Shown here in pieces: positions 1 through 64,000 of a stretch of 64,000 bases of DNA; the first letter of the stretch is position 1; each line of letters begins with the position of its first letter. The stretch spans positions 58,472-122,471 of the forward strand of contig JAEEXE010000004.1 in NCBI GenBank assembly GCA_016291375.1, given 5' to 3'. The stretch comes from Butyrivibrio sp. GTDB lineage: Bacteria; Bacillota; Clostridia; Lachnospirales; Lachnospiraceae. The position numbers were made by a program, and so were the translations under genes. The notes under the pieces are model-generated. The model was not told where the DNA came from. It searched no databases and worked only from the letters and a program-made list of their open reading frames with translations.

Positions 1-12
1 GAGACAATAATT

Positions 13-75
13 AGTCGGTGTGCTGATTCGCCCATCTTTACTCATTGTAATCATGGCTGAGCCTGCACACCGAAC
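13..75 (+). promoter_or_regulatory. Candidate structured 5' leader upstream of nspC
   Basis: Perfect 8-bp arms CGGTGTGC (16-23) and GCACACCG (65-72), extendable by AGT/ACT with a bulge, enclosing ~41 nt; RBS and ATG follow within 25 nt. Confidence 0.3.
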
Positions 76-94
76 TTATCATAGGAGATAATTG

Positions 95-1279
95 ATGAAG
101 ATAAACGATATCACTACTCCTGCTTATGTAATAGATGAAAAGAAATTAATAGATAATCTTAAAATTCTTGACTATGTACAGAAGGAGTCGGGGGCTAAGA
201 TATTGCTTGCCCAGAAAGCTTTTTCGGCCTATAAGACTTATCCGCTTGTTGGTGAGTACTTGTCGGGGGCTACAGCTTCAGGATTATATGAGGCAAGGCT
301 ATCTTATGAGGAGATGATAACTCCTCTTAAAGGGAAACGCAGAGTAGAGAATCATGTTTTTGAACCTGCATTTAATGACGATGAGATAAAAGAGCTGTGT
401 GATATCTGTGATCATATGGTTTTTAATTCTATTACTCAGCTTGAACACCACAGACCGGTATGGGAAAAACATGTTAAAAATGGCACTCTTTTTGTTGGAC
501 TTCGCATAAATCCCGAATACAGCACTCAGGAAGGGCATGAGATATACGATCCTTGCGCAGCAGGGTCCAGACTTGGCATCAGGAAGTGCGATCTTGGAGA
601 TAAGCTTCCTAAGGGTGTTTCAGGGCTTCACTTCCATACATTATGTGAGCAGGGATTTGAACCTCTTGAGAAAACGTTTCTTGAAGTAGAAAGATCTTTT
701 GCCACATTCTTCCCAACTCATAAAGGAGAAGAGGGGAAGATAAAGTGGATAAACCTTGGAGGCGGACATCATATCACCAAGGAAGATTATGATGTGGAGG
801 GCCTTATTAAGCTTGTTAAGCGCATTAAGGATACCTATGGTATTGAGGTATATCTGGAGCCGGGAGAGGCCATAGCTCTTGATGCAGGCCTCCTTGTTAC
901 TACCGTTATGGACGTGGTTAAGACGGATAATTATCCTGTTTTGATCCTGGATACATCCGCTGCTTGTCATATGCCGGATGTTCTGGAGATGCCATATAGG
1001 CCACCTCTTCGTGATAGCGGTGATGCGGGAGAATTTGCCTTTACCTACAGGTTATCATCAAGGACTTGTCTTGCCGGAGATATCATCGGTGATTACAGCT
1101 TTTCTAAAGAGGTTGGAATCGGGGATAGGCTGTATTTTGAAGATATGGCAATCTACAGCATGGTCAAGAATAATACCTTTAACGGTATGCCTCTTCCGGA
1201 TATTGATATTATGCATGAAAATGGTGAGGTGGAAGTGCTTAAGCACTTTGGATACGATGATTTTAAGATGAGACTGTGA
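95..1279 (+). CDS. nspC: Carboxynorspermidine/carboxyspermidine decarboxylase
   Basis: PLP-dependent decarboxylase family protein (TPAYVIDEKKL, LLAQKAFS, GLHFHTLCEQ, LNLGGGHH-type motifs); followed by aguA and aguB. ATG at 95 after AGGAGA. Confidence 0.9.
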   Translation: MKINDITTPAYVIDEKKLIDNLKILDYVQKESGAKILLAQKAFSAYKTYPLVGEYLSGATASGLYEARLSYEEMITPLKGKRRVENHVFEPAFNDDEIKELCDICDHMVFNSITQLEHHRPVWEKHVKNGTLFVGLRINPEYSTQEGHEIYDPCAAGSRLGIRKCDLGDKLPKGVSGLHFHTLCEQGFEPLEKTFLEVERSFATFFPTHKGEEGKIKWINLGGGHHITKEDYDVEGLIKLVKRIKDTYGIEVYLEPGEAIALDAGLLVTTVMDVVKTDNYPVLILDTSAACHMPDVLEMPYRPPLRDSGDAGEFAFTYRLSSRTCLAGDIIGDYSFSKEVGIGDRLYFEDMAIYSMVKNNTFNGMPLPDIDIMHENGEVEVLKHFGYDDFKMRL

Positions 1280-1321
1280 TCATTTGGACCGCATTTATAT
1301 ATTAGCAATAAGGATTGTTTT

Positions 1322-2467
1322 ATGAAGATTTCTTTTTCCACACCTAAAAAAGACGGTTTTTTCATGCCTGCGGAGTTTGCTAAGCATGACGGAACTCTTA
1401 TGATATACCCGACTCGCCCCGGAAGCTGGGGGATTGACAGGAGCGGTGCACTTTTTTCTTTTGGCAGGATATATACAGAGATAATAAAGAGAGAGAAGCT
1501 ATATGTTGCCGCAGATGCAGAGCATTATGATGAAGCCTGCAGGTTTGTTGATGGACTTTTTCCCGCAACAGGTCTTACCAGAGAAGAATTTGATATAAGA
1601 AAAGAAGTCATCCAAATAGATTCAGATGATGCCTGGGCAAGGGATGTGGGACCAACATTTGTGACTGATGCAAAGGGGCGTATCAGAGGAATAAACTGGA
1701 GCTTTAATGCATGGGGCGGAGAGGTTGACGGACTCTATGCATCCTGGGATAAGGATGATGCGGTTGCGATTAGATTCCTTGAGCACGTGGGAGCTGATTA
1801 CTATGACGCGGCGCCTTTTGTGCTGGAAGGCGGATCTATCCATTCTGACGGCGAGGGAACCGTTATGGTTACTGAAGCATGTCTTTTAAGTGATGGCAGG
1901 AATCCGGCTCTTTCCAGGGAAGAGATAGAAGAGCGGTTAAAAGATTATCTTGGAGCGGAGAAGGTTTTGTGGCTTCCGAGAGGTATATATAACGACGAGA
2001 CCAATGAACATGTAGATAATGTTTGTGCTTTTGTTTCGCCCGGTGAAGTTGTCCTTGCATGGACTGATGATGAGAATGACCCGCAGTATGAATTGTCTTT
2101 TTCCTCGTATGAATATCTAAAGAGTCAGAAAGATGCTAAGGGAAGAGATATAGTAATCCATAAGCTTCCGGTTCCTGATGTTCCTGTGCTTGTTAATCAG
2201 AAGGATCTTGACAACTATGAGTTTGAAGAGGGCGAAGACTTCCGTGAAGTGGGAGAGAGACTTGCTGCAAGCTATGTTAATTTCTATTTTGTGAACGGCG
2301 CAGCGCTTGTTCCCATGTTTGGCGGAGACAATACTAAGAGCGATGAGAGAGCTATTGATATATTGAAGGGCGTATGCAAAGATAGAGAGATAGTAGGTAT
2401 TCCCGCAAGAGATATATTGCTTGGGGGCGGCAATATTCATTGCATTACTCAGCAGATTCCATGCTAA
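1322..2467 (+). CDS. aguA: Agmatine deiminase
   Basis: Peptidylarginine-deiminase-like family: DDAWARDVGPTFV, GGEVDGLY, terminal GGGNIHCITQQIP. Confidence 0.93.
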   Translation: MKISFSTPKKDGFFMPAEFAKHDGTLMIYPTRPGSWGIDRSGALFSFGRIYTEIIKREKLYVAADAEHYDEACRFVDGLFPATGLTREEFDIRKEVIQIDSDDAWARDVGPTFVTDAKGRIRGINWSFNAWGGEVDGLYASWDKDDAVAIRFLEHVGADYYDAAPFVLEGGSIHSDGEGTVMVTEACLLSDGRNPALSREEIEERLKDYLGAEKVLWLPRGIYNDETNEHVDNVCAFVSPGEVVLAWTDDENDPQYELSFSSYEYLKSQKDAKGRDIVIHKLPVPDVPVLVNQKDLDNYEFEEGEDFREVGERLAASYVNFYFVNGAALVPMFGGDNTKSDERAIDILKGVCKDREIVGIPARDILLGGGNIHCITQQIPC

Positions 2468-2513
2468 AGCGCAGAGTACGTAGTTCTGTGCTATATAAGA
2501 AAAGGAGATAGAG

Positions 2514-3410
2514 ATGTCATTTACAAAGGTTGCTTGTATTCAGTTTGCGTGCGGAGCACCGTGTACCTCAGATGATGAGCAGGTAAAAACAAATATAGAA
2601 AAGGCTGCAGAACTGGCTGGGAAGGCAGTGAATAACGGCGCTGAGATCATTCTTTTGTCTGAATTATTTGAAAGAAAATACTTTTGTCAAGAGAGAAGAT
2701 ATGATTACTATGAGCTTGCGGTTCCGATTCTGGAGAATCCTGCGGTAATCTTCTTTAGTGAATTTTGTAAAGAAAATAAAGTGGTTATGCCTATCAGCGT
2801 TTTTGAGAAGGATGAGAATGTATTCTACAATTCTGTTGCTATGATAGATGCTGACGGTAAGATTGCAGGAGTGTACAGGAAAACTCACATTCCGGACGAT
2901 CATTATTATCAGGAGAAATTCTATTTTACTCCGGGAAATACAGGTTTTAAGGTATTTGATACGGCTGCAGGAAGGATCGGTATCGGAATATGCTGGGATC
3001 AGTGGTTTCCTGAGACTGCAAGATGCCTTGCACTTGCAGGTGCGGATATTATTCTGTATCCTACAGCTATCGGTTCTGAACCAATTCTCGAGGTTGACAG
3101 TTCAGGGCATTGGATGAGGACTATGCAGGGACATTCTGCTGCTAATATCATTCCGGTGGCTGCTTCAAACAGAATTGGAAAGGAAGATGTTGAGCCGTGT
3201 GAAGAAAACGGAGGACAGAAGTCATCTCTGTGTTTCTACGGTAGCAGTTTTCTTACTGACGAAACTGGAGAAGTTATCGCAAAGGCAAGCCGTGATAAGG
3301 AAGAAATAATCTACGCCGAGTATGATTTTGAAGAGAATAGGAAGATGAGAGCATCCTGGGGAATGTTTAGAGACAGAAGACCGGAGTGCTATGGCGAACT
3401 TGTAAAATGA
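2514..3410 (+). CDS. aguB: N-carbamoylputrescine amidase
   Basis: Nitrilase-family motifs (LLSELFE, YRKTHIPDDHYYQEKFYFTPG, GICWDQWFPE). Confidence 0.93.
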   Translation: MSFTKVACIQFACGAPCTSDDEQVKTNIEKAAELAGKAVNNGAEIILLSELFERKYFCQERRYDYYELAVPILENPAVIFFSEFCKENKVVMPISVFEKDENVFYNSVAMIDADGKIAGVYRKTHIPDDHYYQEKFYFTPGNTGFKVFDTAAGRIGIGICWDQWFPETARCLALAGADIILYPTAIGSEPILEVDSSGHWMRTMQGHSAANIIPVAASNRIGKEDVEPCEENGGQKSSLCFYGSSFLTDETGEVIAKASRDKEEIIYAEYDFEENRKMRASWGMFRDRRPECYGELVK

Positions 3411-3417
3411 TAAAAAC

Positions 3418-3463
3418 AAAGAGCACAACACCTTTTAGACCGTATCAAAAGGGTTGTGCTCTT
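3418..3463 (+). terminator. Rho-independent terminator after aguB
   Basis: AGAGCACAACACCTTTT...AAAAGGGTTGTGCTCT inverted repeat followed by TTATTAT. Confidence 0.7.
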
Positions 3464-3467
3464 ATTA

Positions 3468-3505
3468 TATGATATAGGAAATTTCTCCGAAATTCCTATA
3501 TCATA
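3468..3505. repeat. Inverted repeat (17-bp arms with one bulge)
   Basis: TATGATATAGGAAATTTC-tcc-GAAATTCCTATATCATA. Confidence 0.7.
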
Positions 3506-3612
3506 AAAAGCGCTCCGCTATGGATGCGCACTCGCGCGATAGGAATATGTTGCCTTCAGCAACCGCGCTCGGCGCGAGAATGTCGCAAGCGACATTCTTT
3601 CTTGTATAATAG
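3505..3612. repeat. Structured dispersed intergenic element, copy 1
   Basis: Aligns along its length to 48041-48150; contains hairpins GTTGC/GCAAC and AGAATGTCGC-aa-GCGACATTCT. Confidence 0.7.
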
Positions 3613-3703
3613 GAAATTCCTTTCCTATTTCTATGCAATTATATAATTATGTGTTTGTTCCGCCTTGGCGGAGAGATATTAGTTACAATGAAGACGCGTT
3701 GTA

Positions 3704-5335
3704 TTATGCAGCGGGCTCGACTTCAGTATCCTCGCTCTGATCAGCGTTGTCCTGTTCGGATGTTTCTGCTGTTTCTTCAGTGCTTGCAGCTTCTGTAGAC
3801 TGTTCGTTTAGCTCGGAACTGTTATCGCTACTTGCCTCGCTTGTGAACTCTGTAGATTCGTCGCTTGTACTTGCTACAACAGAAGCATCTTCTACAGGCT
3901 CTGCAGTCTCTTCGTACTCAGTATCTTCCTCATCATACTCAAAGCCACGCTTGCCGAATCTGCTGTTGTTGTTTTTGCCGTTGTATTTACCATTGTTTTT
4001 GCCGCTGTTTCTTCCGGTGTGCTTGCCATCATTACCTCTGCCTGACTTGCCGGGATTGTCGGAGTTGCTCTTCTTATCTACTGCTGCATCTATAGCATTT
4101 AGAGTTTCAGTAGCACCATATTTTTCAAGAAAATCTTCAACGCTATTTTCACCTGCTTTGAAATCTTCATACTTATCATCTGCAATAAGATAGCTCTTTT
4201 CAATTTCTTTTTTGGAGTTGTCAATTATTGTTATTCCAATGTATTCACACCATATTTTACAAGACATGATAGGAGCCTTGTCCTTTTGGTTAACATCGTT
4301 TATCGCTGTATGTGAGTGACCGTCCAGCATGAGGTCTATTCCGTGAATGGTTTCTCCATTATTATTTGGATCGGCGATTTTGACCCTTTCCCATACGTCG
4401 GCACTTCGAGTGCCGTCGTTACCAATTGTACCGGGACCTTCACTTGGAGCATATTGATCTTCGAGCCCAAGATGTGAAAGACATATAACAATATCGGCGG
4501 GTTTTTCTAATTTTTTTGTGGTGCTACTTTTATCATCATCGAATTTTAGTCCGGTTGGTTCTTCTCCGATTCCGCGTAAGTATTCAACTTCTCTTTTTGC
4601 ACATTCAATCATTTTATTATCTGTAAGGAAGGTGTATTTTTTTCCTGCGGTATAAACAGCAGCTTCCTTTGTGTCGAGCCCAAAAAAGCCGATCCTTAAT
4701 GCATTTTCACCTTCTCCAACAGTTCTTATGACGTGAGGAGTGAAAGCAAAATTGCCTTCGCTATCAAAAATATTTGAGTTGATGAGCTTATTACCTGCTT
4801 CTTCAACTAACTTATCAAAATCCTTTTTTTGGTTATTAAATTCATGATTGCCCCATGTGATGTAATCATATCCGGCTGCATTCATTATCTTTAATGCCTC
4901 AAGACCGTGGGAATCATCTATGTTTCCTTCTTTTTTGTAATCAGCTGGAAACTCTTCTTTATTGTTGAAATACTTACTGTCTTTGTCTTTTCCGAAATCA
5001 CCGGAATCAACGAGGATTACTTCAGCTGCTTTAAGATCGTTTTTTATATAATTTTTTAGAGCTGCAATATGGGCAAAGTCCTGAATTGCTCCGTGAGAAT
5101 CGTTTGTTGATAATATGATGGTCTTTCCACTGAGGTCGTGTTTATAGTCATTGGATAAGTCCTCTATTGTTATCACATTTTTGTAATCACCTTCATCTGT
5201 TATTTGAGAGCGTTCATAAGATACTATTTCTTCATTTCCTGCTGCATTAGCGTTTAGTGTATTTACGCTCGATAGGGATACCAATCCTGCCATTGCAAGT
5301 AACAGCAAGCTTTTAAAAGCGAATTTTTTCTTCAA
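3704..5335 (-). CDS. Secreted 5'-nucleotidase-like metallophosphatase without 5'-nucleotidase C-terminal domain, acidic Ser/Thr/Glu tail
   Basis: Signal peptide; ILSTNDSHG, LVDSGDF, WGNHEF, CLSHLG and DGHSHT motifs; low-complexity C-terminus; TTG start after AGGAGGTG. Confidence 0.8.
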   Translation of the reverse strand: MKKKFAFKSLLLLAMAGLVSLSSVNTLNANAAGNEEIVSYERSQITDEGDYKNVITIEDLSNDYKHDLSGKTIILSTNDSHGAIQDFAHIAALKNYIKNDLKAAEVILVDSGDFGKDKDSKYFNNKEEFPADYKKEGNIDDSHGLEALKIMNAAGYDYITWGNHEFNNQKKDFDKLVEEAGNKLINSNIFDSEGNFAFTPHVIRTVGEGENALRIGFFGLDTKEAAVYTAGKKYTFLTDNKMIECAKREVEYLRGIGEEPTGLKFDDDKSSTTKKLEKPADIVICLSHLGLEDQYAPSEGPGTIGNDGTRSADVWERVKIADPNNNGETIHGIDLMLDGHSHTAINDVNQKDKAPIMSCKIWCEYIGITIIDNSKKEIEKSYLIADDKYEDFKAGENSVEDFLEKYGATETLNAIDAAVDKKSNSDNPGKSGRGNDGKHTGRNSGKNNGKYNGKNNNSRFGKRGFEYDEEDTEYEETAEPVEDASVVASTSDESTEFTSEASSDNSSELNEQSTEAASTEETAETSEQDNADQSEDTEVEPAA

Positions 5336-5399
5336 TGTAATTCACCTCCTATGGTGTTGTGTTGTTAGTAGTTGCTAATATGTTGATATAATAAAATCT

Positions 5400-7142
5400 T
5401 CATCCGCCGTAACCGAATTTGAAGTTATATCTGTGGTGCCTCTGGTGATGATGGTCATCGTCTGAATCATTGGAATCATCAATGGACTCAGCGGTAGAAT
5501 CATTGTCGGAAGAAGTTTCTTGAGAAGATTCTTCTACACTTTTGATGTCTTCAGAAGTCGCGGTTCCGGCAGCATCTTCATTCTCGAGGTTTGCACTACT
5601 GGATGCATTGGCTGATTCAACATCATTCTCAGAGAGACTGGCCTCGATAGAAGCAGAGTCATCAGCCTCATCAATGAAATCATGTTTTGTTTTAGATGAA
5701 GTCTTGGAAGAGCCGTGCTTATCTGAATAACCCTTTTCTGTGTAGTCTGTATTTGGATCGTAATTCTCTATTTTCTTTCTTGCATCTTCAGCACTCATTT
5801 CTTTTTCAGAAACGCGTATTACGTAATCAATATAATTGGTAATCTTTGTGTCTTCTCCGATTTCGCTGTAATGGTCTTCCGGAATTACAAAGTTATCTTC
5901 AATCTTATATTTGCCGCTTTCATCCTTGCCGATTATTGTAACACCAATATTTCTAAGCCATATTCCGCATGACTGAACTTTGACATTATCAAAATACTCA
6001 CTACCTGTCATAGTTGTATGAGAGTGTCCGTCAAGTAGAATATCAATATCATCTACGTCAGCAAATAAGTCGACACTTCTGATTCCGTTTGAATAAAGAG
6101 AATCGAAAGCATTTGGGTCTGTTTGAACGTCTTTGCTTTCTTCGACTTTATTCCCTATACTACCGTCCGGTTTAATAAAAAAGAAAGCATCATCTTCATC
6201 CGATTTATCTTTATTAGATTTATCTTTATTAGATTTATTATTGGATTTACCTTTGTTTGATCTATCCCTATTGGATTTATGTTGATGTGATTTATTTTTA
6301 TTGGAATCACCTTTATTAGAATCTTTAAAAGCCCAATTACCGGGTTCATTATCAACTCCGAGATGAGTGAGACCAATTATTATATCTGCACCCTCTTTTC
6401 CTTTTAAATCCGAAACCTGCGTCTGGGCAATATCATGTAGGGCGTATCCGCTTTTATCAACTTTGTAATTAAAATTTGGATACCATGCATGATTCTCAAG
6501 TGTGTCAAGACCAAAGAAACCAATATTTAACCCTAGATCTTTAAAATCCGCAACTGCATAGGACTTGAGTTCACGAGAGTCCCCGGTTTTTTTGAGATTT
6601 GCGTCGACAATTGTATATTTGATTTCATCAATTATTTCCTTTGCATTAGCTTTACCTTTTTCGAACTCATGGTTACCTAAACATCCGTAGTCATAGCCTA
6701 TGGCGTTCATGATCTTAACAGGTGCAATGCCTTCTGTATTAGTTGCACATAAACCGGCGTCTTTACTCTTTTTTTTGCCAGTGATTTCAGTATAGTTGTC
6801 AACTGAATCTTTATCTGTGCTAAAATCTCCTGAGTCTACGAGTAGAACTGTGGCATGATTTTCTTCCAGAATATTTCTAAGCTGCGAAACATAGGTTAGA
6901 TCTTTAACAGCTCCATGAATGTCGTTAGTAGAAAGAATAACCACCTTTCCACTCATATCCTTATTTAAAAATGCAGACAATCCGGAATTGTTTCCATCTG
7001 AATATTCCGTACAATCTTTTGTAACCGTATTAAAGGATACGACTTCGCCTCCTGCAGCAAAAGCTCCAAGGTTTGCAGAGCAGAAGAGTGTTGCTGCTGT
7101 CACAACTGACAACATGCCTTTGACAGCAATTTTGTTTTTCAA
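5400..7142 (-). CDS. Secreted 5'-nucleotidase-like metallophosphatase with K/S/N-rich insertion and acidic/His-rich tail
   Basis: Signal peptide; STNDIHG, DSGDFSTD, GNHEFEKG, GLTHLG, DGHSHT; NKGDSNKNKSHQHKSNRDRSNKGKSN insertion; TTG start. Confidence 0.8.
   Translation of the reverse strand: MKNKIAVKGMLSVVTAATLFCSANLGAFAAGGEVVSFNTVTKDCTEYSDGNNSGLSAFLNKDMSGKVVILSTNDIHGAVKDLTYVSQLRNILEENHATVLLVDSGDFSTDKDSVDNYTEITGKKKSKDAGLCATNTEGIAPVKIMNAIGYDYGCLGNHEFEKGKANAKEIIDEIKYTIVDANLKKTGDSRELKSYAVADFKDLGLNIGFFGLDTLENHAWYPNFNYKVDKSGYALHDIAQTQVSDLKGKEGADIIIGLTHLGVDNEPGNWAFKDSNKGDSNKNKSHQHKSNRDRSNKGKSNNKSNKDKSNKDKSDEDDAFFFIKPDGSIGNKVEESKDVQTDPNAFDSLYSNGIRSVDLFADVDDIDILLDGHSHTTMTGSEYFDNVKVQSCGIWLRNIGVTIIGKDESGKYKIEDNFVIPEDHYSEIGEDTKITNYIDYVIRVSEKEMSAEDARKKIENYDPNTDYTEKGYSDKHGSSKTSSKTKHDFIDEADDSASIEASLSENDVESANASSSANLENEDAAGTATSEDIKSVEESSQETSSDNDSTAESIDDSNDSDDDHHHQRHHRYNFKFGYGG
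6185..6325 (-). repeat. Degenerate minisatellite inside nucleotidase-like CDS
   Basis: Repeated TTTATCTTTATTAGA-like units encoding K-S/D-N/K repeats. Confidence 0.65.
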
Positions 7143-7343
7143 GTTTAGTACCTCCTATAAGCTTTTTGATTTTGAGGTTAATTGATTTCCTCATAATCTT
7201 TTTGACGCAATAAGGAAATAATCTACGGAGGTATGTTATAGATGGGAATCACTTAGCTTTATAAACTTATAAATTGAAATCAGCAATAAAGAATAGTTAT
7301 TTCTGATTTTCTTGAATTTTAAGAAATAGATCTTTTGACCAGA

Positions 7344-7406
7344 TTAGAACATATTACGTGGAAATCGGCCGTACCATGTACATTGCTGAAACAATGGGTT
7401 CCTCAT
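7344..7406 (-). pseudogene. Short ORF or possible CHAP-domain remnant (MRNPLFQQCTWYGRFPRNMF)
   Basis: GGAGG ribosome-binding site on the minus strand; NP..xQCTWYxxxRF resembles the start of CHAP domains. Confidence 0.25.
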
Positions 7407-7489
7407 TTTTTCCTCCGTTTGGTAGTTCCTTGTTGCATGGATCTATGTGAAGGTGCGACTTGATATAAGTGGCACCGGATTTTAGTACA

Positions 7490-7537
7490 AGACCGACAAG
7501 TGAATGTATGAACTCATACGGATTCATTTGTCGGTCT
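7490..7537. repeat. Long intergenic inverted repeat
   Basis: AGACCGACAAGTGAAT-GTATGAACTCATAC-GGATTCATTTGTCGGTCT, with inner stem GTATGA/CATAC. Confidence 0.7.
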
Positions 7538-7903
7538 CATATCTCTTTCCTTTAATAAGCGCTAAGTGTGTATGGGGAACACTCGTACACCGTAACAAAA
7601 TCATTTGAACATGTCAAATAAAGGTTACATGAAAAATCTGAATTATTTTTTTGGAGACAAGGTATTTACTGACTAAAAATTGAAATGTGATTTTTTTTTG
7701 AACATTTCATGTGAATAGATATCGGAAACTGTTAATAAAATATGAGTTTCCGACTGCAAAAAATATTCTTTGCAATATATTAAAAAAGATGTAGCTTTTT
7801 ATAAAATTAATGGTAATATAGAAAGGTAATATTAATAGCGCCAAGTATTGTTATAAGAGGGGCAAATACATGGTGGAACACTAAGTAACGCAAAGGAGAG
7901 CGT

Positions 7904-9496
7904 ATGAGAAGGAAAGAATTTATTTCAAAAAAATTAGCAGTAATTTTAATGACAGCAACTATGGTGATTACGCCAATTGTGGGAAGCATTGCAATGCCGA
8001 TGAATTCATTTGCGGCAGGGGATATACTTGCGCAGTATGAGTATGTTTACGGTGGCGAATGGGTAGAGGATAATCCGGAAGGAGAATATGTTGATTTTAA
8101 CAGACGTGATTATATTATGAGAACCAATGAAGGCGAAATAAGCGCTAACACTGGACTGGTAATTCATAATGCCGAAACTGGAACGATTGAATATAATGCT
8201 GGTATTGGAACAGTGATTTTGAATGATGGAAATGTGACAGAGAGCAGTTTCATAGTTGCGTACAACAGTCCTACTGGTACAATTGATTTGAATACTGATG
8301 TAGTATATGACAATGATGGTTATATTGGCACTAATGAAGGTGTTGTAAATAATGGTTCCGGAATTGTAGGGGAAAATTGTGAATCTGCTTTGGTTAAAGG
8401 AAGTCCCTCTACTACAAAGGATAGAGATGCGAGGAATGATGATTCTGTTGGGATAATTAATGTTAATAACGGAGGGACTGTTCAGAATGGAATCGGAGAA
8501 AATGACTCAATCACAATAAAAGAATTTAATTATGGCAATGTAATTACTGATACATTGGATAAAGAAACTGGTGTTTCCAATAAAGGAACAGTTCATATCA
8601 TTGATAATTATGATAGTAAAGAGTTTAAAGAGAATAATCTTATTCTTGTAGATAATCAGTATCATTCAGTAACGTTTGATAATCTCGAAAATGCGACGGC
8701 TCAGTATATGAATTTTGACAAAAATCATTTAGGTGCTACTTTTGAGAAGACTGCAGTCAACAAAGAGGATATTCCTTTAGATGGTGTCATTACACTTAAA
8801 GCTAACGATGGCTATAAGATTACTGATGATGGTCAGATGAGCGGAGAGGTTGGAGCTCTTTCTTATAGTCTTGGTAAGAATGATGATGGCTCATATGCGG
8901 TCAATATCAATTCACTTCATGGAAATGTCGCACTTACTCCTGAAATGCTTCACCTCATTATTTCAGAACTTACAGGTGATGAGACTCCTACAGAAGTTCA
9001 GATTGGCGACACTGTAGTAAAACTTGATGAACTCAAGGATGATGTTGTTGTTATAAGTGGCGGCTCTTCATCAGATAACAATGGCGATTCATCAGCACCT
9101 ACAGAGTCTTCTGCACCTGCAGGTTACAATCTTTCTGATGAGACTATCAAAGCTATTACAGATCAGGTTCAGAAGCAGGTTGCTGCAAACGGAAATGATA
9201 TTGCAACTCTTGAAGTTATCGACATCTACTTTGGCGATAAGATTGACATGACACCTGATGTTATCAAGTACCTCTGCGAGAAGGTACCTGTAGCTAAGAG
9301 ATGCCACTTCGATTACAAGGATCAGGAACACATTCTGTTCATTCCTGCTTTTGACCTTAATGCACCTGCATACGCAGAAGGGCTTGAGACTTTGGCAAAA
9401 GAGCCTGCTCATACAGCAGGATTCCTTAGAATCAAAGATATCTTTGTTAAGCTTGGATTTGCTACAAAGGTTGTAGAAGAGGAAGCAGCTGAGTAA
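7904..9496 (+). CDS. Secreted Asn-rich heptad-repeat (predicted beta-solenoid) protein, paralog A
   Basis: Signal peptide MRRKEFISKKLAVILMTATMVITPIVG...FAA; NxGx[IV]xx repeats; shared beta-like module and C-terminal DIYFGDKIDMTPDVIKYLCE domain. Confidence 0.8.
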   Translation: MRRKEFISKKLAVILMTATMVITPIVGSIAMPMNSFAAGDILAQYEYVYGGEWVEDNPEGEYVDFNRRDYIMRTNEGEISANTGLVIHNAETGTIEYNAGIGTVILNDGNVTESSFIVAYNSPTGTIDLNTDVVYDNDGYIGTNEGVVNNGSGIVGENCESALVKGSPSTTKDRDARNDDSVGIINVNNGGTVQNGIGENDSITIKEFNYGNVITDTLDKETGVSNKGTVHIIDNYDSKEFKENNLILVDNQYHSVTFDNLENATAQYMNFDKNHLGATFEKTAVNKEDIPLDGVITLKANDGYKITDDGQMSGEVGALSYSLGKNDDGSYAVNINSLHGNVALTPEMLHLIISELTGDETPTEVQIGDTVVKLDELKDDVVVISGGSSSDNNGDSSAPTESSAPAGYNLSDETIKAITDQVQKQVAANGNDIATLEVIDIYFGDKIDMTPDVIKYLCEKVPVAKRCHFDYKDQEHILFIPAFDLNAPAYAEGLETLAKEPAHTAGFLRIKDIFVKLGFATKVVEEEAAE

Positions 9497-9512
9497 TAAC
9501 TGATAAATTAAT

Positions 9513-9552
9513 AGAGAGAATACTGGGGAACACCGGTATTCTCTCTTTTTTT
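9513..9552 (+). terminator. Rho-independent terminator
   Basis: AGAGAGAATACTGG-ggaaca-CCGGTATTCTCTCT followed by T-run. Confidence 0.85.
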
Positions 9553-9698
9553 ATGTGGAGGGAAAATCTCTGAATTTCCTATCCTCTGTTTTTATCATGC
9601 CGGATTTGTATATCAGTGAAGGCTGAGAACATACCTTGTTTATTATGGTCTGTTTTTTGACCTAATAAAAATATAAACAAACATAAGGAGAGAGAAAG

Positions 9699-10682
9699 AT
9701 GAGAAACAAATTTTTACCAAAAAAAGTGGCAGCTGTAGTATTGTCAACATCGGTTGTGCTTATGCCGATTACAGCATTCGCAGCAGAGACGGTTCCTGAT
9801 AACCCGGAGGATGGCTATGTGGAATTCTTGTCACAAAACATGGTCAACAATCGAGGCAACATCAATAAGAATGATGGGTGCGTTGAAAATAACTACGGAT
9901 TCCTTGAATGGAATTATGCAGAGGAATGGGGAGTAGAAAACAATTACGGAACCGTTGACTATAACGAAATGGGTATACATAACAACTACGGAGAGGTAAA
10001 TGTCAACTATCATAATGCACTTGTGTTTAACATAAGCGGAAATGTGCTTGATAACAATGAACTAGCCTCTGTAGTCGGTGGCGCTGATTATGATGAGGAT
10101 GGCAACATGGAAAGGGGCTGCGGAACTGTTACAAATAATAACGGTGGAAGACTCTATGCCGGCTATAATCCTGATGATGAGCTAACTGTAACTAATTATT
10201 ATTATGGTGAGGTCCTTGGAAACTATGATAATCCGATGAATGATGAAGGTATGGGATGCGGTAAGATTCACATCCTCAATGACTTCTCAGAGGAAGGCGT
10301 GTATAAGATTGCTGAGGATGATGGCGTTGAAGACAGAAGCTTTATAACGGTGGATAAGCATTACCACTTTGTGGATGTTAAAGATGCTGATGGTGTAGAT
10401 GTTTCATATTCCAATTTTGTTCACAGCGATTCGGATAAAAAAGAATATGCACTTGTTGAAGAAAACAATGAACCTGTTGAGGTTAAAGCTTCCATCACGA
10501 TCAAGGCTAAGCACGGTTATAAACTTTCAAATACCGGAGAAAAGAGTGGTGAAACAGATAAGCTTTCTTACACACTTGATAAACACCACGACGGTTCATA
10601 TACCGTGAATATTACATCACTTAGCGGAAATGCTGAGGTGTCGCTTGATGACCTTCATCTTAGCGTTTGCAAAAAGCATTGA
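9699..10682 (+). CDS. Secreted Asn-rich heptad-repeat protein, paralog B (short, lacks C-terminal domain)
   Basis: Signal peptide MRNKFLPKKVAAVVLSTSVVLMPITAFAAE; NNYGTVDYN-type repeats; NYYYGEV and GYKLSNTGEKSGETDKLSYTLDKHHDGSYTVNITSLSGN module. Confidence 0.78.
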   Translation: MRNKFLPKKVAAVVLSTSVVLMPITAFAAETVPDNPEDGYVEFLSQNMVNNRGNINKNDGCVENNYGFLEWNYAEEWGVENNYGTVDYNEMGIHNNYGEVNVNYHNALVFNISGNVLDNNELASVVGGADYDEDGNMERGCGTVTNNNGGRLYAGYNPDDELTVTNYYYGEVLGNYDNPMNDEGMGCGKIHILNDFSEEGVYKIAEDDGVEDRSFITVDKHYHFVDVKDADGVDVSYSNFVHSDSDKKEYALVEENNEPVEVKASITIKAKHGYKLSNTGEKSGETDKLSYTLDKHHDGSYTVNITSLSGNAEVSLDDLHLSVCKKH

Positions 10683-10757
10683 TCAAAGGTTAATGCTCTG
10701 ATTTAAATCATCATTATTCTTATGAGGGGGATAAAAACGCTTAAAAAGGAGATAAAA

Positions 10758-13532
10758 ATGAGAAGAAAGAAGTTTGTTTCAAAAAAGTTGGCAGTAGTTT
10801 TATTATCTGTATCCATGGTGCTTTCACCAATGCTTGGAGTAGTGGCGGCGCCGGTAAATGTATATGCCGCAGAGCAGAGCGCTGATAACGAGGTGGAAGA
10901 GGCTGTAGAAGCGATAGCGGAGGAAGGATCAGGAAAGACTTCGGAAGCAGCAGAGGATGTATCTGAAGATACACAGGAACCATCTTCTACGGTTTCAACA
11001 AGTGGTTTTATTGAAAACAATGAAGAAAAGATTGATACAAATTATTCCACTATCGGAGTTAATAATGGATTGATACTTGATAACAGAGGACTTGTTTATG
11101 AAAATAAAGCTGAGATTATCAATAACAATGATAATGGAGTGATCACTGATAACAATAATAAAATTATTAGCAATAATGGTGTTGTGTCTAATAATTATTA
11201 TGAGATTACTGACAATAATGGGACTGTTCTTGGAAACAGGAATACTATTGTCAACAGCAATGGCTATGTAAAGACAAATGACAAGAATGCCAAAATAACA
11301 GAGAATAACGGGCATGTTTTATGCAATAGCGGCGATGTAGATAATAATTCTTTCATAGTTCAGAATAATGATAATTATGTGAACAACAATTCGCATTTGA
11401 TAATTAACAATAACGGACACGTTGAAACTAATAGCGGGAATATTGTAAATAATTACGGCAAAACCTATATTGTTGAAGAAGGCGCAGTACAGAATAATTA
11501 CACAGAAGGTATTGCTTATGGTAGTTCTTTGAATCCTGATGATGAGCGCGTTAGCAACGTCGTTGTTGCGCAAAACAGAGGCGGAACAGTAGTAAGTGGA
11601 GTGAAGCCGGGAGATCTTTTGACTATTAGAAATTATTATTATGGAGATCTCCAAAATGTTGCGAAAGCCCCCGGTAAGGAAATTGCTTGCAATGGTAAGA
11701 TTCAGATTACCAATAAGTTTGGAGAAAAAGGAGATACCGACAAGGACTTTGTTACTGTAGAGAATCAGTACAACAGTGTTGAAGTATATGATGCAGACAA
11801 CACAGATGTTACATTCGATGGATTTGTGCGTGATGATGTTGACTATACTCAGTATATACAGACAGCTAAAAACGGAGAACCTGTTGAGATTACCGGTACG
11901 ATTACACTTAAGGCAAAAGAGGGCTATTCACTTTCTGATAATGGCGAGCTTTCGGGAAGTGTGGATAAGCTTGTTTATGGTCTTAGTAAGAATGAGGATG
12001 GCTCTTACACTGTAAGCATTTCTTCTCTTACGGGAGATGTTGCAATCTCACCTGAGATGATTAATCTTATTGTTTCTGAAATTAGCGATGATCAGACCGA
12101 AGTAAAAGATGTTGTGGTTGAAAACGGAGAAGCTTCGGAAAACATTGAGATCTCTGATGTTGGAGGAGATGGCCCCGGCGCAGAAGATAATGCAGTTGCT
12201 AAGGGGAATCTTCCTAATAACCAAAAGGGCGTGAGAATGGATAAAGTCGCTGACGGTGAAGTTATGGACATTAATTTGGGCTACGTAGACAGGAACGAAG
12301 GCACGATCAATAACAACGCTGACAATAGCGCGATCGTACAGAATAACTACGGAACCATAAACGCCAACAATGCTATTGTGCCTTTCAACTTTGGCAAAAT
12401 AAACGATAATAATGCGCTTGTTTTTAATCCAACAGGAACGGTTGTAAATAATAACGCCGGTGGACAGGTTATAGGTGGTAGAAACGGATACGATACTGAC
12501 GGAGAGGGCAACGGAGACAATCACATTATCAATAACCTCGGCGGAGAGGTATATAGTGGAAGAATGCCTGATAATAACTGCGTTATTACCAATTTCTATT
12601 CCGGAGAAATAAAGGAATATGATGAGCTTAACCCTGAACAAAAGACTGATGATCCGCTTGGACACGGAACTATTTGCGTTAAAAACAGTTATAGCGATGA
12701 AGATTTTACGGAAAGAGATTATCTGACTGTAGAAAAGCAGTTCCATTCTGTGGAGATAAAAGACGCTGAAAATATTGATGTAAGCTATTACGGATTTGAT
12801 CAGAGTGATGTTGATAATAAGTGGTATACACAGACTAAGGCAAATTCAGAGCCTGTCGAGATAAAAGGAACTATTACGCTTAAGGCTGGTGAGGGCTATG
12901 AGCTTTCGGATGACGGACGGCACATCGGACAAACGGATAAAGTTACTTACAGCATTAGTAAAAACGAGGATGGATCATATACTGTAGGCATTTATTCTCT
13001 TGCCGGAAATGTTTCTCTCACACCACAGATGCTTCATCTTAAGGTGACAGAAGCTAAGAATGAATGTGAGGAAGGCAAAGCCGGTGATAATTCCGCTAAC
13101 GGCGTTTCTACAGGCACGCAATCTGATACAATCTCTGTTCCGGGAGTTGAAAATTCAGGCGCAGGCATGGTATACGGCATTGGCGACGGCCCGAGGGTAT
13201 ATGTCCCATACACAACTAAGACAGTAGCTCCCAGAGGCGGAAGTGATGCTCATTCATATAAAATAGTCGAGTTTGATTTTGGCGATAACATCAATCTCAC
13301 AGCACAAGTTGTAAAGACTCTTTGCGAAGGACCTCAGCTTGCTAAGAGATGCCTATTTAACTATGAGGGAAAACAATATGTTATGAATGTGCCTGTTGTT
13401 GATGCTACATCTTCAGAGTATACGAAGGCAATTGATGAACTGGAAAAAGAGTATGGCCAGGCTGCCGGATTTATGAGAATCACGAAAATGTTTGAGAATG
13501 TAGGTTTTACGGTTTCTGAAGTTGCACAATAA
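10758..13532 (+). CDS. Secreted Asn-rich heptad-repeat protein, paralog C, with internal duplication
   Basis: Signal peptide MRRKKFVSKKLAVVLLSVSM; two consecutive [heptad repeats + beta-like module] units, then the shared C-terminal domain. ATG at 10758 after AAAAAGGAG. Confidence 0.8.
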   Translation: MRRKKFVSKKLAVVLLSVSMVLSPMLGVVAAPVNVYAAEQSADNEVEEAVEAIAEEGSGKTSEAAEDVSEDTQEPSSTVSTSGFIENNEEKIDTNYSTIGVNNGLILDNRGLVYENKAEIINNNDNGVITDNNNKIISNNGVVSNNYYEITDNNGTVLGNRNTIVNSNGYVKTNDKNAKITENNGHVLCNSGDVDNNSFIVQNNDNYVNNNSHLIINNNGHVETNSGNIVNNYGKTYIVEEGAVQNNYTEGIAYGSSLNPDDERVSNVVVAQNRGGTVVSGVKPGDLLTIRNYYYGDLQNVAKAPGKEIACNGKIQITNKFGEKGDTDKDFVTVENQYNSVEVYDADNTDVTFDGFVRDDVDYTQYIQTAKNGEPVEITGTITLKAKEGYSLSDNGELSGSVDKLVYGLSKNEDGSYTVSISSLTGDVAISPEMINLIVSEISDDQTEVKDVVVENGEASENIEISDVGGDGPGAEDNAVAKGNLPNNQKGVRMDKVADGEVMDINLGYVDRNEGTINNNADNSAIVQNNYGTINANNAIVPFNFGKINDNNALVFNPTGTVVNNNAGGQVIGGRNGYDTDGEGNGDNHIINNLGGEVYSGRMPDNNCVITNFYSGEIKEYDELNPEQKTDDPLGHGTICVKNSYSDEDFTERDYLTVEKQFHSVEIKDAENIDVSYYGFDQSDVDNKWYTQTKANSEPVEIKGTITLKAGEGYELSDDGRHIGQTDKVTYSISKNEDGSYTVGIYSLAGNVSLTPQMLHLKVTEAKNECEEGKAGDNSANGVSTGTQSDTISVPGVENSGAGMVYGIGDGPRVYVPYTTKTVAPRGGSDAHSYKIVEFDFGDNINLTAQVVKTLCEGPQLAKRCLFNYEGKQYVMNVPVVDATSSEYTKAIDELEKEYGQAAGFMRITKMFENVGFTVSEVAQ

Positions 13533-13559
13533 AAATGATATAGTTCATTGGCTGTAATT

Positions 13560-13700
13560 ATGAGCGGAGAAGTTGCTCCCGGTTTTAATTCAAAAGATCT
13601 TTTGACCGTAACCAACTATTATTATGGCGATATATCCAAGAGCAGCGATGAGCAGAAGGGTAAGATCAGTATCGTCAACGATTTCTCTGAAGAGAAGTGA
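13560..13700 (+). pseudogene. Truncated remnant of the Asn-heptad protein family
   Basis: MSGEVAPGFNSKDLLTVTNYYYGDISKSSDEQKGKISIVNDFSEEK* matches the mid-protein SGVKPGDLLTIRNYYYGDLQN...GKIQITNKFGE segment of the intact paralogs. Confidence 0.75.
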
Positions 13701-13811
13701 ATGATTTAAGACTTACTTTGAAAGCGCTGCATTGTAGATAGAAAGCAGGCAGGGTGAAAAAGCTTGGAATTCCTGCCTATAATCGGGGAAAATGGAAAAA
13801 TAGGCAGGTAA

Positions 13812-13851
13812 AAGAGCATGTACCGCGGAGTTTGCAGTACATGCTCTTTTT
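13812..13851 (+). terminator. Rho-independent terminator
   Basis: AGAGCATGTAC...GTACATGCTCT followed by TTTTT. Confidence 0.7.
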
Positions 13852-13972
13852 AAAGTGCGCCTAGCGGCGCACGTTTAGAACTTGAATTATTTAGCCTTAA
13901 GTTCTTGTCCTACCCTGATATGCAACACATGTTGCATTTTGTTAAGAAGAGTTAAAATGTATTTTGACCATA

Positions 13973-14013
13973 TAATCCCTAGAAAACACTGATATTTTCT
14001 AGGGATTATTTTT
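13973..14013 (+). terminator. Rho-independent terminator-like hairpin
   Basis: AATCCCTAGAAAA-cactgata-TTTTCTAGGGATT then ATTTTT. Confidence 0.7.
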
Positions 14014-14185
14014 GCTGCTTATTATAAAATGAACTTCAAATAAAATAAATATAAAAATATTATTAAAAAATAGTTGCATTATTTAATTATTGTGTTATTA
14101 TATAAAAAGATTATTAACAAACGCCAAACATCTTTGTTTACAAAGGGGGATAGATGCGCGGCTCAACGCAAGTAAAGGAGAAAGT

Positions 14186-15979
14186 ATGAGAAGAAGTAAG
14201 ATTGTTTCAAAAAAGTTAGCAGTAGTTTTGTTGTCAGCATCTTTGGGGATTACACCTGTTGTCACGTCAGTTGCAATGCCGGTAACTGTATTCGCAGCTG
14301 AACAGCCAGATAATCAAGAAGGTGAAGCGATTCTTGAGCTGAATGCAAACGACGATATGGAGAACAACAATGGAAAAATAGTCACCAATAACGGTTCTAT
14401 TGAGAACAATAATGGTGATGTAGAGGTTAATAATGGGTTTATAGACCTCAATAACGGTACAGTGGAAAAAAACACCAGCTTTATCACAGATAATTCAGAA
14501 ACAGGCATAGTAAAAACAAATGAAAAAGAGGTCGCAAATAATAAGGGCACTGTAGAAACAAATAATCATTGGATTGTCAATAACAATGGTTCTGTTGGTG
14601 AGAATGATCAGCATATAGAGAACAATAGCGGTATCGTTGATGATAATAATGGTTCTATTAGCGTGAATACGGAAGAAGGAAAGGTTGTTAATAACAATCA
14701 GACCATTACACAGAATGATGGTGAAGTTAAGAATAATAAAATGGTAGTTACAATTAACGATGGCCAGATAGACTCTAATTACGGTATTGTGGCAAAAAAC
14801 AATGAATGCGTAATTGAGAATTATGGCCAGGTATCACTTTTGGATGGATATGTAACTTATAATAATGAAGATGGTACTGTTTATGGAAGTGAGAATAATC
14901 CCGGTAGTACTGAAATCGGAAATGGAAAGATCTTTTACAATGTCGGTGGAACAGTAATCAGCGGATACAAACAGGAAGACACAATAGAGATTGAAAACTA
15001 CTATTATGGAGATTTAAATAACAGCGTATATGCCGGTGGAGAAGATATTCTTTGTGACGGACAGATCATCATTAAGAATAGCTTTGGCGAAGAAGAAGAT
15101 ACTGCCAAGGACTTTGTTACAGTTGAAAAGCAGTTTAACCTTATCGAAGTAGTAGATGCTGAAAATGTAGATGTAACATATAATAATTTCTCGCAGGATG
15201 ACATATATGGTTATTGGTTTGTTCAGACCAAAGAGAATTCTCAGCCTGTTGAAATTACAGGAACTATCAACCTTAAGGCTAAGGAAGGTTATAAACTTTC
15301 TGATAACGGACAGCTTGAAGGTGAAGTTGGAAAACTTGTATATGGACTTAGCAGAAATGAAGATGGTTCTTATACAGTAAATATCGCCTCACTTACAGGA
15401 AATATAGGCATTACTCCTGAGATGCTCAATCTTATTGTTTCCGAGATCAGCAAGGAGCACGGAGAAGTTACAAATGTAGTTGTTAATAACGCTACATCAT
15501 CAGGCGACAGCTCTGACAAAAAGGATAGCTCAGATAAAAAAGATTCTTCTGATAACAGCCGGGAAAATTCAGGTGAGAGCGCAGCACCTTCAACTGTAAA
15601 CTTTAATGACGTTGTAATTAAGGATATTGCAGATCAGGTTCAGGCACAGATGAACAAAGCCGGACAGGATGCAGCTTCACTTGAGGTTGTAGACATTTAC
15701 TTTAAGGATAAGATTGCTATGTCACCTAATATGATCAAGTATCTTTGCGAGAGTATTCCTGTAGCAAAGAGATGCCACTTTGATTATCAGGGAAAAGAGC
15801 ATGTGTTGTTTATTCCCGCTTTTGATGTGACAGCTCCTGCATATGCAGAAGGCCTTAAAACACTTGAAAATGAACCTTCTAGGACAGCAGGATTCTATAG
15901 GATCAAAGATATTTTCAAGGATCTGAAGTTTGATGCAAAGATTGTAGAAACACCCGTTGAGGAAACTACACAGGATTGA
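14186..15979 (+). CDS. Secreted Asn-rich heptad-repeat protein, paralog D
   Basis: Signal peptide MRRSKIVSKKLAVVLLSASLG; about 20 consecutive NxGx[IV]xx units; beta-like module; C-terminal VVDIYFKDKIAMSPNMIKYLCESIPVAKRCHFDY domain. ATG at 14186 after AAAGGAG. Confidence 0.82.
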   Translation: MRRSKIVSKKLAVVLLSASLGITPVVTSVAMPVTVFAAEQPDNQEGEAILELNANDDMENNNGKIVTNNGSIENNNGDVEVNNGFIDLNNGTVEKNTSFITDNSETGIVKTNEKEVANNKGTVETNNHWIVNNNGSVGENDQHIENNSGIVDDNNGSISVNTEEGKVVNNNQTITQNDGEVKNNKMVVTINDGQIDSNYGIVAKNNECVIENYGQVSLLDGYVTYNNEDGTVYGSENNPGSTEIGNGKIFYNVGGTVISGYKQEDTIEIENYYYGDLNNSVYAGGEDILCDGQIIIKNSFGEEEDTAKDFVTVEKQFNLIEVVDAENVDVTYNNFSQDDIYGYWFVQTKENSQPVEITGTINLKAKEGYKLSDNGQLEGEVGKLVYGLSRNEDGSYTVNIASLTGNIGITPEMLNLIVSEISKEHGEVTNVVVNNATSSGDSSDKKDSSDKKDSSDNSRENSGESAAPSTVNFNDVVIKDIADQVQAQMNKAGQDAASLEVVDIYFKDKIAMSPNMIKYLCESIPVAKRCHFDYQGKEHVLFIPAFDVTAPAYAEGLKTLENEPSRTAGFYRIKDIFKDLKFDAKIVETPVEETTQD

Positions 15980-16213
15980 TACTATTAACAGCGCTTGTAT
16001 TACGGAAGGATAGACGCTATGGGGAAAGAGGTATTTATCAATTCACATGTACAGACAGTAAAAGGCAGATATGTTTTTCTGGATGAGCTTGAAAAAACCA
16101 AAAATGGTGAAGGCGAATCGGGAGCTTTGTTACATAAAGAAAAAACACCTTGGCATTCACAATGCATATTGGCAAAGCTTTGTAGGAAAAATTACTGATG
16201 GCTTTATAGCATG

Positions 16214-16256
16214 AAAAAACTCCTAAGACTTTTGGGAAAAGTCTTAGGAGTTTTAT
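16214..16256. terminator. Rho-independent terminator, possibly bidirectional
   Basis: AAAACTCCTAAGACTTTTgggaAAAAGTCTTAGGAGTTTT. Confidence 0.75.
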
Positions 16257-16282
16257 TGAATTGGATTAAACACTTGAGATTA

Positions 16283-18385
16283 TTACTTTGTCTTTAATTC
16301 CTGACCTACAAGGATATTGTTGGCATCCTTGATAACGTCTTTGTTTAGTTCGTAGAGGTCTTTCCACTTATTTCCGTCACCGTATACTGCAGCTGCAATC
16401 TTCCAGAGATTGTCGCCGGATACTACAACGTAAGTGTCAGCTGAAGGCTGTGTCTCAGTGCTTGCAGCGTCAGAAGCAGGAGAGGTCTCGGAAGCAGCCT
16501 TTGCCTCTTCCTTTGAAGTTTCGGCGGCGTTAGCCTCAGCCTTTGCTTCTTCCTTTGCGGCTTCAGCAGCAGTAGCCTCGGCTTTAGTCTCCTCAGCCTT
16601 AGCTTCTTCAGCAGTGGGAGCCTCGGCTTTAGCCTCGGCGGGAGCAGCAGCCTGAGTGCTTTCTCCGGAACCGCTTTGAACAGCTGCCTTAGCATCTGCT
16701 ATTGTGGCAGCGTCGGTTTCTGAGGTGATGATAGTCTGATCGCCACGAGTCTTGCCATACTGAGCGGAAGTTACGTTTCCGCCAAGAACTTCTTTTACAT
16801 AGTCCATAACAGCCTCATCCATGACGATACCGGTATCGAACTGTGAACTTGCATTTGCAAAAGCATAGTATGTATCGCCGCCGGCTGCACAGAAGTTGTT
16901 GGTAACAACTGCATAAGTGTCATTCATGTTAAATGGCTGATCGTTAATGCTCTGGATAGTCACACGACTAATCTTGGAAGGTGAGTAGTAGGTTGACTTG
17001 GGGTAAGCAGCACCCTGAGCATAAGGCTTGGTTGTATCAAGTATGAACTTGATTCCTGATGTCTGAGGATATCCTCCGATTGCTTCGGGTGTTGAGAATG
17101 TAGAAGCTTCAAGTGCTTCAAGAAGCTCTGAACCCTTTACATATACAACAGCGATTGTGTTTCCGAAAGGAAGAACTGTGTTAAGGTCAGCCTTTGTAAC
17201 ATCGCCTGCCTTAATGGTAGCTCTGATACCACCGCCGTTAGTAATTGCAACCACATGATCCTTATCTACTGTTACTGCACCGTCGGTTTTAAGAACACTC
17301 CATTTAAGTGCATCTGTAATAAGATCACCAAGGTTGGTTTCCTGTGTTCTGTTTCCGGGAGCCTTGTTTCCGTCAAGGAGAACTTCGCTCTTTGCGAATT
17401 TAACATTGTACTCAGCATCAACTTTTTTGATGATCTCTGTAGCTGCAGTATTTGATGTAACTTCAGGCTGAAGTCCATCAAGGGAGATAAGATACTTATC
17501 TTCAATCTTCTTGGAAGCATCGTCGATCACAACAACACCAATGTTCTCAATCTTGGTTCCTGTAGAAAGAACGGGCTCATTCTTGGCACCCTTAGTCATT
17601 ACTGTGTGAGAGTGGCCATCAAGAATGAGATCAATGCCCTTGGTCTTGCCGTACATATCTACGCTTCGGTGTCCGTCGGGAGCTGACTCCTCGTCAACGC
17701 CGAGATGGGCAAGGCATACTACAAGATCTGCGCCTTGAGATTTAAGAGCGTCTGTCTGTTTCTGAGCACATTTATAGATATCAGACTTAGAAAGGAATGA
17801 AATTCCCTGAATGAGACCGGGATTAACCTTGGTCTGAGTTTCGGGAGTCTCCATTCCAAAGAAACCTAACTTAAGTCCTGACTTTGTTACATACATGTAG
17901 TTGGGATCAAGGATTGGATTGCCGTTTCCATCGAGGACATCGGCGCAGAGAACCTTGAACTTGGCCTGTGCAAGATTCGATCTAAGCTGATCATAGCCAA
18001 AATCAAATTCATGATTTCCAAGTGTTACGATATCATAACCTGCGGCATTCATCATTGTGATGGCAGATAATCCTTTAGAAGTACTTACATAAGGAGTTCC
18101 CTGGCTGAAGTCACCTGAATCAACAAGGATAACCTCGGCGCCCCTTCCTGTAAGATTTTGCTTAACTGAAGCAACATATGCGTATTTACCGATCGCACCG
18201 TGTACATCATTGGTCTGAAGGATAACGGTCTTGCCGGTAAGATCCGCAGGAATGTCTGCGATTGTTTTGACATCAGCGGGAGCATCATATGCAAAGGTCA
18301 CTGACGCAGGGATAATGATTGTAAAGAAAAGCGCCATTGCCAAAGCAGATGCGATAAGCTTTGTCATTTTAGTAAAACTCTTCAT
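16283..18385 (-). CDS. Secreted 5'-nucleotidase / 2',3'-cyclic-phosphodiesterase family protein with C-terminal LysM domain
   Basis: Full 5'-nucleotidase architecture (LQTNDVHGAIG, VDSGDFSQG, GNHEFDFG, DGHSHTVM, ITNGGGIRATIKAGDVT), Ala/Glu-rich linker, LysM motif YVVVSGDNLWKIAAAVYGDGNKWKDLYELN. Confidence 0.9.
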   Translation of the reverse strand: MKSFTKMTKLIASALAMALFFTIIIPASVTFAYDAPADVKTIADIPADLTGKTVILQTNDVHGAIGKYAYVASVKQNLTGRGAEVILVDSGDFSQGTPYVSTSKGLSAITMMNAAGYDIVTLGNHEFDFGYDQLRSNLAQAKFKVLCADVLDGNGNPILDPNYMYVTKSGLKLGFFGMETPETQTKVNPGLIQGISFLSKSDIYKCAQKQTDALKSQGADLVVCLAHLGVDEESAPDGHRSVDMYGKTKGIDLILDGHSHTVMTKGAKNEPVLSTGTKIENIGVVVIDDASKKIEDKYLISLDGLQPEVTSNTAATEIIKKVDAEYNVKFAKSEVLLDGNKAPGNRTQETNLGDLITDALKWSVLKTDGAVTVDKDHVVAITNGGGIRATIKAGDVTKADLNTVLPFGNTIAVVYVKGSELLEALEASTFSTPEAIGGYPQTSGIKFILDTTKPYAQGAAYPKSTYYSPSKISRVTIQSINDQPFNMNDTYAVVTNNFCAAGGDTYYAFANASSQFDTGIVMDEAVMDYVKEVLGGNVTSAQYGKTRGDQTIITSETDAATIADAKAAVQSGSGESTQAAAPAEAKAEAPTAEEAKAEETKAEATAAEAAKEEAKAEANAAETSKEEAKAASETSPASDAASTETQPSADTYVVVSGDNLWKIAAAVYGDGNKWKDLYELNKDVIKDANNILVGQELKTK

Positions 18386-18448
18386 ACTAAACCTCCTTAT
18401 TATTATGAATATAAACATAATTATACTCCATATCTCATAAGATTATGC

Positions 18449-18497
18449 AAAAAAAGTCATCACCTGCTAAGACTTATCCTGCAGAAGATGACTCTTG
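18449..18497 (-). terminator. Terminator downstream of hslO
   Basis: AGTCATC...GATGACT inverted repeat followed on the minus strand by TTTTTTT. Confidence 0.55.
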
Positions 18498-18515
18498 ATA
18501 TTTCCTTATATATTC

Positions 18516-19403
18516 TTATTTTGCGCGTTCTCTTATTGCTTTTAGATCATCCGGAGAAAAAGTGTATTTCTTATTGCAGAAATGACAGCATACATCAAAG
18601 TCCTTGTTTTCTTCGATCATTTCATCAAGCTCTTTTTTGCCTATGAGCGTGAGAGCTCTTTCCACTCTGTCCTTATCGCAGTTACAGTAGAAATTAAGAT
18701 CAACCGTATCTGTGATCTCAATATCAAAACCATCTAGCAGTATATTGAGAAGTTCTTCAGGAGTCTTGCCTGCCTTTAGAATATCTGTAACAGAAGTAAA
18801 TTTCTTGAGGTTTTCTTCGAGGTGATCGATAGTCTCGTCATCGGCGAAAGGCAGAAGCTGAATGATAAATCCTCCTGCAGCAATTACATTTAGGTTTTCT
18901 CTTTCAACCAAAACTCCCAGACCTACTGAAGAGGGGGTTTGTTCAGACTTGGAAAAATAGTATGTGAGATCCTCTGCGACTTCTCCTGTATAAAGAGGAA
19001 CCTGGCCTACATAGGGCTCTTTTAACCCCATATCCCTTATGACAGTAAGAGTTCCCTCACCAAAGCCTCCGCCAACATTAAGGTGACCCTGGGCATTGGG
19101 CTCCATCACCACGTAAGGGTTGATCACATATCCCTTTACATTACCGTTTCTGTCTGCAGTCGCAAGCGCCCCCTTCATGGGGCCGTCGCCGTCTATTTTA
19201 ACTGTGATAAGATCATTATCTTCATCCATCATAGTTCCCATCATAACAGTGCCTGTCATAAGTCTTCCCAAAGCAGCGGCAGCAATAGGAGACAGACCAT
19301 GGGCTTTCCTTCCGTATTCCGCAAGATCTTTGGTTGTCGCGGCAAAAGCTCTAATCTGCGCATTTGCGGCGGTTGCTCTTACCATATAATCTTTATAAGA
19401 CAT
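18516..19403 (-). CDS. hslO: Hsp33 family redox-regulated chaperone
   Basis: MVRATAANAQIRAFAATTKDL, ALGRLMTGTVMMGTMM, C-terminal CNCDKDRVERAL...CHFCNKKYTF zinc-binding Cys motifs. Confidence 0.95.
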   Translation of the reverse strand: MSYKDYMVRATAANAQIRAFAATTKDLAEYGRKAHGLSPIAAAALGRLMTGTVMMGTMMDEDNDLITVKIDGDGPMKGALATADRNGNVKGYVINPYVVMEPNAQGHLNVGGGFGEGTLTVIRDMGLKEPYVGQVPLYTGEVAEDLTYYFSKSEQTPSSVGLGVLVERENLNVIAAGGFIIQLLPFADDETIDHLEENLKKFTSVTDILKAGKTPEELLNILLDGFDIEITDTVDLNFYCNCDKDRVERALTLIGKKELDEMIEENKDFDVCCHFCNKKYTFSPDDLKAIRERAK

Positions 19404-19520
19404 AAATAAAACCTCTTTCTGATTATTGCATTTCAAGTAGTAATCCATTTTGCTCTTCAATATGATAATAGTTTTCTCTTCTGATGTAAACGTGAATAAT
19501 TTTAATCAAAAAAGGCAAAC

Positions 19521-19598
19521 TTGTACAGAAACTGATCAAGGAACTTGCAGGAGCTTGCCGGCAATCTGACAGATGCAATAAGCTACTTTAAACCGTAA
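19521..19598 (+). pseudogene. Decayed C-terminal fragment of a methyl-accepting chemotaxis protein gene
   Basis: Frame reads LYRN*SRNLQELAGNLTDAISYFKP*; the intact MCP at 42994-44778 ends [19 protein letters not shown]. Confidence 0.5.
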
Positions 19599-19760
19599 TT
19601 TTCCATGCTGAATAATCAGACTTTTTATGATAATTAGTACTAATTGTTAGACTATAGAAAATGCAAGAAATGTTATTGAAGCCGTAAACAAAATGACGTA
19701 TAATATGTCAAGAAGTTTTATATAAAAGTATGAAAAAAGGTTTTTTAGGAGGAAAACAAA

Positions 19761-20141
19761 ATGTCATTTTCAGAGGCGGTACAATCGGTATTTTCTAACT
19801 ATGCAGTGTTTGAGGGAAGAGCTCGTAGAAGCGAGTATTGGTACTTCTTCCTTCTCCAGATGATAGTTAACGTGGTAGTAAGAATTCTGGTTAATGTTTC
19901 AGGTGTATTTTCAATTTTATCTATTATTTGGGCATTAGCTACATTGGTTCCCGGAATTGCGGTTGGTGTAAGAAGACTTCATGATACAGGAAAGTCAGGA
20001 TGGTTCCTTTTACTTGGATTGATTCCTGTAGTTGGTGGAATTATTGTTCTTGTATTCATGGTTTCAGATTCACTGCCGGGCGATAACCAGTATGGCCCCA
20101 ATCCTAAGGGATTTGGCGGATCTGACCAGCAGACAATCTGA
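19761..20141 (+). CDS. DUF805 family membrane protein
   Basis: F.GRARRSEYWYFFL, AVGVRRLHDTGKSGWFLLL, DSLPGDNQYGPNPKG. Confidence 0.9.
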   Translation: MSFSEAVQSVFSNYAVFEGRARRSEYWYFFLLQMIVNVVVRILVNVSGVFSILSIIWALATLVPGIAVGVRRLHDTGKSGWFLLLGLIPVVGGIIVLVFMVSDSLPGDNQYGPNPKGFGGSDQQTI

Positions 20142-20160
20142 TAATATATAACAACTATTT

Positions 20161-20196
20161 AGGACCTTATGGTACAATTCCATAAGGTCCTTTTAT
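20161..20196 (+). terminator. Rho-independent terminator
   Basis: AGGACCTTATGG-tacaatt-CCATAAGGTCCT TTTATT. Confidence 0.8.
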
Positions 20197-20231
20197 TATG
20201 TATAGGAATTTCTTTTTTAGGAGAAGGTGAC

Positions 20232-20951
20232 ATGACTACGATAATTAAGACTGGAAAGATTACGGTGAAAGATACGGGGGCGCGTCTTATGGTTCCTGCT
20301 GAGATAGATAATAAGATCAAGGATAACTGGAATGAACTTTTAAAGATCCATCCGTTTCTTTTTAACGGACCTGTTTTTTCTACAGCAAACATAATAAATC
20401 AAGACGGAGAAGTTACGCTTGAATGTGAGTTGTCTGATTACGCCAATTACCAATATGTACAAAAATATGATATCGGTGAGTACTCCTGCAAGAATACATA
20501 CGCAGGATGTCTTTTGAAATCTGCGGATGACAGAATCTTTGTATCTCTAAACGGTTCAGGCTCTGAGAATGAAGGTAAGATACAGTTTATTGGCGGAGTG
20601 ATTGATTCGGAAGACAGAAATGAGAGCGGAGATCTTGATCCAATAATAGCAGCCAAAAGGGAACTTTTTGAAGAGGCGGGAGCGGTCATAAGAGACAGCA
20701 TAGTATCTTATGGCAGCACGTACCTTATTACCGATGGAAGCAAATACGGTATTCAGACTATATTTAGTTCAAAGCTTAATTCTAAAGAGATACTGGCGGC
20801 ATTTGATGAATTTAAGAACAGCTCTGACAATACCGAAATTGCAAGGATTATTTCTTTTGGAAAAGATAATGCAAATGAACTTATGCGCTACGAAAAGAGG
20901 CATGATCTTGGTGTGATCGACCTTATGAAGGAAGTAATAGCGGGTCTTTGA
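20232..20951 (+). CDS. NUDIX-like domain protein
   Basis: GGVIDSEDRNESGDLDPIIAAKRELFEEAGA resembles a NUDIX box. Confidence 0.6.
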   Translation: MTTIIKTGKITVKDTGARLMVPAEIDNKIKDNWNELLKIHPFLFNGPVFSTANIINQDGEVTLECELSDYANYQYVQKYDIGEYSCKNTYAGCLLKSADDRIFVSLNGSGSENEGKIQFIGGVIDSEDRNESGDLDPIIAAKRELFEEAGAVIRDSIVSYGSTYLITDGSKYGIQTIFSSKLNSKEILAAFDEFKNSSDNTEIARIISFGKDNANELMRYEKRHDLGVIDLMKEVIAGL

Positions 20952-20970
20952 GAGATGAAAACATTTCTGT

Positions 20971-20999
20971 TTGACACAAGTTTAACGGACATATATAAT
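20971..20999 (+). promoter_or_regulatory. Consensus sigma-A promoter upstream of rex
   Basis: TTGACA (20971-20976), 17-bp spacer, TATAAT (20994-20999). Confidence 0.85.
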
Positions 21000-21003
21000 T
21001 GAA

Positions 21004-21021
21004 TTGTGGAATTCTTAACAA
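21004..21021. promoter_or_regulatory. Putative Rex operator
   Basis: TTGTGGAATTCTTAACAA compared with clostridial Rex consensus TTGTTAANNNNTTAACAA (two mismatches, both in the left half), just downstream of the rex -10 box. Confidence 0.65.
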
Positions 21022-21089
21022 TCCATTCGGATGGCTCTACAGAGGTGATGAGAGCTGTTCCACATATCAAAAATGAGGAGGAGCGGAAT

Positions 21090-21746
21090 ATGGCAGAAAA
21101 AGAGATTTCTCAAGCCGTCATAGGGAGACTCCCACGTTATTTCAGATATTTAGGTGACCTTAAGGAGAAGGGTGTCGAGAGAATATCATCTCAGGAACTC
21201 AGCGATATAATGAAGGTTACTGCATCCCAGATCAGGCAGGATTTCAATAATTTTGGCGGATTTGGACAGCAGGGATATGGTTATAATGTCGGCTATCTTT
21301 ATGATGAGATCAGTAAGATACTTGGCATTGATAAGGAGCACAGTCTTGTTATCATAGGTGCAGGACACCTTGGCAAGGCTATCGCCGGATATACCAATTT
21401 TACAAGAAGAGGCTTTGTTTTTAAGGGTGCGTTCGATCGAGATCCCAAGCTTTTTGGCACCAAGATAAGAGATGTTGAGGTCCGCCCCATTGATGAGGTT
21501 GAGGACTTTGTTCGCAAGAACAAGATCGAGATCGCGGTACTTACGATTCCCAAAGACCAGGCTGTGCCTATGGCTCATAGGCTTTCTGAGTGTGGCATCA
21601 AGGCTATATGGAATTTTGCACACGTAGACCTTGAAGTGCCCAGCAGTATACAGGTTGAGAACGTACATTTATCTGACAGTTTGATGAAATTATCGTATAA
21701 TATTAACAGGTACGAACAAACATTGAACCCGGGTGAGAAAAAGTAA
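21090..21746 (+). CDS. rex: Redox-sensing transcriptional repressor Rex
   Basis: Winged-helix N-terminus (QAVIGRLPRYFRYLGDL, ITSSQIRQDFNNFGGFGQQGYGY-type) and Rossmann motif IIGAGHLGKAI. Confidence 0.95.
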   Translation: MAEKEISQAVIGRLPRYFRYLGDLKEKGVERISSQELSDIMKVTASQIRQDFNNFGGFGQQGYGYNVGYLYDEISKILGIDKEHSLVIIGAGHLGKAIAGYTNFTRRGFVFKGAFDRDPKLFGTKIRDVEVRPIDEVEDFVRKNKIEIAVLTIPKDQAVPMAHRLSECGIKAIWNFAHVDLEVPSSIQVENVHLSDSLMKLSYNINRYEQTLNPGEKK

Positions 21747-22408
21747 TGGCAAAAGACAGCAAAGTCTACATGTCTGCGCTTGAAGGGAAGAAGATTCCCA
21801 TTCTGACGCTTGATAACAAATGGCATCAGCTTTTTACCCAGACGGATATGACGCCTGAGATCAAAGAGCTGGCGGATCAACTTAATGCGCTTGTTGAGAG
21901 GGACTCCAAGCTTCGCGGAGAGACCAAGGACATCAAGAAACTCAAGAAGAAGCTCCTTGGGGAGATAGTGCCCCTTCGCGACAAGGCGGCCAAGAGCGGT
22001 GATTCACCTGCTATCGAAAAAGAGATACAGGACAGGACCAGGCTTATCTCAGAGTGCAATGACAGACTTGATTCTTACAGCGATGAGCTCAAGGACCTTT
22101 CAAGAGAAATCTACGATGTGGATTATAAGCTCATGGTTGAGACCATGAATGTCTGCTATGAGAGACTTCATGATAATACCGAGTATATTCTGGAGCTTGA
22201 TGACTGGGTATCCAAGGTGAGAGTGGAGCTCAAGAAGAATATTATCCATATGCAGGAAGCGGAGATGGAGAATTACAATCTCTATTCTTACATGCATCAG
22301 ATCTTCGGACCTGAGGTTATGGAGATATTTGATCTCAAATACGATCCCAACAGAAGGCATCCCATCAGGAGACCCAGAAGCACTCAGGATGGCGATTTTA
22401 TAGAATAA
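21746..22408 (+). CDS. Hypothetical coiled-coil-rich protein
   Basis: Long ORF overlapping the rex stop by 1 nt; charged helical composition. Confidence 0.7.
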   Translation: MAKDSKVYMSALEGKKIPILTLDNKWHQLFTQTDMTPEIKELADQLNALVERDSKLRGETKDIKKLKKKLLGEIVPLRDKAAKSGDSPAIEKEIQDRTRLISECNDRLDSYSDELKDLSREIYDVDYKLMVETMNVCYERLHDNTEYILELDDWVSKVRVELKKNIIHMQEAEMENYNLYSYMHQIFGPEVMEIFDLKYDPNRRHPIRRPRSTQDGDFIE

Positions 22409-22419
22409 TAGTGTTCATT

Positions 22420-22447
22420 ATAGGCTGCCCTTCAAGGCAGCCTATTT
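22420..22447 (+). terminator. Rho-independent terminator
   Basis: ATAGGCTGCC-cttcaa-GGCAGCCTAT TTA. Confidence 0.65.
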
Positions 22448-22480
22448 AGCAGGTAACAGCGTTGATAAAAGGGGAAAGAT

Positions 22481-24037
22481 ATGAGATATGCGGTTAGCAG
22501 TAGTGAAATGAAACAGTACGACAGGAACACTTCAGAAGCTTTTGGTATATCAACGGATATACTGATGGAGCGCGCATCACTTGCGGTCTGTGATGAGATA
22601 GACAGGTATATCACAGATAAGAAAATCACAAGAAAATGCAGAGTGTTAGTGTTTGCCGGTGTTGGCAACAATGGCGGCGACGGAGCATGTATAGCAAGGC
22701 TTCTTAAACAAAGAGGATACCTTGTTAATCTGTGTATAATAGGTGACCCCACTAAGTGTACAGACCTTCTGATCAAGCAGCTCAAGATTTGCGCTTCTTA
22801 CGGGATCACACCTGACACTTTTTCCAATATAAGAGACAACAAAAGCGTTTCTGATTGGGATATCATAGTAGATGCAATGTTCGGTATAGGTCTTTCCAGA
22901 CCGGTGATAGGAAGCTACGAGGAAGCTATCTCATATATTAACGACAGCAAAAAAGAGCGTTTGGATGGACTTTACGTTGTTTCTGTAGATATTCCGTCGG
23001 GAATCAATGCTGACAACGGCAGAGTTATGGGCTGCGCGGTAATGGCTGATACTACAGTTACTTTTAATCAGGTCAAAATAGGTCATCTTCTCTATCCGGG
23101 ATGCGAATATATCGGAAATCTCCTTGTGAGGGATGCGGGTATCACCCAAGAGAGTTTTTGCGGCAAAGAACCTACATACATCTGGTACGATGACGAAGTG
23201 AGAGCTCTTTTACCTGAGAGAAAAAAGGATTCTAACAAGGGAACGAACGGGAAAGTCCTGATAATAGCAGGTTCCAAGACAATCAGCGGAGCATGCATTT
23301 TGTCAGCTTCAGCTTGTCTTAAGTCGGGAGCGGGCATGGTGATGGTATTTACCGCAGCCGAGAACGCCGATGCGGTTAAGACTCTTTTGCCTGAAGCTCT
23401 TCTAAGTACCTACGAGGATTTTGAACCTATACTTCCCAGATTGTCAGAAGCGATGAAGTGGTCATCCTGTGCAGTGATAGGTCCCGGTATCGGAACAGAA
23501 GGAAGGGGAGCTGAGCTTGTCAGAACTCTTTTTGACAATTACGACAAGGACATTGTAGCTGATGCAGATGCTCTTAATATTATTGCAGGTGATGAGGAGC
23601 TTAGAAGCATTGTTTCCAATTATGCCACAGGCGGCAAGAGACTTATCATCACGCCGCACCTTGGAGAATTTTCGAGACTATTTAAGAGGGATATAAAGGA
23701 CTGCAAGGAACATATCCTTGAGTATCCCAAAGACCTTGCAAATGAGCTGCACTGCACTGTTGTCTGTAAGGATGCAAGGAGCATCGTAAGTGACAGCAAT
23801 GAGAAAAAGATATATATTAATATGAGCGGTAACGACGGAATGGCAACCGCAGGAAGCGGAGATGTGCTCACCGGTGTGATCGGGGCGCTTCTTAGTTATA
23901 ATATTTCCGCTTTTGAGGCGGCTTGTCTTGGAACGTATATACACGGCTGTGCGGGAAATGCTTCGGCAAACGGCCACGGTAGACTGTCGATGACAGCTTC
24001 CGATATAGTTGATGAGCTTGAGAACACACTTAAATAA
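22481..24037 (+). CDS. nnr: Bifunctional NAD(P)H-hydrate epimerase / ADP-dependent NAD(P)H-hydrate dehydratase
   Basis: N-terminal YjeF domain (GVGNNGGDGACIARLL, VDIPSGINADNG) and C-terminal kinase-like domain (ITPHLGEFSRL, GSGDVLTGVIGALLS). Confidence 0.94.
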   Translation: MRYAVSSSEMKQYDRNTSEAFGISTDILMERASLAVCDEIDRYITDKKITRKCRVLVFAGVGNNGGDGACIARLLKQRGYLVNLCIIGDPTKCTDLLIKQLKICASYGITPDTFSNIRDNKSVSDWDIIVDAMFGIGLSRPVIGSYEEAISYINDSKKERLDGLYVVSVDIPSGINADNGRVMGCAVMADTTVTFNQVKIGHLLYPGCEYIGNLLVRDAGITQESFCGKEPTYIWYDDEVRALLPERKKDSNKGTNGKVLIIAGSKTISGACILSASACLKSGAGMVMVFTAAENADAVKTLLPEALLSTYEDFEPILPRLSEAMKWSSCAVIGPGIGTEGRGAELVRTLFDNYDKDIVADADALNIIAGDEELRSIVSNYATGGKRLIITPHLGEFSRLFKRDIKDCKEHILEYPKDLANELHCTVVCKDARSIVSDSNEKKIYINMSGNDGMATAGSGDVLTGVIGALLSYNISAFEAACLGTYIHGCAGNASANGHGRLSMTASDIVDELENTLK

Positions 24038-24082
24038 ATGCTGGCGGGCTCATCTCAAATAATAGATTTGGATGGAATTGTA

Positions 24083-25243
24083 ATGTATAACGAGTTTTTG
24101 AGAGTATGTGCCAAAATTGACCTTGGCGCGGTAGAGTATAACCTGGAGTCCATGCGTGCTAATATTCCCGCAGGGACCAAGATTATGGCGGTTATCAAAA
24201 CAGATGCATATGGTCACGGAGCTGTTGAGATCGCTAAGGATTTGGAGAATAAGGACTATATCTGGGGATACGCTACAGCTACTGCAGAAGAGGCATTTGA
24301 ACTTAGGGACAATGACATACATAAGCCTATTTTGATCCTGGGTTATACTTTCCCTTACGCCTATGAGAGAATGCTAAAGGAAGGTATCAGGCCTACAGTT
24401 TTCAGACAGGACATGGTAAAAGAGCTTTCTAAATGCGCAGCAGAACTTATTAAAAGCGGCAAGATTGAAGGACCTGCTCCCATTCATATAGCTGTTGATA
24501 CCGGGATGTCCAGAATAGGTATACACCCTGATGAAGCCGGTATTTCTTTTGTGGAAGAGTGTGAAAAAGAGAAATCTCTCAAGGTTGAAGGTATCTTTAC
24601 CCACTTTGCAAGGGCTGATGAAAAAGATCTTACAAATGTAAAAGAGAGAGAACTTGTATTTGCAAGCTTTGTAGATAAGGCAGAAGAGAAACTCGGAAGG
24701 AAGATCGAGCTTAGACACTGTGCTAATTCCGCTAGTATAATCGCTGTTCCCGAATCCTCCATGGATATGGTCAGAGCGGGAGTTACAATGTACGGAATGT
24801 GGCCTTCTGATGAAGTTCCAAAGACAATCGTCGATCTTAAGCCTGTTATGGAACTTACAAGTCATATTGTCATGATCAAGGAAGTGGAAGAGGGAACTCC
24901 TGTAAGCTATGGTGGAACTCATGTATGTGACAAGAAGACCGTAATAGCCACTGTTCCTGTAGGATACGGGGATGGCTATCCAAGAAGTCTTTCAGGCAAG
25001 GGATATGTACTTATTCACGGAAAGAGAGCGAATATCCTTGGAAGAGTGTGCATGGATCAGTTTATGGTTGATGTTACTGATATTCCTGAAGCCAAAGAGG
25101 GAGATGAAGTTGTTCTTCTTGGTAGGGACAAGACCAGCGGAGAAGAGATATCAGCAGAGCTTTTGGGTGATATGAGCGGAAGATTCAACTACGAGCTCAC
25201 CTGTGATATCAACAAGAGAGTTCCAAGAATGTTCGTAAAGTGA
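24083..25243 (+). CDS. alr: Alanine racemase
   Basis: KIMAVIKTDAYGHGAVEIAK, DTGMSRIG, VPVGYGDGYPRSLS, GRVCMDQFMVDVTD. ATG at 24083. Confidence 0.95.
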   Translation: MYNEFLRVCAKIDLGAVEYNLESMRANIPAGTKIMAVIKTDAYGHGAVEIAKDLENKDYIWGYATATAEEAFELRDNDIHKPILILGYTFPYAYERMLKEGIRPTVFRQDMVKELSKCAAELIKSGKIEGPAPIHIAVDTGMSRIGIHPDEAGISFVEECEKEKSLKVEGIFTHFARADEKDLTNVKERELVFASFVDKAEEKLGRKIELRHCANSASIIAVPESSMDMVRAGVTMYGMWPSDEVPKTIVDLKPVMELTSHIVMIKEVEEGTPVSYGGTHVCDKKTVIATVPVGYGDGYPRSLSGKGYVLIHGKRANILGRVCMDQFMVDVTDIPEAKEGDEVVLLGRDKTSGEEISAELLGDMSGRFNYELTCDINKRVPRMFVK

Positions 25244-25267
25244 AAATAAAATTTATACGCATAATAA

Positions 25268-25311
25268 CAGCGCTCAGGGCTATTTGCCCCGGGCGCTGCT
25301 TCTTTTTTTGT
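25268..25311. terminator. Terminator after alr
   Basis: AGCGCTCAGGGC...CCCCGGGCGCT followed by TTCTTTTTTT. Confidence 0.7.
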
Positions 25312-25313
25312 GA

Positions 25314-26759
25314 TCAGATCAGGCTTTCAATCTCAGATCTGATGGTAGGATCGTAGATCCCGTCCTTTGCTTTCTCACCGGCATCCAGCTTCTCATAAGG
25401 AATCAGGAGATTGTGCTTTCTCATGGCATTATCTCTTTTCTCTGCGTAGGACCAGTGGTTTATGAAGTGGAATCTGCTCCACCTGATGTGCTCTATCTTA
25501 AGAGCATCTTCGTCCTCGTCGGTGAGGATGCCGTCTTCCTTAAGCTTTTTCTCAATCCAGTAGTGATCTGCTCTGGCGATACTGGAGCTTTTCTTAAATC
25601 CGCTTAGCTTTCTCCATTCTTTTTCCATCTGTGATTCGTAGTCTCTAGGAGCATTGGCCTCTGCATATCTTAGTGCGTAGTCGTAGTTAAACAGCTTACC
25701 AAGTCGGTAAAGGCTCTCGTTCTTAACGCTGTCTTCCGTAAGGAGCTTATCCAGATTACCAAAAGCAATGATTCTATCAGAATCGTAGATGTCTTCATAG
25801 CTGGTCTCTTCTTTGAAATAGCAGTGTATCTCAGCTTTTGGATTGACATATAGGATCATCTGGATCATGTCAATGCTGTTCTCTTCACAGCAATAAATAA
25901 TCCTGTTAATATCAGTAAATTCATCTGCTGATTCAAAAGCACTTTCACTGTGGATTATGATCTTATCCTTGTTTTCTGTAGGGAGATTTCCGATAAATTT
26001 AGCCTTGGCTCCGGTGATTCCCCATATATGATACTCAAAAGACTGCTCCAAGGTATAAAGGTTATTAAGATAGCCGTATTTGAATATTGCATCAGAGATG
26101 GCATTATCACCTATGATCGCAATCTTATAGGTCTTATCCTTTTGCTCATAAAGGTTGTGGGTTTTCCAATAATCCCTTGCCATGAGTTCATTTGTATTAA
26201 AAAAGTGCAGATCTGCTTCCGAAGTATCGGTTGCCTTTATCAAAGTTGAATCAAGCTCGGTCATCATCATGTAGACTTTCTTATCCTTAAGCCTTTTTTC
26301 ATTTTGGCTGTAGAAGGTGATGTTCTTGGCATCGTCATCGAACATGATGATGTGACTGTTTACTTTTTCAGGTCTTGAGTCGTTGTCCGTAGCATAGCCG
26401 TGTTTGAGAGAAGCGGCAAGAGTCCGTCCCATCTCGGTATCCGTGTAAACAACAGTAGAGTCCTTTCTCATTCTTATAAAAAAGTGCTCAATCTTGGCGT
26501 AAGCATATTTTAAAACACTTAAGATAATGCTCGCCGTTACGATTACAGAAGTGATCTCGCCGAAAAGAATGAAGGCATTTACATCTTCGGATACGGGATT
26601 TACGAAGTATATCGCAATAGCCGCGTAGACCATTTCCCAGAAAGTATAATTACCTGTTATGTGGTATCCATAGCATGCAACCACAAAGGGTATTAGTGCT
26701 GCAATGTAAATAAGCAGCGGATGCCTCTTAAAAAAGTTCTTAATCTTCCCCATTTTCAA
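25314..26759 (-). CDS. Membrane protein with 2-TM channel-like N-terminus, Rossmann/TrkA-N-like middle and C-terminal RyR-like domain
   Basis: Two hydrophobic helices around NYTFWEMVYAAIAIYFVNP; KIAIIGDNAISDAIFKYGY; C-terminus EHIRWSRFHFINHWSYAEKRDNAMRKHNLLIPYEKLDAGEKAKDG matches the RyR domain pattern. Confidence 0.65.
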   Translation of the reverse strand: MKMGKIKNFFKRHPLLIYIAALIPFVVACYGYHITGNYTFWEMVYAAIAIYFVNPVSEDVNAFILFGEITSVIVTASIILSVLKYAYAKIEHFFIRMRKDSTVVYTDTEMGRTLAASLKHGYATDNDSRPEKVNSHIIMFDDDAKNITFYSQNEKRLKDKKVYMMMTELDSTLIKATDTSEADLHFFNTNELMARDYWKTHNLYEQKDKTYKIAIIGDNAISDAIFKYGYLNNLYTLEQSFEYHIWGITGAKAKFIGNLPTENKDKIIIHSESAFESADEFTDINRIIYCCEENSIDMIQMILYVNPKAEIHCYFKEETSYEDIYDSDRIIAFGNLDKLLTEDSVKNESLYRLGKLFNYDYALRYAEANAPRDYESQMEKEWRKLSGFKKSSSIARADHYWIEKKLKEDGILTDEDEDALKIEHIRWSRFHFINHWSYAEKRDNAMRKHNLLIPYEKLDAGEKAKDGIYDPTIRSEIESLI

Positions 26760-26778
26760 TCCTTCCTTTCATACCTGA

Positions 26779-27834
26779 TCAAACCGGAAATTTAAGTTTA
26801 GCTTTGCCGTATTGTACATTTATCTCCTGGAGAGCGGCGGTGTCGCCGTCCATATTATCGGGATGGTATAGCTTTACAAGTGACTTATATTTTTTGTCTA
26901 CACTGTCTCTGCTGTTACAGCCTGCAAAGAAATCAAAGGTGCCGGAAAAGGCAGCTTGCGCGCCATAAGAAGAGGAGTGTTCATTGCCGCTTGATGTCTT
27001 GTCTTTTGGCACATCATAAGATGAATCATCATAATCTTCATATTCCCTGTCATCATAGTACTCGTCATCTTCGTAGTAGTCGCCCTCTTCATAGTAGTCT
27101 TCATCTTCATAGTAGTCTTCATCTTCATAGAGGTCTTCATCTTCATAGAGGTCTTCATCACCGTCGTAGAAAGAATCGGCTCTGCGCTTTTTCTGAAGCT
27201 CCGGATCATTTGCATACTCTTTGTTTTTGAGCCATTTTTTATAATCGCTTTCGTAAATCTTTTTACCTGCTTCAGGGAACATCTTTACATAGCGCCCCTT
27301 GAACTGCTCAGTGAAACTCTTGCCGAGTATAGCTCTTAGAACATATACGACTACGTCAACCACGATTCCGGCAAAAAGAACGATCCCGTATGATTCAAAT
27401 ACTGTAATGCACAAAAGAACTGTTACTACCGGGATGAACATGATGATGGTAAGAAGAAGCAAAAAGATATAAGCAATGCTTCCTTTATAGTCAGAAACCG
27501 CTAAGGTCCACCATTCTCTGACACTGCTATATGTATCAAGTACGTTCTTGTTTCCAAAAAGTAAAAGAGCTTTTGCTTCATTTCTGATTTCTTCATTGGA
27601 AATGGATTTGGATGAATTTACAAGTCTTTCGACACTTCCTGTAATAAGGATAAAAATATTAACGCCAAGAAGTGCAACGAATACCATCGCAGTAGCAGGT
27701 AGTAAGCAAAACAGCATCTTGAGCGCTTTAAAAAAAAGCCCAAAGAACCATGAAATCATGGAAAACAGGGCTTTTAGTACCGATATAAAAAGACTTGCAA
27801 CGGCTCCTGCCGCCATAGACAAGATTGAAATCAT
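26779..27834 (-). CDS. Membrane-anchored J-domain protein with acidic Tyr/Glu/Asp repeat tract
   Basis: N-terminal TM segments; EDLYEDEDLYEDEDYYEDEDYYEEGDYYEDDEYYDD tract; C-terminal J domain DFFAGCNSRDSVDKKYKSLVKLYHPDNMDGD (HPD motif). Confidence 0.75.
   Translation of the reverse strand: MISILSMAAGAVASLFISVLKALFSMISWFFGLFFKALKMLFCLLPATAMVFVALLGVNIFILITGSVERLVNSSKSISNEEIRNEAKALLLFGNKNVLDTYSSVREWWTLAVSDYKGSIAYIFLLLLTIIMFIPVVTVLLCITVFESYGIVLFAGIVVDVVVYVLRAILGKSFTEQFKGRYVKMFPEAGKKIYESDYKKWLKNKEYANDPELQKKRRADSFYDGDEDLYEDEDLYEDEDYYEDEDYYEEGDYYEDDEYYDDREYEDYDDSSYDVPKDKTSSGNEHSSSYGAQAAFSGTFDFFAGCNSRDSVDKKYKSLVKLYHPDNMDGDTAALQEINVQYGKAKLKFPV
27035..27165 (-). repeat. 18-bp minisatellite within J-protein CDS
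   Basis: Tandem GTCTTCATCTTCATAGAG / TAGTCTTCATCTTCATAG units. Confidence 0.75.
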
Positions 27835-28090
27835 CAGTGAAAAACTACTCCCTTACAACTTTTTTCCCACTTCTAAAATTTTATACGAATTAACGGGCTA
27901 TGTCGAGTGAATTGTTGGATAAAAGGGGAGTTTCATGTGAATAAGACCAAAGTCACGCAACAATACTTGATTGTTAGTTGTGTATTAAAATGAAAATTGC
28001 CCCCACTAGCGTGGGGGGCAAAAACATGGTATAGTTTAATTTGATATTCTGCGTGTATTTTGAGCATTTTCTTATTTAGGAGGACGGACT

Positions 28091-29458
28091 ATGGACGAAG
28101 GCTTGCCTTCTGTCAGTATTATTTTATTTTTCATTATTCTTTTGACGGATATTTTTGTACACGGTTTTTGCGTGGCAATAGCCCATGTCAAAGAGGATGA
28201 TATTGAGAAAGACAATCAGGAGAAGAAGAGTTTTATTGGAAGCGGGATCTTAAGACTTTTGGAGAATCCCAAAAGACACATGTTTGATGAAGCAATCCAG
28301 CTTATCTGTATGCTTATAAATATGATTCTTGGAGCCGTTGTTACAGCCGGTATTTCAAGATTTTTTGTAAAGCTTTGCGGATTTCAGGATAGCTTTTGTA
28401 TGAATCTCATTACGTGTATAGTGACTTGTATCGTCATTGTCTTTTTGATCATGTGCTTTGGAATTGCGATTCCATCAAGGCTTGCAGGTAGAAAGGCAAG
28501 ACAATGGGCGTATGTTTGCTATTGTCCCGTTAAATTCCTGCAGATTCTCTTTTATCCATTTGTACTTCTGATCCACGGCTTTTCGGGAGCTGTCCTGTAT
28601 CTCTTTGGAGTAAGGGGAGATGACGGACTTGATGACGTTACCGAGGAAGAAATAAAGTCAATGGTATCGGAAGGTCAGGAGCAGGGCGTACTTCAGGAAA
28701 CTGAAGCAGATATGATCACCAATATTTTTGAGTTTTCCGATAAGGAAGCTCAGGATATCATGACCAACAGAAATGCCATGGTGGCAATAGATGCTAATCT
28801 TACGCTTAAGCAGGCTGTTAACTTTATGATGGATACCAATAACTCAAGATTCCCTGTGTATCTTGATGATATTGATCATATCATAGGTATCATGCATATA
28901 AGAGATGCCATGAAAAAACTCTCAGAGGAGACAGACAATGACCTTCCCATCAGGAAGATCAAGGGACTGCTTCGTCAGCCCAAGTTTGTTCCTGAGACCA
29001 GAAACATTGACTCTCTTTTCCATAACATGCAGTCTTCCAAGACACAGATGGTCATCGTTATTGATGAGTACGGTCAGACTGCAGGACTGGTATCCATGGA
29101 GGATATCCTTGAGGAAATAGTGGGTAACATTCTTGATGAGTACGATGAGGATGAGAACTATATCAAGCCCACTAAAAATCAGGGTGAGTTTATCGTTGAC
29201 GGTATGACACCCCTTGAAGTACTTGAGAACAAATTTGAGATGTCTTTTGACGACACACAGTTTGAGACTCTCAACGGTTTCCTTATTTCCAAGCTTGACA
29301 GGATCCCGGAAGAAGACGTTGATTTCAGCGTCGATGTAGAAGGCTATAGTTTCACGATTCTTTCTGTTGAAAATCATAAGATACAGAGTGTGCTTATGAA
29401 GAAACTCCCCAAAGAGGAGCCCAAAGAGCAGGACGACGAAGTTGAAATAGCAAAATAG
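28091..29458 (+). CDS. CNNM/HlyC-CorC family transporter-like protein (DUF21 + CBS pair + C-terminal domain)
   Basis: TM N-terminus, VTEEEIKSMVSEGQEQGVLQETEADMI, MTNRNAMVAID, FPVYLDDIDHIIGIMHIRDAM, DEYGQTAGLVSMEDILEEIVGNILDEYD. Confidence 0.92.
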   Translation: MDEGLPSVSIILFFIILLTDIFVHGFCVAIAHVKEDDIEKDNQEKKSFIGSGILRLLENPKRHMFDEAIQLICMLINMILGAVVTAGISRFFVKLCGFQDSFCMNLITCIVTCIVIVFLIMCFGIAIPSRLAGRKARQWAYVCYCPVKFLQILFYPFVLLIHGFSGAVLYLFGVRGDDGLDDVTEEEIKSMVSEGQEQGVLQETEADMITNIFEFSDKEAQDIMTNRNAMVAIDANLTLKQAVNFMMDTNNSRFPVYLDDIDHIIGIMHIRDAMKKLSEETDNDLPIRKIKGLLRQPKFVPETRNIDSLFHNMQSSKTQMVIVIDEYGQTAGLVSMEDILEEIVGNILDEYDEDENYIKPTKNQGEFIVDGMTPLEVLENKFEMSFDDTQFETLNGFLISKLDRIPEEDVDFSVDVEGYSFTILSVENHKIQSVLMKKLPKEEPKEQDDEVEIAK

Positions 29459-29482
29459 ATTTATTAACGAAAGGAAGTTTTT

Positions 29483-30220
29483 ATGTCAGGACATTCAAAG
29501 TTTGCCAACATCAAACATAAGAAAGAAAAGAATGATGCGGCAAAGGGAAAAATTTTCACTATCATTGGTAGAGAGATTGCTGTAGCTGTTAAGGAAGGCG
29601 GTCCCGATCCCAACAATAACTTTAAGCTTGCGACAGTAATTGCTAAGGCTAAGGCCAACAACATGCCCAACGACACTATTGAGCGTGGTATCAAAAAGGC
29701 TTCCGGCGCAGAAGGCGGAGTTGATTACAAGAGCATTACTTATGAAGGATACGGCCCCGGCGGAACAGCTATCATTGTTGAGGCTCTTACAGATAATCAG
29801 AATAGAACTGCAGCTAACGTAAAGAGTGCATTTACCAAGGGTAACGGTAACGTTGGTACTCCCGGCTGCGTATCTTATATGTTTGATAACAAGGGTCAGA
29901 TCCTTATCGATAAAGAAGTTTGCAGCATGTCATCTGACGATCTTATGATGCTTGTTCTTGATGCTGGTGCTGATGATTTCAACGAGGAAGAGGATAGCTA
30001 TGAGATCCTTACAACTCCGGAGAATTTCCAGGCTGTTGTTGAGGCTCTTAGTAAAGAGAATATCGAGACAGCTTCTGCTGAGGTTACTATGATTCCTCAG
30101 AACTATGTACAGGTTACAGATCCTGAGACTGTTAAGTATCTCCAGAGAATTCTTGATCTTCTCGATGAAGACGACGATGTTCAGGCTGTTTACCACAACT
30201 GGGAAGAGCCGGAGGAGTAA
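29483..30220 (+). CDS. yebC: YebC/PmpR family regulator
   Basis: MSGHSKFANIKHKKEKNDAAKGKIFTIIGREIAVAVKEGGPDPNNN, ALTDNQNRTAANVKSAFTKGNGNVG. Confidence 0.96.
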   Translation: MSGHSKFANIKHKKEKNDAAKGKIFTIIGREIAVAVKEGGPDPNNNFKLATVIAKAKANNMPNDTIERGIKKASGAEGGVDYKSITYEGYGPGGTAIIVEALTDNQNRTAANVKSAFTKGNGNVGTPGCVSYMFDNKGQILIDKEVCSMSSDDLMMLVLDAGADDFNEEEDSYEILTTPENFQAVVEALSKENIETASAEVTMIPQNYVQVTDPETVKYLQRILDLLDEDDDVQAVYHNWEEPEE

Positions 30221-30304
30221 TTTAAAAGATGCGATCACTGTGCAGGTGATTGTTATCACAGCAGAGTTTGTAATTCAAATCTAGAGAAAAAGGGGAGTCC
30301 TGAA

Positions 30305-32146
30305 ATGAAATTAAAGCATAAATGGCCGGCAATAATCATCTGGGTGTTATTCGTTATTTTTGATGTGCTTATGGTGGCGGGGTCCGGTTTTACATCAGGA
30401 CTTTTCCCTAATAATGTTCTTTTATATACCGCAGTACTTACTGTACTTGGTGTAGCTGTTGTAAATGTCATTACATTTTTCCTCGGGAAAATGAGTGATT
30501 CCAAGGAAATTTACAAGGCAAGCGATAAGAAGGCCTGTAACGTAATATATACCGTGATGATGGTTATTATTGTCATCGGGGCGTATATTACTAGGTTTTT
30601 CTGCCTTGCAAATTCCAATGCCGATATTTCCGGACAGATATCTCTCTACAAGAATGCCGTTATAGGAGGCACTGAGAAAGTTCCGGACAATGGGCTTTTA
30701 TCAATGACTTTTTCAAAGATTCTGAGCGGTATACTTCTTTTTACCGGTAACAGACCTTCCGTAGCGTATATTTTTTCCGCTGTTTTATCCTGTGTCTTCA
30801 TAATAATCACCGCATTGGCGATTAAGCTTCTTTTGGGAAAATTGGCTTCTCTTGTGTATGCCGGATATATAGCTTTTATGCCTGCTTTTTATGAGAGTTT
30901 CATGAAGCTTGAACTTACAACTGACCCTCTTTTTCTTTGTATGTTTGGAATAGAGCTTTTATTCGTTGCTATTTACCTGCGCAAAGCTTCCGATGGAGAA
31001 TATGAAGGTAGTAACTGGACTGCATGGTATATTCTTGTGGGTGCAGTTATCGGATTTATGGGATATGTGGACGCGGGCACGTTTGTGGTCATCCTTCCGC
31101 TTGTAATCTCAACACTTTTCATATTTAACAGTACGATTGGAAAAGAGTTTGTCAGGTTGGTATTTATTTTGGCAGGAGCACTTCTTGCTTTCTTTGGAAT
31201 GTTATTTCAGGAAGGCGGAGTGGTTTATTTTTCATCAGTCTTTGATAACTGGCACAGATATTTTTTCCACAACGTAAATACTTTTGATACTTTCTGGACT
31301 TACACCGATTACAAGATTGTCTATCTTGTAACTGTTATTGTTATGTCCGGAGTTTTTGTCGGTTTCTGGAAAAACAGAGACATGGACAGGGTTTCACCTT
31401 TTCTTTTCTCTATGCTTGTTCTCTTTGCAACAACACCTTTTATGGGAGCAACCAAGATGAACAGCCAGCTTATGATCTCCGTATTCTACGGAATTATTCT
31501 TGCCTGTGTTGCGGCGCTTATAGTAATGGAGCCCGTGCCTATAGAGGAATACGATGAAGAGGAGTTGGAAGACGATTACGAAGAAGGCGGAGCAGGTGTT
31601 AAATCATACGTTGTAACGCCTGAAACCTATGAAGATAGACAGGAAGAAGCTGCAAGCGAAGAATATGTCGATGAACATGACATTGAGAATTCAAGCGATG
31701 ATTACGCCGATGAGCGCGATATCAATTCCGAAGAGCAAGATATCAATGCTGCAGAGGAAGAAATTTCCGATGAGCGTGAAGACGAGGCTGAAGATTACGC
31801 AGAGGAAGATGAAGATAATAACGAAGAGGTTGAGGATACAGATGAAATCGACTCCAAACCTTATGAGGAGGAATCTGTGAAAGAAGAACAGCCCGCAGAA
31901 GATAATAAGGCTACAGTGAAAGAGGAACGTTTTGTTCCGGAAGGCATGGTGCTTCCAGAGGAGACAGAAGCTGACAGCGATGTAGTCAGACATGAAAGAC
32001 CCAAGAAGAGACTGCCTAAATTTGAGGGCATGATCTCCCTTAACAGAAAAGAAGATGATAAATACGATAATAAAGAGACATCAGAAAGGGAGTACAAGGA
32101 TGACTTTGACATTCAGTTCGACCCTGATGATGACTTTGACTTATAA
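30305..32146 (+). CDS. Multi-TM membrane protein (possibly GT39/PMT-like) with long acidic C-terminal tail
   Basis: About 9-10 hydrophobic segments followed by ~200 residues rich in D/E. Confidence 0.6.
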   Translation: MKLKHKWPAIIIWVLFVIFDVLMVAGSGFTSGLFPNNVLLYTAVLTVLGVAVVNVITFFLGKMSDSKEIYKASDKKACNVIYTVMMVIIVIGAYITRFFCLANSNADISGQISLYKNAVIGGTEKVPDNGLLSMTFSKILSGILLFTGNRPSVAYIFSAVLSCVFIIITALAIKLLLGKLASLVYAGYIAFMPAFYESFMKLELTTDPLFLCMFGIELLFVAIYLRKASDGEYEGSNWTAWYILVGAVIGFMGYVDAGTFVVILPLVISTLFIFNSTIGKEFVRLVFILAGALLAFFGMLFQEGGVVYFSSVFDNWHRYFFHNVNTFDTFWTYTDYKIVYLVTVIVMSGVFVGFWKNRDMDRVSPFLFSMLVLFATTPFMGATKMNSQLMISVFYGIILACVAALIVMEPVPIEEYDEEELEDDYEEGGAGVKSYVVTPETYEDRQEEAASEEYVDEHDIENSSDDYADERDINSEEQDINAAEEEISDEREDEAEDYAEEDEDNNEEVEDTDEIDSKPYEEESVKEEQPAEDNKATVKEERFVPEGMVLPEETEADSDVVRHERPKKRLPKFEGMISLNRKEDDKYDNKETSEREYKDDFDIQFDPDDDFDL

Positions 32147-32178
32147 ATAAAAAAATATGAGGGAAGGCACATTAACAT

Positions 32179-35115
32179 ATGAAAAATATTAACTCACCTG
32201 CTTACGAACTTGTGGAGAGCAGAAGAATAGACGATCTCAATTCCGAGAGTTTCGTCTTGAGACATAAGAAGACAGGAGCGAGAGTTGCTCTTTTGTCTAA
32301 TGATGATGAGAACAAGGTCTTTGCAATAGGCTTTAGAACTCCACCCAAGGATTCCACCGGAGTTGCACACATTATCGAACATACCGTTCTTTGCGGATCC
32401 AGAGAATTTCCTATAAAGGATCCTTTTGTAGAACTTGTAAAAGGCTCACTTAATACATTTATAAATGCAATGACTTTTCCGGATAAGACCGTATATCCCG
32501 TAGCAAGTTGCAATGATACGGATTTCCAGAATCTTATGCATGTTTATCTTGATGCGGTTTTTTATCCCAATATCTACAAGACGAATAAGATATTCCGTCA
32601 GGAAGGCTGGCACTATGAGATGGAGGATGAATCTTCTGATCTTACCATCAACGGAGTAGTGTACAACGAGATGAAGGGAGCATTTTCATCAGCTGACGAT
32701 GTTCTTTCAAGAGAAATACAGTGTTCTCTTTATCCTGATATCACATATGGAATAGAGTCAGGCGGAGATCCTGATGTGATCCCGTCGCTCACATACGAGG
32801 ATTACCTTGATTTCCATAGAAAGTACTATCATCCGTCCAACAGCTATATCTATCTTTATGGCAACATGGATATGGAAGAGAAACTTGATTATATCGATAA
32901 GGCTTATCTTTCAGCCTTTGATAAGATTGAAGTTGATTCAGCTATCGGAAGACAGAAAGCTTTTGACGCTCCAAAAGAGATTGTTAAACCATATTCTGTT
33001 CTCTCCAAGGAAGAGACAACCAGAAATACATATCTTTCATATAATTGCAGCGTAGGATCAACACTTGATAAGAAGCTTTATATTGCTTTTGATATCCTTG
33101 ATTATGCGCTTTGTTCCGCTCCCGGAGCACCAATTAAGAAGGCGCTTATCGACAAGGGAATCGGTCAGGATGTTTACAGTGAATACGACAACAGCATTCA
33201 GCAGCCTGTGTTTTCAATTATTGCCAAGAATGCTGACAAGGACCAGAAGGATGAGTTTGTAAAGACCATTAGAGAGATCCTTGAGGAGCAGGCTACAAAT
33301 GGTATTGATAAGAAGGCTCTTTTGGCAGGTCTTAGTCTTGATGAGTTCAAGTACAGAGAAGCTGATTTCGGAAGATATCCCAAGGGCCTGCTTTATGGAC
33401 TTCAGACCTTTGACAGCTGGCTTTATGATGACAAGCTTCCCTGGATCAATGTGGAAGCAAATGAGACTTTTGCCGAGCTTAGGAAAGAAGCAGAGGGAAA
33501 TTATTTTGAGAACCTTATAAAGGAATATCTTCTTGATAACAACCACAGAACAGTGGTCATGCTTGAGCCTGAGCCGGGTCTCTCAGCCAAAAAGGAAGAG
33601 GAGCTCAAGAACAAGCTTGCAGAATACAAGAAGTCTCTTAGCGCTGATGAGATCAAGACCATTGTCAGGGAGACAAGAGAGCTTAAGGAATATCAGGATG
33701 CTCCCGACGATCCCGAGGATCTTAAGAAGATTCCGCTTCTTAAGCTTGAAGACCTTAAGAAAACTTCAGAACAGTTTGTATATGAGAAAAAGAATGAAGG
33801 CGGAGTTGATATTCTTTTCCATGATATCTTTACAAACGGAATTGATTATCTGACTTTTGTTTTTGACCTTAAAAATATAGATGCAGATCTCATTCCTTAT
33901 GCGGCAACTCTTAAGAAAGTGCTGGGAATGCTCAATACCAAAAACTATTCCTACAAGGATCTGTATAACGAGATCAATATCCGCACCGGCGGTATCAGCG
34001 GAGCAATCAGTACTTATACTGATGCGGATGATTGCAGGAAGTTCAAGACAGTATTTGAGGTAAGTGTAAAGGTTCTTCACGGAAACCTTAACCACGCTTT
34101 TGACTTGGTAAAAGAGATCCTTACCAATTCTCTTTTCGATGATTCAAAGAGAATTTCGGAAATACTGGAAGAACAGTATGCAAGACTCCAGTCAGACCTT
34201 GCTTCAGCAGGACATCAGACGGCTGCCATAAGAGCTATGAGCTATGTATCTCCTGCTGCTATGGTTTCTGATTATGTCAGCGGTATCGGCTATTTCAGAC
34301 ATCTTGAGAAAATGCTTTCTATGATGAAGACACAGGAAGGTGCAAAAGAAATCTCGGATACTCTCAGTAAGCTTACTAGAGAAATCTTCAGACCTGAGAA
34401 TCTTCTTGTAGATGTTACCGGAACCAAGGCAGAGTATGAGGGCGTTCCCGAAGAGAGTGCCAAGTTTGTGAAAGCTCTTTTCACTGATGATTATGAGAAA
34501 AAAGAGCTTGTGTTTAAGCCTGTTAAGAAGAACGAGGCCTTTAAGACAGCAGGCCAGGTGCAGTACGTTTGCCGAGCAGGTAATTTTGCAAACAAGGGCT
34601 TTGCTTATAACGGAGCTTTGAGAGTTCTGAAGGTAATGATGGGTTACGATTATCTTTGGAAGAATATAAGAGTTCTGGGTGGTGCTTACGGATGCATGAG
34701 TAGCTATGCCAAGAACGGAGACGCTGCGTTTGTGACATACAGAGATCCCAATCTGGATAACAGTATCAAGGTATTTGAGAAAGCTTCGGATTATCTTAGA
34801 AGCTTTGATGAGGATGACAGAGTTATCCTTCAGTACATCATCGGAGCAATTTCCGATCTTGATACTCCTAAGACTCCTTCAGGTAAAGGAACATACGGCC
34901 TTACAGCTTATATGTGCAATGCCAAGATGGAGAACATCCAAAGGAACAGAGATCAGCTTCTTGGAACTACAAAGGAGACTATAAGAGGTCTTGCAGATTA
35001 TGTTGATGCCTTTATGTCTGATGAGTGCCTGTGCGTAATAGGCGCCGCAGATAAGATAGAGAAGAGCAAAAAGTTATTTGATAATATTGAGCAGCTTGTA
35101 AATAAGGGACAGTAA
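32179..35115 (+). CDS. M16C family insulinase-like metallopeptidase (presequence-protease-like)
   Basis: GVAHIIEHTVLCGS (HxxEH), FVELVKGSLNTFINAMTFPDKTVYPVAS, GVVYNEMKGAFSS, DPDVIPSLTYEDYLDFHRKYYHPSNSYIYLYG. Confidence 0.95.
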   Translation: MKNINSPAYELVESRRIDDLNSESFVLRHKKTGARVALLSNDDENKVFAIGFRTPPKDSTGVAHIIEHTVLCGSREFPIKDPFVELVKGSLNTFINAMTFPDKTVYPVASCNDTDFQNLMHVYLDAVFYPNIYKTNKIFRQEGWHYEMEDESSDLTINGVVYNEMKGAFSSADDVLSREIQCSLYPDITYGIESGGDPDVIPSLTYEDYLDFHRKYYHPSNSYIYLYGNMDMEEKLDYIDKAYLSAFDKIEVDSAIGRQKAFDAPKEIVKPYSVLSKEETTRNTYLSYNCSVGSTLDKKLYIAFDILDYALCSAPGAPIKKALIDKGIGQDVYSEYDNSIQQPVFSIIAKNADKDQKDEFVKTIREILEEQATNGIDKKALLAGLSLDEFKYREADFGRYPKGLLYGLQTFDSWLYDDKLPWINVEANETFAELRKEAEGNYFENLIKEYLLDNNHRTVVMLEPEPGLSAKKEEELKNKLAEYKKSLSADEIKTIVRETRELKEYQDAPDDPEDLKKIPLLKLEDLKKTSEQFVYEKKNEGGVDILFHDIFTNGIDYLTFVFDLKNIDADLIPYAATLKKVLGMLNTKNYSYKDLYNEINIRTGGISGAISTYTDADDCRKFKTVFEVSVKVLHGNLNHAFDLVKEILTNSLFDDSKRISEILEEQYARLQSDLASAGHQTAAIRAMSYVSPAAMVSDYVSGIGYFRHLEKMLSMMKTQEGAKEISDTLSKLTREIFRPENLLVDVTGTKAEYEGVPEESAKFVKALFTDDYEKKELVFKPVKKNEAFKTAGQVQYVCRAGNFANKGFAYNGALRVLKVMMGYDYLWKNIRVLGGAYGCMSSYAKNGDAAFVTYRDPNLDNSIKVFEKASDYLRSFDEDDRVILQYIIGAISDLDTPKTPSGKGTYGLTAYMCNAKMENIQRNRDQLLGTTKETIRGLADYVDAFMSDECLCVIGAADKIEKSKKLFDNIEQLVNKGQ

Positions 35116-35137
35116 TATTGCCCAAGGGGGACGAATT

Positions 35138-36130
35138 ATGAAAAAGAGAATAGGTATTATTGTTGCAACTGTAATGTCAGCGGCGATCGTGTTATCAGCC
35201 TGCGGAGGCGCAAATAGCGCATCAAGTGATAATTATGCGGTAACGAGTTCCAAGAATGCGGCACCGGAGGAAGCCGGTGGAGTTTATGATGTTGCTATGG
35301 CAACTGAAGAGAGCGCTGATTATAACGGTGAAGGATCAGGGCAAGCCGATTTTACCCCGGACCCCACAAGGAAGCTTATTACAACAGTAAATATATCCGC
35401 TGAATCTGAGAATCTTGACGATACTATTTCTAAGGTGACTGGAAAAGTATCAGAGCTTGGCGGTTATGTTGAATCCAGCAATATCTATAACGGAAGTAAG
35501 TACAATTCCGGAAGAGAGGTAAGGAATGCCGATTTTACCATCAGGATTCCTGCCGAAAAGCTTGACAGTTTTATCGATACTATTGAAAATGCCTCCAATA
35601 TCACCAGCAAGTCATCGAATGTAGAAGATGTAACTTTAAGTTATGTGGATATTGAGAGCAAGAAAAATGCTCTTTTGGCAGAAGAAAAGAGTCTTCTTGG
35701 TATTCTTGAATCTGCTGAGAAGATCGAAGATATACTGGCTGTCCAGGAGAAACTTGCTGATGTCAGATATCAGATTGAGAGTGCTGAGTCGCAGCTTCGC
35801 ACCTATGACAACAAGGTAAATTACAGCACGGTATACCTTGGGCTTAATGAGGTTATTCAGTATACTCCTTCCGGTGAAAAGGGCGCATTTGAGAGAATGG
35901 GCGAGGGCTTTATCAAGAGTCTTAAAAGCGTAGGAAACGGATTTAAGGAACTTCTTATCTGGCTTGTTATCCATATCCCTCAGCTTGTTATTCTTGGAAT
36001 AATAGCCTTTATTGTTGTTTTTATTATAAAGAGAAACAACAAAAAGATCGCTGCTAAGCGCGAAGAAATGATAAAGAAGAGTGTGAATAACACATCTAAG
36101 GAAGAAACAGAAGGAAAAGATGGAAAATAA
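35138..36130 (+). CDS. DUF4349-type lipoprotein
   Basis: Lipobox VLSACGG; ISAESENLDDTISKVTGKVSELGGYVESSN; coiled coil and C-terminal TM. Confidence 0.85.
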   Translation: MKKRIGIIVATVMSAAIVLSACGGANSASSDNYAVTSSKNAAPEEAGGVYDVAMATEESADYNGEGSGQADFTPDPTRKLITTVNISAESENLDDTISKVTGKVSELGGYVESSNIYNGSKYNSGREVRNADFTIRIPAEKLDSFIDTIENASNITSKSSNVEDVTLSYVDIESKKNALLAEEKSLLGILESAEKIEDILAVQEKLADVRYQIESAESQLRTYDNKVNYSTVYLGLNEVIQYTPSGEKGAFERMGEGFIKSLKSVGNGFKELLIWLVIHIPQLVILGIIAFIVVFIIKRNNKKIAAKREEMIKKSVNNTSKEETEGKDGK

Positions 36131-37028
36131 TTTTAAGGCAGGTTTTGTTACTTTGATAGGGCGTCCAAATGTTGGTAAGTCGACTCTTATGAATCAGCTT
36201 ATCGGGCAGAAGATAGCCATCACATCAAGTAAGCCACAGACCACAAGGAACAGAATAATGACGGTTTATACCGATGACACATGTCAGATGGTATTTCTTG
36301 ATACTCCGGGTATCCATGAGAGTAAGAATAAGCTCGGTGAATACATGACCAAGGCAGCCAAGAGTACCATCGATGAAGTGGATGTTGTATTGTGGCTTGT
36401 GGAGCCAAGTACATTTATAGGTGCCGGAGAAAAAGGAATAATCGAAGAGCTGAAGAAGTGCAAGAAGCCGGTTATTCTGGTTATAAATAAAATTGATACC
36501 GTGGAAAAAGAGAACCTTTCAAAGTTTGAAGATGCCTACAGAAGCCAAATGGATTTTGCCAAGGTCGTTCATACAGCGGCGCTTCGCAGGATCAATATTG
36601 ACGAAGTTATGGAAGCTATAAAAGAGTTCCTGCCATACGGTCCGGCATTCTATGACGAAGATACTCTCACAGATCAGCCCGAGAGGCAGATTGCAGCTGA
36701 GATTATCAGAGAGAAAGCCTTAAGGCTTATGAAGGACGAGGTTCCTCACGGAATAGCCGTGACCATTGAGAGAATGCGCCAGAGAGAAGATAAGGAACTT
36801 ATGGATATCGAGGCGACTATTATCTGCGAGCGCGATTCGCACAAGGGTATTGTAATAGGAAAAGGCGGATCAATGCTCAAGAAGATAGGAAGCACGGCAA
36901 GGCGTGATATAGAAGAGCTTGTGGGAATGAAAGTCAACCTGCAGCTTTGGGTTAAGGTAAGGAAAGACTGGCGTGATGACAAGGCTCAGATGAAGAGTTT
37001 TGGATACGACGTTAGAGATTATAAGTGA
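36120..37028 (+). CDS. era: GTPase Era
   Basis: GFVTLIGRPNVGKSTLMNQLIGQKIAITSSKPQTTRNRI, FLDTPGIHESKNKLGE, KH-domain GKGGSMLKKIGSTARRDIE. Confidence 0.97.
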   Translation: MENNFKAGFVTLIGRPNVGKSTLMNQLIGQKIAITSSKPQTTRNRIMTVYTDDTCQMVFLDTPGIHESKNKLGEYMTKAAKSTIDEVDVVLWLVEPSTFIGAGEKGIIEELKKCKKPVILVINKIDTVEKENLSKFEDAYRSQMDFAKVVHTAALRRINIDEVMEAIKEFLPYGPAFYDEDTLTDQPERQIAAEIIREKALRLMKDEVPHGIAVTIERMRQREDKELMDIEATIICERDSHKGIVIGKGGSMLKKIGSTARRDIEELVGMKVNLQLWVKVRKDWRDDKAQMKSFGYDVRDYK

Positions 37029-37044
37029 TGCCGGGTAGATAACA

Positions 37045-37692
37045 ATGGAAGATTTGGTGATCGTAAGAGGCATTGTCCTTAAACATTCGCCCACAGGAGA
37101 TTACGACTGGGTAGTTACCATATTTACTGCTGACAGAGGCAAGATAACAGCCTTTGCAAGAAGTGCAAGGAAACCCGGCAGTAAGCTTGGCGGGTGTGTT
37201 GAGCCTTTTTGCTTTGGGACTTTCAAGCTTTTTGCTTCAAAGACATCGTATACAATAGTAGAAGCTGATATTGATAATTATTTCGAAGGCTTTAGACAGA
37301 ACCTGGAAGCCGCATTTTACGGAACGTATCTTTTAGAGCTGGCAAGTTATTATACAAGAGAGAACAACGAAGATGTTGAGCTTTTAAATCTTTTGTATAT
37401 TTCCTTGAAAGCTCTTTTGAATGATAAGATCCCCAACAGGCTTGTAAGGTGCGTATATGAGCTTAGAACCCTTTCGATTGAAGGAGAATATCCGGGGATT
37501 CCCACGAACCGAAGGCTTCTTGATGCTACTATGTACACAATGGATTATATAGTAAAGAGTCCGTTGGAAAAGCTTTATTCTTTTACGGTAAAAGACGAGG
37601 TTCTAAAGGAACTGATAGAGATTACGGATGAATTCAGACGCAAGTTTATAGACAGACCACTTAAGAGTCTTGAAATGCTTGAAGGTATTTGA
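37045..37692 (+). CDS. recO: DNA repair protein RecO (shorter than typical)
   Basis: RGIVLKHSPTGDYDWVVTIFTADRGKITAFARSARKPGSKLGG; located directly after era. Confidence 0.88.
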   Translation: MEDLVIVRGIVLKHSPTGDYDWVVTIFTADRGKITAFARSARKPGSKLGGCVEPFCFGTFKLFASKTSYTIVEADIDNYFEGFRQNLEAAFYGTYLLELASYYTRENNEDVELLNLLYISLKALLNDKIPNRLVRCVYELRTLSIEGEYPGIPTNRRLLDATMYTMDYIVKSPLEKLYSFTVKDEVLKELIEITDEFRRKFIDRPLKSLEMLEGI

Positions 37693-37775
37693 TAGCCTTA
37701 AAAGTTGAAAAAGAAAAACGATTTGGATATAATAACTTTGTTTGCTTAAAAACTGATATTTTGGAGTAGATTTAT

Positions 37776-38408
37776 TTGGATATGACATTGATGGCAAATA
37801 AGAGAAAAATATATAATAATTTAGCTAAGCTTGTGACTATGATCATGGTTGCGATGCTTGGTCTTATGCTTTGTGCATGTGGTAAGGAAGATGACACCAC
37901 AAGGATTGAGATTTCTAAGGAAGGCGCGGTTAAGAGCGTTATCAGTGAGAATTTTACTGAGCCCAATTATGATATCAATGAGCTTTCAGAGTTGGCTACT
38001 TCGGATATAGCCGATTATAATTCTGAATATCTTAGTACCAAGATTTCTTTAGATTCACTTAAGTACAACGAGAAGACCGGCATGATCAAGATGATCATGT
38101 CTTATAACAGTGCGTATGACTACGCTGCTTTTAACCATGAAACTCTTTTCTATGGAACTGTTACTGAGGCTATAGAGAAGGGATATCAGCTTTCCGGCGA
38201 TATGGTGGGAACAGGGGATGACAAGCTTCCCGATGACTGGAAAGAGGAATACAAGGATAAGCATATAGTTATCTGTGAGGAGAAGATCAAGGTCAAGACT
38301 CCTTACAAGATCGAATATACGACACAGGGTGTCAATGTAAAAGGCAAAAAGGAGGCTGTCCTTTCGGAGGAATCCGGTGATATGGTTCAGCTTCTTCTTT
38401 CAAAATAA
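37776..38408 (+). CDS. Hypothetical lipoprotein
   Basis: N-terminal hydrophobic segment with lipobox [11 protein letters not shown]. Confidence 0.75.
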
Positions 38409-38425
38409 AATTTTTAGCTGCAGGA

Positions 38426-39835
38426 ATGGAGAAAGTTATGGAAAACAGTGCTAAGACAATGGAAAAAATTATAGCTCTTGCAAAGGGAAGAGGCTTTATT
38501 TACCCCGGATCTGAGATTTATGGAGGTCTTGCCAATACATGGGATTACGGTAACCTCGGTGTTGAGCTCAAAAACAATGTTAAGAAGGCATGGTGGCAGA
38601 AATTTGTTCAGGAGAGCCCTTACAATGTGGGGGTTGACTGTGCGATTCTTATGAACCCTCAGACATGGGTAGCCAGCGGACACCTTTCAAGCTTTTCCGA
38701 TCCTCTTATGGACTGTAAAGAGTGTCATGAGAGATTCCGTGCAGACAAGATTATAGAGGATTATGCTGAAGAGAATGGAATCACACTTGATGGCAGCGTT
38801 GATGCTTGGAGCAATGAGAAGATGATGCAGTTCATCGAGGATAACAATGTTCCTTGTCCTTCTTGCGGTAAGCACAACTTTACAGATATCCGCCAGTTCA
38901 ACCTTATGTTCAAGACCTTCCAGGGTGTAACAGAGGATGCCAAGAATACGGTATACCTTCGTCCCGAGACAGCACAGGGTATCTTCGTTAACTTCAAGAA
39001 TGTACAGAGAACATCACGTAAGAAGATTCCTTTCGGTATCGGCCAGATCGGTAAGTCATTCAGAAACGAGATCACTCCCGGTAACTTCACTTTCAGAACA
39101 AGAGAATTTGAGCAGATGGAGCTTGAATTTTTCTGTGAGCCCGATACAGACCTTGAGTGGTTTGCATATTGGAAAGAATACTGCATCAATTGGCTTAAGA
39201 GTCTTGGAATGAAGGAAGACGAGATGCGCGTTAGAGATCACGAGAAAGAAGAGCTTTCCTTCTACAGTAAGGCTACAAGTGATATCGAATTCCTCTTCCC
39301 CTTCGGATGGGGCGAGCTCTGGGGTATTGCTGACAGAACAGATTACGATCTTACAAGACATCAGGAGACTTCAAGTGAAGATCTCAGCTATTTTGATGAT
39401 GTTCAGAATAAGAGATACATTCCTTATGTTATCGAGCCTTCACTGGGTGCAGACCGTGTTGTACTTGCATTCCTTTGCGGCGCTTACGATGAAGAGGAGA
39501 TTGGTGAAGGCGATGTGAGAACAGTTCTTCATTTCCATCCCGCACTTGCACCTGTTAAGATTGGTATTCTTCCTCTTTCCAAGAAGCTCAACGAGGGCGC
39601 TGAGAAGATTTATGCTACTCTTTCCAAGAAGTACAACTGCGAGTTTGATGACCGCGGCAATATTGGTAAGAGATATCGTCGTCAGGACGAGATCGGAACA
39701 CCTTTCTGCATCACTTATGACTTTGATTCTGAGACAGACGGCAAGGTTACAGTGAGATTCAGAGACAGCATGGAGCAGGAGCGTGTTGCTATTGATGAGC
39801 TTGAGGCATATTTTGCGGACAAATTTACTTTCTAA
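38426..39835 (+). CDS. glyS: Glycyl-tRNA synthetase (homodimeric type)
   Basis: [81 protein letters not shown]. Confidence 0.97.
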
Positions 39836-39865
39836 GACTTTCTATACTGAAGGAGCATTAGTATT

Positions 39866-42520
39866 ATGAGACAATTTACAGCTAACGAACTGCGTAAAAC
39901 ATGGAAGCAGTTCTATATAGACCGCGGACATGTAGACGTTGGAGCGGTTTCACTTGTATCTGACGGTTCCACCGGTGTTATGTTCAACGTAGCGGGTATG
40001 CAGCCTCTTATGCCTTATCTTCTTGGTAAGAAGCATCCACTTGGAACAAGACTTTGCAATGTTCAGGGATGTGTTCGTACCAATGATATCGATTCTGTAG
40101 GAGATAAGAGCCACGTTACTTTCTTTGAGATGATGGGTAGCTGGAGCCTTGGAGATTATTTCAAGGAAGAGCGTTGCAAGTGGAGCTTTGAACTCCTCAC
40201 TGAAGTTTTTGGATTTGATGCAGATCACCTTGCTGCAACTGTTTTTGCAGGTGACGAGAACGCTCCCAGAGATGAAGAGGGTGCTCAGTATCGTATCGCA
40301 TCAGGTTTCAAGAAAGAGAATATATACTATCTTCCTGCCGAGGATAACTGGTGGGGACTTGAATACGGTCCCTGTGGCCCTGACAGTGAGATGTTCTATA
40401 TAGCTGATAAGCCGGACTGCGGCCCTGATTGTGGCCCCGGATGCTCATGTGGCAAATACACCGAGCTTGGTAACGATGTATTTATGCAGTATGAGAAGCA
40501 TCATGACGGTTCTCTTACACCTCTTTCACAGAAGAATGTGGATACAGGTTGGGGACTTGAGCGTATCCTTGCTTTCCTTAACGGAACCAAGGATGTATAT
40601 CAGGTTGATGTGTTTGTCCCTGCTGTTAAGTATATTGAGCAGAATGCGGGCGTTAAGTACAACGAGGATGAGAAGACAACAAGATCTATTCGTATCCTTG
40701 CTGATCATATCCGTACATCTGTTATGCTTATCGGCGATGAGGCTAAGCTCCTTCCTTCAAACACAGGAGCAGGTTACATCTTGAGAAGACTTATCCGTCG
40801 TGCCGTAAGACATGCCAGAGCTCTTTCTCTTAACAAAGATCAGATTCTTGGAATCGCAGCTATATTCATTGATGAGGTTTATAACGAAAGCTATCCTCTT
40901 CTTGTTAAGAACCGCGAGTATGTTCTTACAGAGCTTTCTCGTGAGATTGCCCGTTTCGAGAGCACTCTTGAGAACGGCATGAAAGAGTTTAAGAAGATTC
41001 TTGATAAGACAAGAGAAGAGGGCAAGAAGGAAATTAGCGGTAAGGACGCATTTTTCCTTTATGATACATACGGATTCCCTGTTGAGCTTACTGTAGAGCT
41101 TGCAGAGGAAGAAGGACTTCTTGTTGATGAGAAGGGCTTTGCTGAATCAATGGAAGAGCAGAAGCAGAAGGCAAGAGATAATCAGAACTTCTCAGCTAAT
41201 CTTGAAGCAGGTAAGAATGTATATGATTCACTTGATGAGTCACTTACATGTGAATTTGTAGGATATACAGAGCTCGAAGCTGATGCAAAGGTAGTTGCAA
41301 TGGCTGATGAGAATGGTCTTACTGATGAGCTTGCACAGGGCTCTAAGGGTAGCATAATTACTGACAAGACACCTTTCTACGGAACAATGGGTGGACAGAT
41401 CGGTGATATCGGTACTATCTCAGGTGACGACTTTGAGTTCAAGGTTGAAGAGACTATCCATGTTGCAGGTGGCAGAATTGCTCATGTAGGTCAGGTTGTA
41501 AAGGGTAGTATCAAGAACGGCACTTTGGTTAAGCTTTCTGTAGATGAACAGAACAGAGCAAAGACATGTCGCAACCACTCAGCTACTCACCTTCTTCAGA
41601 AGGCACTCAGAGTTGTCCTTGGAGATCATGTTGAGCAGGCCGGATCATATCAGGATCCCGATAAGACAAGATTTGACTTTAGTCATCACCAGGCTATGAC
41701 TGCCGAGGAACTTCAGAAGGTAGAAGATCTTGTTAATGAGAAGATTTTAGAGGCACTTCCTGTAGTTACTCAGGAGATGTCTATGGAAGACGCCAAGAAG
41801 ACAGGTGCTATGGCACTTTTTGGTGAGAAATACGGTGATGTTGTAAGAGTAGTTAAGATGGGAGAATTCTCAACTGAGCTCTGCGGTGGTACACATGTTG
41901 CCAATACAAGCAACATCGGAATATTTAAGATTGTTTCCGAGAGCGGTGTTGCCGCGGGTGTTCGTAGAATTGAGGCTCTTACAGGAAGTAATGCAAGAGA
42001 GTATTACAAGAATACAGAGAATAAGCTCAATGAAGCTGCTAAGGCACTTAAAGCCAACTCATCGGATATTGCGGAGCACATCAAGAAACTTCAGGATGAG
42101 CTTAAGGCACTTAGGAGTGAGAATGAGTCTCTTAAGAGCAAGGAAGCACAGGCTGCACTTGGCGACGTAACTGATAAGGTTGAGGAAGTTAAGGGAGTTA
42201 AGCTTCTTGCTGTATCACTTAAGGGAGTTGATATGAATGGCTTGAGAGATCTTGGAGATCAGATGAAGACCAAGATTGGAGAGGGCGTTGTAGTTCTTAT
42301 CTCTGAGTGTGATGGTAAGGTTAACCTTGTTACCATGGCTACTGACGAAGCTATGAGCAAGGGCGCTCATGCCGGTAATCTTGTTAAGGCTATCGCACCT
42401 AAGGTTGGAGGAGGCGGCGGTGGTCGTCCCAACATGGCGCAGGCCGGTGGTAAGAATCCTGCCGGAATCGCTGATGCTATTGCTGAAGCCAAGGCTGTAC
42501 TTGAGAGTCAGATTGGCTGA
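39866..42520 (+). CDS. alaS: Alanyl-tRNA synthetase
   Basis: VRTNDIDSVGDKSHVTFFEMMGSWSLGDYFKEE, HSATHLLQKALR, ELCGGTHVANTSNIG, terminal GGGGGGRPNMAQAGG. Confidence 0.98.
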   Translation: MRQFTANELRKTWKQFYIDRGHVDVGAVSLVSDGSTGVMFNVAGMQPLMPYLLGKKHPLGTRLCNVQGCVRTNDIDSVGDKSHVTFFEMMGSWSLGDYFKEERCKWSFELLTEVFGFDADHLAATVFAGDENAPRDEEGAQYRIASGFKKENIYYLPAEDNWWGLEYGPCGPDSEMFYIADKPDCGPDCGPGCSCGKYTELGNDVFMQYEKHHDGSLTPLSQKNVDTGWGLERILAFLNGTKDVYQVDVFVPAVKYIEQNAGVKYNEDEKTTRSIRILADHIRTSVMLIGDEAKLLPSNTGAGYILRRLIRRAVRHARALSLNKDQILGIAAIFIDEVYNESYPLLVKNREYVLTELSREIARFESTLENGMKEFKKILDKTREEGKKEISGKDAFFLYDTYGFPVELTVELAEEEGLLVDEKGFAESMEEQKQKARDNQNFSANLEAGKNVYDSLDESLTCEFVGYTELEADAKVVAMADENGLTDELAQGSKGSIITDKTPFYGTMGGQIGDIGTISGDDFEFKVEETIHVAGGRIAHVGQVVKGSIKNGTLVKLSVDEQNRAKTCRNHSATHLLQKALRVVLGDHVEQAGSYQDPDKTRFDFSHHQAMTAEELQKVEDLVNEKILEALPVVTQEMSMEDAKKTGAMALFGEKYGDVVRVVKMGEFSTELCGGTHVANTSNIGIFKIVSESGVAAGVRRIEALTGSNAREYYKNTENKLNEAAKALKANSSDIAEHIKKLQDELKALRSENESLKSKEAQAALGDVTDKVEEVKGVKLLAVSLKGVDMNGLRDLGDQMKTKIGEGVVVLISECDGKVNLVTMATDEAMSKGAHAGNLVKAIAPKVGGGGGGRPNMAQAGGKNPAGIADAIAEAKAVLESQIG

Positions 42521-42540
42521 TTGATATGATGGATTGAAAG

Positions 42541-42592
42541 TGAGGTCACTTAGTACAAAAATTAATTGTATTAAGTGACCTCTGTTTTTTAT
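42541..42592 (+). terminator. Rho-independent terminator after alaS
   Basis: GAGGTCACTTAGTACAA...TTGTATTAAGTGACCTC then TGTTTTTTAT. Confidence 0.8.
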
Positions 42593-42598
42593 AAAAAG

Positions 42599-42627
42599 TT
42601 GACAATTTGATGGAAAAATGTTATAAA
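42599..42627 (+). promoter_or_regulatory. Near-consensus sigma-A promoter
   Basis: TTGACA (42599-42604), 17 bp, TATAAA (42622-42627). Confidence 0.75.
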
Positions 42628-42633
42628 ACAAGT

Positions 42634-42787
42634 GTTGCAAAACAAATGTTTTTGCTTCAATGCTTTTAAAGTTTTTATTTCTATTTTTCTTTTTGCAAAG
42701 GCGTTGTTTGCGATAATTTTTTATGAGGTGAGGGATGGAATCTACGGATTCCCGAAAAAGGATGCCAGGAGAGGGGCATCTTTTTTT
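42634..42787 (+). ncRNA. Candidate ~155-nt small RNA or attenuator leader
   Basis: Consensus promoter upstream; hairpin GGAATC-tacg-GATTCC; terminal hairpin GATGCC-aggagagg-GGCATC followed by TTTTTTT. Confidence 0.35.
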
Positions 42788-42993
42788 GTGGCACAAGAAA
42801 GGGAAAACTCGATTGGAATTCAATCTATATTTCGAGGGCAGTTCAGCCCAAAATCCAATTTATAAAATAATCATTAAATCAGCATAAAATTATCGATATT
42901 GTGCTTTCAAGACGCACAATAGTGCTATAATTTAATAAAACTGATGCTCTAAACGGATATTTAATTGTTTTTATGAATAATTGTGGTTGAATA

Positions 42994-44778
42994 GTGCACA
43001 ATACAATATATTTTACACAATTCCGAGCGGGAAAGGAGCATGACATGAAGAACACGAAGGTTGCCAACAAGCATGGACAGAAACTTTTGATCAACGTCAT
43101 CATGATAGTTATTGCTGTTGTTATACTTATAGCGACTATTTTGACAATTGTTTCTTCCAATACCATCAAAAACACGTACAACAAACTTATTGTTGAGGAA
43201 TTGAAAGCAACATGTGAGCACCTTAATAGTGAAACCGGTGGGCTCGAGGACGGTGCTGACTGGTCATATGTTGATGGTAGGGTCATCAAGGGCGAAGGAG
43301 ATGTAACCGAAGAAATCGGAGCAATGATAGATAAACTTCATGCTCAGACAGGTATTGATTACACAATATTCTATGGTGACACGCGTATTCTTACCACCAT
43401 CATGAAAAAGGGAACAAACGAAAGGCTTGTTGGAACCAAGGCCTCCGATGCGGTAATAAAGGCAACACTTAACGGCAAGAGCGATTATCATTCAACTTCT
43501 CTTAAGATTGAGGGAATGCCCTATTATGGATATTACACGCCGATTATAAATTCCGATGGCACAGTATTTGGAATGGTATTCTCCGGAAGAGAAAGTTCAG
43601 ACGTTAAAGCTTCCATTGCAGGAAGTACATCTAACATGATCGCGCTTGCGATAATTCTTACAATTCTTATTTCCGCAGGCGGATTATTCCTTGCTTTCCG
43701 TGTTTCAAAGCAGATGCAGGGAATCGCAAAGTTTGTTGATGATATTGCCAGTGGATCACTTAAGAGCGATTTTGATGAAAAGATAATTGATAATAAAAAC
43801 GAGATTGGTGCTATTGCTGAGAGCGCTGCAATCCTCAGCAAGAAGTTTGATGAGGTTATTTCAAGAACCAAGGATATGTCGGCAAATCTTAATAGCGCAG
43901 GACTTGAGCTTTCGGAGTCATCATCTCAGGCTGCAGCCGCTTCTTCTCAGGTTACAGATGCAATCGGAGAAGTAAGTAAAGGTGCGGTATCACAGGCTGA
44001 GAGCGTTCAGAATGCTGCTTCCAGTACTGATACTATCGGAAATAACATAGATCTTATATCAGAAAAGGTTATAACTCTTGACGAAGCTGCCAAGAAGATG
44101 CAGGAAAGCTGTGATAAGGCTACAGGAGCTCTGGTTGAGATCGTCACACAGAACACTGCTGTTGCAGAAGCTGTAAGCGAGATAGGAACGACAATTAACG
44201 CAACTAACAGTAGTGCAAATGAGATTGCTAAGTTCTCTGATGCTATCAATGAGATCGCATCCCAGACCAATCTTTTGTCATTGAATGCAAGTATAGAGGC
44301 AGCAAGAGCCGGTGAAGCAGGTAAAGGCTTTGCGGTTGTTGCCGATGAGATCAGGCAGCTCGCCGATCAGTCCAAGAACAGCGCGGACGAGATCAAGGCT
44401 ATTGTAGAAAAGCTTCTTGAAGATGCACAGGCTTCCGTTAAGGTTATGGATTCCCTTAATAACAGTATTGCACTTCAGGGAGAGAGCATTACTTCTACTC
44501 AGAATGATATGGCTGAAATGTCTGACAACGTAGGCGTAGTAACAGAGAATACAAGAAATATCGCAGGTATGGTAGATGCTCTTAATGATGCTAAGGTTGC
44601 ACTTGTGGAGATAGTTCAGGATCTGTCTGCTATATCCGAAGAAAACGCAGCTTCTTCACAGGAAACCAATGCTTCTATGCAGGAGCTTAATGCTACATTT
44701 ACTATAATTGATGAAGCAGCAAGAAAACTTCAGGATCTTTCGGGAGAACTGGAAGATACCATTAGCTACTTCAAATAA
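42994..44778 (+). CDS. Methyl-accepting chemotaxis protein with cache-type sensor
   Basis: TM helices flanking a sCache-like domain ([38 protein letters not shown]), HAMP, signalling hairpin [48 protein letters not shown]. Confidence 0.95.
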
Positions 44779-44813
44779 TAAGTGCTTAAGAGATCCTTTC
44801 CATCTCAGCAAAG

Positions 44814-44853
44814 GCTGCCCGGGCGACCATGAGTCGTTCGGGTGGTTTTTTTA
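44814..44853 (+). terminator. Rho-independent terminator
   Basis: GCCCGGGCGAC-catga-GTCGTTCGGGTGG TTTTTTT. Confidence 0.75.
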
Positions 44854-44971
44854 CGAAAATTAACGAAAACACAGGCTTCTACTCTTTGTTTTATCGGATT
44901 TTTGCATTATAATTAGAGTGTGATATAGTAGTCACACCCATTTATATAATAATTGAAAAGAGATTATTTCT

Positions 44972-45580
44972 ATGCCCCCTAAACCACGATTTACAAGAGA
45001 AGAAATGGTAGAAGCGGCCTTGGATATTGTACGCAAAAAAGGCGTCGAGGCTCTTACTGCCAGAGAACTTGCGGATGTTCTTGGATGCTCCGCAAGGCCT
45101 ATTTTTACTGCGTTTGAAAATATGGATGATCTAAAACAGGAAGTAAGAAAAGCTGTTGGACGTATCATCGAAGAATACGCCAGTAAGTCAATGGATTACG
45201 ATCCTCCTTTTAAGAAGGCAGGCTTGCAGATTATTCAATTTGCGATTAATGAGCCTAATCTTTATAAGATGATATTTATGTCTTCTGTCAAGCGTCCTTT
45301 AAGTTTTCAGGAATTATTCAAGATGCACACCGGAGATAATAATTTCGAAGATGTGCTAATAAATGCGCATCATATTACAAGGGAACAGGCCACATATCTT
45401 TTTGAACATATGTGGATATATACCTATGGTATCAGCGTCCTTTGTGCTCTTAATATGTGCAAATTCAGTGACGACGAACTTAGCAATATGCTTGGGATTG
45501 AGTTCTGGTCTCTCCTTCAGTATGTCAAGAATAATAATCTAAACATACAGATGGTACCGCCTGAAAAAGTAAGAGGCTGA
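44972..45580 (+). CDS. TetR/AcrR-type transcriptional regulator
   Basis: FTREEMVEAALDIVRKKGVEALTARELADVLGCSARPIFTAFENMDDLK helix-turn-helix. Confidence 0.88.
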   Translation: MPPKPRFTREEMVEAALDIVRKKGVEALTARELADVLGCSARPIFTAFENMDDLKQEVRKAVGRIIEEYASKSMDYDPPFKKAGLQIIQFAINEPNLYKMIFMSSVKRPLSFQELFKMHTGDNNFEDVLINAHHITREQATYLFEHMWIYTYGISVLCALNMCKFSDDELSNMLGIEFWSLLQYVKNNNLNIQMVPPEKVRG

Positions 45581-45581
45581 T

Positions 45582-46355
45582 ATGATTAAAGACAAGAAGA
45601 TAAAGATAATACTCATTATAATCTGTGTTTTCATTGTTGCTTTTCAGGGTGTAAATCTGTTTTTTGACCTAAAATACTATGGTGAAGCCAGACAGAAGTA
45701 TGATTTTATACGAGAAATCTATGTGGATGATGCAATCAATGAGGATGACAGCGGTGAAGGTTATCCAAGACTTGATATAGATATGGACAAGCTTCGCGCT
45801 ATGAACGAGGATTTTACAGGATGGATATATTTTCCTTATCTTGCCCTTAGTTATCCTGTGGTAAAAGAAAAAGAGATTGACGAGTATATGTATAAGACAT
45901 TCGATGGTTCGAGAAACAAAGCGGGCTGTCTGTATGAAGATATACTAAGTGATTCAAATTTCTGCGGAAGACACGATATTATTTTTGGCCACAATATGAA
46001 GGATGGCTCTATGTTTGGTGCATTAAACACTTTAAACGGATCCAAAGGGAACTTCATGACAGGGGACAATGCCAGATTTTATGTCTATACTGACGACAAG
46101 GTGTATCAATACAGGGTTTTTGCTTATTATGTGACTTCGAGCGGAAGCGGTGCATACAGCGTTGTCGGAAGCGATAAGGAATACGACAATTTCATATCTT
46201 TTATCAAGATGAATAATGCCATGACGATTCCTTCGGATATTGATTTTTCCAAAAGAGATTCAATCCTTACTTTGTCTACCTGCAGTGGTAAGTCAGGAGG
46301 AGATGGAAGGTTCGTTGTTCATTCCGTCAAAACAGATACCTGGGATATGGACTGA
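45582..46355 (+). CDS. srtB: Class B sortase
   Basis: FTGWIYFPYLALSYPVVKEKEIDEYMYKTFDGSRNKAGCLYEDI, DIIFGHNMKDGSMFGALNT, catalytic ILTLSTCS...GRFVVHS. Confidence 0.92.
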   Translation: MIKDKKIKIILIIICVFIVAFQGVNLFFDLKYYGEARQKYDFIREIYVDDAINEDDSGEGYPRLDIDMDKLRAMNEDFTGWIYFPYLALSYPVVKEKEIDEYMYKTFDGSRNKAGCLYEDILSDSNFCGRHDIIFGHNMKDGSMFGALNTLNGSKGNFMTGDNARFYVYTDDKVYQYRVFAYYVTSSGSGAYSVVGSDKEYDNFISFIKMNNAMTIPSDIDFSKRDSILTLSTCSGKSGGDGRFVVHSVKTDTWDMD

Positions 46356-46383
46356 TATATATTCTCAATTTAAAATGCAAACA

Positions 46384-46452
46384 ATTTGCAAATGCTATTG
46401 ACAAGTGGTTTTATGGTTGCTAAAATCAAAAACTGCAAGCGATTTGCAAATG
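46384..46452. promoter_or_regulatory. Promoter flanked by two ATTTGCAAATG palindromic boxes
   Basis: ATTTGCAAATG at 46384-46394 and 46442-46452; TTGACA (46398-46403), 17 bp, TAAAAT (46421-46426) between them. Confidence 0.55.
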
Positions 46453-46527
46453 TGTTGCATTTTTTGTTTGCGTAAAATTATAAGATCACGCGTGAGAATA
46501 TAGATTTGACGGAGGATTAGGGCAATT

Positions 46528-47643
46528 ATGAAAAAATGTTTTGCTGTAGTTATGGCCGCAGTACTTTCACTTGGCGTTTTGTCGGCTTGTGGAAATGCAG
46601 GTACGAGCGAAAATACAGATACCAAGGAAGAAGCGACTCTTTCTAAGCTTGATAACCAGGCTGCAAGTGAGGAAGCTTCCCAAAAGGCAGAAGATGCCAA
46701 GATCAGTGTAGTAACCACTATTTTCCCTGAGTACGACTGGGTTAAGGTTATAAGTGGTGATGCTTCTGATAATGTTGATATTTCCATGCTTCTTGATAAC
46801 GGTGTTGATCTTCACAGTTTTCAGCCTACTGCTGATGATATTATGAAGATTGCAACCTGTGATATGTTCATCTATGTTGGCGGCGAATCCGATGAGTGGG
46901 TTGAAGATGCACTCAAGGAAGCAACCAATAAAGACATGGTTGTGATTAACCTTCTTGATGTTCTTGGTGGTAATGTAAAAGAGGAAGAAGTAATAGAAGG
47001 TATGGAAGCTGAAGAAGAGCATGAGCATGGCGAAGAACATGAAGATTCCGATGAGCATGAACATGAAGAAGGTGACGAGCACGAGGAAGGAGAAGAGGAA
47101 GAGGTAGAGTATGACGAGCACGTATGGCTTTCTCTTTCAAATGCTTCACTTATCTGTGATGCGATCGCAGACGGACTTTCCAAGGTGGATCCTGACAATG
47201 CAGGAACTTATGCTGAGAATGCAAATGCTTATAAGCAAAAACTTATGACTCTGGATTCGGAATATAAGAACGTTGTTAGCAGTGCTACCAACAAGACACT
47301 TCTTTTTGGCGACAGATTCCCTTTCAGATATCTTGTTGATGATTACGGGCTTGATTATTACGCTGCTTTTGTTGGATGCTCTGCAGAGACTGAAGCAAGC
47401 TTTGAAACTGTAGCTTTCCTTTCAGGAAAAGTTGACGAGCTTGGACTTAAGAGTGTTATGACTATTGAAAGTTCTGACAAGAAGATTGCAGAGACCATCA
47501 TTAATAATACAAAGACCAAGGATCAGAATATCCTTACTCTTGATTCCATGCAGTCTACAACCTCCGAAGATGTATCAGCCGGAACAACTTATCTTACAAT
47601 TATGCAGTCTAATCTTGAAGTGTTAAAAGAAGCACTTAATTAA
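46528..47643 (+). CDS. znuA: Zinc/manganese-type metal ABC transporter substrate-binding lipoprotein with His/Glu-rich loop
   Basis: Lipobox LSACGN; TTIFPEYDWVKVISGD, GVDLHSFQPTADD, EEEHEHGEEHEDSDEHEHEEGDEHEEGEE...YDEHVWLSLSNA, LLFGDRFPFRYLVDDYGL. Confidence 0.88.
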   Translation: MKKCFAVVMAAVLSLGVLSACGNAGTSENTDTKEEATLSKLDNQAASEEASQKAEDAKISVVTTIFPEYDWVKVISGDASDNVDISMLLDNGVDLHSFQPTADDIMKIATCDMFIYVGGESDEWVEDALKEATNKDMVVINLLDVLGGNVKEEEVIEGMEAEEEHEHGEEHEDSDEHEHEEGDEHEEGEEEEVEYDEHVWLSLSNASLICDAIADGLSKVDPDNAGTYAENANAYKQKLMTLDSEYKNVVSSATNKTLLFGDRFPFRYLVDDYGLDYYAAFVGCSAETEASFETVAFLSGKVDELGLKSVMTIESSDKKIAETIINNTKTKDQNILTLDSMQSTTSEDVSAGTTYLTIMQSNLEVLKEALN

Positions 47644-47659
47644 AGTGTTAAAATAATGC

Positions 47660-47687
47660 TTGACGCCCAAATTTTTTATGATATAAT
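47660..47687 (+). promoter_or_regulatory. Sigma-A promoter upstream of rpsU
   Basis: TTGACG (47660-47665), 16 bp, TATAAT (47682-47687). Confidence 0.65.
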
Positions 47688-47780
47688 TATTCATGTTATG
47701 TGAGCTTATAGGCTCGGAGCATAATAAATAACCCAATCAGTCATGTACTTGAAGGGACTGAAGGGAGGGTAAGAGTAGAG

Positions 47781-47957
47781 ATGTCAACTGTAGTAGTAAA
47801 AGAAAACGAGACTTTGGATAGCGCGCTTCGTCGCTTCAAGAGAAGTTGTGCAAAGGCTGGTATCCAGCAGGAAATTCGTAAGAGAGAGCATTACGAGAAG
47901 CCTAGCGTTAGACGCAAGAAAAAGTCTGAGGCAGCTAGAAAGCGCAAATATAACTAA
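47781..47957 (+). CDS. rpsU: 30S ribosomal protein S21
   Basis: Translated directly: [58 protein letters not shown]. Only 58 aa, so absent from the ORF track. Confidence 0.97.
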
Positions 47958-47969
47958 GTCAGATATGAA

Positions 47970-48000
47970 AAATCCTTGGATCATTCCAAGGATTTTTTTT
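47970..48000 (+). terminator. Rho-independent terminator after rpsU
   Basis: AATCCTTGG-atcatt-CCAAGGATT TTTTTT. Confidence 0.9.
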
Positions 48001-48040
48001 ATAAAAAAAGAAATTCAGATGAATTTCTTGTTTTTATAAA

Positions 48041-48150
48041 AAAAAATCGCTCCGCTTTGGATGCGCATCGACGCGTAAGGAAATATTGCATAAATGCAAC
48101 CGCGTCTCGCGCGAGAATGTTGCAAGCAACATTCTATGTATGATATAGGT
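48041..48150. repeat. Structured dispersed intergenic element, copy 2
   Basis: Matches 3505-3612; hairpins TTGCA/TGCAA, GACGCG/CGCGTC and AGAATGTTGC-aa-GCAACATTCT. Confidence 0.7.
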
Positions 48151-48220
48151 GTCGAAAAGCAAGCGCGGCTCAGCTTTGAATGCTTGCATTCGAAAGCTGA
48201 GCCACGTTTGCTTTAACGAC
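48151..48220. repeat. Long inverted repeat (~27-bp core stem, 2-nt loop)
   Basis: GTCGAAAAGCAAGCGCGGCTCAGCTTTGAATGC-tt-GCATTCGAAAGCTGAGCCACGTTTGCTTTAACGAC. Confidence 0.8.
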
Positions 48221-48225
48221 CCTAA

Positions 48226-48280
48226 CAAACATGAGGAAAAAAGCTGTTTGCGCAGCAAATCAGCGATTTCCGAATGTTTG
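48226..48280. repeat. Inverted repeat hairpin
   Basis: CAAACAT...ATGTTTG outer arms; inner GCTG-TTTGC-gca-GCAAA-t-CAGC. Confidence 0.6.
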
Positions 48281-48410
48281 TAGAATTGCGAGAATGGCGT
48301 AAGCCATGGAGCAATTCGTATATCATACAATATAAACATCAAAATTATGCGTTAAGTGATAGAATTGCGAGAATGGCGCAAGCCATGGAGCAATTAGTAT
48401 ATCATACAAT
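48281..48410. repeat. Tandem duplicated hairpin element (51 bp x2, 79-bp period)
   Basis: TAGAATTGCGAGAATGGCG[t/c]AAGCCATGGAGCAATT[c/a]GTATATCATACAAT at 48281-48331 and 48360-48410; nested stems AATTGC/GCAATT and ATGGC/GCCAT. Confidence 0.85.
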
Positions 48411-48542
48411 GAATTTAATGTGCTGAGTTTGCACAGCGGCTAAGTCCAACACAACTAAAATTCTTAAGAAATTTCTTTTGACCCGTCTTATAATATGCTA
48501 AAATATTCTTGCTGCTCTGAAATGAGATTAAGGATATAGATT

Positions 48543-49421
48543 ATGATTTTGTATATTTGTATCGCTGCAATTGCAGCGCTTATTATATTATGTATAGCAG
48601 TCATTTACCACGATACACATAACTTTGTTGTTCGTAGCTACGATATAGATACGGACAAGATATCCGGGGACTACACCATGGTTTTTCTTTCTGACCTCCA
48701 TGGATATGTCTACGGGAACAACAATGACAGCCTTATAAAGGCGATTGACGACATTGCTCCTGATGCTGTGATGTGTGCGGGAGATATGTTTATCGGCACT
48801 AGGATCCACGGAAGGATACAGTACGAAGCGGGACTCCATGTGCTTACAGAGCTGGCCGGCAGATACAAGGTGTATATGGCCAACGGCAATCATGAGAAGA
48901 AAATCAAGACATTTACTAAGAAATACGGCAACTTTTATGACAGATACAAGGATACTCTCAAAAGGGCGGGGGTGATCGTTCTTGAGAATGATTCCGTTAA
49001 TATTGAGAATACAGCTATAAGAGTTACAGGCCTCGATCTACCACTTGAGTATTTCAAGAAGATAAGAAAGAGACACATGAATGCCGGTTATATTGATAGA
49101 CTTGTGGGGGCTGCTTTCAAGGACAAATATCAGATCCTTATAGGACACAATCCCCAGTATTTTCCGGAATATGCGGCTTGGGGAGCGGATCTTTCTCTTG
49201 CGGGGCATGTCCACGGCGGCATAATAAGACTTCCTTTTCTTGGGGGAGTTATCTCTCCTTCGATAGCTCTTTTTCCCAAATATGACGGGGGAGAGTTCAG
49301 AATTGGAAACAGGCGTATGATCCTTTCAAGAGGGCTGGGAACGCACACAATCCACGTTAGGATGTTTAATCCCGGAGAAGTTGATGTTATAAGATTACAT
49401 GAGGTAAAAGATGTCACTTGA
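48543..49421 (+). CDS. Membrane-anchored metallophosphoesterase (YkuE/YaeI-like)
   Basis: N-terminal TM; MVFLSDLHGYVYG, CAGDMFIG, MANGNHEKK, LIGHNPQYF, LAGHVHGGIIRLPFLGG. Confidence 0.92.
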   Translation: MILYICIAAIAALIILCIAVIYHDTHNFVVRSYDIDTDKISGDYTMVFLSDLHGYVYGNNNDSLIKAIDDIAPDAVMCAGDMFIGTRIHGRIQYEAGLHVLTELAGRYKVYMANGNHEKKIKTFTKKYGNFYDRYKDTLKRAGVIVLENDSVNIENTAIRVTGLDLPLEYFKKIRKRHMNAGYIDRLVGAAFKDKYQILIGHNPQYFPEYAAWGADLSLAGHVHGGIIRLPFLGGVISPSIALFPKYDGGEFRIGNRRMILSRGLGTHTIHVRMFNPGEVDVIRLHEVKDVT

Positions 49422-50160
49422 GATCAAACTTCAGGTGTTTGAAGGACCTATGGACCTTCTCATGCATCTGATAGATAAAAACCAAATAGATATCTACGAT
49501 ATTCCTATTGTTACCATAACTGAGCAGTACATGGAATATATCAATGCCATGCACAAGGAAGATATGGAAGTTACCAGTGAGTTCCTTGTTATGGCAGCGA
49601 CTCTTATTGATATTAAGTGCAAGATGCTTCTTCCCAAGGAAGTCAATGAAGAGGGTGAGGAAGAAGATCCCAGAGCAGAGCTTGTTGAGAAACTTCTTGA
49701 GTACAAGATGTACAAGTACATGGCTTATGAGCTCAAGGACAGGCAGATGGACGCTGATATGCAGTGGTACAGGCAAAAAGATATTCCGCAGGAAGTAAAG
49801 GAATATGAGGTGCCCATAGATTTCTCAGAGCTTTTGGGAGATGCTACCCTTACCAAGCTTAACTCAATCTTCCAGGAACTTCTTAAGAGACAAGAAGATA
49901 AGGTGGATCCTATTCGTAGTAAGTTTGGTAACATAGAAAAAGAGGAAGTGGATATGGATGCCAAGACTCTTTACATCAAGGCTTATATCCGCGAGCATAA
50001 GAGGTTCAGCTTCAGAAATCTTCTTGAGAAGCAGCACAGCAAGACAGAGATCATTGTTACTTTCCTTGTGGTACTTGAAGAGATGAAGCTTGGAGAGATA
50101 GAGATCGAACAGGAAGATACGTTCGGAGATATTATTATTACTTCGAGAAAGGCAAGTTAA
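49411..50160 (+). CDS. scpA: Segregation and condensation protein A
   Basis: LQVFEGPMDLLMHLIDKNQIDIYDIPI, TSEFLVMAATLIDIKCKMLLPKE. Confidence 0.95.
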   Translation: MSLEIKLQVFEGPMDLLMHLIDKNQIDIYDIPIVTITEQYMEYINAMHKEDMEVTSEFLVMAATLIDIKCKMLLPKEVNEEGEEEDPRAELVEKLLEYKMYKYMAYELKDRQMDADMQWYRQKDIPQEVKEYEVPIDFSELLGDATLTKLNSIFQELLKRQEDKVDPIRSKFGNIEKEEVDMDAKTLYIKAYIREHKRFSFRNLLEKQHSKTEIIVTFLVVLEEMKLGEIEIEQEDTFGDIIITSRKAS

Positions 50161-50165
50161 AAGAT

Positions 50166-50735
50166 ATGACGAGTAGAGAAGGCGCAGCTATTATAGAGGC
50201 CATTCTTTTTGCAATGGGTGATTCTGTTGAGATAAATACCCTGTCTAAAGCGATGGAGATAAGTGTCAGAGAGGTAAAAGATCATATTGATTATCTCAAG
50301 AATAAATACGAGCAGGACGACAGTGGAATAGGTCTTATCGAGCTTGAGAATGCGGTTCAGCTCTGTACCAAGAAGGAAATGTATGAGTATCTTGTTAAGA
50401 TAGCCAAGACTCCCAAGAAGGCAGTGCTTACGGATTCTCTCATGGAGACATTGTCCATTATTGCATACAAACAGCCTATAACAAGGCTTGAAGTAGAGAA
50501 GATAAGAGGAGTTAACAGTGATCATGCGGTTAACAGGCTTGTGGAATTTGGGCTGGTAAAAGAGCTGGGAAGGCTTGATGCACCCGGAAGACCCCTTCTG
50601 TTTGGTACTACGGAAGAGTTCCTTAGAAGCTTTGGAGTAAGGTCTCTCGAGGAGCTTCCTACCATAGGAACCGTGCAGGTTGAGGAATTTAAGGCTCAGG
50701 CAGAAAAAGAGATTGATGTAAAACTTGATATTTAA
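50166..50735 (+). CDS. scpB: Segregation and condensation protein B
   Basis: IIEAILFAMGDSVEINTLSKAM, TDSLMETLSIIAYKQPITRLEVEKIRGVNSDHAVNRLVEFGLVKELGRLDAPGRPLLFGTTEEFLRSFGV. Confidence 0.96.
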   Translation: MTSREGAAIIEAILFAMGDSVEINTLSKAMEISVREVKDHIDYLKNKYEQDDSGIGLIELENAVQLCTKKEMYEYLVKIAKTPKKAVLTDSLMETLSIIAYKQPITRLEVEKIRGVNSDHAVNRLVEFGLVKELGRLDAPGRPLLFGTTEEFLRSFGVRSLEELPTIGTVQVEEFKAQAEKEIDVKLDI

Positions 50736-50879
50736 GTGTCTTTTATAGAGGGTAAACGCCGAAAAAAATGTGCGTTTTCCCTTTTTTTTTGGAGCTTTTA
50801 TGTTATACTATACTCTGTGTTAAGTTGCGTTCATTTTAGGAATAAGCATTACTTAAATATATTTACGGAGGTTAAAAAA

Positions 50880-52310
50880 ATGAGTAGTTCTTCACAAGCG
50901 AGTCAGAGAATTAACTCTTTGCTCGACGAAAACAGTTTCGTTGAAATTGGTGCTCTTGTGACAGCCAGAAACACAGATTTCAATCTGAAACAGGAAGAAA
51001 CACCATCAGACGGCGTTGTTACCGGTTATGGTGTTATCGACGGTAATCTGGTGTATGTATACAGCCAGGATGCGTCAGTACTTGGCGGATCTATCGGCGA
51101 GATGCATGCTAAGAAGATCGTTCGCCTGTATGAACTGGCAATCAAGACAGGTTCTCCTGTTATCGGTCTTATCGATTCAGCAGGACTTCGTCTTCAGGAG
51201 GCAACAGATGCGCTCAACGCATTTGGCGAGATTTATCTTAAGCAGGTGGAGGCATCAGGTGTTGTTCCTCAGATCACAGCTGTTTTCGGTTCATGTGGCG
51301 GCGGACTTGCTCTGATTCCTTCTATTACAGATTTTACTTTCATGGAGTCTTCTAAGGGTAAGCTTTTCGTTAACTCACCTAACGCTCTTGAGGGTAATTA
51401 TAAAGAGAAGTGTGATACATCGAGCGCAGAGTGGCAGAGCTCCAACACAGGTCTTGTTGATGTTGTGGCTGATGAGGCTTCTATCTACGCTCAGATCAGA
51501 GAGCTCGTATCTCTTCTTCCTTCTAACAACGAGGATGGAGATTCATACGAGGAGTGTTCTGACGATCTTAACAGAGATTGCGAGAATCTTGATGGAGCAG
51601 TTGCTGATCCTTCAATTATCGCAAGACAGATTTCAGATAACGGAATCTTCTTTGAGACAAAGAGAGATTTCGCTAAGAGCATGGTTACAGGATTCATCAG
51701 ACTCAACGGAGCAACTGTTGGTCTTGTTGGTAATCGTACAGCTATGTTCGATGAGAACGGTAAAGAGGCAGAGAAGTTCGGCGATAAGCTTGGCGCACAT
51801 GCTTGCGACAAGGCTGCTGAGTTCGTTAACTTCTGCGATGCTTTCGATATCCCTGTTCTTACACTTACAAATGCAACAGGCTTCTGCACATGCATGTGCG
51901 GTGAGAAGAACCTTGCAAAGGCTGCAGGTAAGCTTGTTTATGCACTTGCCAATGCTACTGTGCCCAAGGTTAACCTTATCACAGGCAAGGCTTTTGGAAG
52001 TGCTTATGTGATCATGAATTCCAAGGCTATCGGTGCAGACGTTACAATCAGCTGGCCTGATGCTCAGATTGGTACTATGGATGCTAACCTTGCTGCTAAG
52101 ATCATCTGCGATGGCAAGGATGCAGATACTGTTTCCAAGACTGCTGCAGAGTATGCACAGCTTCAGAATAATGTGAAGAGCGCAGCTGCAAGAGGATATG
52201 TTGATGAGATCATCGAGGCTGCTGACACAAGAAAGTATGTAATCGGAGCATTCGAGATGCTTTTTACAAAAAGAGATGAGCGTCCTGCCAAGAAACACGG
52301 CACAGTTTAA
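50880..52310 (+). CDS. Acyl-CoA carboxyltransferase (MmdA / propionyl-CoA carboxylase beta / transcarboxylase 12S-like)
   Basis: Carboxyltransferase folds: GVVTGYGVIDGNLVYVYSQDASVLGGSIGEMHAKKI, SAGLRLQEA, TNATGFCTCMCGEKN, GKAFGSAYVIMNSKAIGAD. ATG at 50880 preferred over the extended ORF start. Confidence 0.88.
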   Translation: MSSSSQASQRINSLLDENSFVEIGALVTARNTDFNLKQEETPSDGVVTGYGVIDGNLVYVYSQDASVLGGSIGEMHAKKIVRLYELAIKTGSPVIGLIDSAGLRLQEATDALNAFGEIYLKQVEASGVVPQITAVFGSCGGGLALIPSITDFTFMESSKGKLFVNSPNALEGNYKEKCDTSSAEWQSSNTGLVDVVADEASIYAQIRELVSLLPSNNEDGDSYEECSDDLNRDCENLDGAVADPSIIARQISDNGIFFETKRDFAKSMVTGFIRLNGATVGLVGNRTAMFDENGKEAEKFGDKLGAHACDKAAEFVNFCDAFDIPVLTLTNATGFCTCMCGEKNLAKAAGKLVYALANATVPKVNLITGKAFGSAYVIMNSKAIGADVTISWPDAQIGTMDANLAAKIICDGKDADTVSKTAAEYAQLQNNVKSAAARGYVDEIIEAADTRKYVIGAFEMLFTKRDERPAKKHGTV

Positions 52311-53161
52311 TGAAGGGAGCACTCGTGATGAAACGTAAAATATTAGTTTTAGGCGTTATGCTTAGCTGCCTTCTTTGTTTTACCGGTTGCGGAGAGCAAC
52401 AGCAGGTAGCTCAGAATAACATAGATGCTAACAGATTTTCGCCCGAGGCATACAATGAGGAATCATTGGGTGAGTTGGTAAAAGTCATTGAGGACAATTA
52501 CTTCGAGTCATGGTATTTGGATGGAGTTACACCTGAGAATTTCGAGGAAAAACTTTATCTTAAACTTGGAGCAAACGCCCCTGATGACAGTATGTATGAT
52601 ACATTTAGTAAAGGATACGAGAGCTGGTTTAAGGCTGTTGATGAGATCGGATACAACTCAATCGATTCATTTGCTGATGATATCAGTGTCAAGGGTGTTA
52701 CATATGACATGGACAACAAGAAGGGACTGCTTGTTGTAACCGGTAAGCTTCAGGGAACCAAGCATGCTGCTGACATGGTCATCTATATGGACAACAGAGC
52801 AAATCTTACCGATATCGGCGTAACTGCTGATAAGACAGTGGCTGAGAAGCTTGAGAACGCCGGTCTTAATACTCTTCTTGGAATGGGAATGGCATTTTCC
52901 ATCCTGATCCTTATTTCGCTCATTATTTCTCTTTTCCCTGTACTCTTTGGAGAAAAGAAGAAAAAGAGCAATAAGGCTATTACAGAGAAGGCGATTGATA
53001 ACACAGTTAATCAGATTGCCGAGCAGGAAGATCTTTCAAGTGATGCAGAGCTTGTTGCAGTTATTGCAGCAGCAATCGCAGCGTATGAGGGAAGCGGAAG
53101 CACAGACGGTTTCCGTGTAAGGTCTATCAGAAAAGTAAATAATAATTGGAAAAGATTCTAA
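52310..53161 (+). CDS. OadG-like decarboxylase gamma-subunit lipoprotein
   Basis: Lipobox LLCFTGCG; LLGMGMAFSILILISLIISLFPVLFGEKKK followed by AVIAAAIAAYEGSGSTDGFRVRSIRKVNNNW. Confidence 0.75.
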   Translation: MKGALVMKRKILVLGVMLSCLLCFTGCGEQQQVAQNNIDANRFSPEAYNEESLGELVKVIEDNYFESWYLDGVTPENFEEKLYLKLGANAPDDSMYDTFSKGYESWFKAVDEIGYNSIDSFADDISVKGVTYDMDNKKGLLVVTGKLQGTKHAADMVIYMDNRANLTDIGVTADKTVAEKLENAGLNTLLGMGMAFSILILISLIISLFPVLFGEKKKKSNKAITEKAIDNTVNQIAEQEDLSSDAELVAVIAAAIAAYEGSGSTDGFRVRSIRKVNNNWKRF

Positions 53162-53212
53162 TAAGAACATCGTACACGTCCAAGATATGGATGTGTGATG
53201 AAAGGAGAAACA

Positions 53213-53575
53213 ATGAAGAACTATACAATAACCGTAAACGGAAACGTATATGATGTAACAGTAGAAGAAGGCGCAGGAAGCGTAGCTACTTCTGCACCCG
53301 CAGCAGCTCCTGCAGTCAAGGCACCCGCAGCACCTGTTAAGAAGGCAAGCGCAGGCGCAGGCTCTGTAAAGGTTGAGGCCGGAGCAGCAGGTAAGGTACT
53401 TAAGATCAATGCCAGCGTTGGACAGGCAGTTAAGAAGGGTGACACTGTTATCACTCTTGAGTCTATGAAGATGGAGATCCCTATGGTTGCTCCTTCTGAT
53501 GGAACAGTTGCCAGCATCGACGTAGCTGCAGGTGATGCAGTTGAGGCAGGAACAGTTCTTGCAACTCTTAACTAA
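53213..53575 (+). CDS. Biotin carboxyl carrier subunit
   Basis: MKNYTITVNGNVYDVTVEE, Ala/Pro linker, VITLESMKMEIPMVAPSDGTVASIDVAAGDAVEAGTVLATL. Confidence 0.93.
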   Translation: MKNYTITVNGNVYDVTVEEGAGSVATSAPAAAPAVKAPAAPVKKASAGAGSVKVEAGAAGKVLKINASVGQAVKKGDTVITLESMKMEIPMVAPSDGTVASIDVAAGDAVEAGTVLATLN

Positions 53576-53620
53576 TGTCAGAGAATCATAAATTTGCGTA
53601 AAGAGAAATGAGGATAAAAA

Positions 53621-54763
53621 ATGGATTACGTTGTTAATACATTAACCAATCTCTGGCATCAGACAGCATTTACAACAATGTCACCGGGTAACTATGTCAT
53701 GGTAGTTGTTGCCCTTGTGTTCTTGTATCTGGCTATTGCCAAGGGATTTGAGCCTTTGCTTTTGGTACCGATCTCATTCGGTATGCTTCTTGTTAATATT
53801 TATCCCGAGATTATGGCTGAACCTGTGGGAGGCGCCGCAGGTGGACTTCTCCATTATTTCTATATTTTGGATGAGTGGGCTATCCTTCCTTCACTTATTT
53901 TCATGGGTGTAGGAGCGATGACTGACTTTGGTCCCCTTATTGCCAATCCTATAAGTTTCCTTATGGGTGCCGGCGCTCAGTTCGGTATTTTCGCAGCTTA
54001 CTTCATGGCTATCGCATTTGGTTTCAATGATCAGCAGGCTGCAGCAGTATCAATCATCGGAGGAGCAGATGGTCCTACATCTATCTTCCTTGCATCCAAA
54101 CTTCATCAGACTTCGATCCTCGGACCTATCGCGGTCGCAGCGTACTCATACATGGCGCTGGTACCTATGATCCAGCCTCCGATCATGAAGCTCCTTACAA
54201 CCAAGAGGGAGAGAACTATCAGGATGCAGCAGCTTCGCGAAGTATCTAAGCTTGAGAAGATTCTTTTCCCTGTTATAGTTACTATCGTTGTAAGCATGAT
54301 ACTTCCTACAACTGCACCTCTTATCGGTATGCTTATGCTTGGTAATATCTTTAGAGAGTCAGGAGTAGTTCGTCAGCTTCAGGAGACAGCTTCCAATGCA
54401 CTTATGTACATCGTAGTTATCCTTCTTGGAACTTCTGTTGGTGCTACAACAAGTGCTGAGGCTTTCCTTAACAAGACAACTATTATCATTGTTGTTCTCG
54501 GACTTATTGCTTTTGCTTTCGGTACTGCGGCAGGATGTCTTCTTGGTAAACTGCTTTGCTTCATTACCCGAGGCAAGATCAATCCGCTTATTGGTTCTGC
54601 GGGCGTATCTGCCGTTCCTATGGCAGCCCGTGTATCACAGAAGGTGGGAGCGGAATACGATCCTTCCAACTTCCTTCTGATGCATGCTATGGGACCTAAC
54701 GTTGCCGGTGTTATCGGAACAGCGGTTGTTGCCGGTACATTTATGGCGGTATTTGGTGTATAA
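53621..54763 (+). CDS. oadB: Na+-translocating decarboxylase beta subunit
   Basis: [61 protein letters not shown]. Confidence 0.95.
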
Positions 54764-54811
54764 GCACCAATACAATGATTTTTTGATAAATCAGAAAGGA
54801 TGATTACAGAT

Positions 54812-56224
54812 ATGGCAGATATGGTAAAGAAACCAATTCGTATCAATGAGACAGTACTCCGTGACGCTCATCAGTCCCTTATCGCGACTAGAATGCCTAC
54901 AGAGGTTATGCTTCCCATTATTGATACAATGGATCAGGTTGGATATAACGCAGTAGAGTGCTGGGGCGGTGCTACATTCGACGCTTGCATGAGATTCCTT
55001 AAGGAAGATCCTTGGGAGAGACTTCGTAAGTTAAGAGCAGGCTTCAAGAACACCAAGCTTCAGATGCTCCTTCGTGGACAGAATATTTTGGGATACAAGC
55101 ACTATCCTGATGACGTTGTAGATTACTTCGTTCAGAAGTCAATTGCCAACGGTATTGATATTATCAGAATTTTCGACTGTCTTAATGACCTTAGAAACCT
55201 TGAGGCTTCAGTTAAGGCATGTAAGAAAGAGGGCGGACATGCTCAGATCGCTCTTGCATACACACTTGGTGATGCTTATACAGAAGAGTACTGGATGAAT
55301 ATCGCTAAGGATATCGAGTCTATGGGTGCAGATTCTATCTGTATCAAGGACATGGCAGGACTTCTTCTTCCTTACGAGGCAGAGAAGCTTGTTAAGGCTC
55401 TTAAGAGCGCTACAAGTCTTCCTATCGACCTTCATACACATTACACTTCAGGTGTTGCCAGCATGACATACATGAAGGCAGCTGAGGCAGGAGTTGATAT
55501 CATTGACTGTGCTATTTCACCTTTTGCACTTGGTACATCACAGCCTGCTACAGAAGTTATGGTAGAAGCATTTAAGGGACAGCCTTTCGAGACAGGTCTT
55601 GATCAGAAGCTTCTTGCTAAGATTGCTGATCACTTCAGACCTTACAGAGAGGAATGCCTTGCAAGCGGACTTATGGATCCTAAGGTTCTTGGTGTTAATA
55701 TCAAGACTCTTATGTATCAGGTTCCCGGCGGAATGCTTTCTAACATGGTTAGCCAGCTCAAGGAGCAGAACGCAAGCGACAAGTACGACACAGTGCTTGA
55801 GGAGATCCCTCAGGTTCGTAAGGACTTTGGTGAGCCTCCGCTTGTTACACCTTCTTCACAGATCGTTGGTACACAGGCAGTTATGAACGTACTTATGGGC
55901 GAGAGATACAAGGTCGCTACTGATCAGACCAAGGATCTTCTTGCAGGTGAGTATGGTAAGACAATCAAGCCTTTCAATCCTGAAGTTCAGAAGAAGATTA
56001 TCGGCGACAGAGAAGTTATCACATGCAGACCTGCAGACAAGCTTGAGCCCGGACTTAAGAAGTTCGAAGAGGATGTTAAGCAGTGGAAGCAGCAGGATGA
56101 GGACGTTCTTTCATACGCACTCTTCCCTCAGGTTGCTACAGATTTCTTCAAGTATCGTATGGCTCAGCAAACATCTGTTGATGTATCAGAAGCTGATACC
56201 AAGAACGGTGCATATCCTGTTTAA
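54812..56224 (+). CDS. oadA: Oxaloacetate decarboxylase alpha / pyruvate carboxylase subunit B carboxyltransferase (transcarboxylase 5S-like)
   Basis: INETVLRDAHQSLIATRMPTEVMLPI, VECWGGATFDACMRFLKEDPWERLR, LRGQNILGYKHYPDDVV, KDMAGLLLPYEAEKLV, LHTHYTSGVASMTYMKA; no biotinyl domain. Confidence 0.94.
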   Translation: MADMVKKPIRINETVLRDAHQSLIATRMPTEVMLPIIDTMDQVGYNAVECWGGATFDACMRFLKEDPWERLRKLRAGFKNTKLQMLLRGQNILGYKHYPDDVVDYFVQKSIANGIDIIRIFDCLNDLRNLEASVKACKKEGGHAQIALAYTLGDAYTEEYWMNIAKDIESMGADSICIKDMAGLLLPYEAEKLVKALKSATSLPIDLHTHYTSGVASMTYMKAAEAGVDIIDCAISPFALGTSQPATEVMVEAFKGQPFETGLDQKLLAKIADHFRPYREECLASGLMDPKVLGVNIKTLMYQVPGGMLSNMVSQLKEQNASDKYDTVLEEIPQVRKDFGEPPLVTPSSQIVGTQAVMNVLMGERYKVATDQTKDLLAGEYGKTIKPFNPEVQKKIIGDREVITCRPADKLEPGLKKFEEDVKQWKQQDEDVLSYALFPQVATDFFKYRMAQQTSVDVSEADTKNGAYPV

Positions 56225-56249
56225 TTATTGAATTAAATAAACAAGTTAT

Positions 56250-56288
56250 TAAAACGGCTGTTTTTCGTTAAACAGCCGTTTTTTTGAC
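56250..56288 (+). terminator. Rho-independent terminator
   Basis: AAAACGGCTGTTT-ttcgtt-AAACAGCCGTTTTTTT. Confidence 0.9.
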
Positions 56289-56322
56289 GGATAAATATTA
56301 AATAATGTGGTAAAATTAATGC

Positions 56323-58503
56323 ATGAATGAGTTTAAAAGAGGTAGATTCGGTAAAAATAAGATGGATGTGAATGAGCATCATGCCGAAGTGCTGGGTGAA
56401 GCAGAAGCAGGTAGAGAACTGGTATCTCTCGATACTGTAAATGGCTTCAGAGTAAGGCCCGGTCTCTACAGCATGTATGGAGCAACTGCGCTTGAAGAGC
56501 AAAATGCTGTAAACTTCACTGTTTATTCGAATGGTGCTACTTCTATAACACTGCTCTTGTATCACAGAGGCGATGAGAAGCCCTTTGCGGAGATTCCTTT
56601 TCCCAATTGGTATAAGATAGGCAAAGTGTATTCTATGATCGTTTTTGACCTTGATATTGAGACTCTGGAGTACAATTACAGCGTTGACGGTCCTTGGGAT
56701 CCGCAGAAAGGTCTTTTGTTTGATAAGACCAATACTCTTCTCGATCCCTTCGCTAAGGCTGTTTCAGGTCAGCGAATATGGGGCGAGACTACATATGGAC
56801 AAAATGAATACAGAGCAAGAGTAGTAAGAGATTATTTTGAATGGAATGTCACTAGGAATCCTGAGATACCCATGTGCGATTCCATTATATACGAGATGCA
56901 TGTAAGAGGCTTTACCAAGGATAAATCTTCGGGAGTATCCCATGGTGGCACCTTTGAAGGCATAAAAGAAAAGGCTGATTATCTCAAAAAACTTGGTATA
57001 ACAGCCGTTGAACTTATGCCTATTTTTGAATTTGATGAGACAAGAGACAGAAGAGAACACGACGGAAATATTCTCCTTGATTACTGGGGATATAATACCG
57101 TCAGCTTTTTTGCCCCAAATACAAGCTATGCCTGTGAGGCAGAACACAACATGGAAGGGCTTGAACTCAAACAGATGATCAACGCCCTTAAAGCCAATGA
57201 TATTGAGGTTATTTTGGACGTTGTGTTTAATCATACAGCAGAGGGAAATGAGCAGGGCCCTTTTATTTCATTTAAGGGCTTTGACAACAATATATACTAT
57301 CTCCTTACTCCTAACGGTGAGTACTACAATTTCAGCGGATGCGGCAATACCATGAACTGTAATCATCCTATGGTACAGGAGTTTATTGTCCAGTGCCTTA
57401 GATATTGGGTTGAAGAGTACAGGGTAGATGGTTTTAGATTTGACCTTGCAAGTATTCTTGGAAGAGATCAGGATGGGGCTCCCATGGATAGGCCGCCTCT
57501 TTTACAGAGAATTGCGTATGACCCTATTCTTGGTGATGTTAAGCTTATTGCTGAGGCTTGGGATGCCGGAGGCGTATACCAGGTCGGTAACTTCCCTGCC
57601 TGGAAGAGATGGGCTGAGTGGAACGGCAAATACAGAGACGACATCAGATCTTACCTTAAAGGGGATATCTGGGCTGCGCCTGAAGCTGTTAAGAGAATTA
57701 CAGGCTCCATGGACCTATACGGAGGATCATATCTTGGATATGAGTCATCGGTTAACTTTATTACCTGCCACGATGGCTTTACACTTTATGACCTTTATTC
57801 TTATAATGGTAAGCATAACGAAGATAATGGATGGAACAATACGGACGGTGCCAATGATAACAGAAGCTGGAACTGCGGCTGTGAAGGCGATACCGATGAT
57901 CCGGGAGTTCTTGATCTTCGTTTCAGAATGATGAGAAATGCCATTACTGTTCTTATGTGTAGCAGAGGAACACCTATGTTGTGTGCAGGAGATGAGTTTG
58001 GCAATACTCAGTTTGGCAATAACAATGCGTATTGTCAGGACAATGAGATATCCTGGCTTGACTGGAGCCTTATTGAAAAGAACAGGGATTATTATGACTA
58101 TTACAGGAACATAATCCAGTTTAGAAGAAAGCATCCCAGTATCAGAAAGGATTTGGAACCTGCCAAGTGCGGGCTTCCGTTTATTTCGGTGCATACCGAG
58201 AATCCGGATAATGGCAATATAACCAAGGATTCTAAGGTGATATGCATAAGATACGCAGGGTATTATGATAAAAAAGGACATGACGACATAGTATATGTCG
58301 CGATAAACGCTTATTGGGAAGATGTTCAGATCATGCTTCCGGGACCTCCTGCAGGTTCTTATTGGACACTTTGTGCCGATACCGGAGGAGAGGAAGGAAA
58401 GTATTATTTCAACAGACCAAAGCCCTTGGCTTGGAGAAACAAAACCTTAAAAGCAAGGAGCGTAAGCGTATTTACCGTGGCATACGGAGCAGAATATGGC
58501 TGA
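56323..58503 (+). CDS. glgX: Glycogen-debranching / isoamylase-type GH13 enzyme
   Basis: CBM48-like N-terminus, YEMHVRGFTKDKSSGVSHGGTFEGI, VILDVVFNHTAEGNEQGP, VDGFRFDLASILGRD, GDEFGNTQFGNNNAYCQDNEISWLDW. Confidence 0.9.
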   Translation: MNEFKRGRFGKNKMDVNEHHAEVLGEAEAGRELVSLDTVNGFRVRPGLYSMYGATALEEQNAVNFTVYSNGATSITLLLYHRGDEKPFAEIPFPNWYKIGKVYSMIVFDLDIETLEYNYSVDGPWDPQKGLLFDKTNTLLDPFAKAVSGQRIWGETTYGQNEYRARVVRDYFEWNVTRNPEIPMCDSIIYEMHVRGFTKDKSSGVSHGGTFEGIKEKADYLKKLGITAVELMPIFEFDETRDRREHDGNILLDYWGYNTVSFFAPNTSYACEAEHNMEGLELKQMINALKANDIEVILDVVFNHTAEGNEQGPFISFKGFDNNIYYLLTPNGEYYNFSGCGNTMNCNHPMVQEFIVQCLRYWVEEYRVDGFRFDLASILGRDQDGAPMDRPPLLQRIAYDPILGDVKLIAEAWDAGGVYQVGNFPAWKRWAEWNGKYRDDIRSYLKGDIWAAPEAVKRITGSMDLYGGSYLGYESSVNFITCHDGFTLYDLYSYNGKHNEDNGWNNTDGANDNRSWNCGCEGDTDDPGVLDLRFRMMRNAITVLMCSRGTPMLCAGDEFGNTQFGNNNAYCQDNEISWLDWSLIEKNRDYYDYYRNIIQFRRKHPSIRKDLEPAKCGLPFISVHTENPDNGNITKDSKVICIRYAGYYDKKGHDDIVYVAINAYWEDVQIMLPGPPAGSYWTLCADTGGEEGKYYFNRPKPLAWRNKTLKARSVSVFTVAYGAEYG

Positions 58504-59101
58504 TAATAATAATTCAGATGGCAATTTCATAGTCGGCGGTTATGAGTTTATAAGTCAGGAGGACGCTCAAAAAGCGTCTATGGACGAGTCTAAGATAAAA
58601 CTCCTGGAGGCGAGGGTTAATGCAAGCCGCCCTGCTGATATTAAGGCTGTTTATGAAAAAGCTATAGAGAATAAGATATTCAAATCGCCCATAGGTTGGC
58701 AATATCTTGCTAATCTCAGAAATAAGCTTATTGAAAGCGGATATACTGATGATGATATTATACCGATCCCGCTTGGCGTATCTATTACAAGACACTCTGC
58801 TTTTGAAAACCTTGCGGTAAAGCAGAGGGTTAAGCCTGCACCAAGTGAAGAAAAAGTGGACTTTGGTAAAATTTTTTCCATAGTACTTAACGTAGTACTT
58901 GTTATAATGGTTATTGTGATGTTTGTCATAGCGTCCAAGAGCGACAGCGACAACATCATCAACTATAAAAGGAATATAACGAATCGTTATTCGACCTGGG
59001 ATGAGGAGCTTAAGGAAAGAGAAAAAGCGGTTCGGGAGGCAGAAAAAAAACTTGGCATCGAATCACCACGGGTTTATGATGGTGGTAATGGTGAAGACTG
59101 A
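58496..59101 (+). CDS. Hypothetical single-TM protein
   Basis: ORF overlapping the glgX stop by 8 nt, in a tight gene string; hydrophobic IVLNVVLVIMVIVMFVIA. Confidence 0.7.
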   Translation: MADNNNSDGNFIVGGYEFISQEDAQKASMDESKIKLLEARVNASRPADIKAVYEKAIENKIFKSPIGWQYLANLRNKLIESGYTDDDIIPIPLGVSITRHSAFENLAVKQRVKPAPSEEKVDFGKIFSIVLNVVLVIMVIVMFVIASKSDSDNIINYKRNITNRYSTWDEELKEREKAVREAEKKLGIESPRVYDGGNGED

Positions 59102-59118
59102 TTTAGGAGGGACTAACA

Positions 59119-59799
59119 GTGGATGACTTGAAGATTTTGGTAGTTGATGACGAGAGCCGTATGCGTAAGCTCGTCAAAGACTTTCTTATAAAGGATGGTT
59201 ATATTGTACTTGAGGCCGGAGACGGCCAGCAGGCGCTTGATATGTTTTACGAGGATAAAGATATTTCTCTTATTATTCTTGATGTCATGATGCCCAAAAG
59301 AGACGGCTGGGAAGTGTGCCGAGAGATAAGGAACAATTCTAAGGTTCCTATCATCATGCTTACAGCAAAATCAGAGGAAAGAGATGAGCTCCTTGGCTTT
59401 GAACTTGGAGTTGATGAGTATATATCCAAGCCTTTCAGCCCTAAGATTCTTGCGGCAAGAGTTTCCGCAATACTTCGTAGGACCAATCAGGCTGTCAACA
59501 ATCAGGTTATGGAAGCCGGAGGTATTACTATCAACAAGGTTGCTCATAGCGTATTTGTTGACGACAAAGAGGTCGATCTTAGTTATAAAGAATTTGAGCT
59601 TCTCAGCTTCTTTTTTGAAAATAAGGGAGTGGCTCTTTCAAGAGAAAAAATACTTAATAACGTGTGGAACTATGATTACTTTGGTGACGCGCGTACTATC
59701 GATACCCATGTCAAGAAACTTAGAGGTAAGCTTGGAAACAAGGGCGACCTGATCAAGACGATCTGGGGAATGGGGTATAAATTTGAAACAAACCAGTGA
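59119..59799 (+). CDS. OmpR-family response regulator
   Basis: ILVVDDESRMRKLVKDFL, LIILDVMMPKRDGWEVC, winged-helix VDLSYKEFELLSFFFENKG...DARTIDTHVKKLRGKLG. Confidence 0.96.
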   Translation: MDDLKILVVDDESRMRKLVKDFLIKDGYIVLEAGDGQQALDMFYEDKDISLIILDVMMPKRDGWEVCREIRNNSKVPIIMLTAKSEERDELLGFELGVDEYISKPFSPKILAARVSAILRRTNQAVNNQVMEAGGITINKVAHSVFVDDKEVDLSYKEFELLSFFFENKGVALSREKILNNVWNYDYFGDARTIDTHVKKLRGKLGNKGDLIKTIWGMGYKFETNQ

Positions 59800-61318
59800 T
59801 GCCGGATATACCAAAAAAATTACTCATTCTATACGTCTTGAGATAAGCTTGGCTTTCTTGCTGACTATGATCATCGCATTTGGCTTCAGTATTGTGATGA
59901 ATGTTCTTTTCATGGACAAGTACTACATCAGAAACAAGAAAGACACCATTTTGGAGGCTTACAAGGACGTTCAGAGTGCTATTTCCCACGGCGAGAATAT
60001 TTCTACAGACTACTTTAATGAGAAGATTCATCAGATCTGTGAGAGATACAATATTGAACTTTTGGTTTTTGAGGCGAGTAACAAACATATTACTTTGTCT
60101 TCTATGTCTGATAAAACCGGACGATCCATGGTGGATGCCATTGTAAGCTATATTTCTGAAGATGAGCTTGATGATCCAAACAGGGAAATTAAGGTCATTT
60201 CTCCCCCGGGAGAGAGCTATACCCTTCAGATGAACAAGGATAACACTACCGGAATAGAGTATATGGAGATGTGGGGCGTAGTAGAATCTGAGTACTTTGT
60301 GTTCGTAAGGACTACAATGCAGAGTATCAGAGATAACGTTTCAATATCCAATACTTTCATGGCGATGACCGCTTTTACTGCGCTTTCTATCGGCGCTATA
60401 CTGGTTCTTTTTATATCCAAAAAAGTCACAGACCCCATCAAGAAACTCTATCAGATTTCTGATGAGATGAAGAGGCTTAATTTCGAAGCAAAATATATTG
60501 ATGATGATAAACATACAAATGAAATAGATATCCTTGGACAGAACATGAATGAGCTGTCAGAGATTCTTGAGTCATCCATTAAGGATCTTAAGAATGCCAA
60601 TATAGCTTTGAGGCGTGATATTGAGCACAAGGAAGAAGTTGATGAGATGCGTAAGGAATTTCTTTCCAACGTTTCTCATGAGCTTAAAACTCCCATAGCG
60701 CTTATTCAAGGTTATGCTGAGGGCCTTAAAGAGGGTATCAACGATGATGCTGAGAGCAGAGAGTTTTATTGTGAAGTCATAATGGATGAGGCATCCAAGA
60801 TGAACATCATGGTTAAAAAACTGCTTACTCTCAATCAGCTTGAATTTGGCGATGATAACGCCGACATGGAGCGCTTTGATATCGTTGAGCTTGTAACCAA
60901 CTATATAAAATCGGCGGAACTTCTTGCCAATCAGAAGGATGTTACAGTTAAACTTGCTGATTATAAGCCGATATTTGTATGGGGAGATGAATTTAGAGTT
61001 GAAGAGGTGCTGCAGAATTACTACAGCAACGCTCTTAACCATATAGGCGGTGAGAGAATCGTAGAGGTTAAGATCACTGAAAAAGACAATAAGGTAAGAG
61101 TATCTGTATTTAACACAGGTAATCCCATTCCCGAAGACAGCATAGGACACATCTGGGAGAAGTTCTACAAAGTCGATAAAGCCAGAACAAGAGAATACGG
61201 CGGAAGCGGCGTTGGCTTGTCCATAGTTAAGGCTATTATGGAGAGCATGAATCAAGATTACGGCGTCATCAATTATGATAACGGCGTTGAGTTCTATTTT
61301 GAACTCGAGACCAAATAA
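59783..61318 (+). CDS. Sensor histidine kinase
   Basis: Two TM segments, HAMP, FLSNVSHELKTPIALIQGYAEGL, YGGSGVGLSIVKAIME; overlaps the response regulator by 17 nt. Confidence 0.96.
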   Translation: MKQTSDAGYTKKITHSIRLEISLAFLLTMIIAFGFSIVMNVLFMDKYYIRNKKDTILEAYKDVQSAISHGENISTDYFNEKIHQICERYNIELLVFEASNKHITLSSMSDKTGRSMVDAIVSYISEDELDDPNREIKVISPPGESYTLQMNKDNTTGIEYMEMWGVVESEYFVFVRTTMQSIRDNVSISNTFMAMTAFTALSIGAILVLFISKKVTDPIKKLYQISDEMKRLNFEAKYIDDDKHTNEIDILGQNMNELSEILESSIKDLKNANIALRRDIEHKEEVDEMRKEFLSNVSHELKTPIALIQGYAEGLKEGINDDAESREFYCEVIMDEASKMNIMVKKLLTLNQLEFGDDNADMERFDIVELVTNYIKSAELLANQKDVTVKLADYKPIFVWGDEFRVEEVLQNYYSNALNHIGGERIVEVKITEKDNKVRVSVFNTGNPIPEDSIGHIWEKFYKVDKARTREYGGSGVGLSIVKAIMESMNQDYGVINYDNGVEFYFELETK

Positions 61319-61333
61319 TATGAGGGATATCTT

Positions 61334-62263
61334 ATGAAGGCAAAAAAGTATTTGGGACTTGCTATACTTATCAGTGCGGGACTTGCTCTTTCCGGATGCG
61401 GAGAGCAGTTTCCTACACTAACAGAAGAGGAATATAACCAGACCGTGGAATACGCGGTGGGTCTTTTGATGAAATATTCTGCCAATGCAGAGAGTAAACT
61501 GACATATGTCGATCCGGCTTTTGCGAAAGAAGTTATTGAACAGGAAAAGCAAAAGAATGAACAAGAAATACAGAATGCTTTTGAGAACGCAACCGACTGG
61601 ACCAGTGATGTACCGGATAGCGGAAGCTCTTTTGCATCAGGAGAAGAATCAGGTGAACCGGGAGAAGGTTCCTCCAAAGACAGCTCTTTTGCCCAAAATG
61701 ACGATAATGACAAAGATGCAGCCAAAGAAGATGATGCTGTAAGCGGAAAGTCTTCCGGAAGCGAAACATCTGACTTAAGCAATGCGGATAACAGCGCTTC
61801 AGATTCAGGCAACGGATCATTTAGTGATGATTCAGGCGCAGTGGTCATGTCAGACGATGAGTCCAGAGAGATAATGGATGATATATTCCTTTCTTATCAG
61901 GGATATTCCATCTCCAAGACATATCCGGAAAGCTCCAAGAGCTACGTTGTCAATGCGGATAAGGGAAAGCGACTTCTTGTACTTAGATTTGATCTTTACA
62001 ACGCTTCCGATAATTCCAAGAGTGTAAATATGTTAAAGCTTAATCTGTTGTTCCAGATTGTTTTAAACGGCAAGAATCTTGGATATACTTCGGTTACATT
62101 CCTTCCAAACGACCTGTCATCTTATATCGGCACTATTGATTCAAGGGCGCATGAGAGCCTTGTGGTGCTGACACAGATAGATGAAAAGAGTACATCCAAC
62201 GTGGAGACTTTGGGACTTATAGTTACAAGAGATGGCAAAGATACAAAGGTAATACTAAGATAA
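61334..62263 (+). CDS. Lipoprotein with Ser/Asp/Glu-rich linker
   Basis: Lipobox LALSGCGE; acidic/Ser low-complexity middle; beta-rich C-terminal domain. Confidence 0.8.
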   Translation: MKAKKYLGLAILISAGLALSGCGEQFPTLTEEEYNQTVEYAVGLLMKYSANAESKLTYVDPAFAKEVIEQEKQKNEQEIQNAFENATDWTSDVPDSGSSFASGEESGEPGEGSSKDSSFAQNDDNDKDAAKEDDAVSGKSSGSETSDLSNADNSASDSGNGSFSDDSGAVVMSDDESREIMDDIFLSYQGYSISKTYPESSKSYVVNADKGKRLLVLRFDLYNASDNSKSVNMLKLNLLFQIVLNGKNLGYTSVTFLPNDLSSYIGTIDSRAHESLVVLTQIDEKSTSNVETLGLIVTRDGKDTKVILR

Positions 62264-62268
62264 AGAAT

Positions 62269-62296
62269 TAAAAGGCCGACATGATCGGCCTTTTTA
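62269..62296 (+). terminator. Rho-independent terminator
   Basis: AAAAGGCCGA-catga-TCGGCCTTTTT. Confidence 0.9.
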
Positions 62297-62328
62297 AGCA
62301 TATGACATAATGAATAAGGAGCACATAA

Positions 62329-63174
62329 ATGGTAAAAATACTTGCAGACAGTACCTGTGACTTGTCTAAAGAACTTATAGATAAATATGATATCGCTATA
62401 ATCCCTCTGTATGTAAGGCTTGGTGATGATGAATACCTCGACGGAGTAAATGTTACACCACAGGAACTCTATGACTGGTCCGATAAGAACGGAGAAACTC
62501 CAAAGACTGCGGCTGCATCGGTTGCGGATATCATGGATATAATAGAAAAGAATAAGGCAGATGAATACGTGATCTTTACTATATCTGCATCTATGTCTGC
62601 GAATAATTCCAATTGCAGACTTGCAGCAGAAGAACTTGGGATAACTGAAAAGGTGCACGTAATAGATTCACAGAACCTTTCAACGGGGATTGGACTTCAG
62701 ATAATAGAAGCCTGTGAGCTTGCAAGCGCCGGGAAAAGCGGCACGGAAATAGAAGAGTATATTCTTGCACTTAGAGATAAGGTGCGGGCTAGTTTTGTAA
62801 TTGATACACTTACCTATCTGTATAGAGGCGGAAGATGTTCAGGGCTTGCTGCTCTTCTTGGAAATGCTCTTAAGCTACATCCAAGGATTGCGGTAAAAGA
62901 GGGCGCTATGGGGCCGGAGAAGAAATACAGAGGTCTTCCCAAGAAGTATATAATGGACTATGTAAAAGATATGGAGGCTGAATTAAAGACCGCCAAGAAA
63001 AACAGAGTGTTTATCACTCATTCCGGGTGCGACAGAGAAGTGGTTGAAATGGTGCGTGAATATCTGAAGGGTCTTGGCAGATTCGATGAGATACTTGAGA
63101 CTCGCGCCGGGGCAGTCGTTTCATCACATTGTGGTCCGGGAACACTTGGAGTTCTCTTTATAGATGAGGCTTAA
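62329..63174 (+). CDS. degV: DegV family fatty-acid-binding protein
   Basis: KILADSTCDLSKELIDKYDIAIIPLYVRLGDDEYLDGVNVTPQELYDW, IDTLTYLYRGGRCSGLAALLGNALKLHPRIAVKEG. Confidence 0.95.
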   Translation: MVKILADSTCDLSKELIDKYDIAIIPLYVRLGDDEYLDGVNVTPQELYDWSDKNGETPKTAAASVADIMDIIEKNKADEYVIFTISASMSANNSNCRLAAEELGITEKVHVIDSQNLSTGIGLQIIEACELASAGKSGTEIEEYILALRDKVRASFVIDTLTYLYRGGRCSGLAALLGNALKLHPRIAVKEGAMGPEKKYRGLPKKYIMDYVKDMEAELKTAKKNRVFITHSGCDREVVEMVREYLKGLGRFDEILETRAGAVVSSHCGPGTLGVLFIDEA

Positions 63175-63333
63175 AACCGCCTGTAGAGCGGGCTTTAACT
63201 GTTGATAACAGCATAAATGGTGAATGTGTTCATAAAAGTGCACAACCAAAGCATTGAAAAAATGCCGTGGTTGTGCATTTCTACTATAGAAAAAAGAAAT
63301 TTAAAAAAATTGGATTTTTTTTAAAAATAGTTG

Positions 63334-63362
63334 TTGACATTAAAGATTTGCGGTGATATATT
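63334..63362 (+). promoter_or_regulatory. rRNA operon promoter
   Basis: TTGACA (63334-63339), 17 bp, TATATT (63357-63362), ~190 nt upstream of 16S. Confidence 0.8.
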
Positions 63363-63554
63363 TATATTCGTTGCTGATGCAGGCAGAAACGTCGCAAACG
63401 CAGCACTGGAGCGGGTTTTAGGCTCCTTGTACCTTGACAAATAAACAGTAATGCAACCCTGAAAGATTCCAAGAGAATTATTCAGAATAAAATAGTAAAT
63501 TAACGGACAGAACAAAAGCCAAGCTTAGTTTTGACCGGATCAACAATCATATTT

Positions 63555-64000
<446 letters not shown>

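Follow-up and report, generated by a model that had tools for sequence, protein, structure and literature searches.

A tandem cluster of secreted asparagine-heptad proteins in Butyrivibrio with a predicted 14-residue beta-roll and a recurrent C-terminal domain

Four related secreted proteins, A to D, are encoded in tandem on a 64,000-nucleotide stretch of a rumen-type Butyrivibrio genome (hereafter the window). Their asparagine-rich heptad repeats raise two questions: what do such repeats fold into, and where do the proteins that bear them act? A reading made from the sequence alone had placed four adjacent, same-strand paralogs here; open reading frame (ORF) analysis recovers them at those coordinates, and BLAST shows that they are mutually homologous.

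Organization of the cluster

All cluster features lie on the plus strand. The ORF of paralog A (7904..9496; 530 aa) encodes a signal peptide, a degenerate heptad region, a beta module, a linker and a C-terminal domain (CTD; 9125..9493, from alignments A2, A4 and A5, with a profile match at E 4e-56); it shares 53-69% identity with orthologs at the same locus in three relatives. A terminator-like hairpin of 14 pairs with a T run, which is a consensus match only, lies 3' of A (9513..9546). Paralog B (ORF 9699..10682; 327 aa) has a signal peptide, a short degenerate heptad region and a beta module without a CTD, and is 76-77% identical to its orthologs in relatives. Paralog C (ORF 10758..13532; 924 aa; 58-59% identity with full-length orthologs), the start of which was shifted from 10722 on the basis of its signal-peptide match, contains two solenoid-plus-module copies: the signal peptide is followed by a first heptad region (10998..11451, in which 6, 7 and 7 units follow one another without a break), beta module 1, a second, shorter heptad region (12258..12449, with a run of 6 units), beta module 2, a linker and a CTD (13254..13529; alignments and a profile match at E 1e-43). 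Paralog D (ORF 14186..15979; 597 aa) is the clearest heptad protein of the cluster and is 53-54% identical to its ortholog in Butyrivibrio sp. X503; its best placed start is the ATG at 14186, preferred over a TTG at 14090.

Between C and D lies a remnant of an extra paralog (MSGEVAPGFNSKDLLTVTNYYYGD...NDFSEEK; ~13557-13698), about 46 codons long and without a signal peptide, that shows 51% identity with residues 160-212 of paralog A-prime of X503. A terminator-like hairpin, again a consensus match only, separates it from D (13972..14009). In genome G465, one solenoid-module of C has been lost in frame by recombination at KNEDGSYTV segments. Copies may diversify through such in-frame recombination together with duplication.

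Secretion signals and family searches

The close kinship of the signal peptides seen in the sequence-only reading is evident: A to D have closely similar Sec signal peptides with A-x-A cleavage sites. The reported lack of an LPxTG-like anchor also holds, as A to D contain neither an LPxTG-like motif nor any hydrophobic stretch beyond the signal peptide. They lack the pairing of LPxTG-like motif and C-terminal transmembrane segment that defines sortase-anchored surface proteins, and an anchor of the sortase, LysM or transmembrane kind is absent from all four.

The cluster proteins have no convincing match in Pfam, NCBIfam or PHROG and no convincing sequence or fold match in the PDB, in line with the sequence-only reading, which recognised no named family. 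A whole-chain Foldseek search of D was uninformative, the chain being multi-domain; the top hit, the A-domain of the Candida glabrata adhesin Awp1 (7o9q), was not significant (Foldseek E 0.08, profile search E 0.11, TM-score 0.11-0.17), and no relation is claimed. Kinship with viral fibres was rejected (Foldseek against BFVD, nothing at E <= 0.001), as was derivation from a phage or other mobile element (phage and plasmid records gave no match; 27 homologs yielded one stray PHROG match). A riboswitch upstream of A, suggested by a c-di-GMP-like leader, was discarded as well: near the cluster, Rfam gave no family at the gathering threshold and no credible match at a permissive one. A literature search on Lachnospiraceae solenoids and on Butyrivibrio surface proteins or nucleotidases returned nothing relevant.

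A C-terminal domain shared with other secreted solenoids

The CTD is present in A, C and D and absent from B. These three proteins match a Lachnospiraceae solenoid-CTD family that is defined here by a signal peptide, a repeat, a linker and the CTD profile (A2/A4). Heptad proteins elsewhere in the Lachnospiraceae (L044, L047, L052, L053, L054, L057, L059, L060, L061 and L085) likewise terminate in the CTD or in a variant form, and the two variants align in a profile-profile comparison (probability 92, 74 columns). The same domain terminates right-handed beta-helix proteins of family PF18889 and other repeat proteins. Two Lachnospiraceae PF18889 (Beta_helix_3) proteins, L070 and L045, resemble the cluster proteins in joining a secreted solenoid, a linker and a CTD, and in X503 and G441 the upstream 16-mer described below is common to genes of the heptad and the beta-helix kind; their solenoid, however, is a beta-helix of GGG-type repeats rather than of Asn heptads, and the CTD of L070 is the GYCGF variant. 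That one CTD is common to the cluster and to other solenoid types had escaped the sequence-only reading and is the strongest new element. Both the repeat and the CTD seem to occur sparsely and only in Lachnospiraceae.

When the CTD of D was modelled alone with AlphaFold2 (AF2), it gave a pLDDT of 87 and a pTM of 0.77. Its identification as a known fold was rejected (no PDB match at E <= 0.001; best TM 0.32), and it matches no wall-binding family.

The 16-mer TCACTTAGGAATTTTG occurs in exactly two copies in the X503 genome, each upstream of an unlinked CTD-protein gene (one heptad, one beta-helix); in G441 it likewise precedes a heptad gene and a beta-helix gene. This distribution is suggestive of a co-regulated set of CTD genes. 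A broader proposal, that the CTD is a new sortase-independent, portable module of Lachnospiraceae for surface attachment or assembly, displaying structurally different solenoids (Asn-heptad rolls and PF18889 helices) as such a set, is speculative and rather unlikely as a whole.

Location and possible function

With moderate confidence, A to D are best explained as acidic solenoid proteins that are secreted to the cell surface or matrix and form a new family, the CTD being a shared attachment or assembly module. On this explanation, acidic proteins exported by the Sec system would remain on the cell or in the matrix; the roll and the middle module would form the exposed rod or ligand-contacting part, and the CTD, paired with different solenoids in Lachnospiraceae, would provide the common means of attachment or assembly. 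A role as adhesin, matrix or surface-fibre component, as originally proposed, is plausible.

Some features of the family count against this explanation. Some members can do without the roll, as the repeats of A and B are weak, and B does without the CTD; moreover, the CTD has no fold match that could hint at its ligand.

A somewhat unlikely alternative is that the proteins are freely secreted and soluble, either released or binding glycans at a distance from the cell; the CTD would then be a binding head instead of an anchor. The want of any known anchor in A to D and of any wall-binding match for the CTD would agree with this, but the occurrence of the CTD on structurally different solenoids is easier to reconcile with a shared structural or attachment role than with one specific binding activity. 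If the surface or matrix explanation is right, it adds an orphan domain that recurs on different secreted solenoids in a major family of the gut and rumen whose surface structures are mostly not understood; the CTD may hold the proteins on the cell, and the roll may bind plant or host glycans.

Neighbouring nucleotidase genes

The cluster is oriented opposite to a surrounding array of secreted metallophosphatases. On one side, on the minus strand, are two secreted enzymes that are not members of the solenoid family, each consisting of a catalytic half with a low-complexity tail and retaining the metal-site motifs (3704..5335, with partial NCBIfam matches; 5400..7142, with partial NCBIfam matches to 5'-nucleotidase and cyclic-nucleotide families). 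On the other side, also on the minus strand, is a full 5'-nucleotidase with a LysM domain (16283..18418; Pfam Metallophos, 5_nucleotid_C and LysM).

The cluster lies between the LysM 5'-nucleotidase and the two catalytic-half enzymes in all four cluster-bearing genomes, which would fit a partnership of A to D with these enzymes, for example as a scaffold or in substrate capture during extracellular nucleotide and phosphate scavenging. Such a partnership is nevertheless improbable. In relatives G399, G464 and G418 this locus comprises hslO, aguB and two or three such enzymes but no solenoid gene, so the enzymes do not need solenoids; heptad-CTD genes at other loci adjoin unrelated genes; and the opposed strands preclude a common operon.

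The heptad repeat and its 14-residue period

Long heptad runs had been attributed to all four paralogs, which is correct for C and D but not for A and B, where the repeat is degenerate. There are 25 matches to the pattern N...[ILVMF]..N in C and 22 in D (maxima in 1000 composition shuffles, 9 and 8) as against 6 in A and 7 in B (shuffle maximum 5 each), and the longest exact 7-step chain in A and B is 3, which does not exceed that of shuffles. In C and D, autocorrelation of Asn and of hydrophobic residues peaks at lags 7, 14 and 21. In D, the core Ile/Val residues are spaced mostly by 7 and occasionally by 9 residues, confirming that phase is kept across the 9-residue variants. In 70% of units position 3 is Gly, and the heptad region contains 55% Gly, Asn, Asp, Ser and Thr versus 20% Ala, Lys, Leu, Arg, Glu, Gln and Met.

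Successive units alternate with a period of two units, or 14 residues, at the non-defining positions (0/5000 unit-order shuffles): identity at positions 2, 4, 6 and 7 is 0.10, 0.27, 0.10 and 0.21 for unit distances 1-4, and Gly-3 also alternates with a two-unit period. The true structural period is thus 14 residues, not 7, a feature overlooked in the sequence-only reading.

Predicted fold

AF2 models of D (27-sequence alignment; five models, mean pLDDT 80-82) order the heptads as a regular solenoid (14330..14779) of about 21 strands, each 4-5 residues long and recurring every 7 residues (pLDDT mostly 92-98, about 97 over the heptads). The solenoid is followed by a beta-rich middle module that is conserved across all cluster paralogs (14837..15445; GTITLKAxxGYxLSDxG...KNEDGSYTVxIxSLTGNV; pLDDT about 71-96), a disordered Ser/Asp/Lys linker (15455..15601; pLDDT about 30) and the alpha/beta CTD (15599..15976; helix-strand-helix-strand-strand-helix-helix-strand). 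The solenoid proposed from the sequence is thus supported by prediction, with none of the disorder that would have spoken against it. The fold is also supported apart from AF2 because the 14-residue alternation is visible in the sequence itself; the units alternate with this period, and the roll would be two-faced. Regularly spaced short strands in the predicted model and a coil period in the sequence would place the region in the beta-solenoid or beta-roll class.

The heptads of C and D probably fold as a rigid two-sided roll with 14 residues per turn, as may those of relatives elsewhere. Each heptad would comprise one strand of 4-5 residues and a tight Asn-x-Gly-type turn, and two heptads one coil, with the Val/Ile at position 5 packing the core. 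The Asn ladders proposed earlier would fit such a roll, each unit's Asn lying at the same place and stacking along the turns. The rigid rod would then lead into the beta module, linker and small CTD. If this is right, the repeat is an unnamed solenoid with a simple, readable code: every seven residues include one Asn, one Gly and one Val/Ile, and a coil takes 14 residues.

It is improbable that the repeats are instead a low-complexity, mostly disordered spacer and that the modelled solenoid is a repeat artefact. AF2 gives confident but unrealistic beta-solenoids for perfect artificial repeats (PMC11795689), and the heptad region is polar and Asn-rich. The natural units are, however, imperfect and divergent among orthologs and still retain the Val/Ile core and the period-14 alternation; phase is maintained over the +2 insertions; and AF2 did not impose order on the whole chain, since its confidence in the linker was low. 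A trimeric helical stalk built on the N@d coiled coil of trimeric autotransporters, a motif that has been described (cited in PMC9543794), with Ile/Val in position a and Asn in position d, is very improbable: the I-x-x-N spacing matches a/d exactly (I5 to the next N1 is three apart) and, among PDB sequences, those nearest the heptad profile are helical designs whose heptads contain Asn (best E 0.0024, with no individual stretch reaching significance), but the Gly-3 frequency and the Gly/Asn/Asp/Ser/Thr content are not those of a helix former, a coiled coil does not predict strict period-14 alternation, and AF2 shows strands throughout.

Comparison with known repeats

The LPBR head of YadA-type trimeric autotransporters, which are secreted adhesins, likewise has 14 residues per layer (PMC9543794). 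In BpaC, hydrogen-bonded rows are formed by Asn residues at two positions that lie seven residues apart, and YadA has beta-branched core residues (PMC9543794). The LPBR logo, however, has an invariant Gly at position 8 whereas the cluster consensus is N-x-G-x-[VI]-x-x; the four window proteins and 27 homologs have no Pfam match to YadA head, stalk or anchor families; and, unlike trimeric autotransporters, the cluster proteins have no outer-membrane barrel and come from a Gram-positive host family.

The ice-binding protein LpAFP of the grass Lolium perenne is a beta-roll of NxVxG repeats with 14-15 residues per turn and two core Asn rows (PMC5744647). Like the cluster heptads, it repeats Asn, Val and Gly in heptad-like units, but the cyclic order is Asn-Val-Gly in LpAFP and Asn-Gly-Val in the cluster, which lacks the NxVxG pattern. 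LpAFP is also eukaryotic and short, while the cluster has no PDB sequence match to it and no ice-related context.

A heptad match in G235, where a long multi-domain protein encoded by a very large open frame contains a short run, was dismissed as chance. The heptad match in G064 also lies within a very large open frame.

Secreted paralogs with heptad repeats

Paralogs A (7904-9496, 530 aa), B (9699-10682, 327 aa), C (10758-13532, ATG at 10758, 924 aa) and D (14186-15979, ATG at 14186, 597 aa) are adjacent ORFs on the same strand. All of them (4/4) carry an N-terminal Sec signal peptide with A-x-A at its end, and the mature proteins have a pI of 4.2-4.3. Neither a further hydrophobic segment nor an LPxTG-like anchor was found in A-D, the latter as the sequence-only reading had stated. 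Terminator-like hairpins lie 3' of A and 5' of D (consensus scan only), which makes three separate transcripts, A, B-C and D, probable. The gene A leader (7780-7825, TTAAAAAAGATGTAGCTTTTTATAAAATTAATGGTAATATA) is conserved across three genomes (window, L042 and L046) and contains an inverted repeat, AAAAAG...CTTTTT, a possible operator.

The motif N...[ILVMF]..N occurs 25 times in C and 22 times in D, against maxima of 9 and 8 in 1000 composition shuffles; A and B contain 6 and 7 copies (shuffle maximum 5 each), and clear autocorrelation peaks at lags 7, 14 and 21 are confined to C and D among the four. Heptad runs had been claimed for all four paralogs; on these counts and peaks they are strong in C and D but weak in A and B.

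The internal order of the repeat was analysed in 121 units from ten family members, picked to limit redundancy. Units were selected on Asn-1 or Gly-3 plus a hydrophobic residue at position 5, so the frequencies of Asn-1 (88%), Gly-3 (70%) and Val/Ile-5 (96%) are not independent evidence. At positions 2, 4, 6 and 7, which were free of selection, between-unit identity is 0.10, 0.27, 0.10 and 0.21 for unit distances 1 to 4, an alternation equalled in extremity by 0 of 5000 unit-order shuffles. Agreement at Gly-3 also alternates (0.46, 0.71, 0.44, 0.69). The effect is most marked in the relatives' proteins L044 and L052; D shows the same effect less strongly. Because unselected positions and Gly-3 both alternate, the true repeat period is most likely 14 residues, with two non-equivalent heptads per coil.

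Predicted fold

An AF2 model of mature D (27-sequence alignment; mean pLDDT 82, pTM 0.63) predicts regular strands, not disorder, over the heptads, in agreement with the solenoid proposed earlier. Model positions 12-161 form strands of 4-5 residues, one per 7 residues (pLDDT mostly 92-98). After them come a beta-rich module (181-383), a linker modelled as disordered (387-435) and, C-terminally, an alpha/beta domain (438-549). The turn falls at unit positions 2-3, often Asn-Gly, and Asn-1 occupies an equivalent place in every coil; these residues would stack as ladders along the coils. Given perfect artificial repeats, AF2 builds solenoids that are confident yet unrealistic (PMC11795689); however, the D repeats are natural and imperfect, carry Val/Ile at the core position and keep their phase over +2 insertions, as the sequence-only reading had it, and the 14-residue alternation is model-independent. 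The sharpest rival is an N@d coiled coil, because the spacing of Ile/Val and Asn fits its a and d positions, but Gly-3, the residue composition of the region, the 14-residue period and the AF2 model all argue against it. The heptad region is thus predicted, with good confidence, to fold as a beta-roll.

Nearest in principle are two solved 14-residue rolls. One is the LPBR head of trimeric autotransporters, which in BpaC has rows of Asn at positions 3 and 10 (PMC9543794); the other is the grass protein LpAFP, built of NxVxG units with Asn in two rows (PMC5744647). No sequence match to LPBR heads was found; LpAFP is likewise unmatched, and it arranges Asn, Gly and Val in another cyclic order than the heptads here. 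The features tested for membership in either family were not found, but by analogy the heptad roll plausibly works like these rolls.

Family searches and distribution

Pfam, NCBIfam and PHROG gave nothing convincing for A-D, consistent with the earlier failure to recognise a family, nor did Pfam and PHROG for the 27 homologs. A PDB sequence search gave no convincing match, and Foldseek at E <= 0.001 returned none for D or for the C-terminal domain (CTD, present in A, C and D) against PDB, and none for D against BFVD. The CTD profile matched 5 of 397 sampled Lachnospiraceae genomes and 7 of 79 genus genomes (four strongly, three weakly); a class-wide sample (n = 291) yielded the own genome, one weak partial match in the same family and nothing else. 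The heptad profile matched 8 of the 397 family genomes and, in a phylum sample (n = 349), the own genus only, besides one 66-codon ORF taken as chance. Thus, both elements look sparse and Lachnospiraceae-restricted within these samples.

A C-terminal domain shared with other repeat proteins

Folded alone by AF2, the CTD reaches pLDDT 87 and pTM 0.77. It or a variant ends ten heptad proteins beyond the window-type locus (L044 and its ortholog L047, L052, L053, L054, L057, L059, L060, L061 and L085); the AGFxRIxxIF and GYCGF variants are related at a profile-profile probability of 92 over 74 columns. The CTD also terminates a PF18889 Beta_helix_3 protein (L070, E 4e-31), L045, whose PF18889 match is under the family cut-off, and the repeat proteins L055, L056 and L058. 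L061, which has no Pfam match, shares (5486-6928) with L049 (4676-5080) a tail beyond the CTD, HNTVMG(A/T)E(I/V)GMAALSAGN...SS(F/Y)A(S/Q)MGGGS(M/L)R(Q/E)ETG.

The proteins would consist of a secreted rod (the roll), a beta module, a flexible linker and a compact CTD that is retained while the solenoid type is swapped. The most parsimonious interpretation places them at the surface or in a matrix, where the CTD would attach or assemble and the solenoid would be exposed; such a role, for which we infer location, anchoring and ligand, has about an even chance. As a whole, a family of secreted surface or matrix rods with an attaching or assembling CTD, which joins the observed secretion signal, repeat, period, domain sharing and rearrangement to a predicted fold, is slightly favoured as the best explanation.

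Butyrivibrio sp. X503, taken to be genome G423, which carries the same cluster, is of the same genus as the window's draft genome. In X503, the 16-mer TCACTTAGGAATTTTG has exactly two copies in the whole genome (search allowing <=1 mismatch), 5' of the unlinked genes L044 (heptad, G423:C12:265151) and L045 (beta-helix, G423:C14:222445). Genome G441 has one exact copy 5' of L047 (heptad, G441:C39:57083) and a one-mismatch copy 5' of the beta-helix gene L070 (G441:C4:125369). This placement before both kinds of CTD gene suggests that CTD proteins are co-regulated, TCACTTAGGAATTTTG being a possible operator or promoter element of the set. The 16-mer is absent from the window's genome, and the hint thus does not concern the A-D cluster.

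Locus history and neighbours

X503 (L019, L042) has five paralogs in the order A, A-prime, B, C, D, A-prime being an additional paralog after A; only the first four of these are present in both G441 (L046) and G465 (L048). In these three genomes, as in the window, the cluster lies between a LysM 5'-nucleotidase with hslO and two catalytic-half metallophosphatases with aguB. In three genomes (G399, G464, G418), hslO and aguB are accompanied by two or three secreted metallophosphatases of this kind and no solenoid gene, so the enzyme array also occurs without the cluster. The cluster is oppositely oriented within this array, through insertion here or loss elsewhere. The two secreted metallophosphatases at 3704-7142 retain the metal-site motifs but have no 5'-nucleotidase C-terminal domain, and their tails are long and of low complexity. 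Such enzymes form tandem arrays beside hslO that are conserved in Butyrivibrio.

A paralog remnant at about 13557-13698 is closest to A-prime (51% over 53 columns), and its position differs from that of A-prime in relatives. Paralog C of G465 (L048:11724-13496) has lost one solenoid-module in frame, the joint being a repeated KNEDGSYTV segment, a loss attributed to recombination between such segments. The remnant and this loss indicate that the paralog set is undergoing rearrangement.

Elsewhere, a Clostridiales-1 RNA (RF01699, 102.7 bits) lies at 48141-48325. Adjoining the window upstream, L071 (G000:C43:48000-58471) holds a series of lipoprotein-like ORFs whose N-termini resemble one another (TACAG, TACAE, TACGN, LAGCA) and which may form a further cluster of tandem paralogs.
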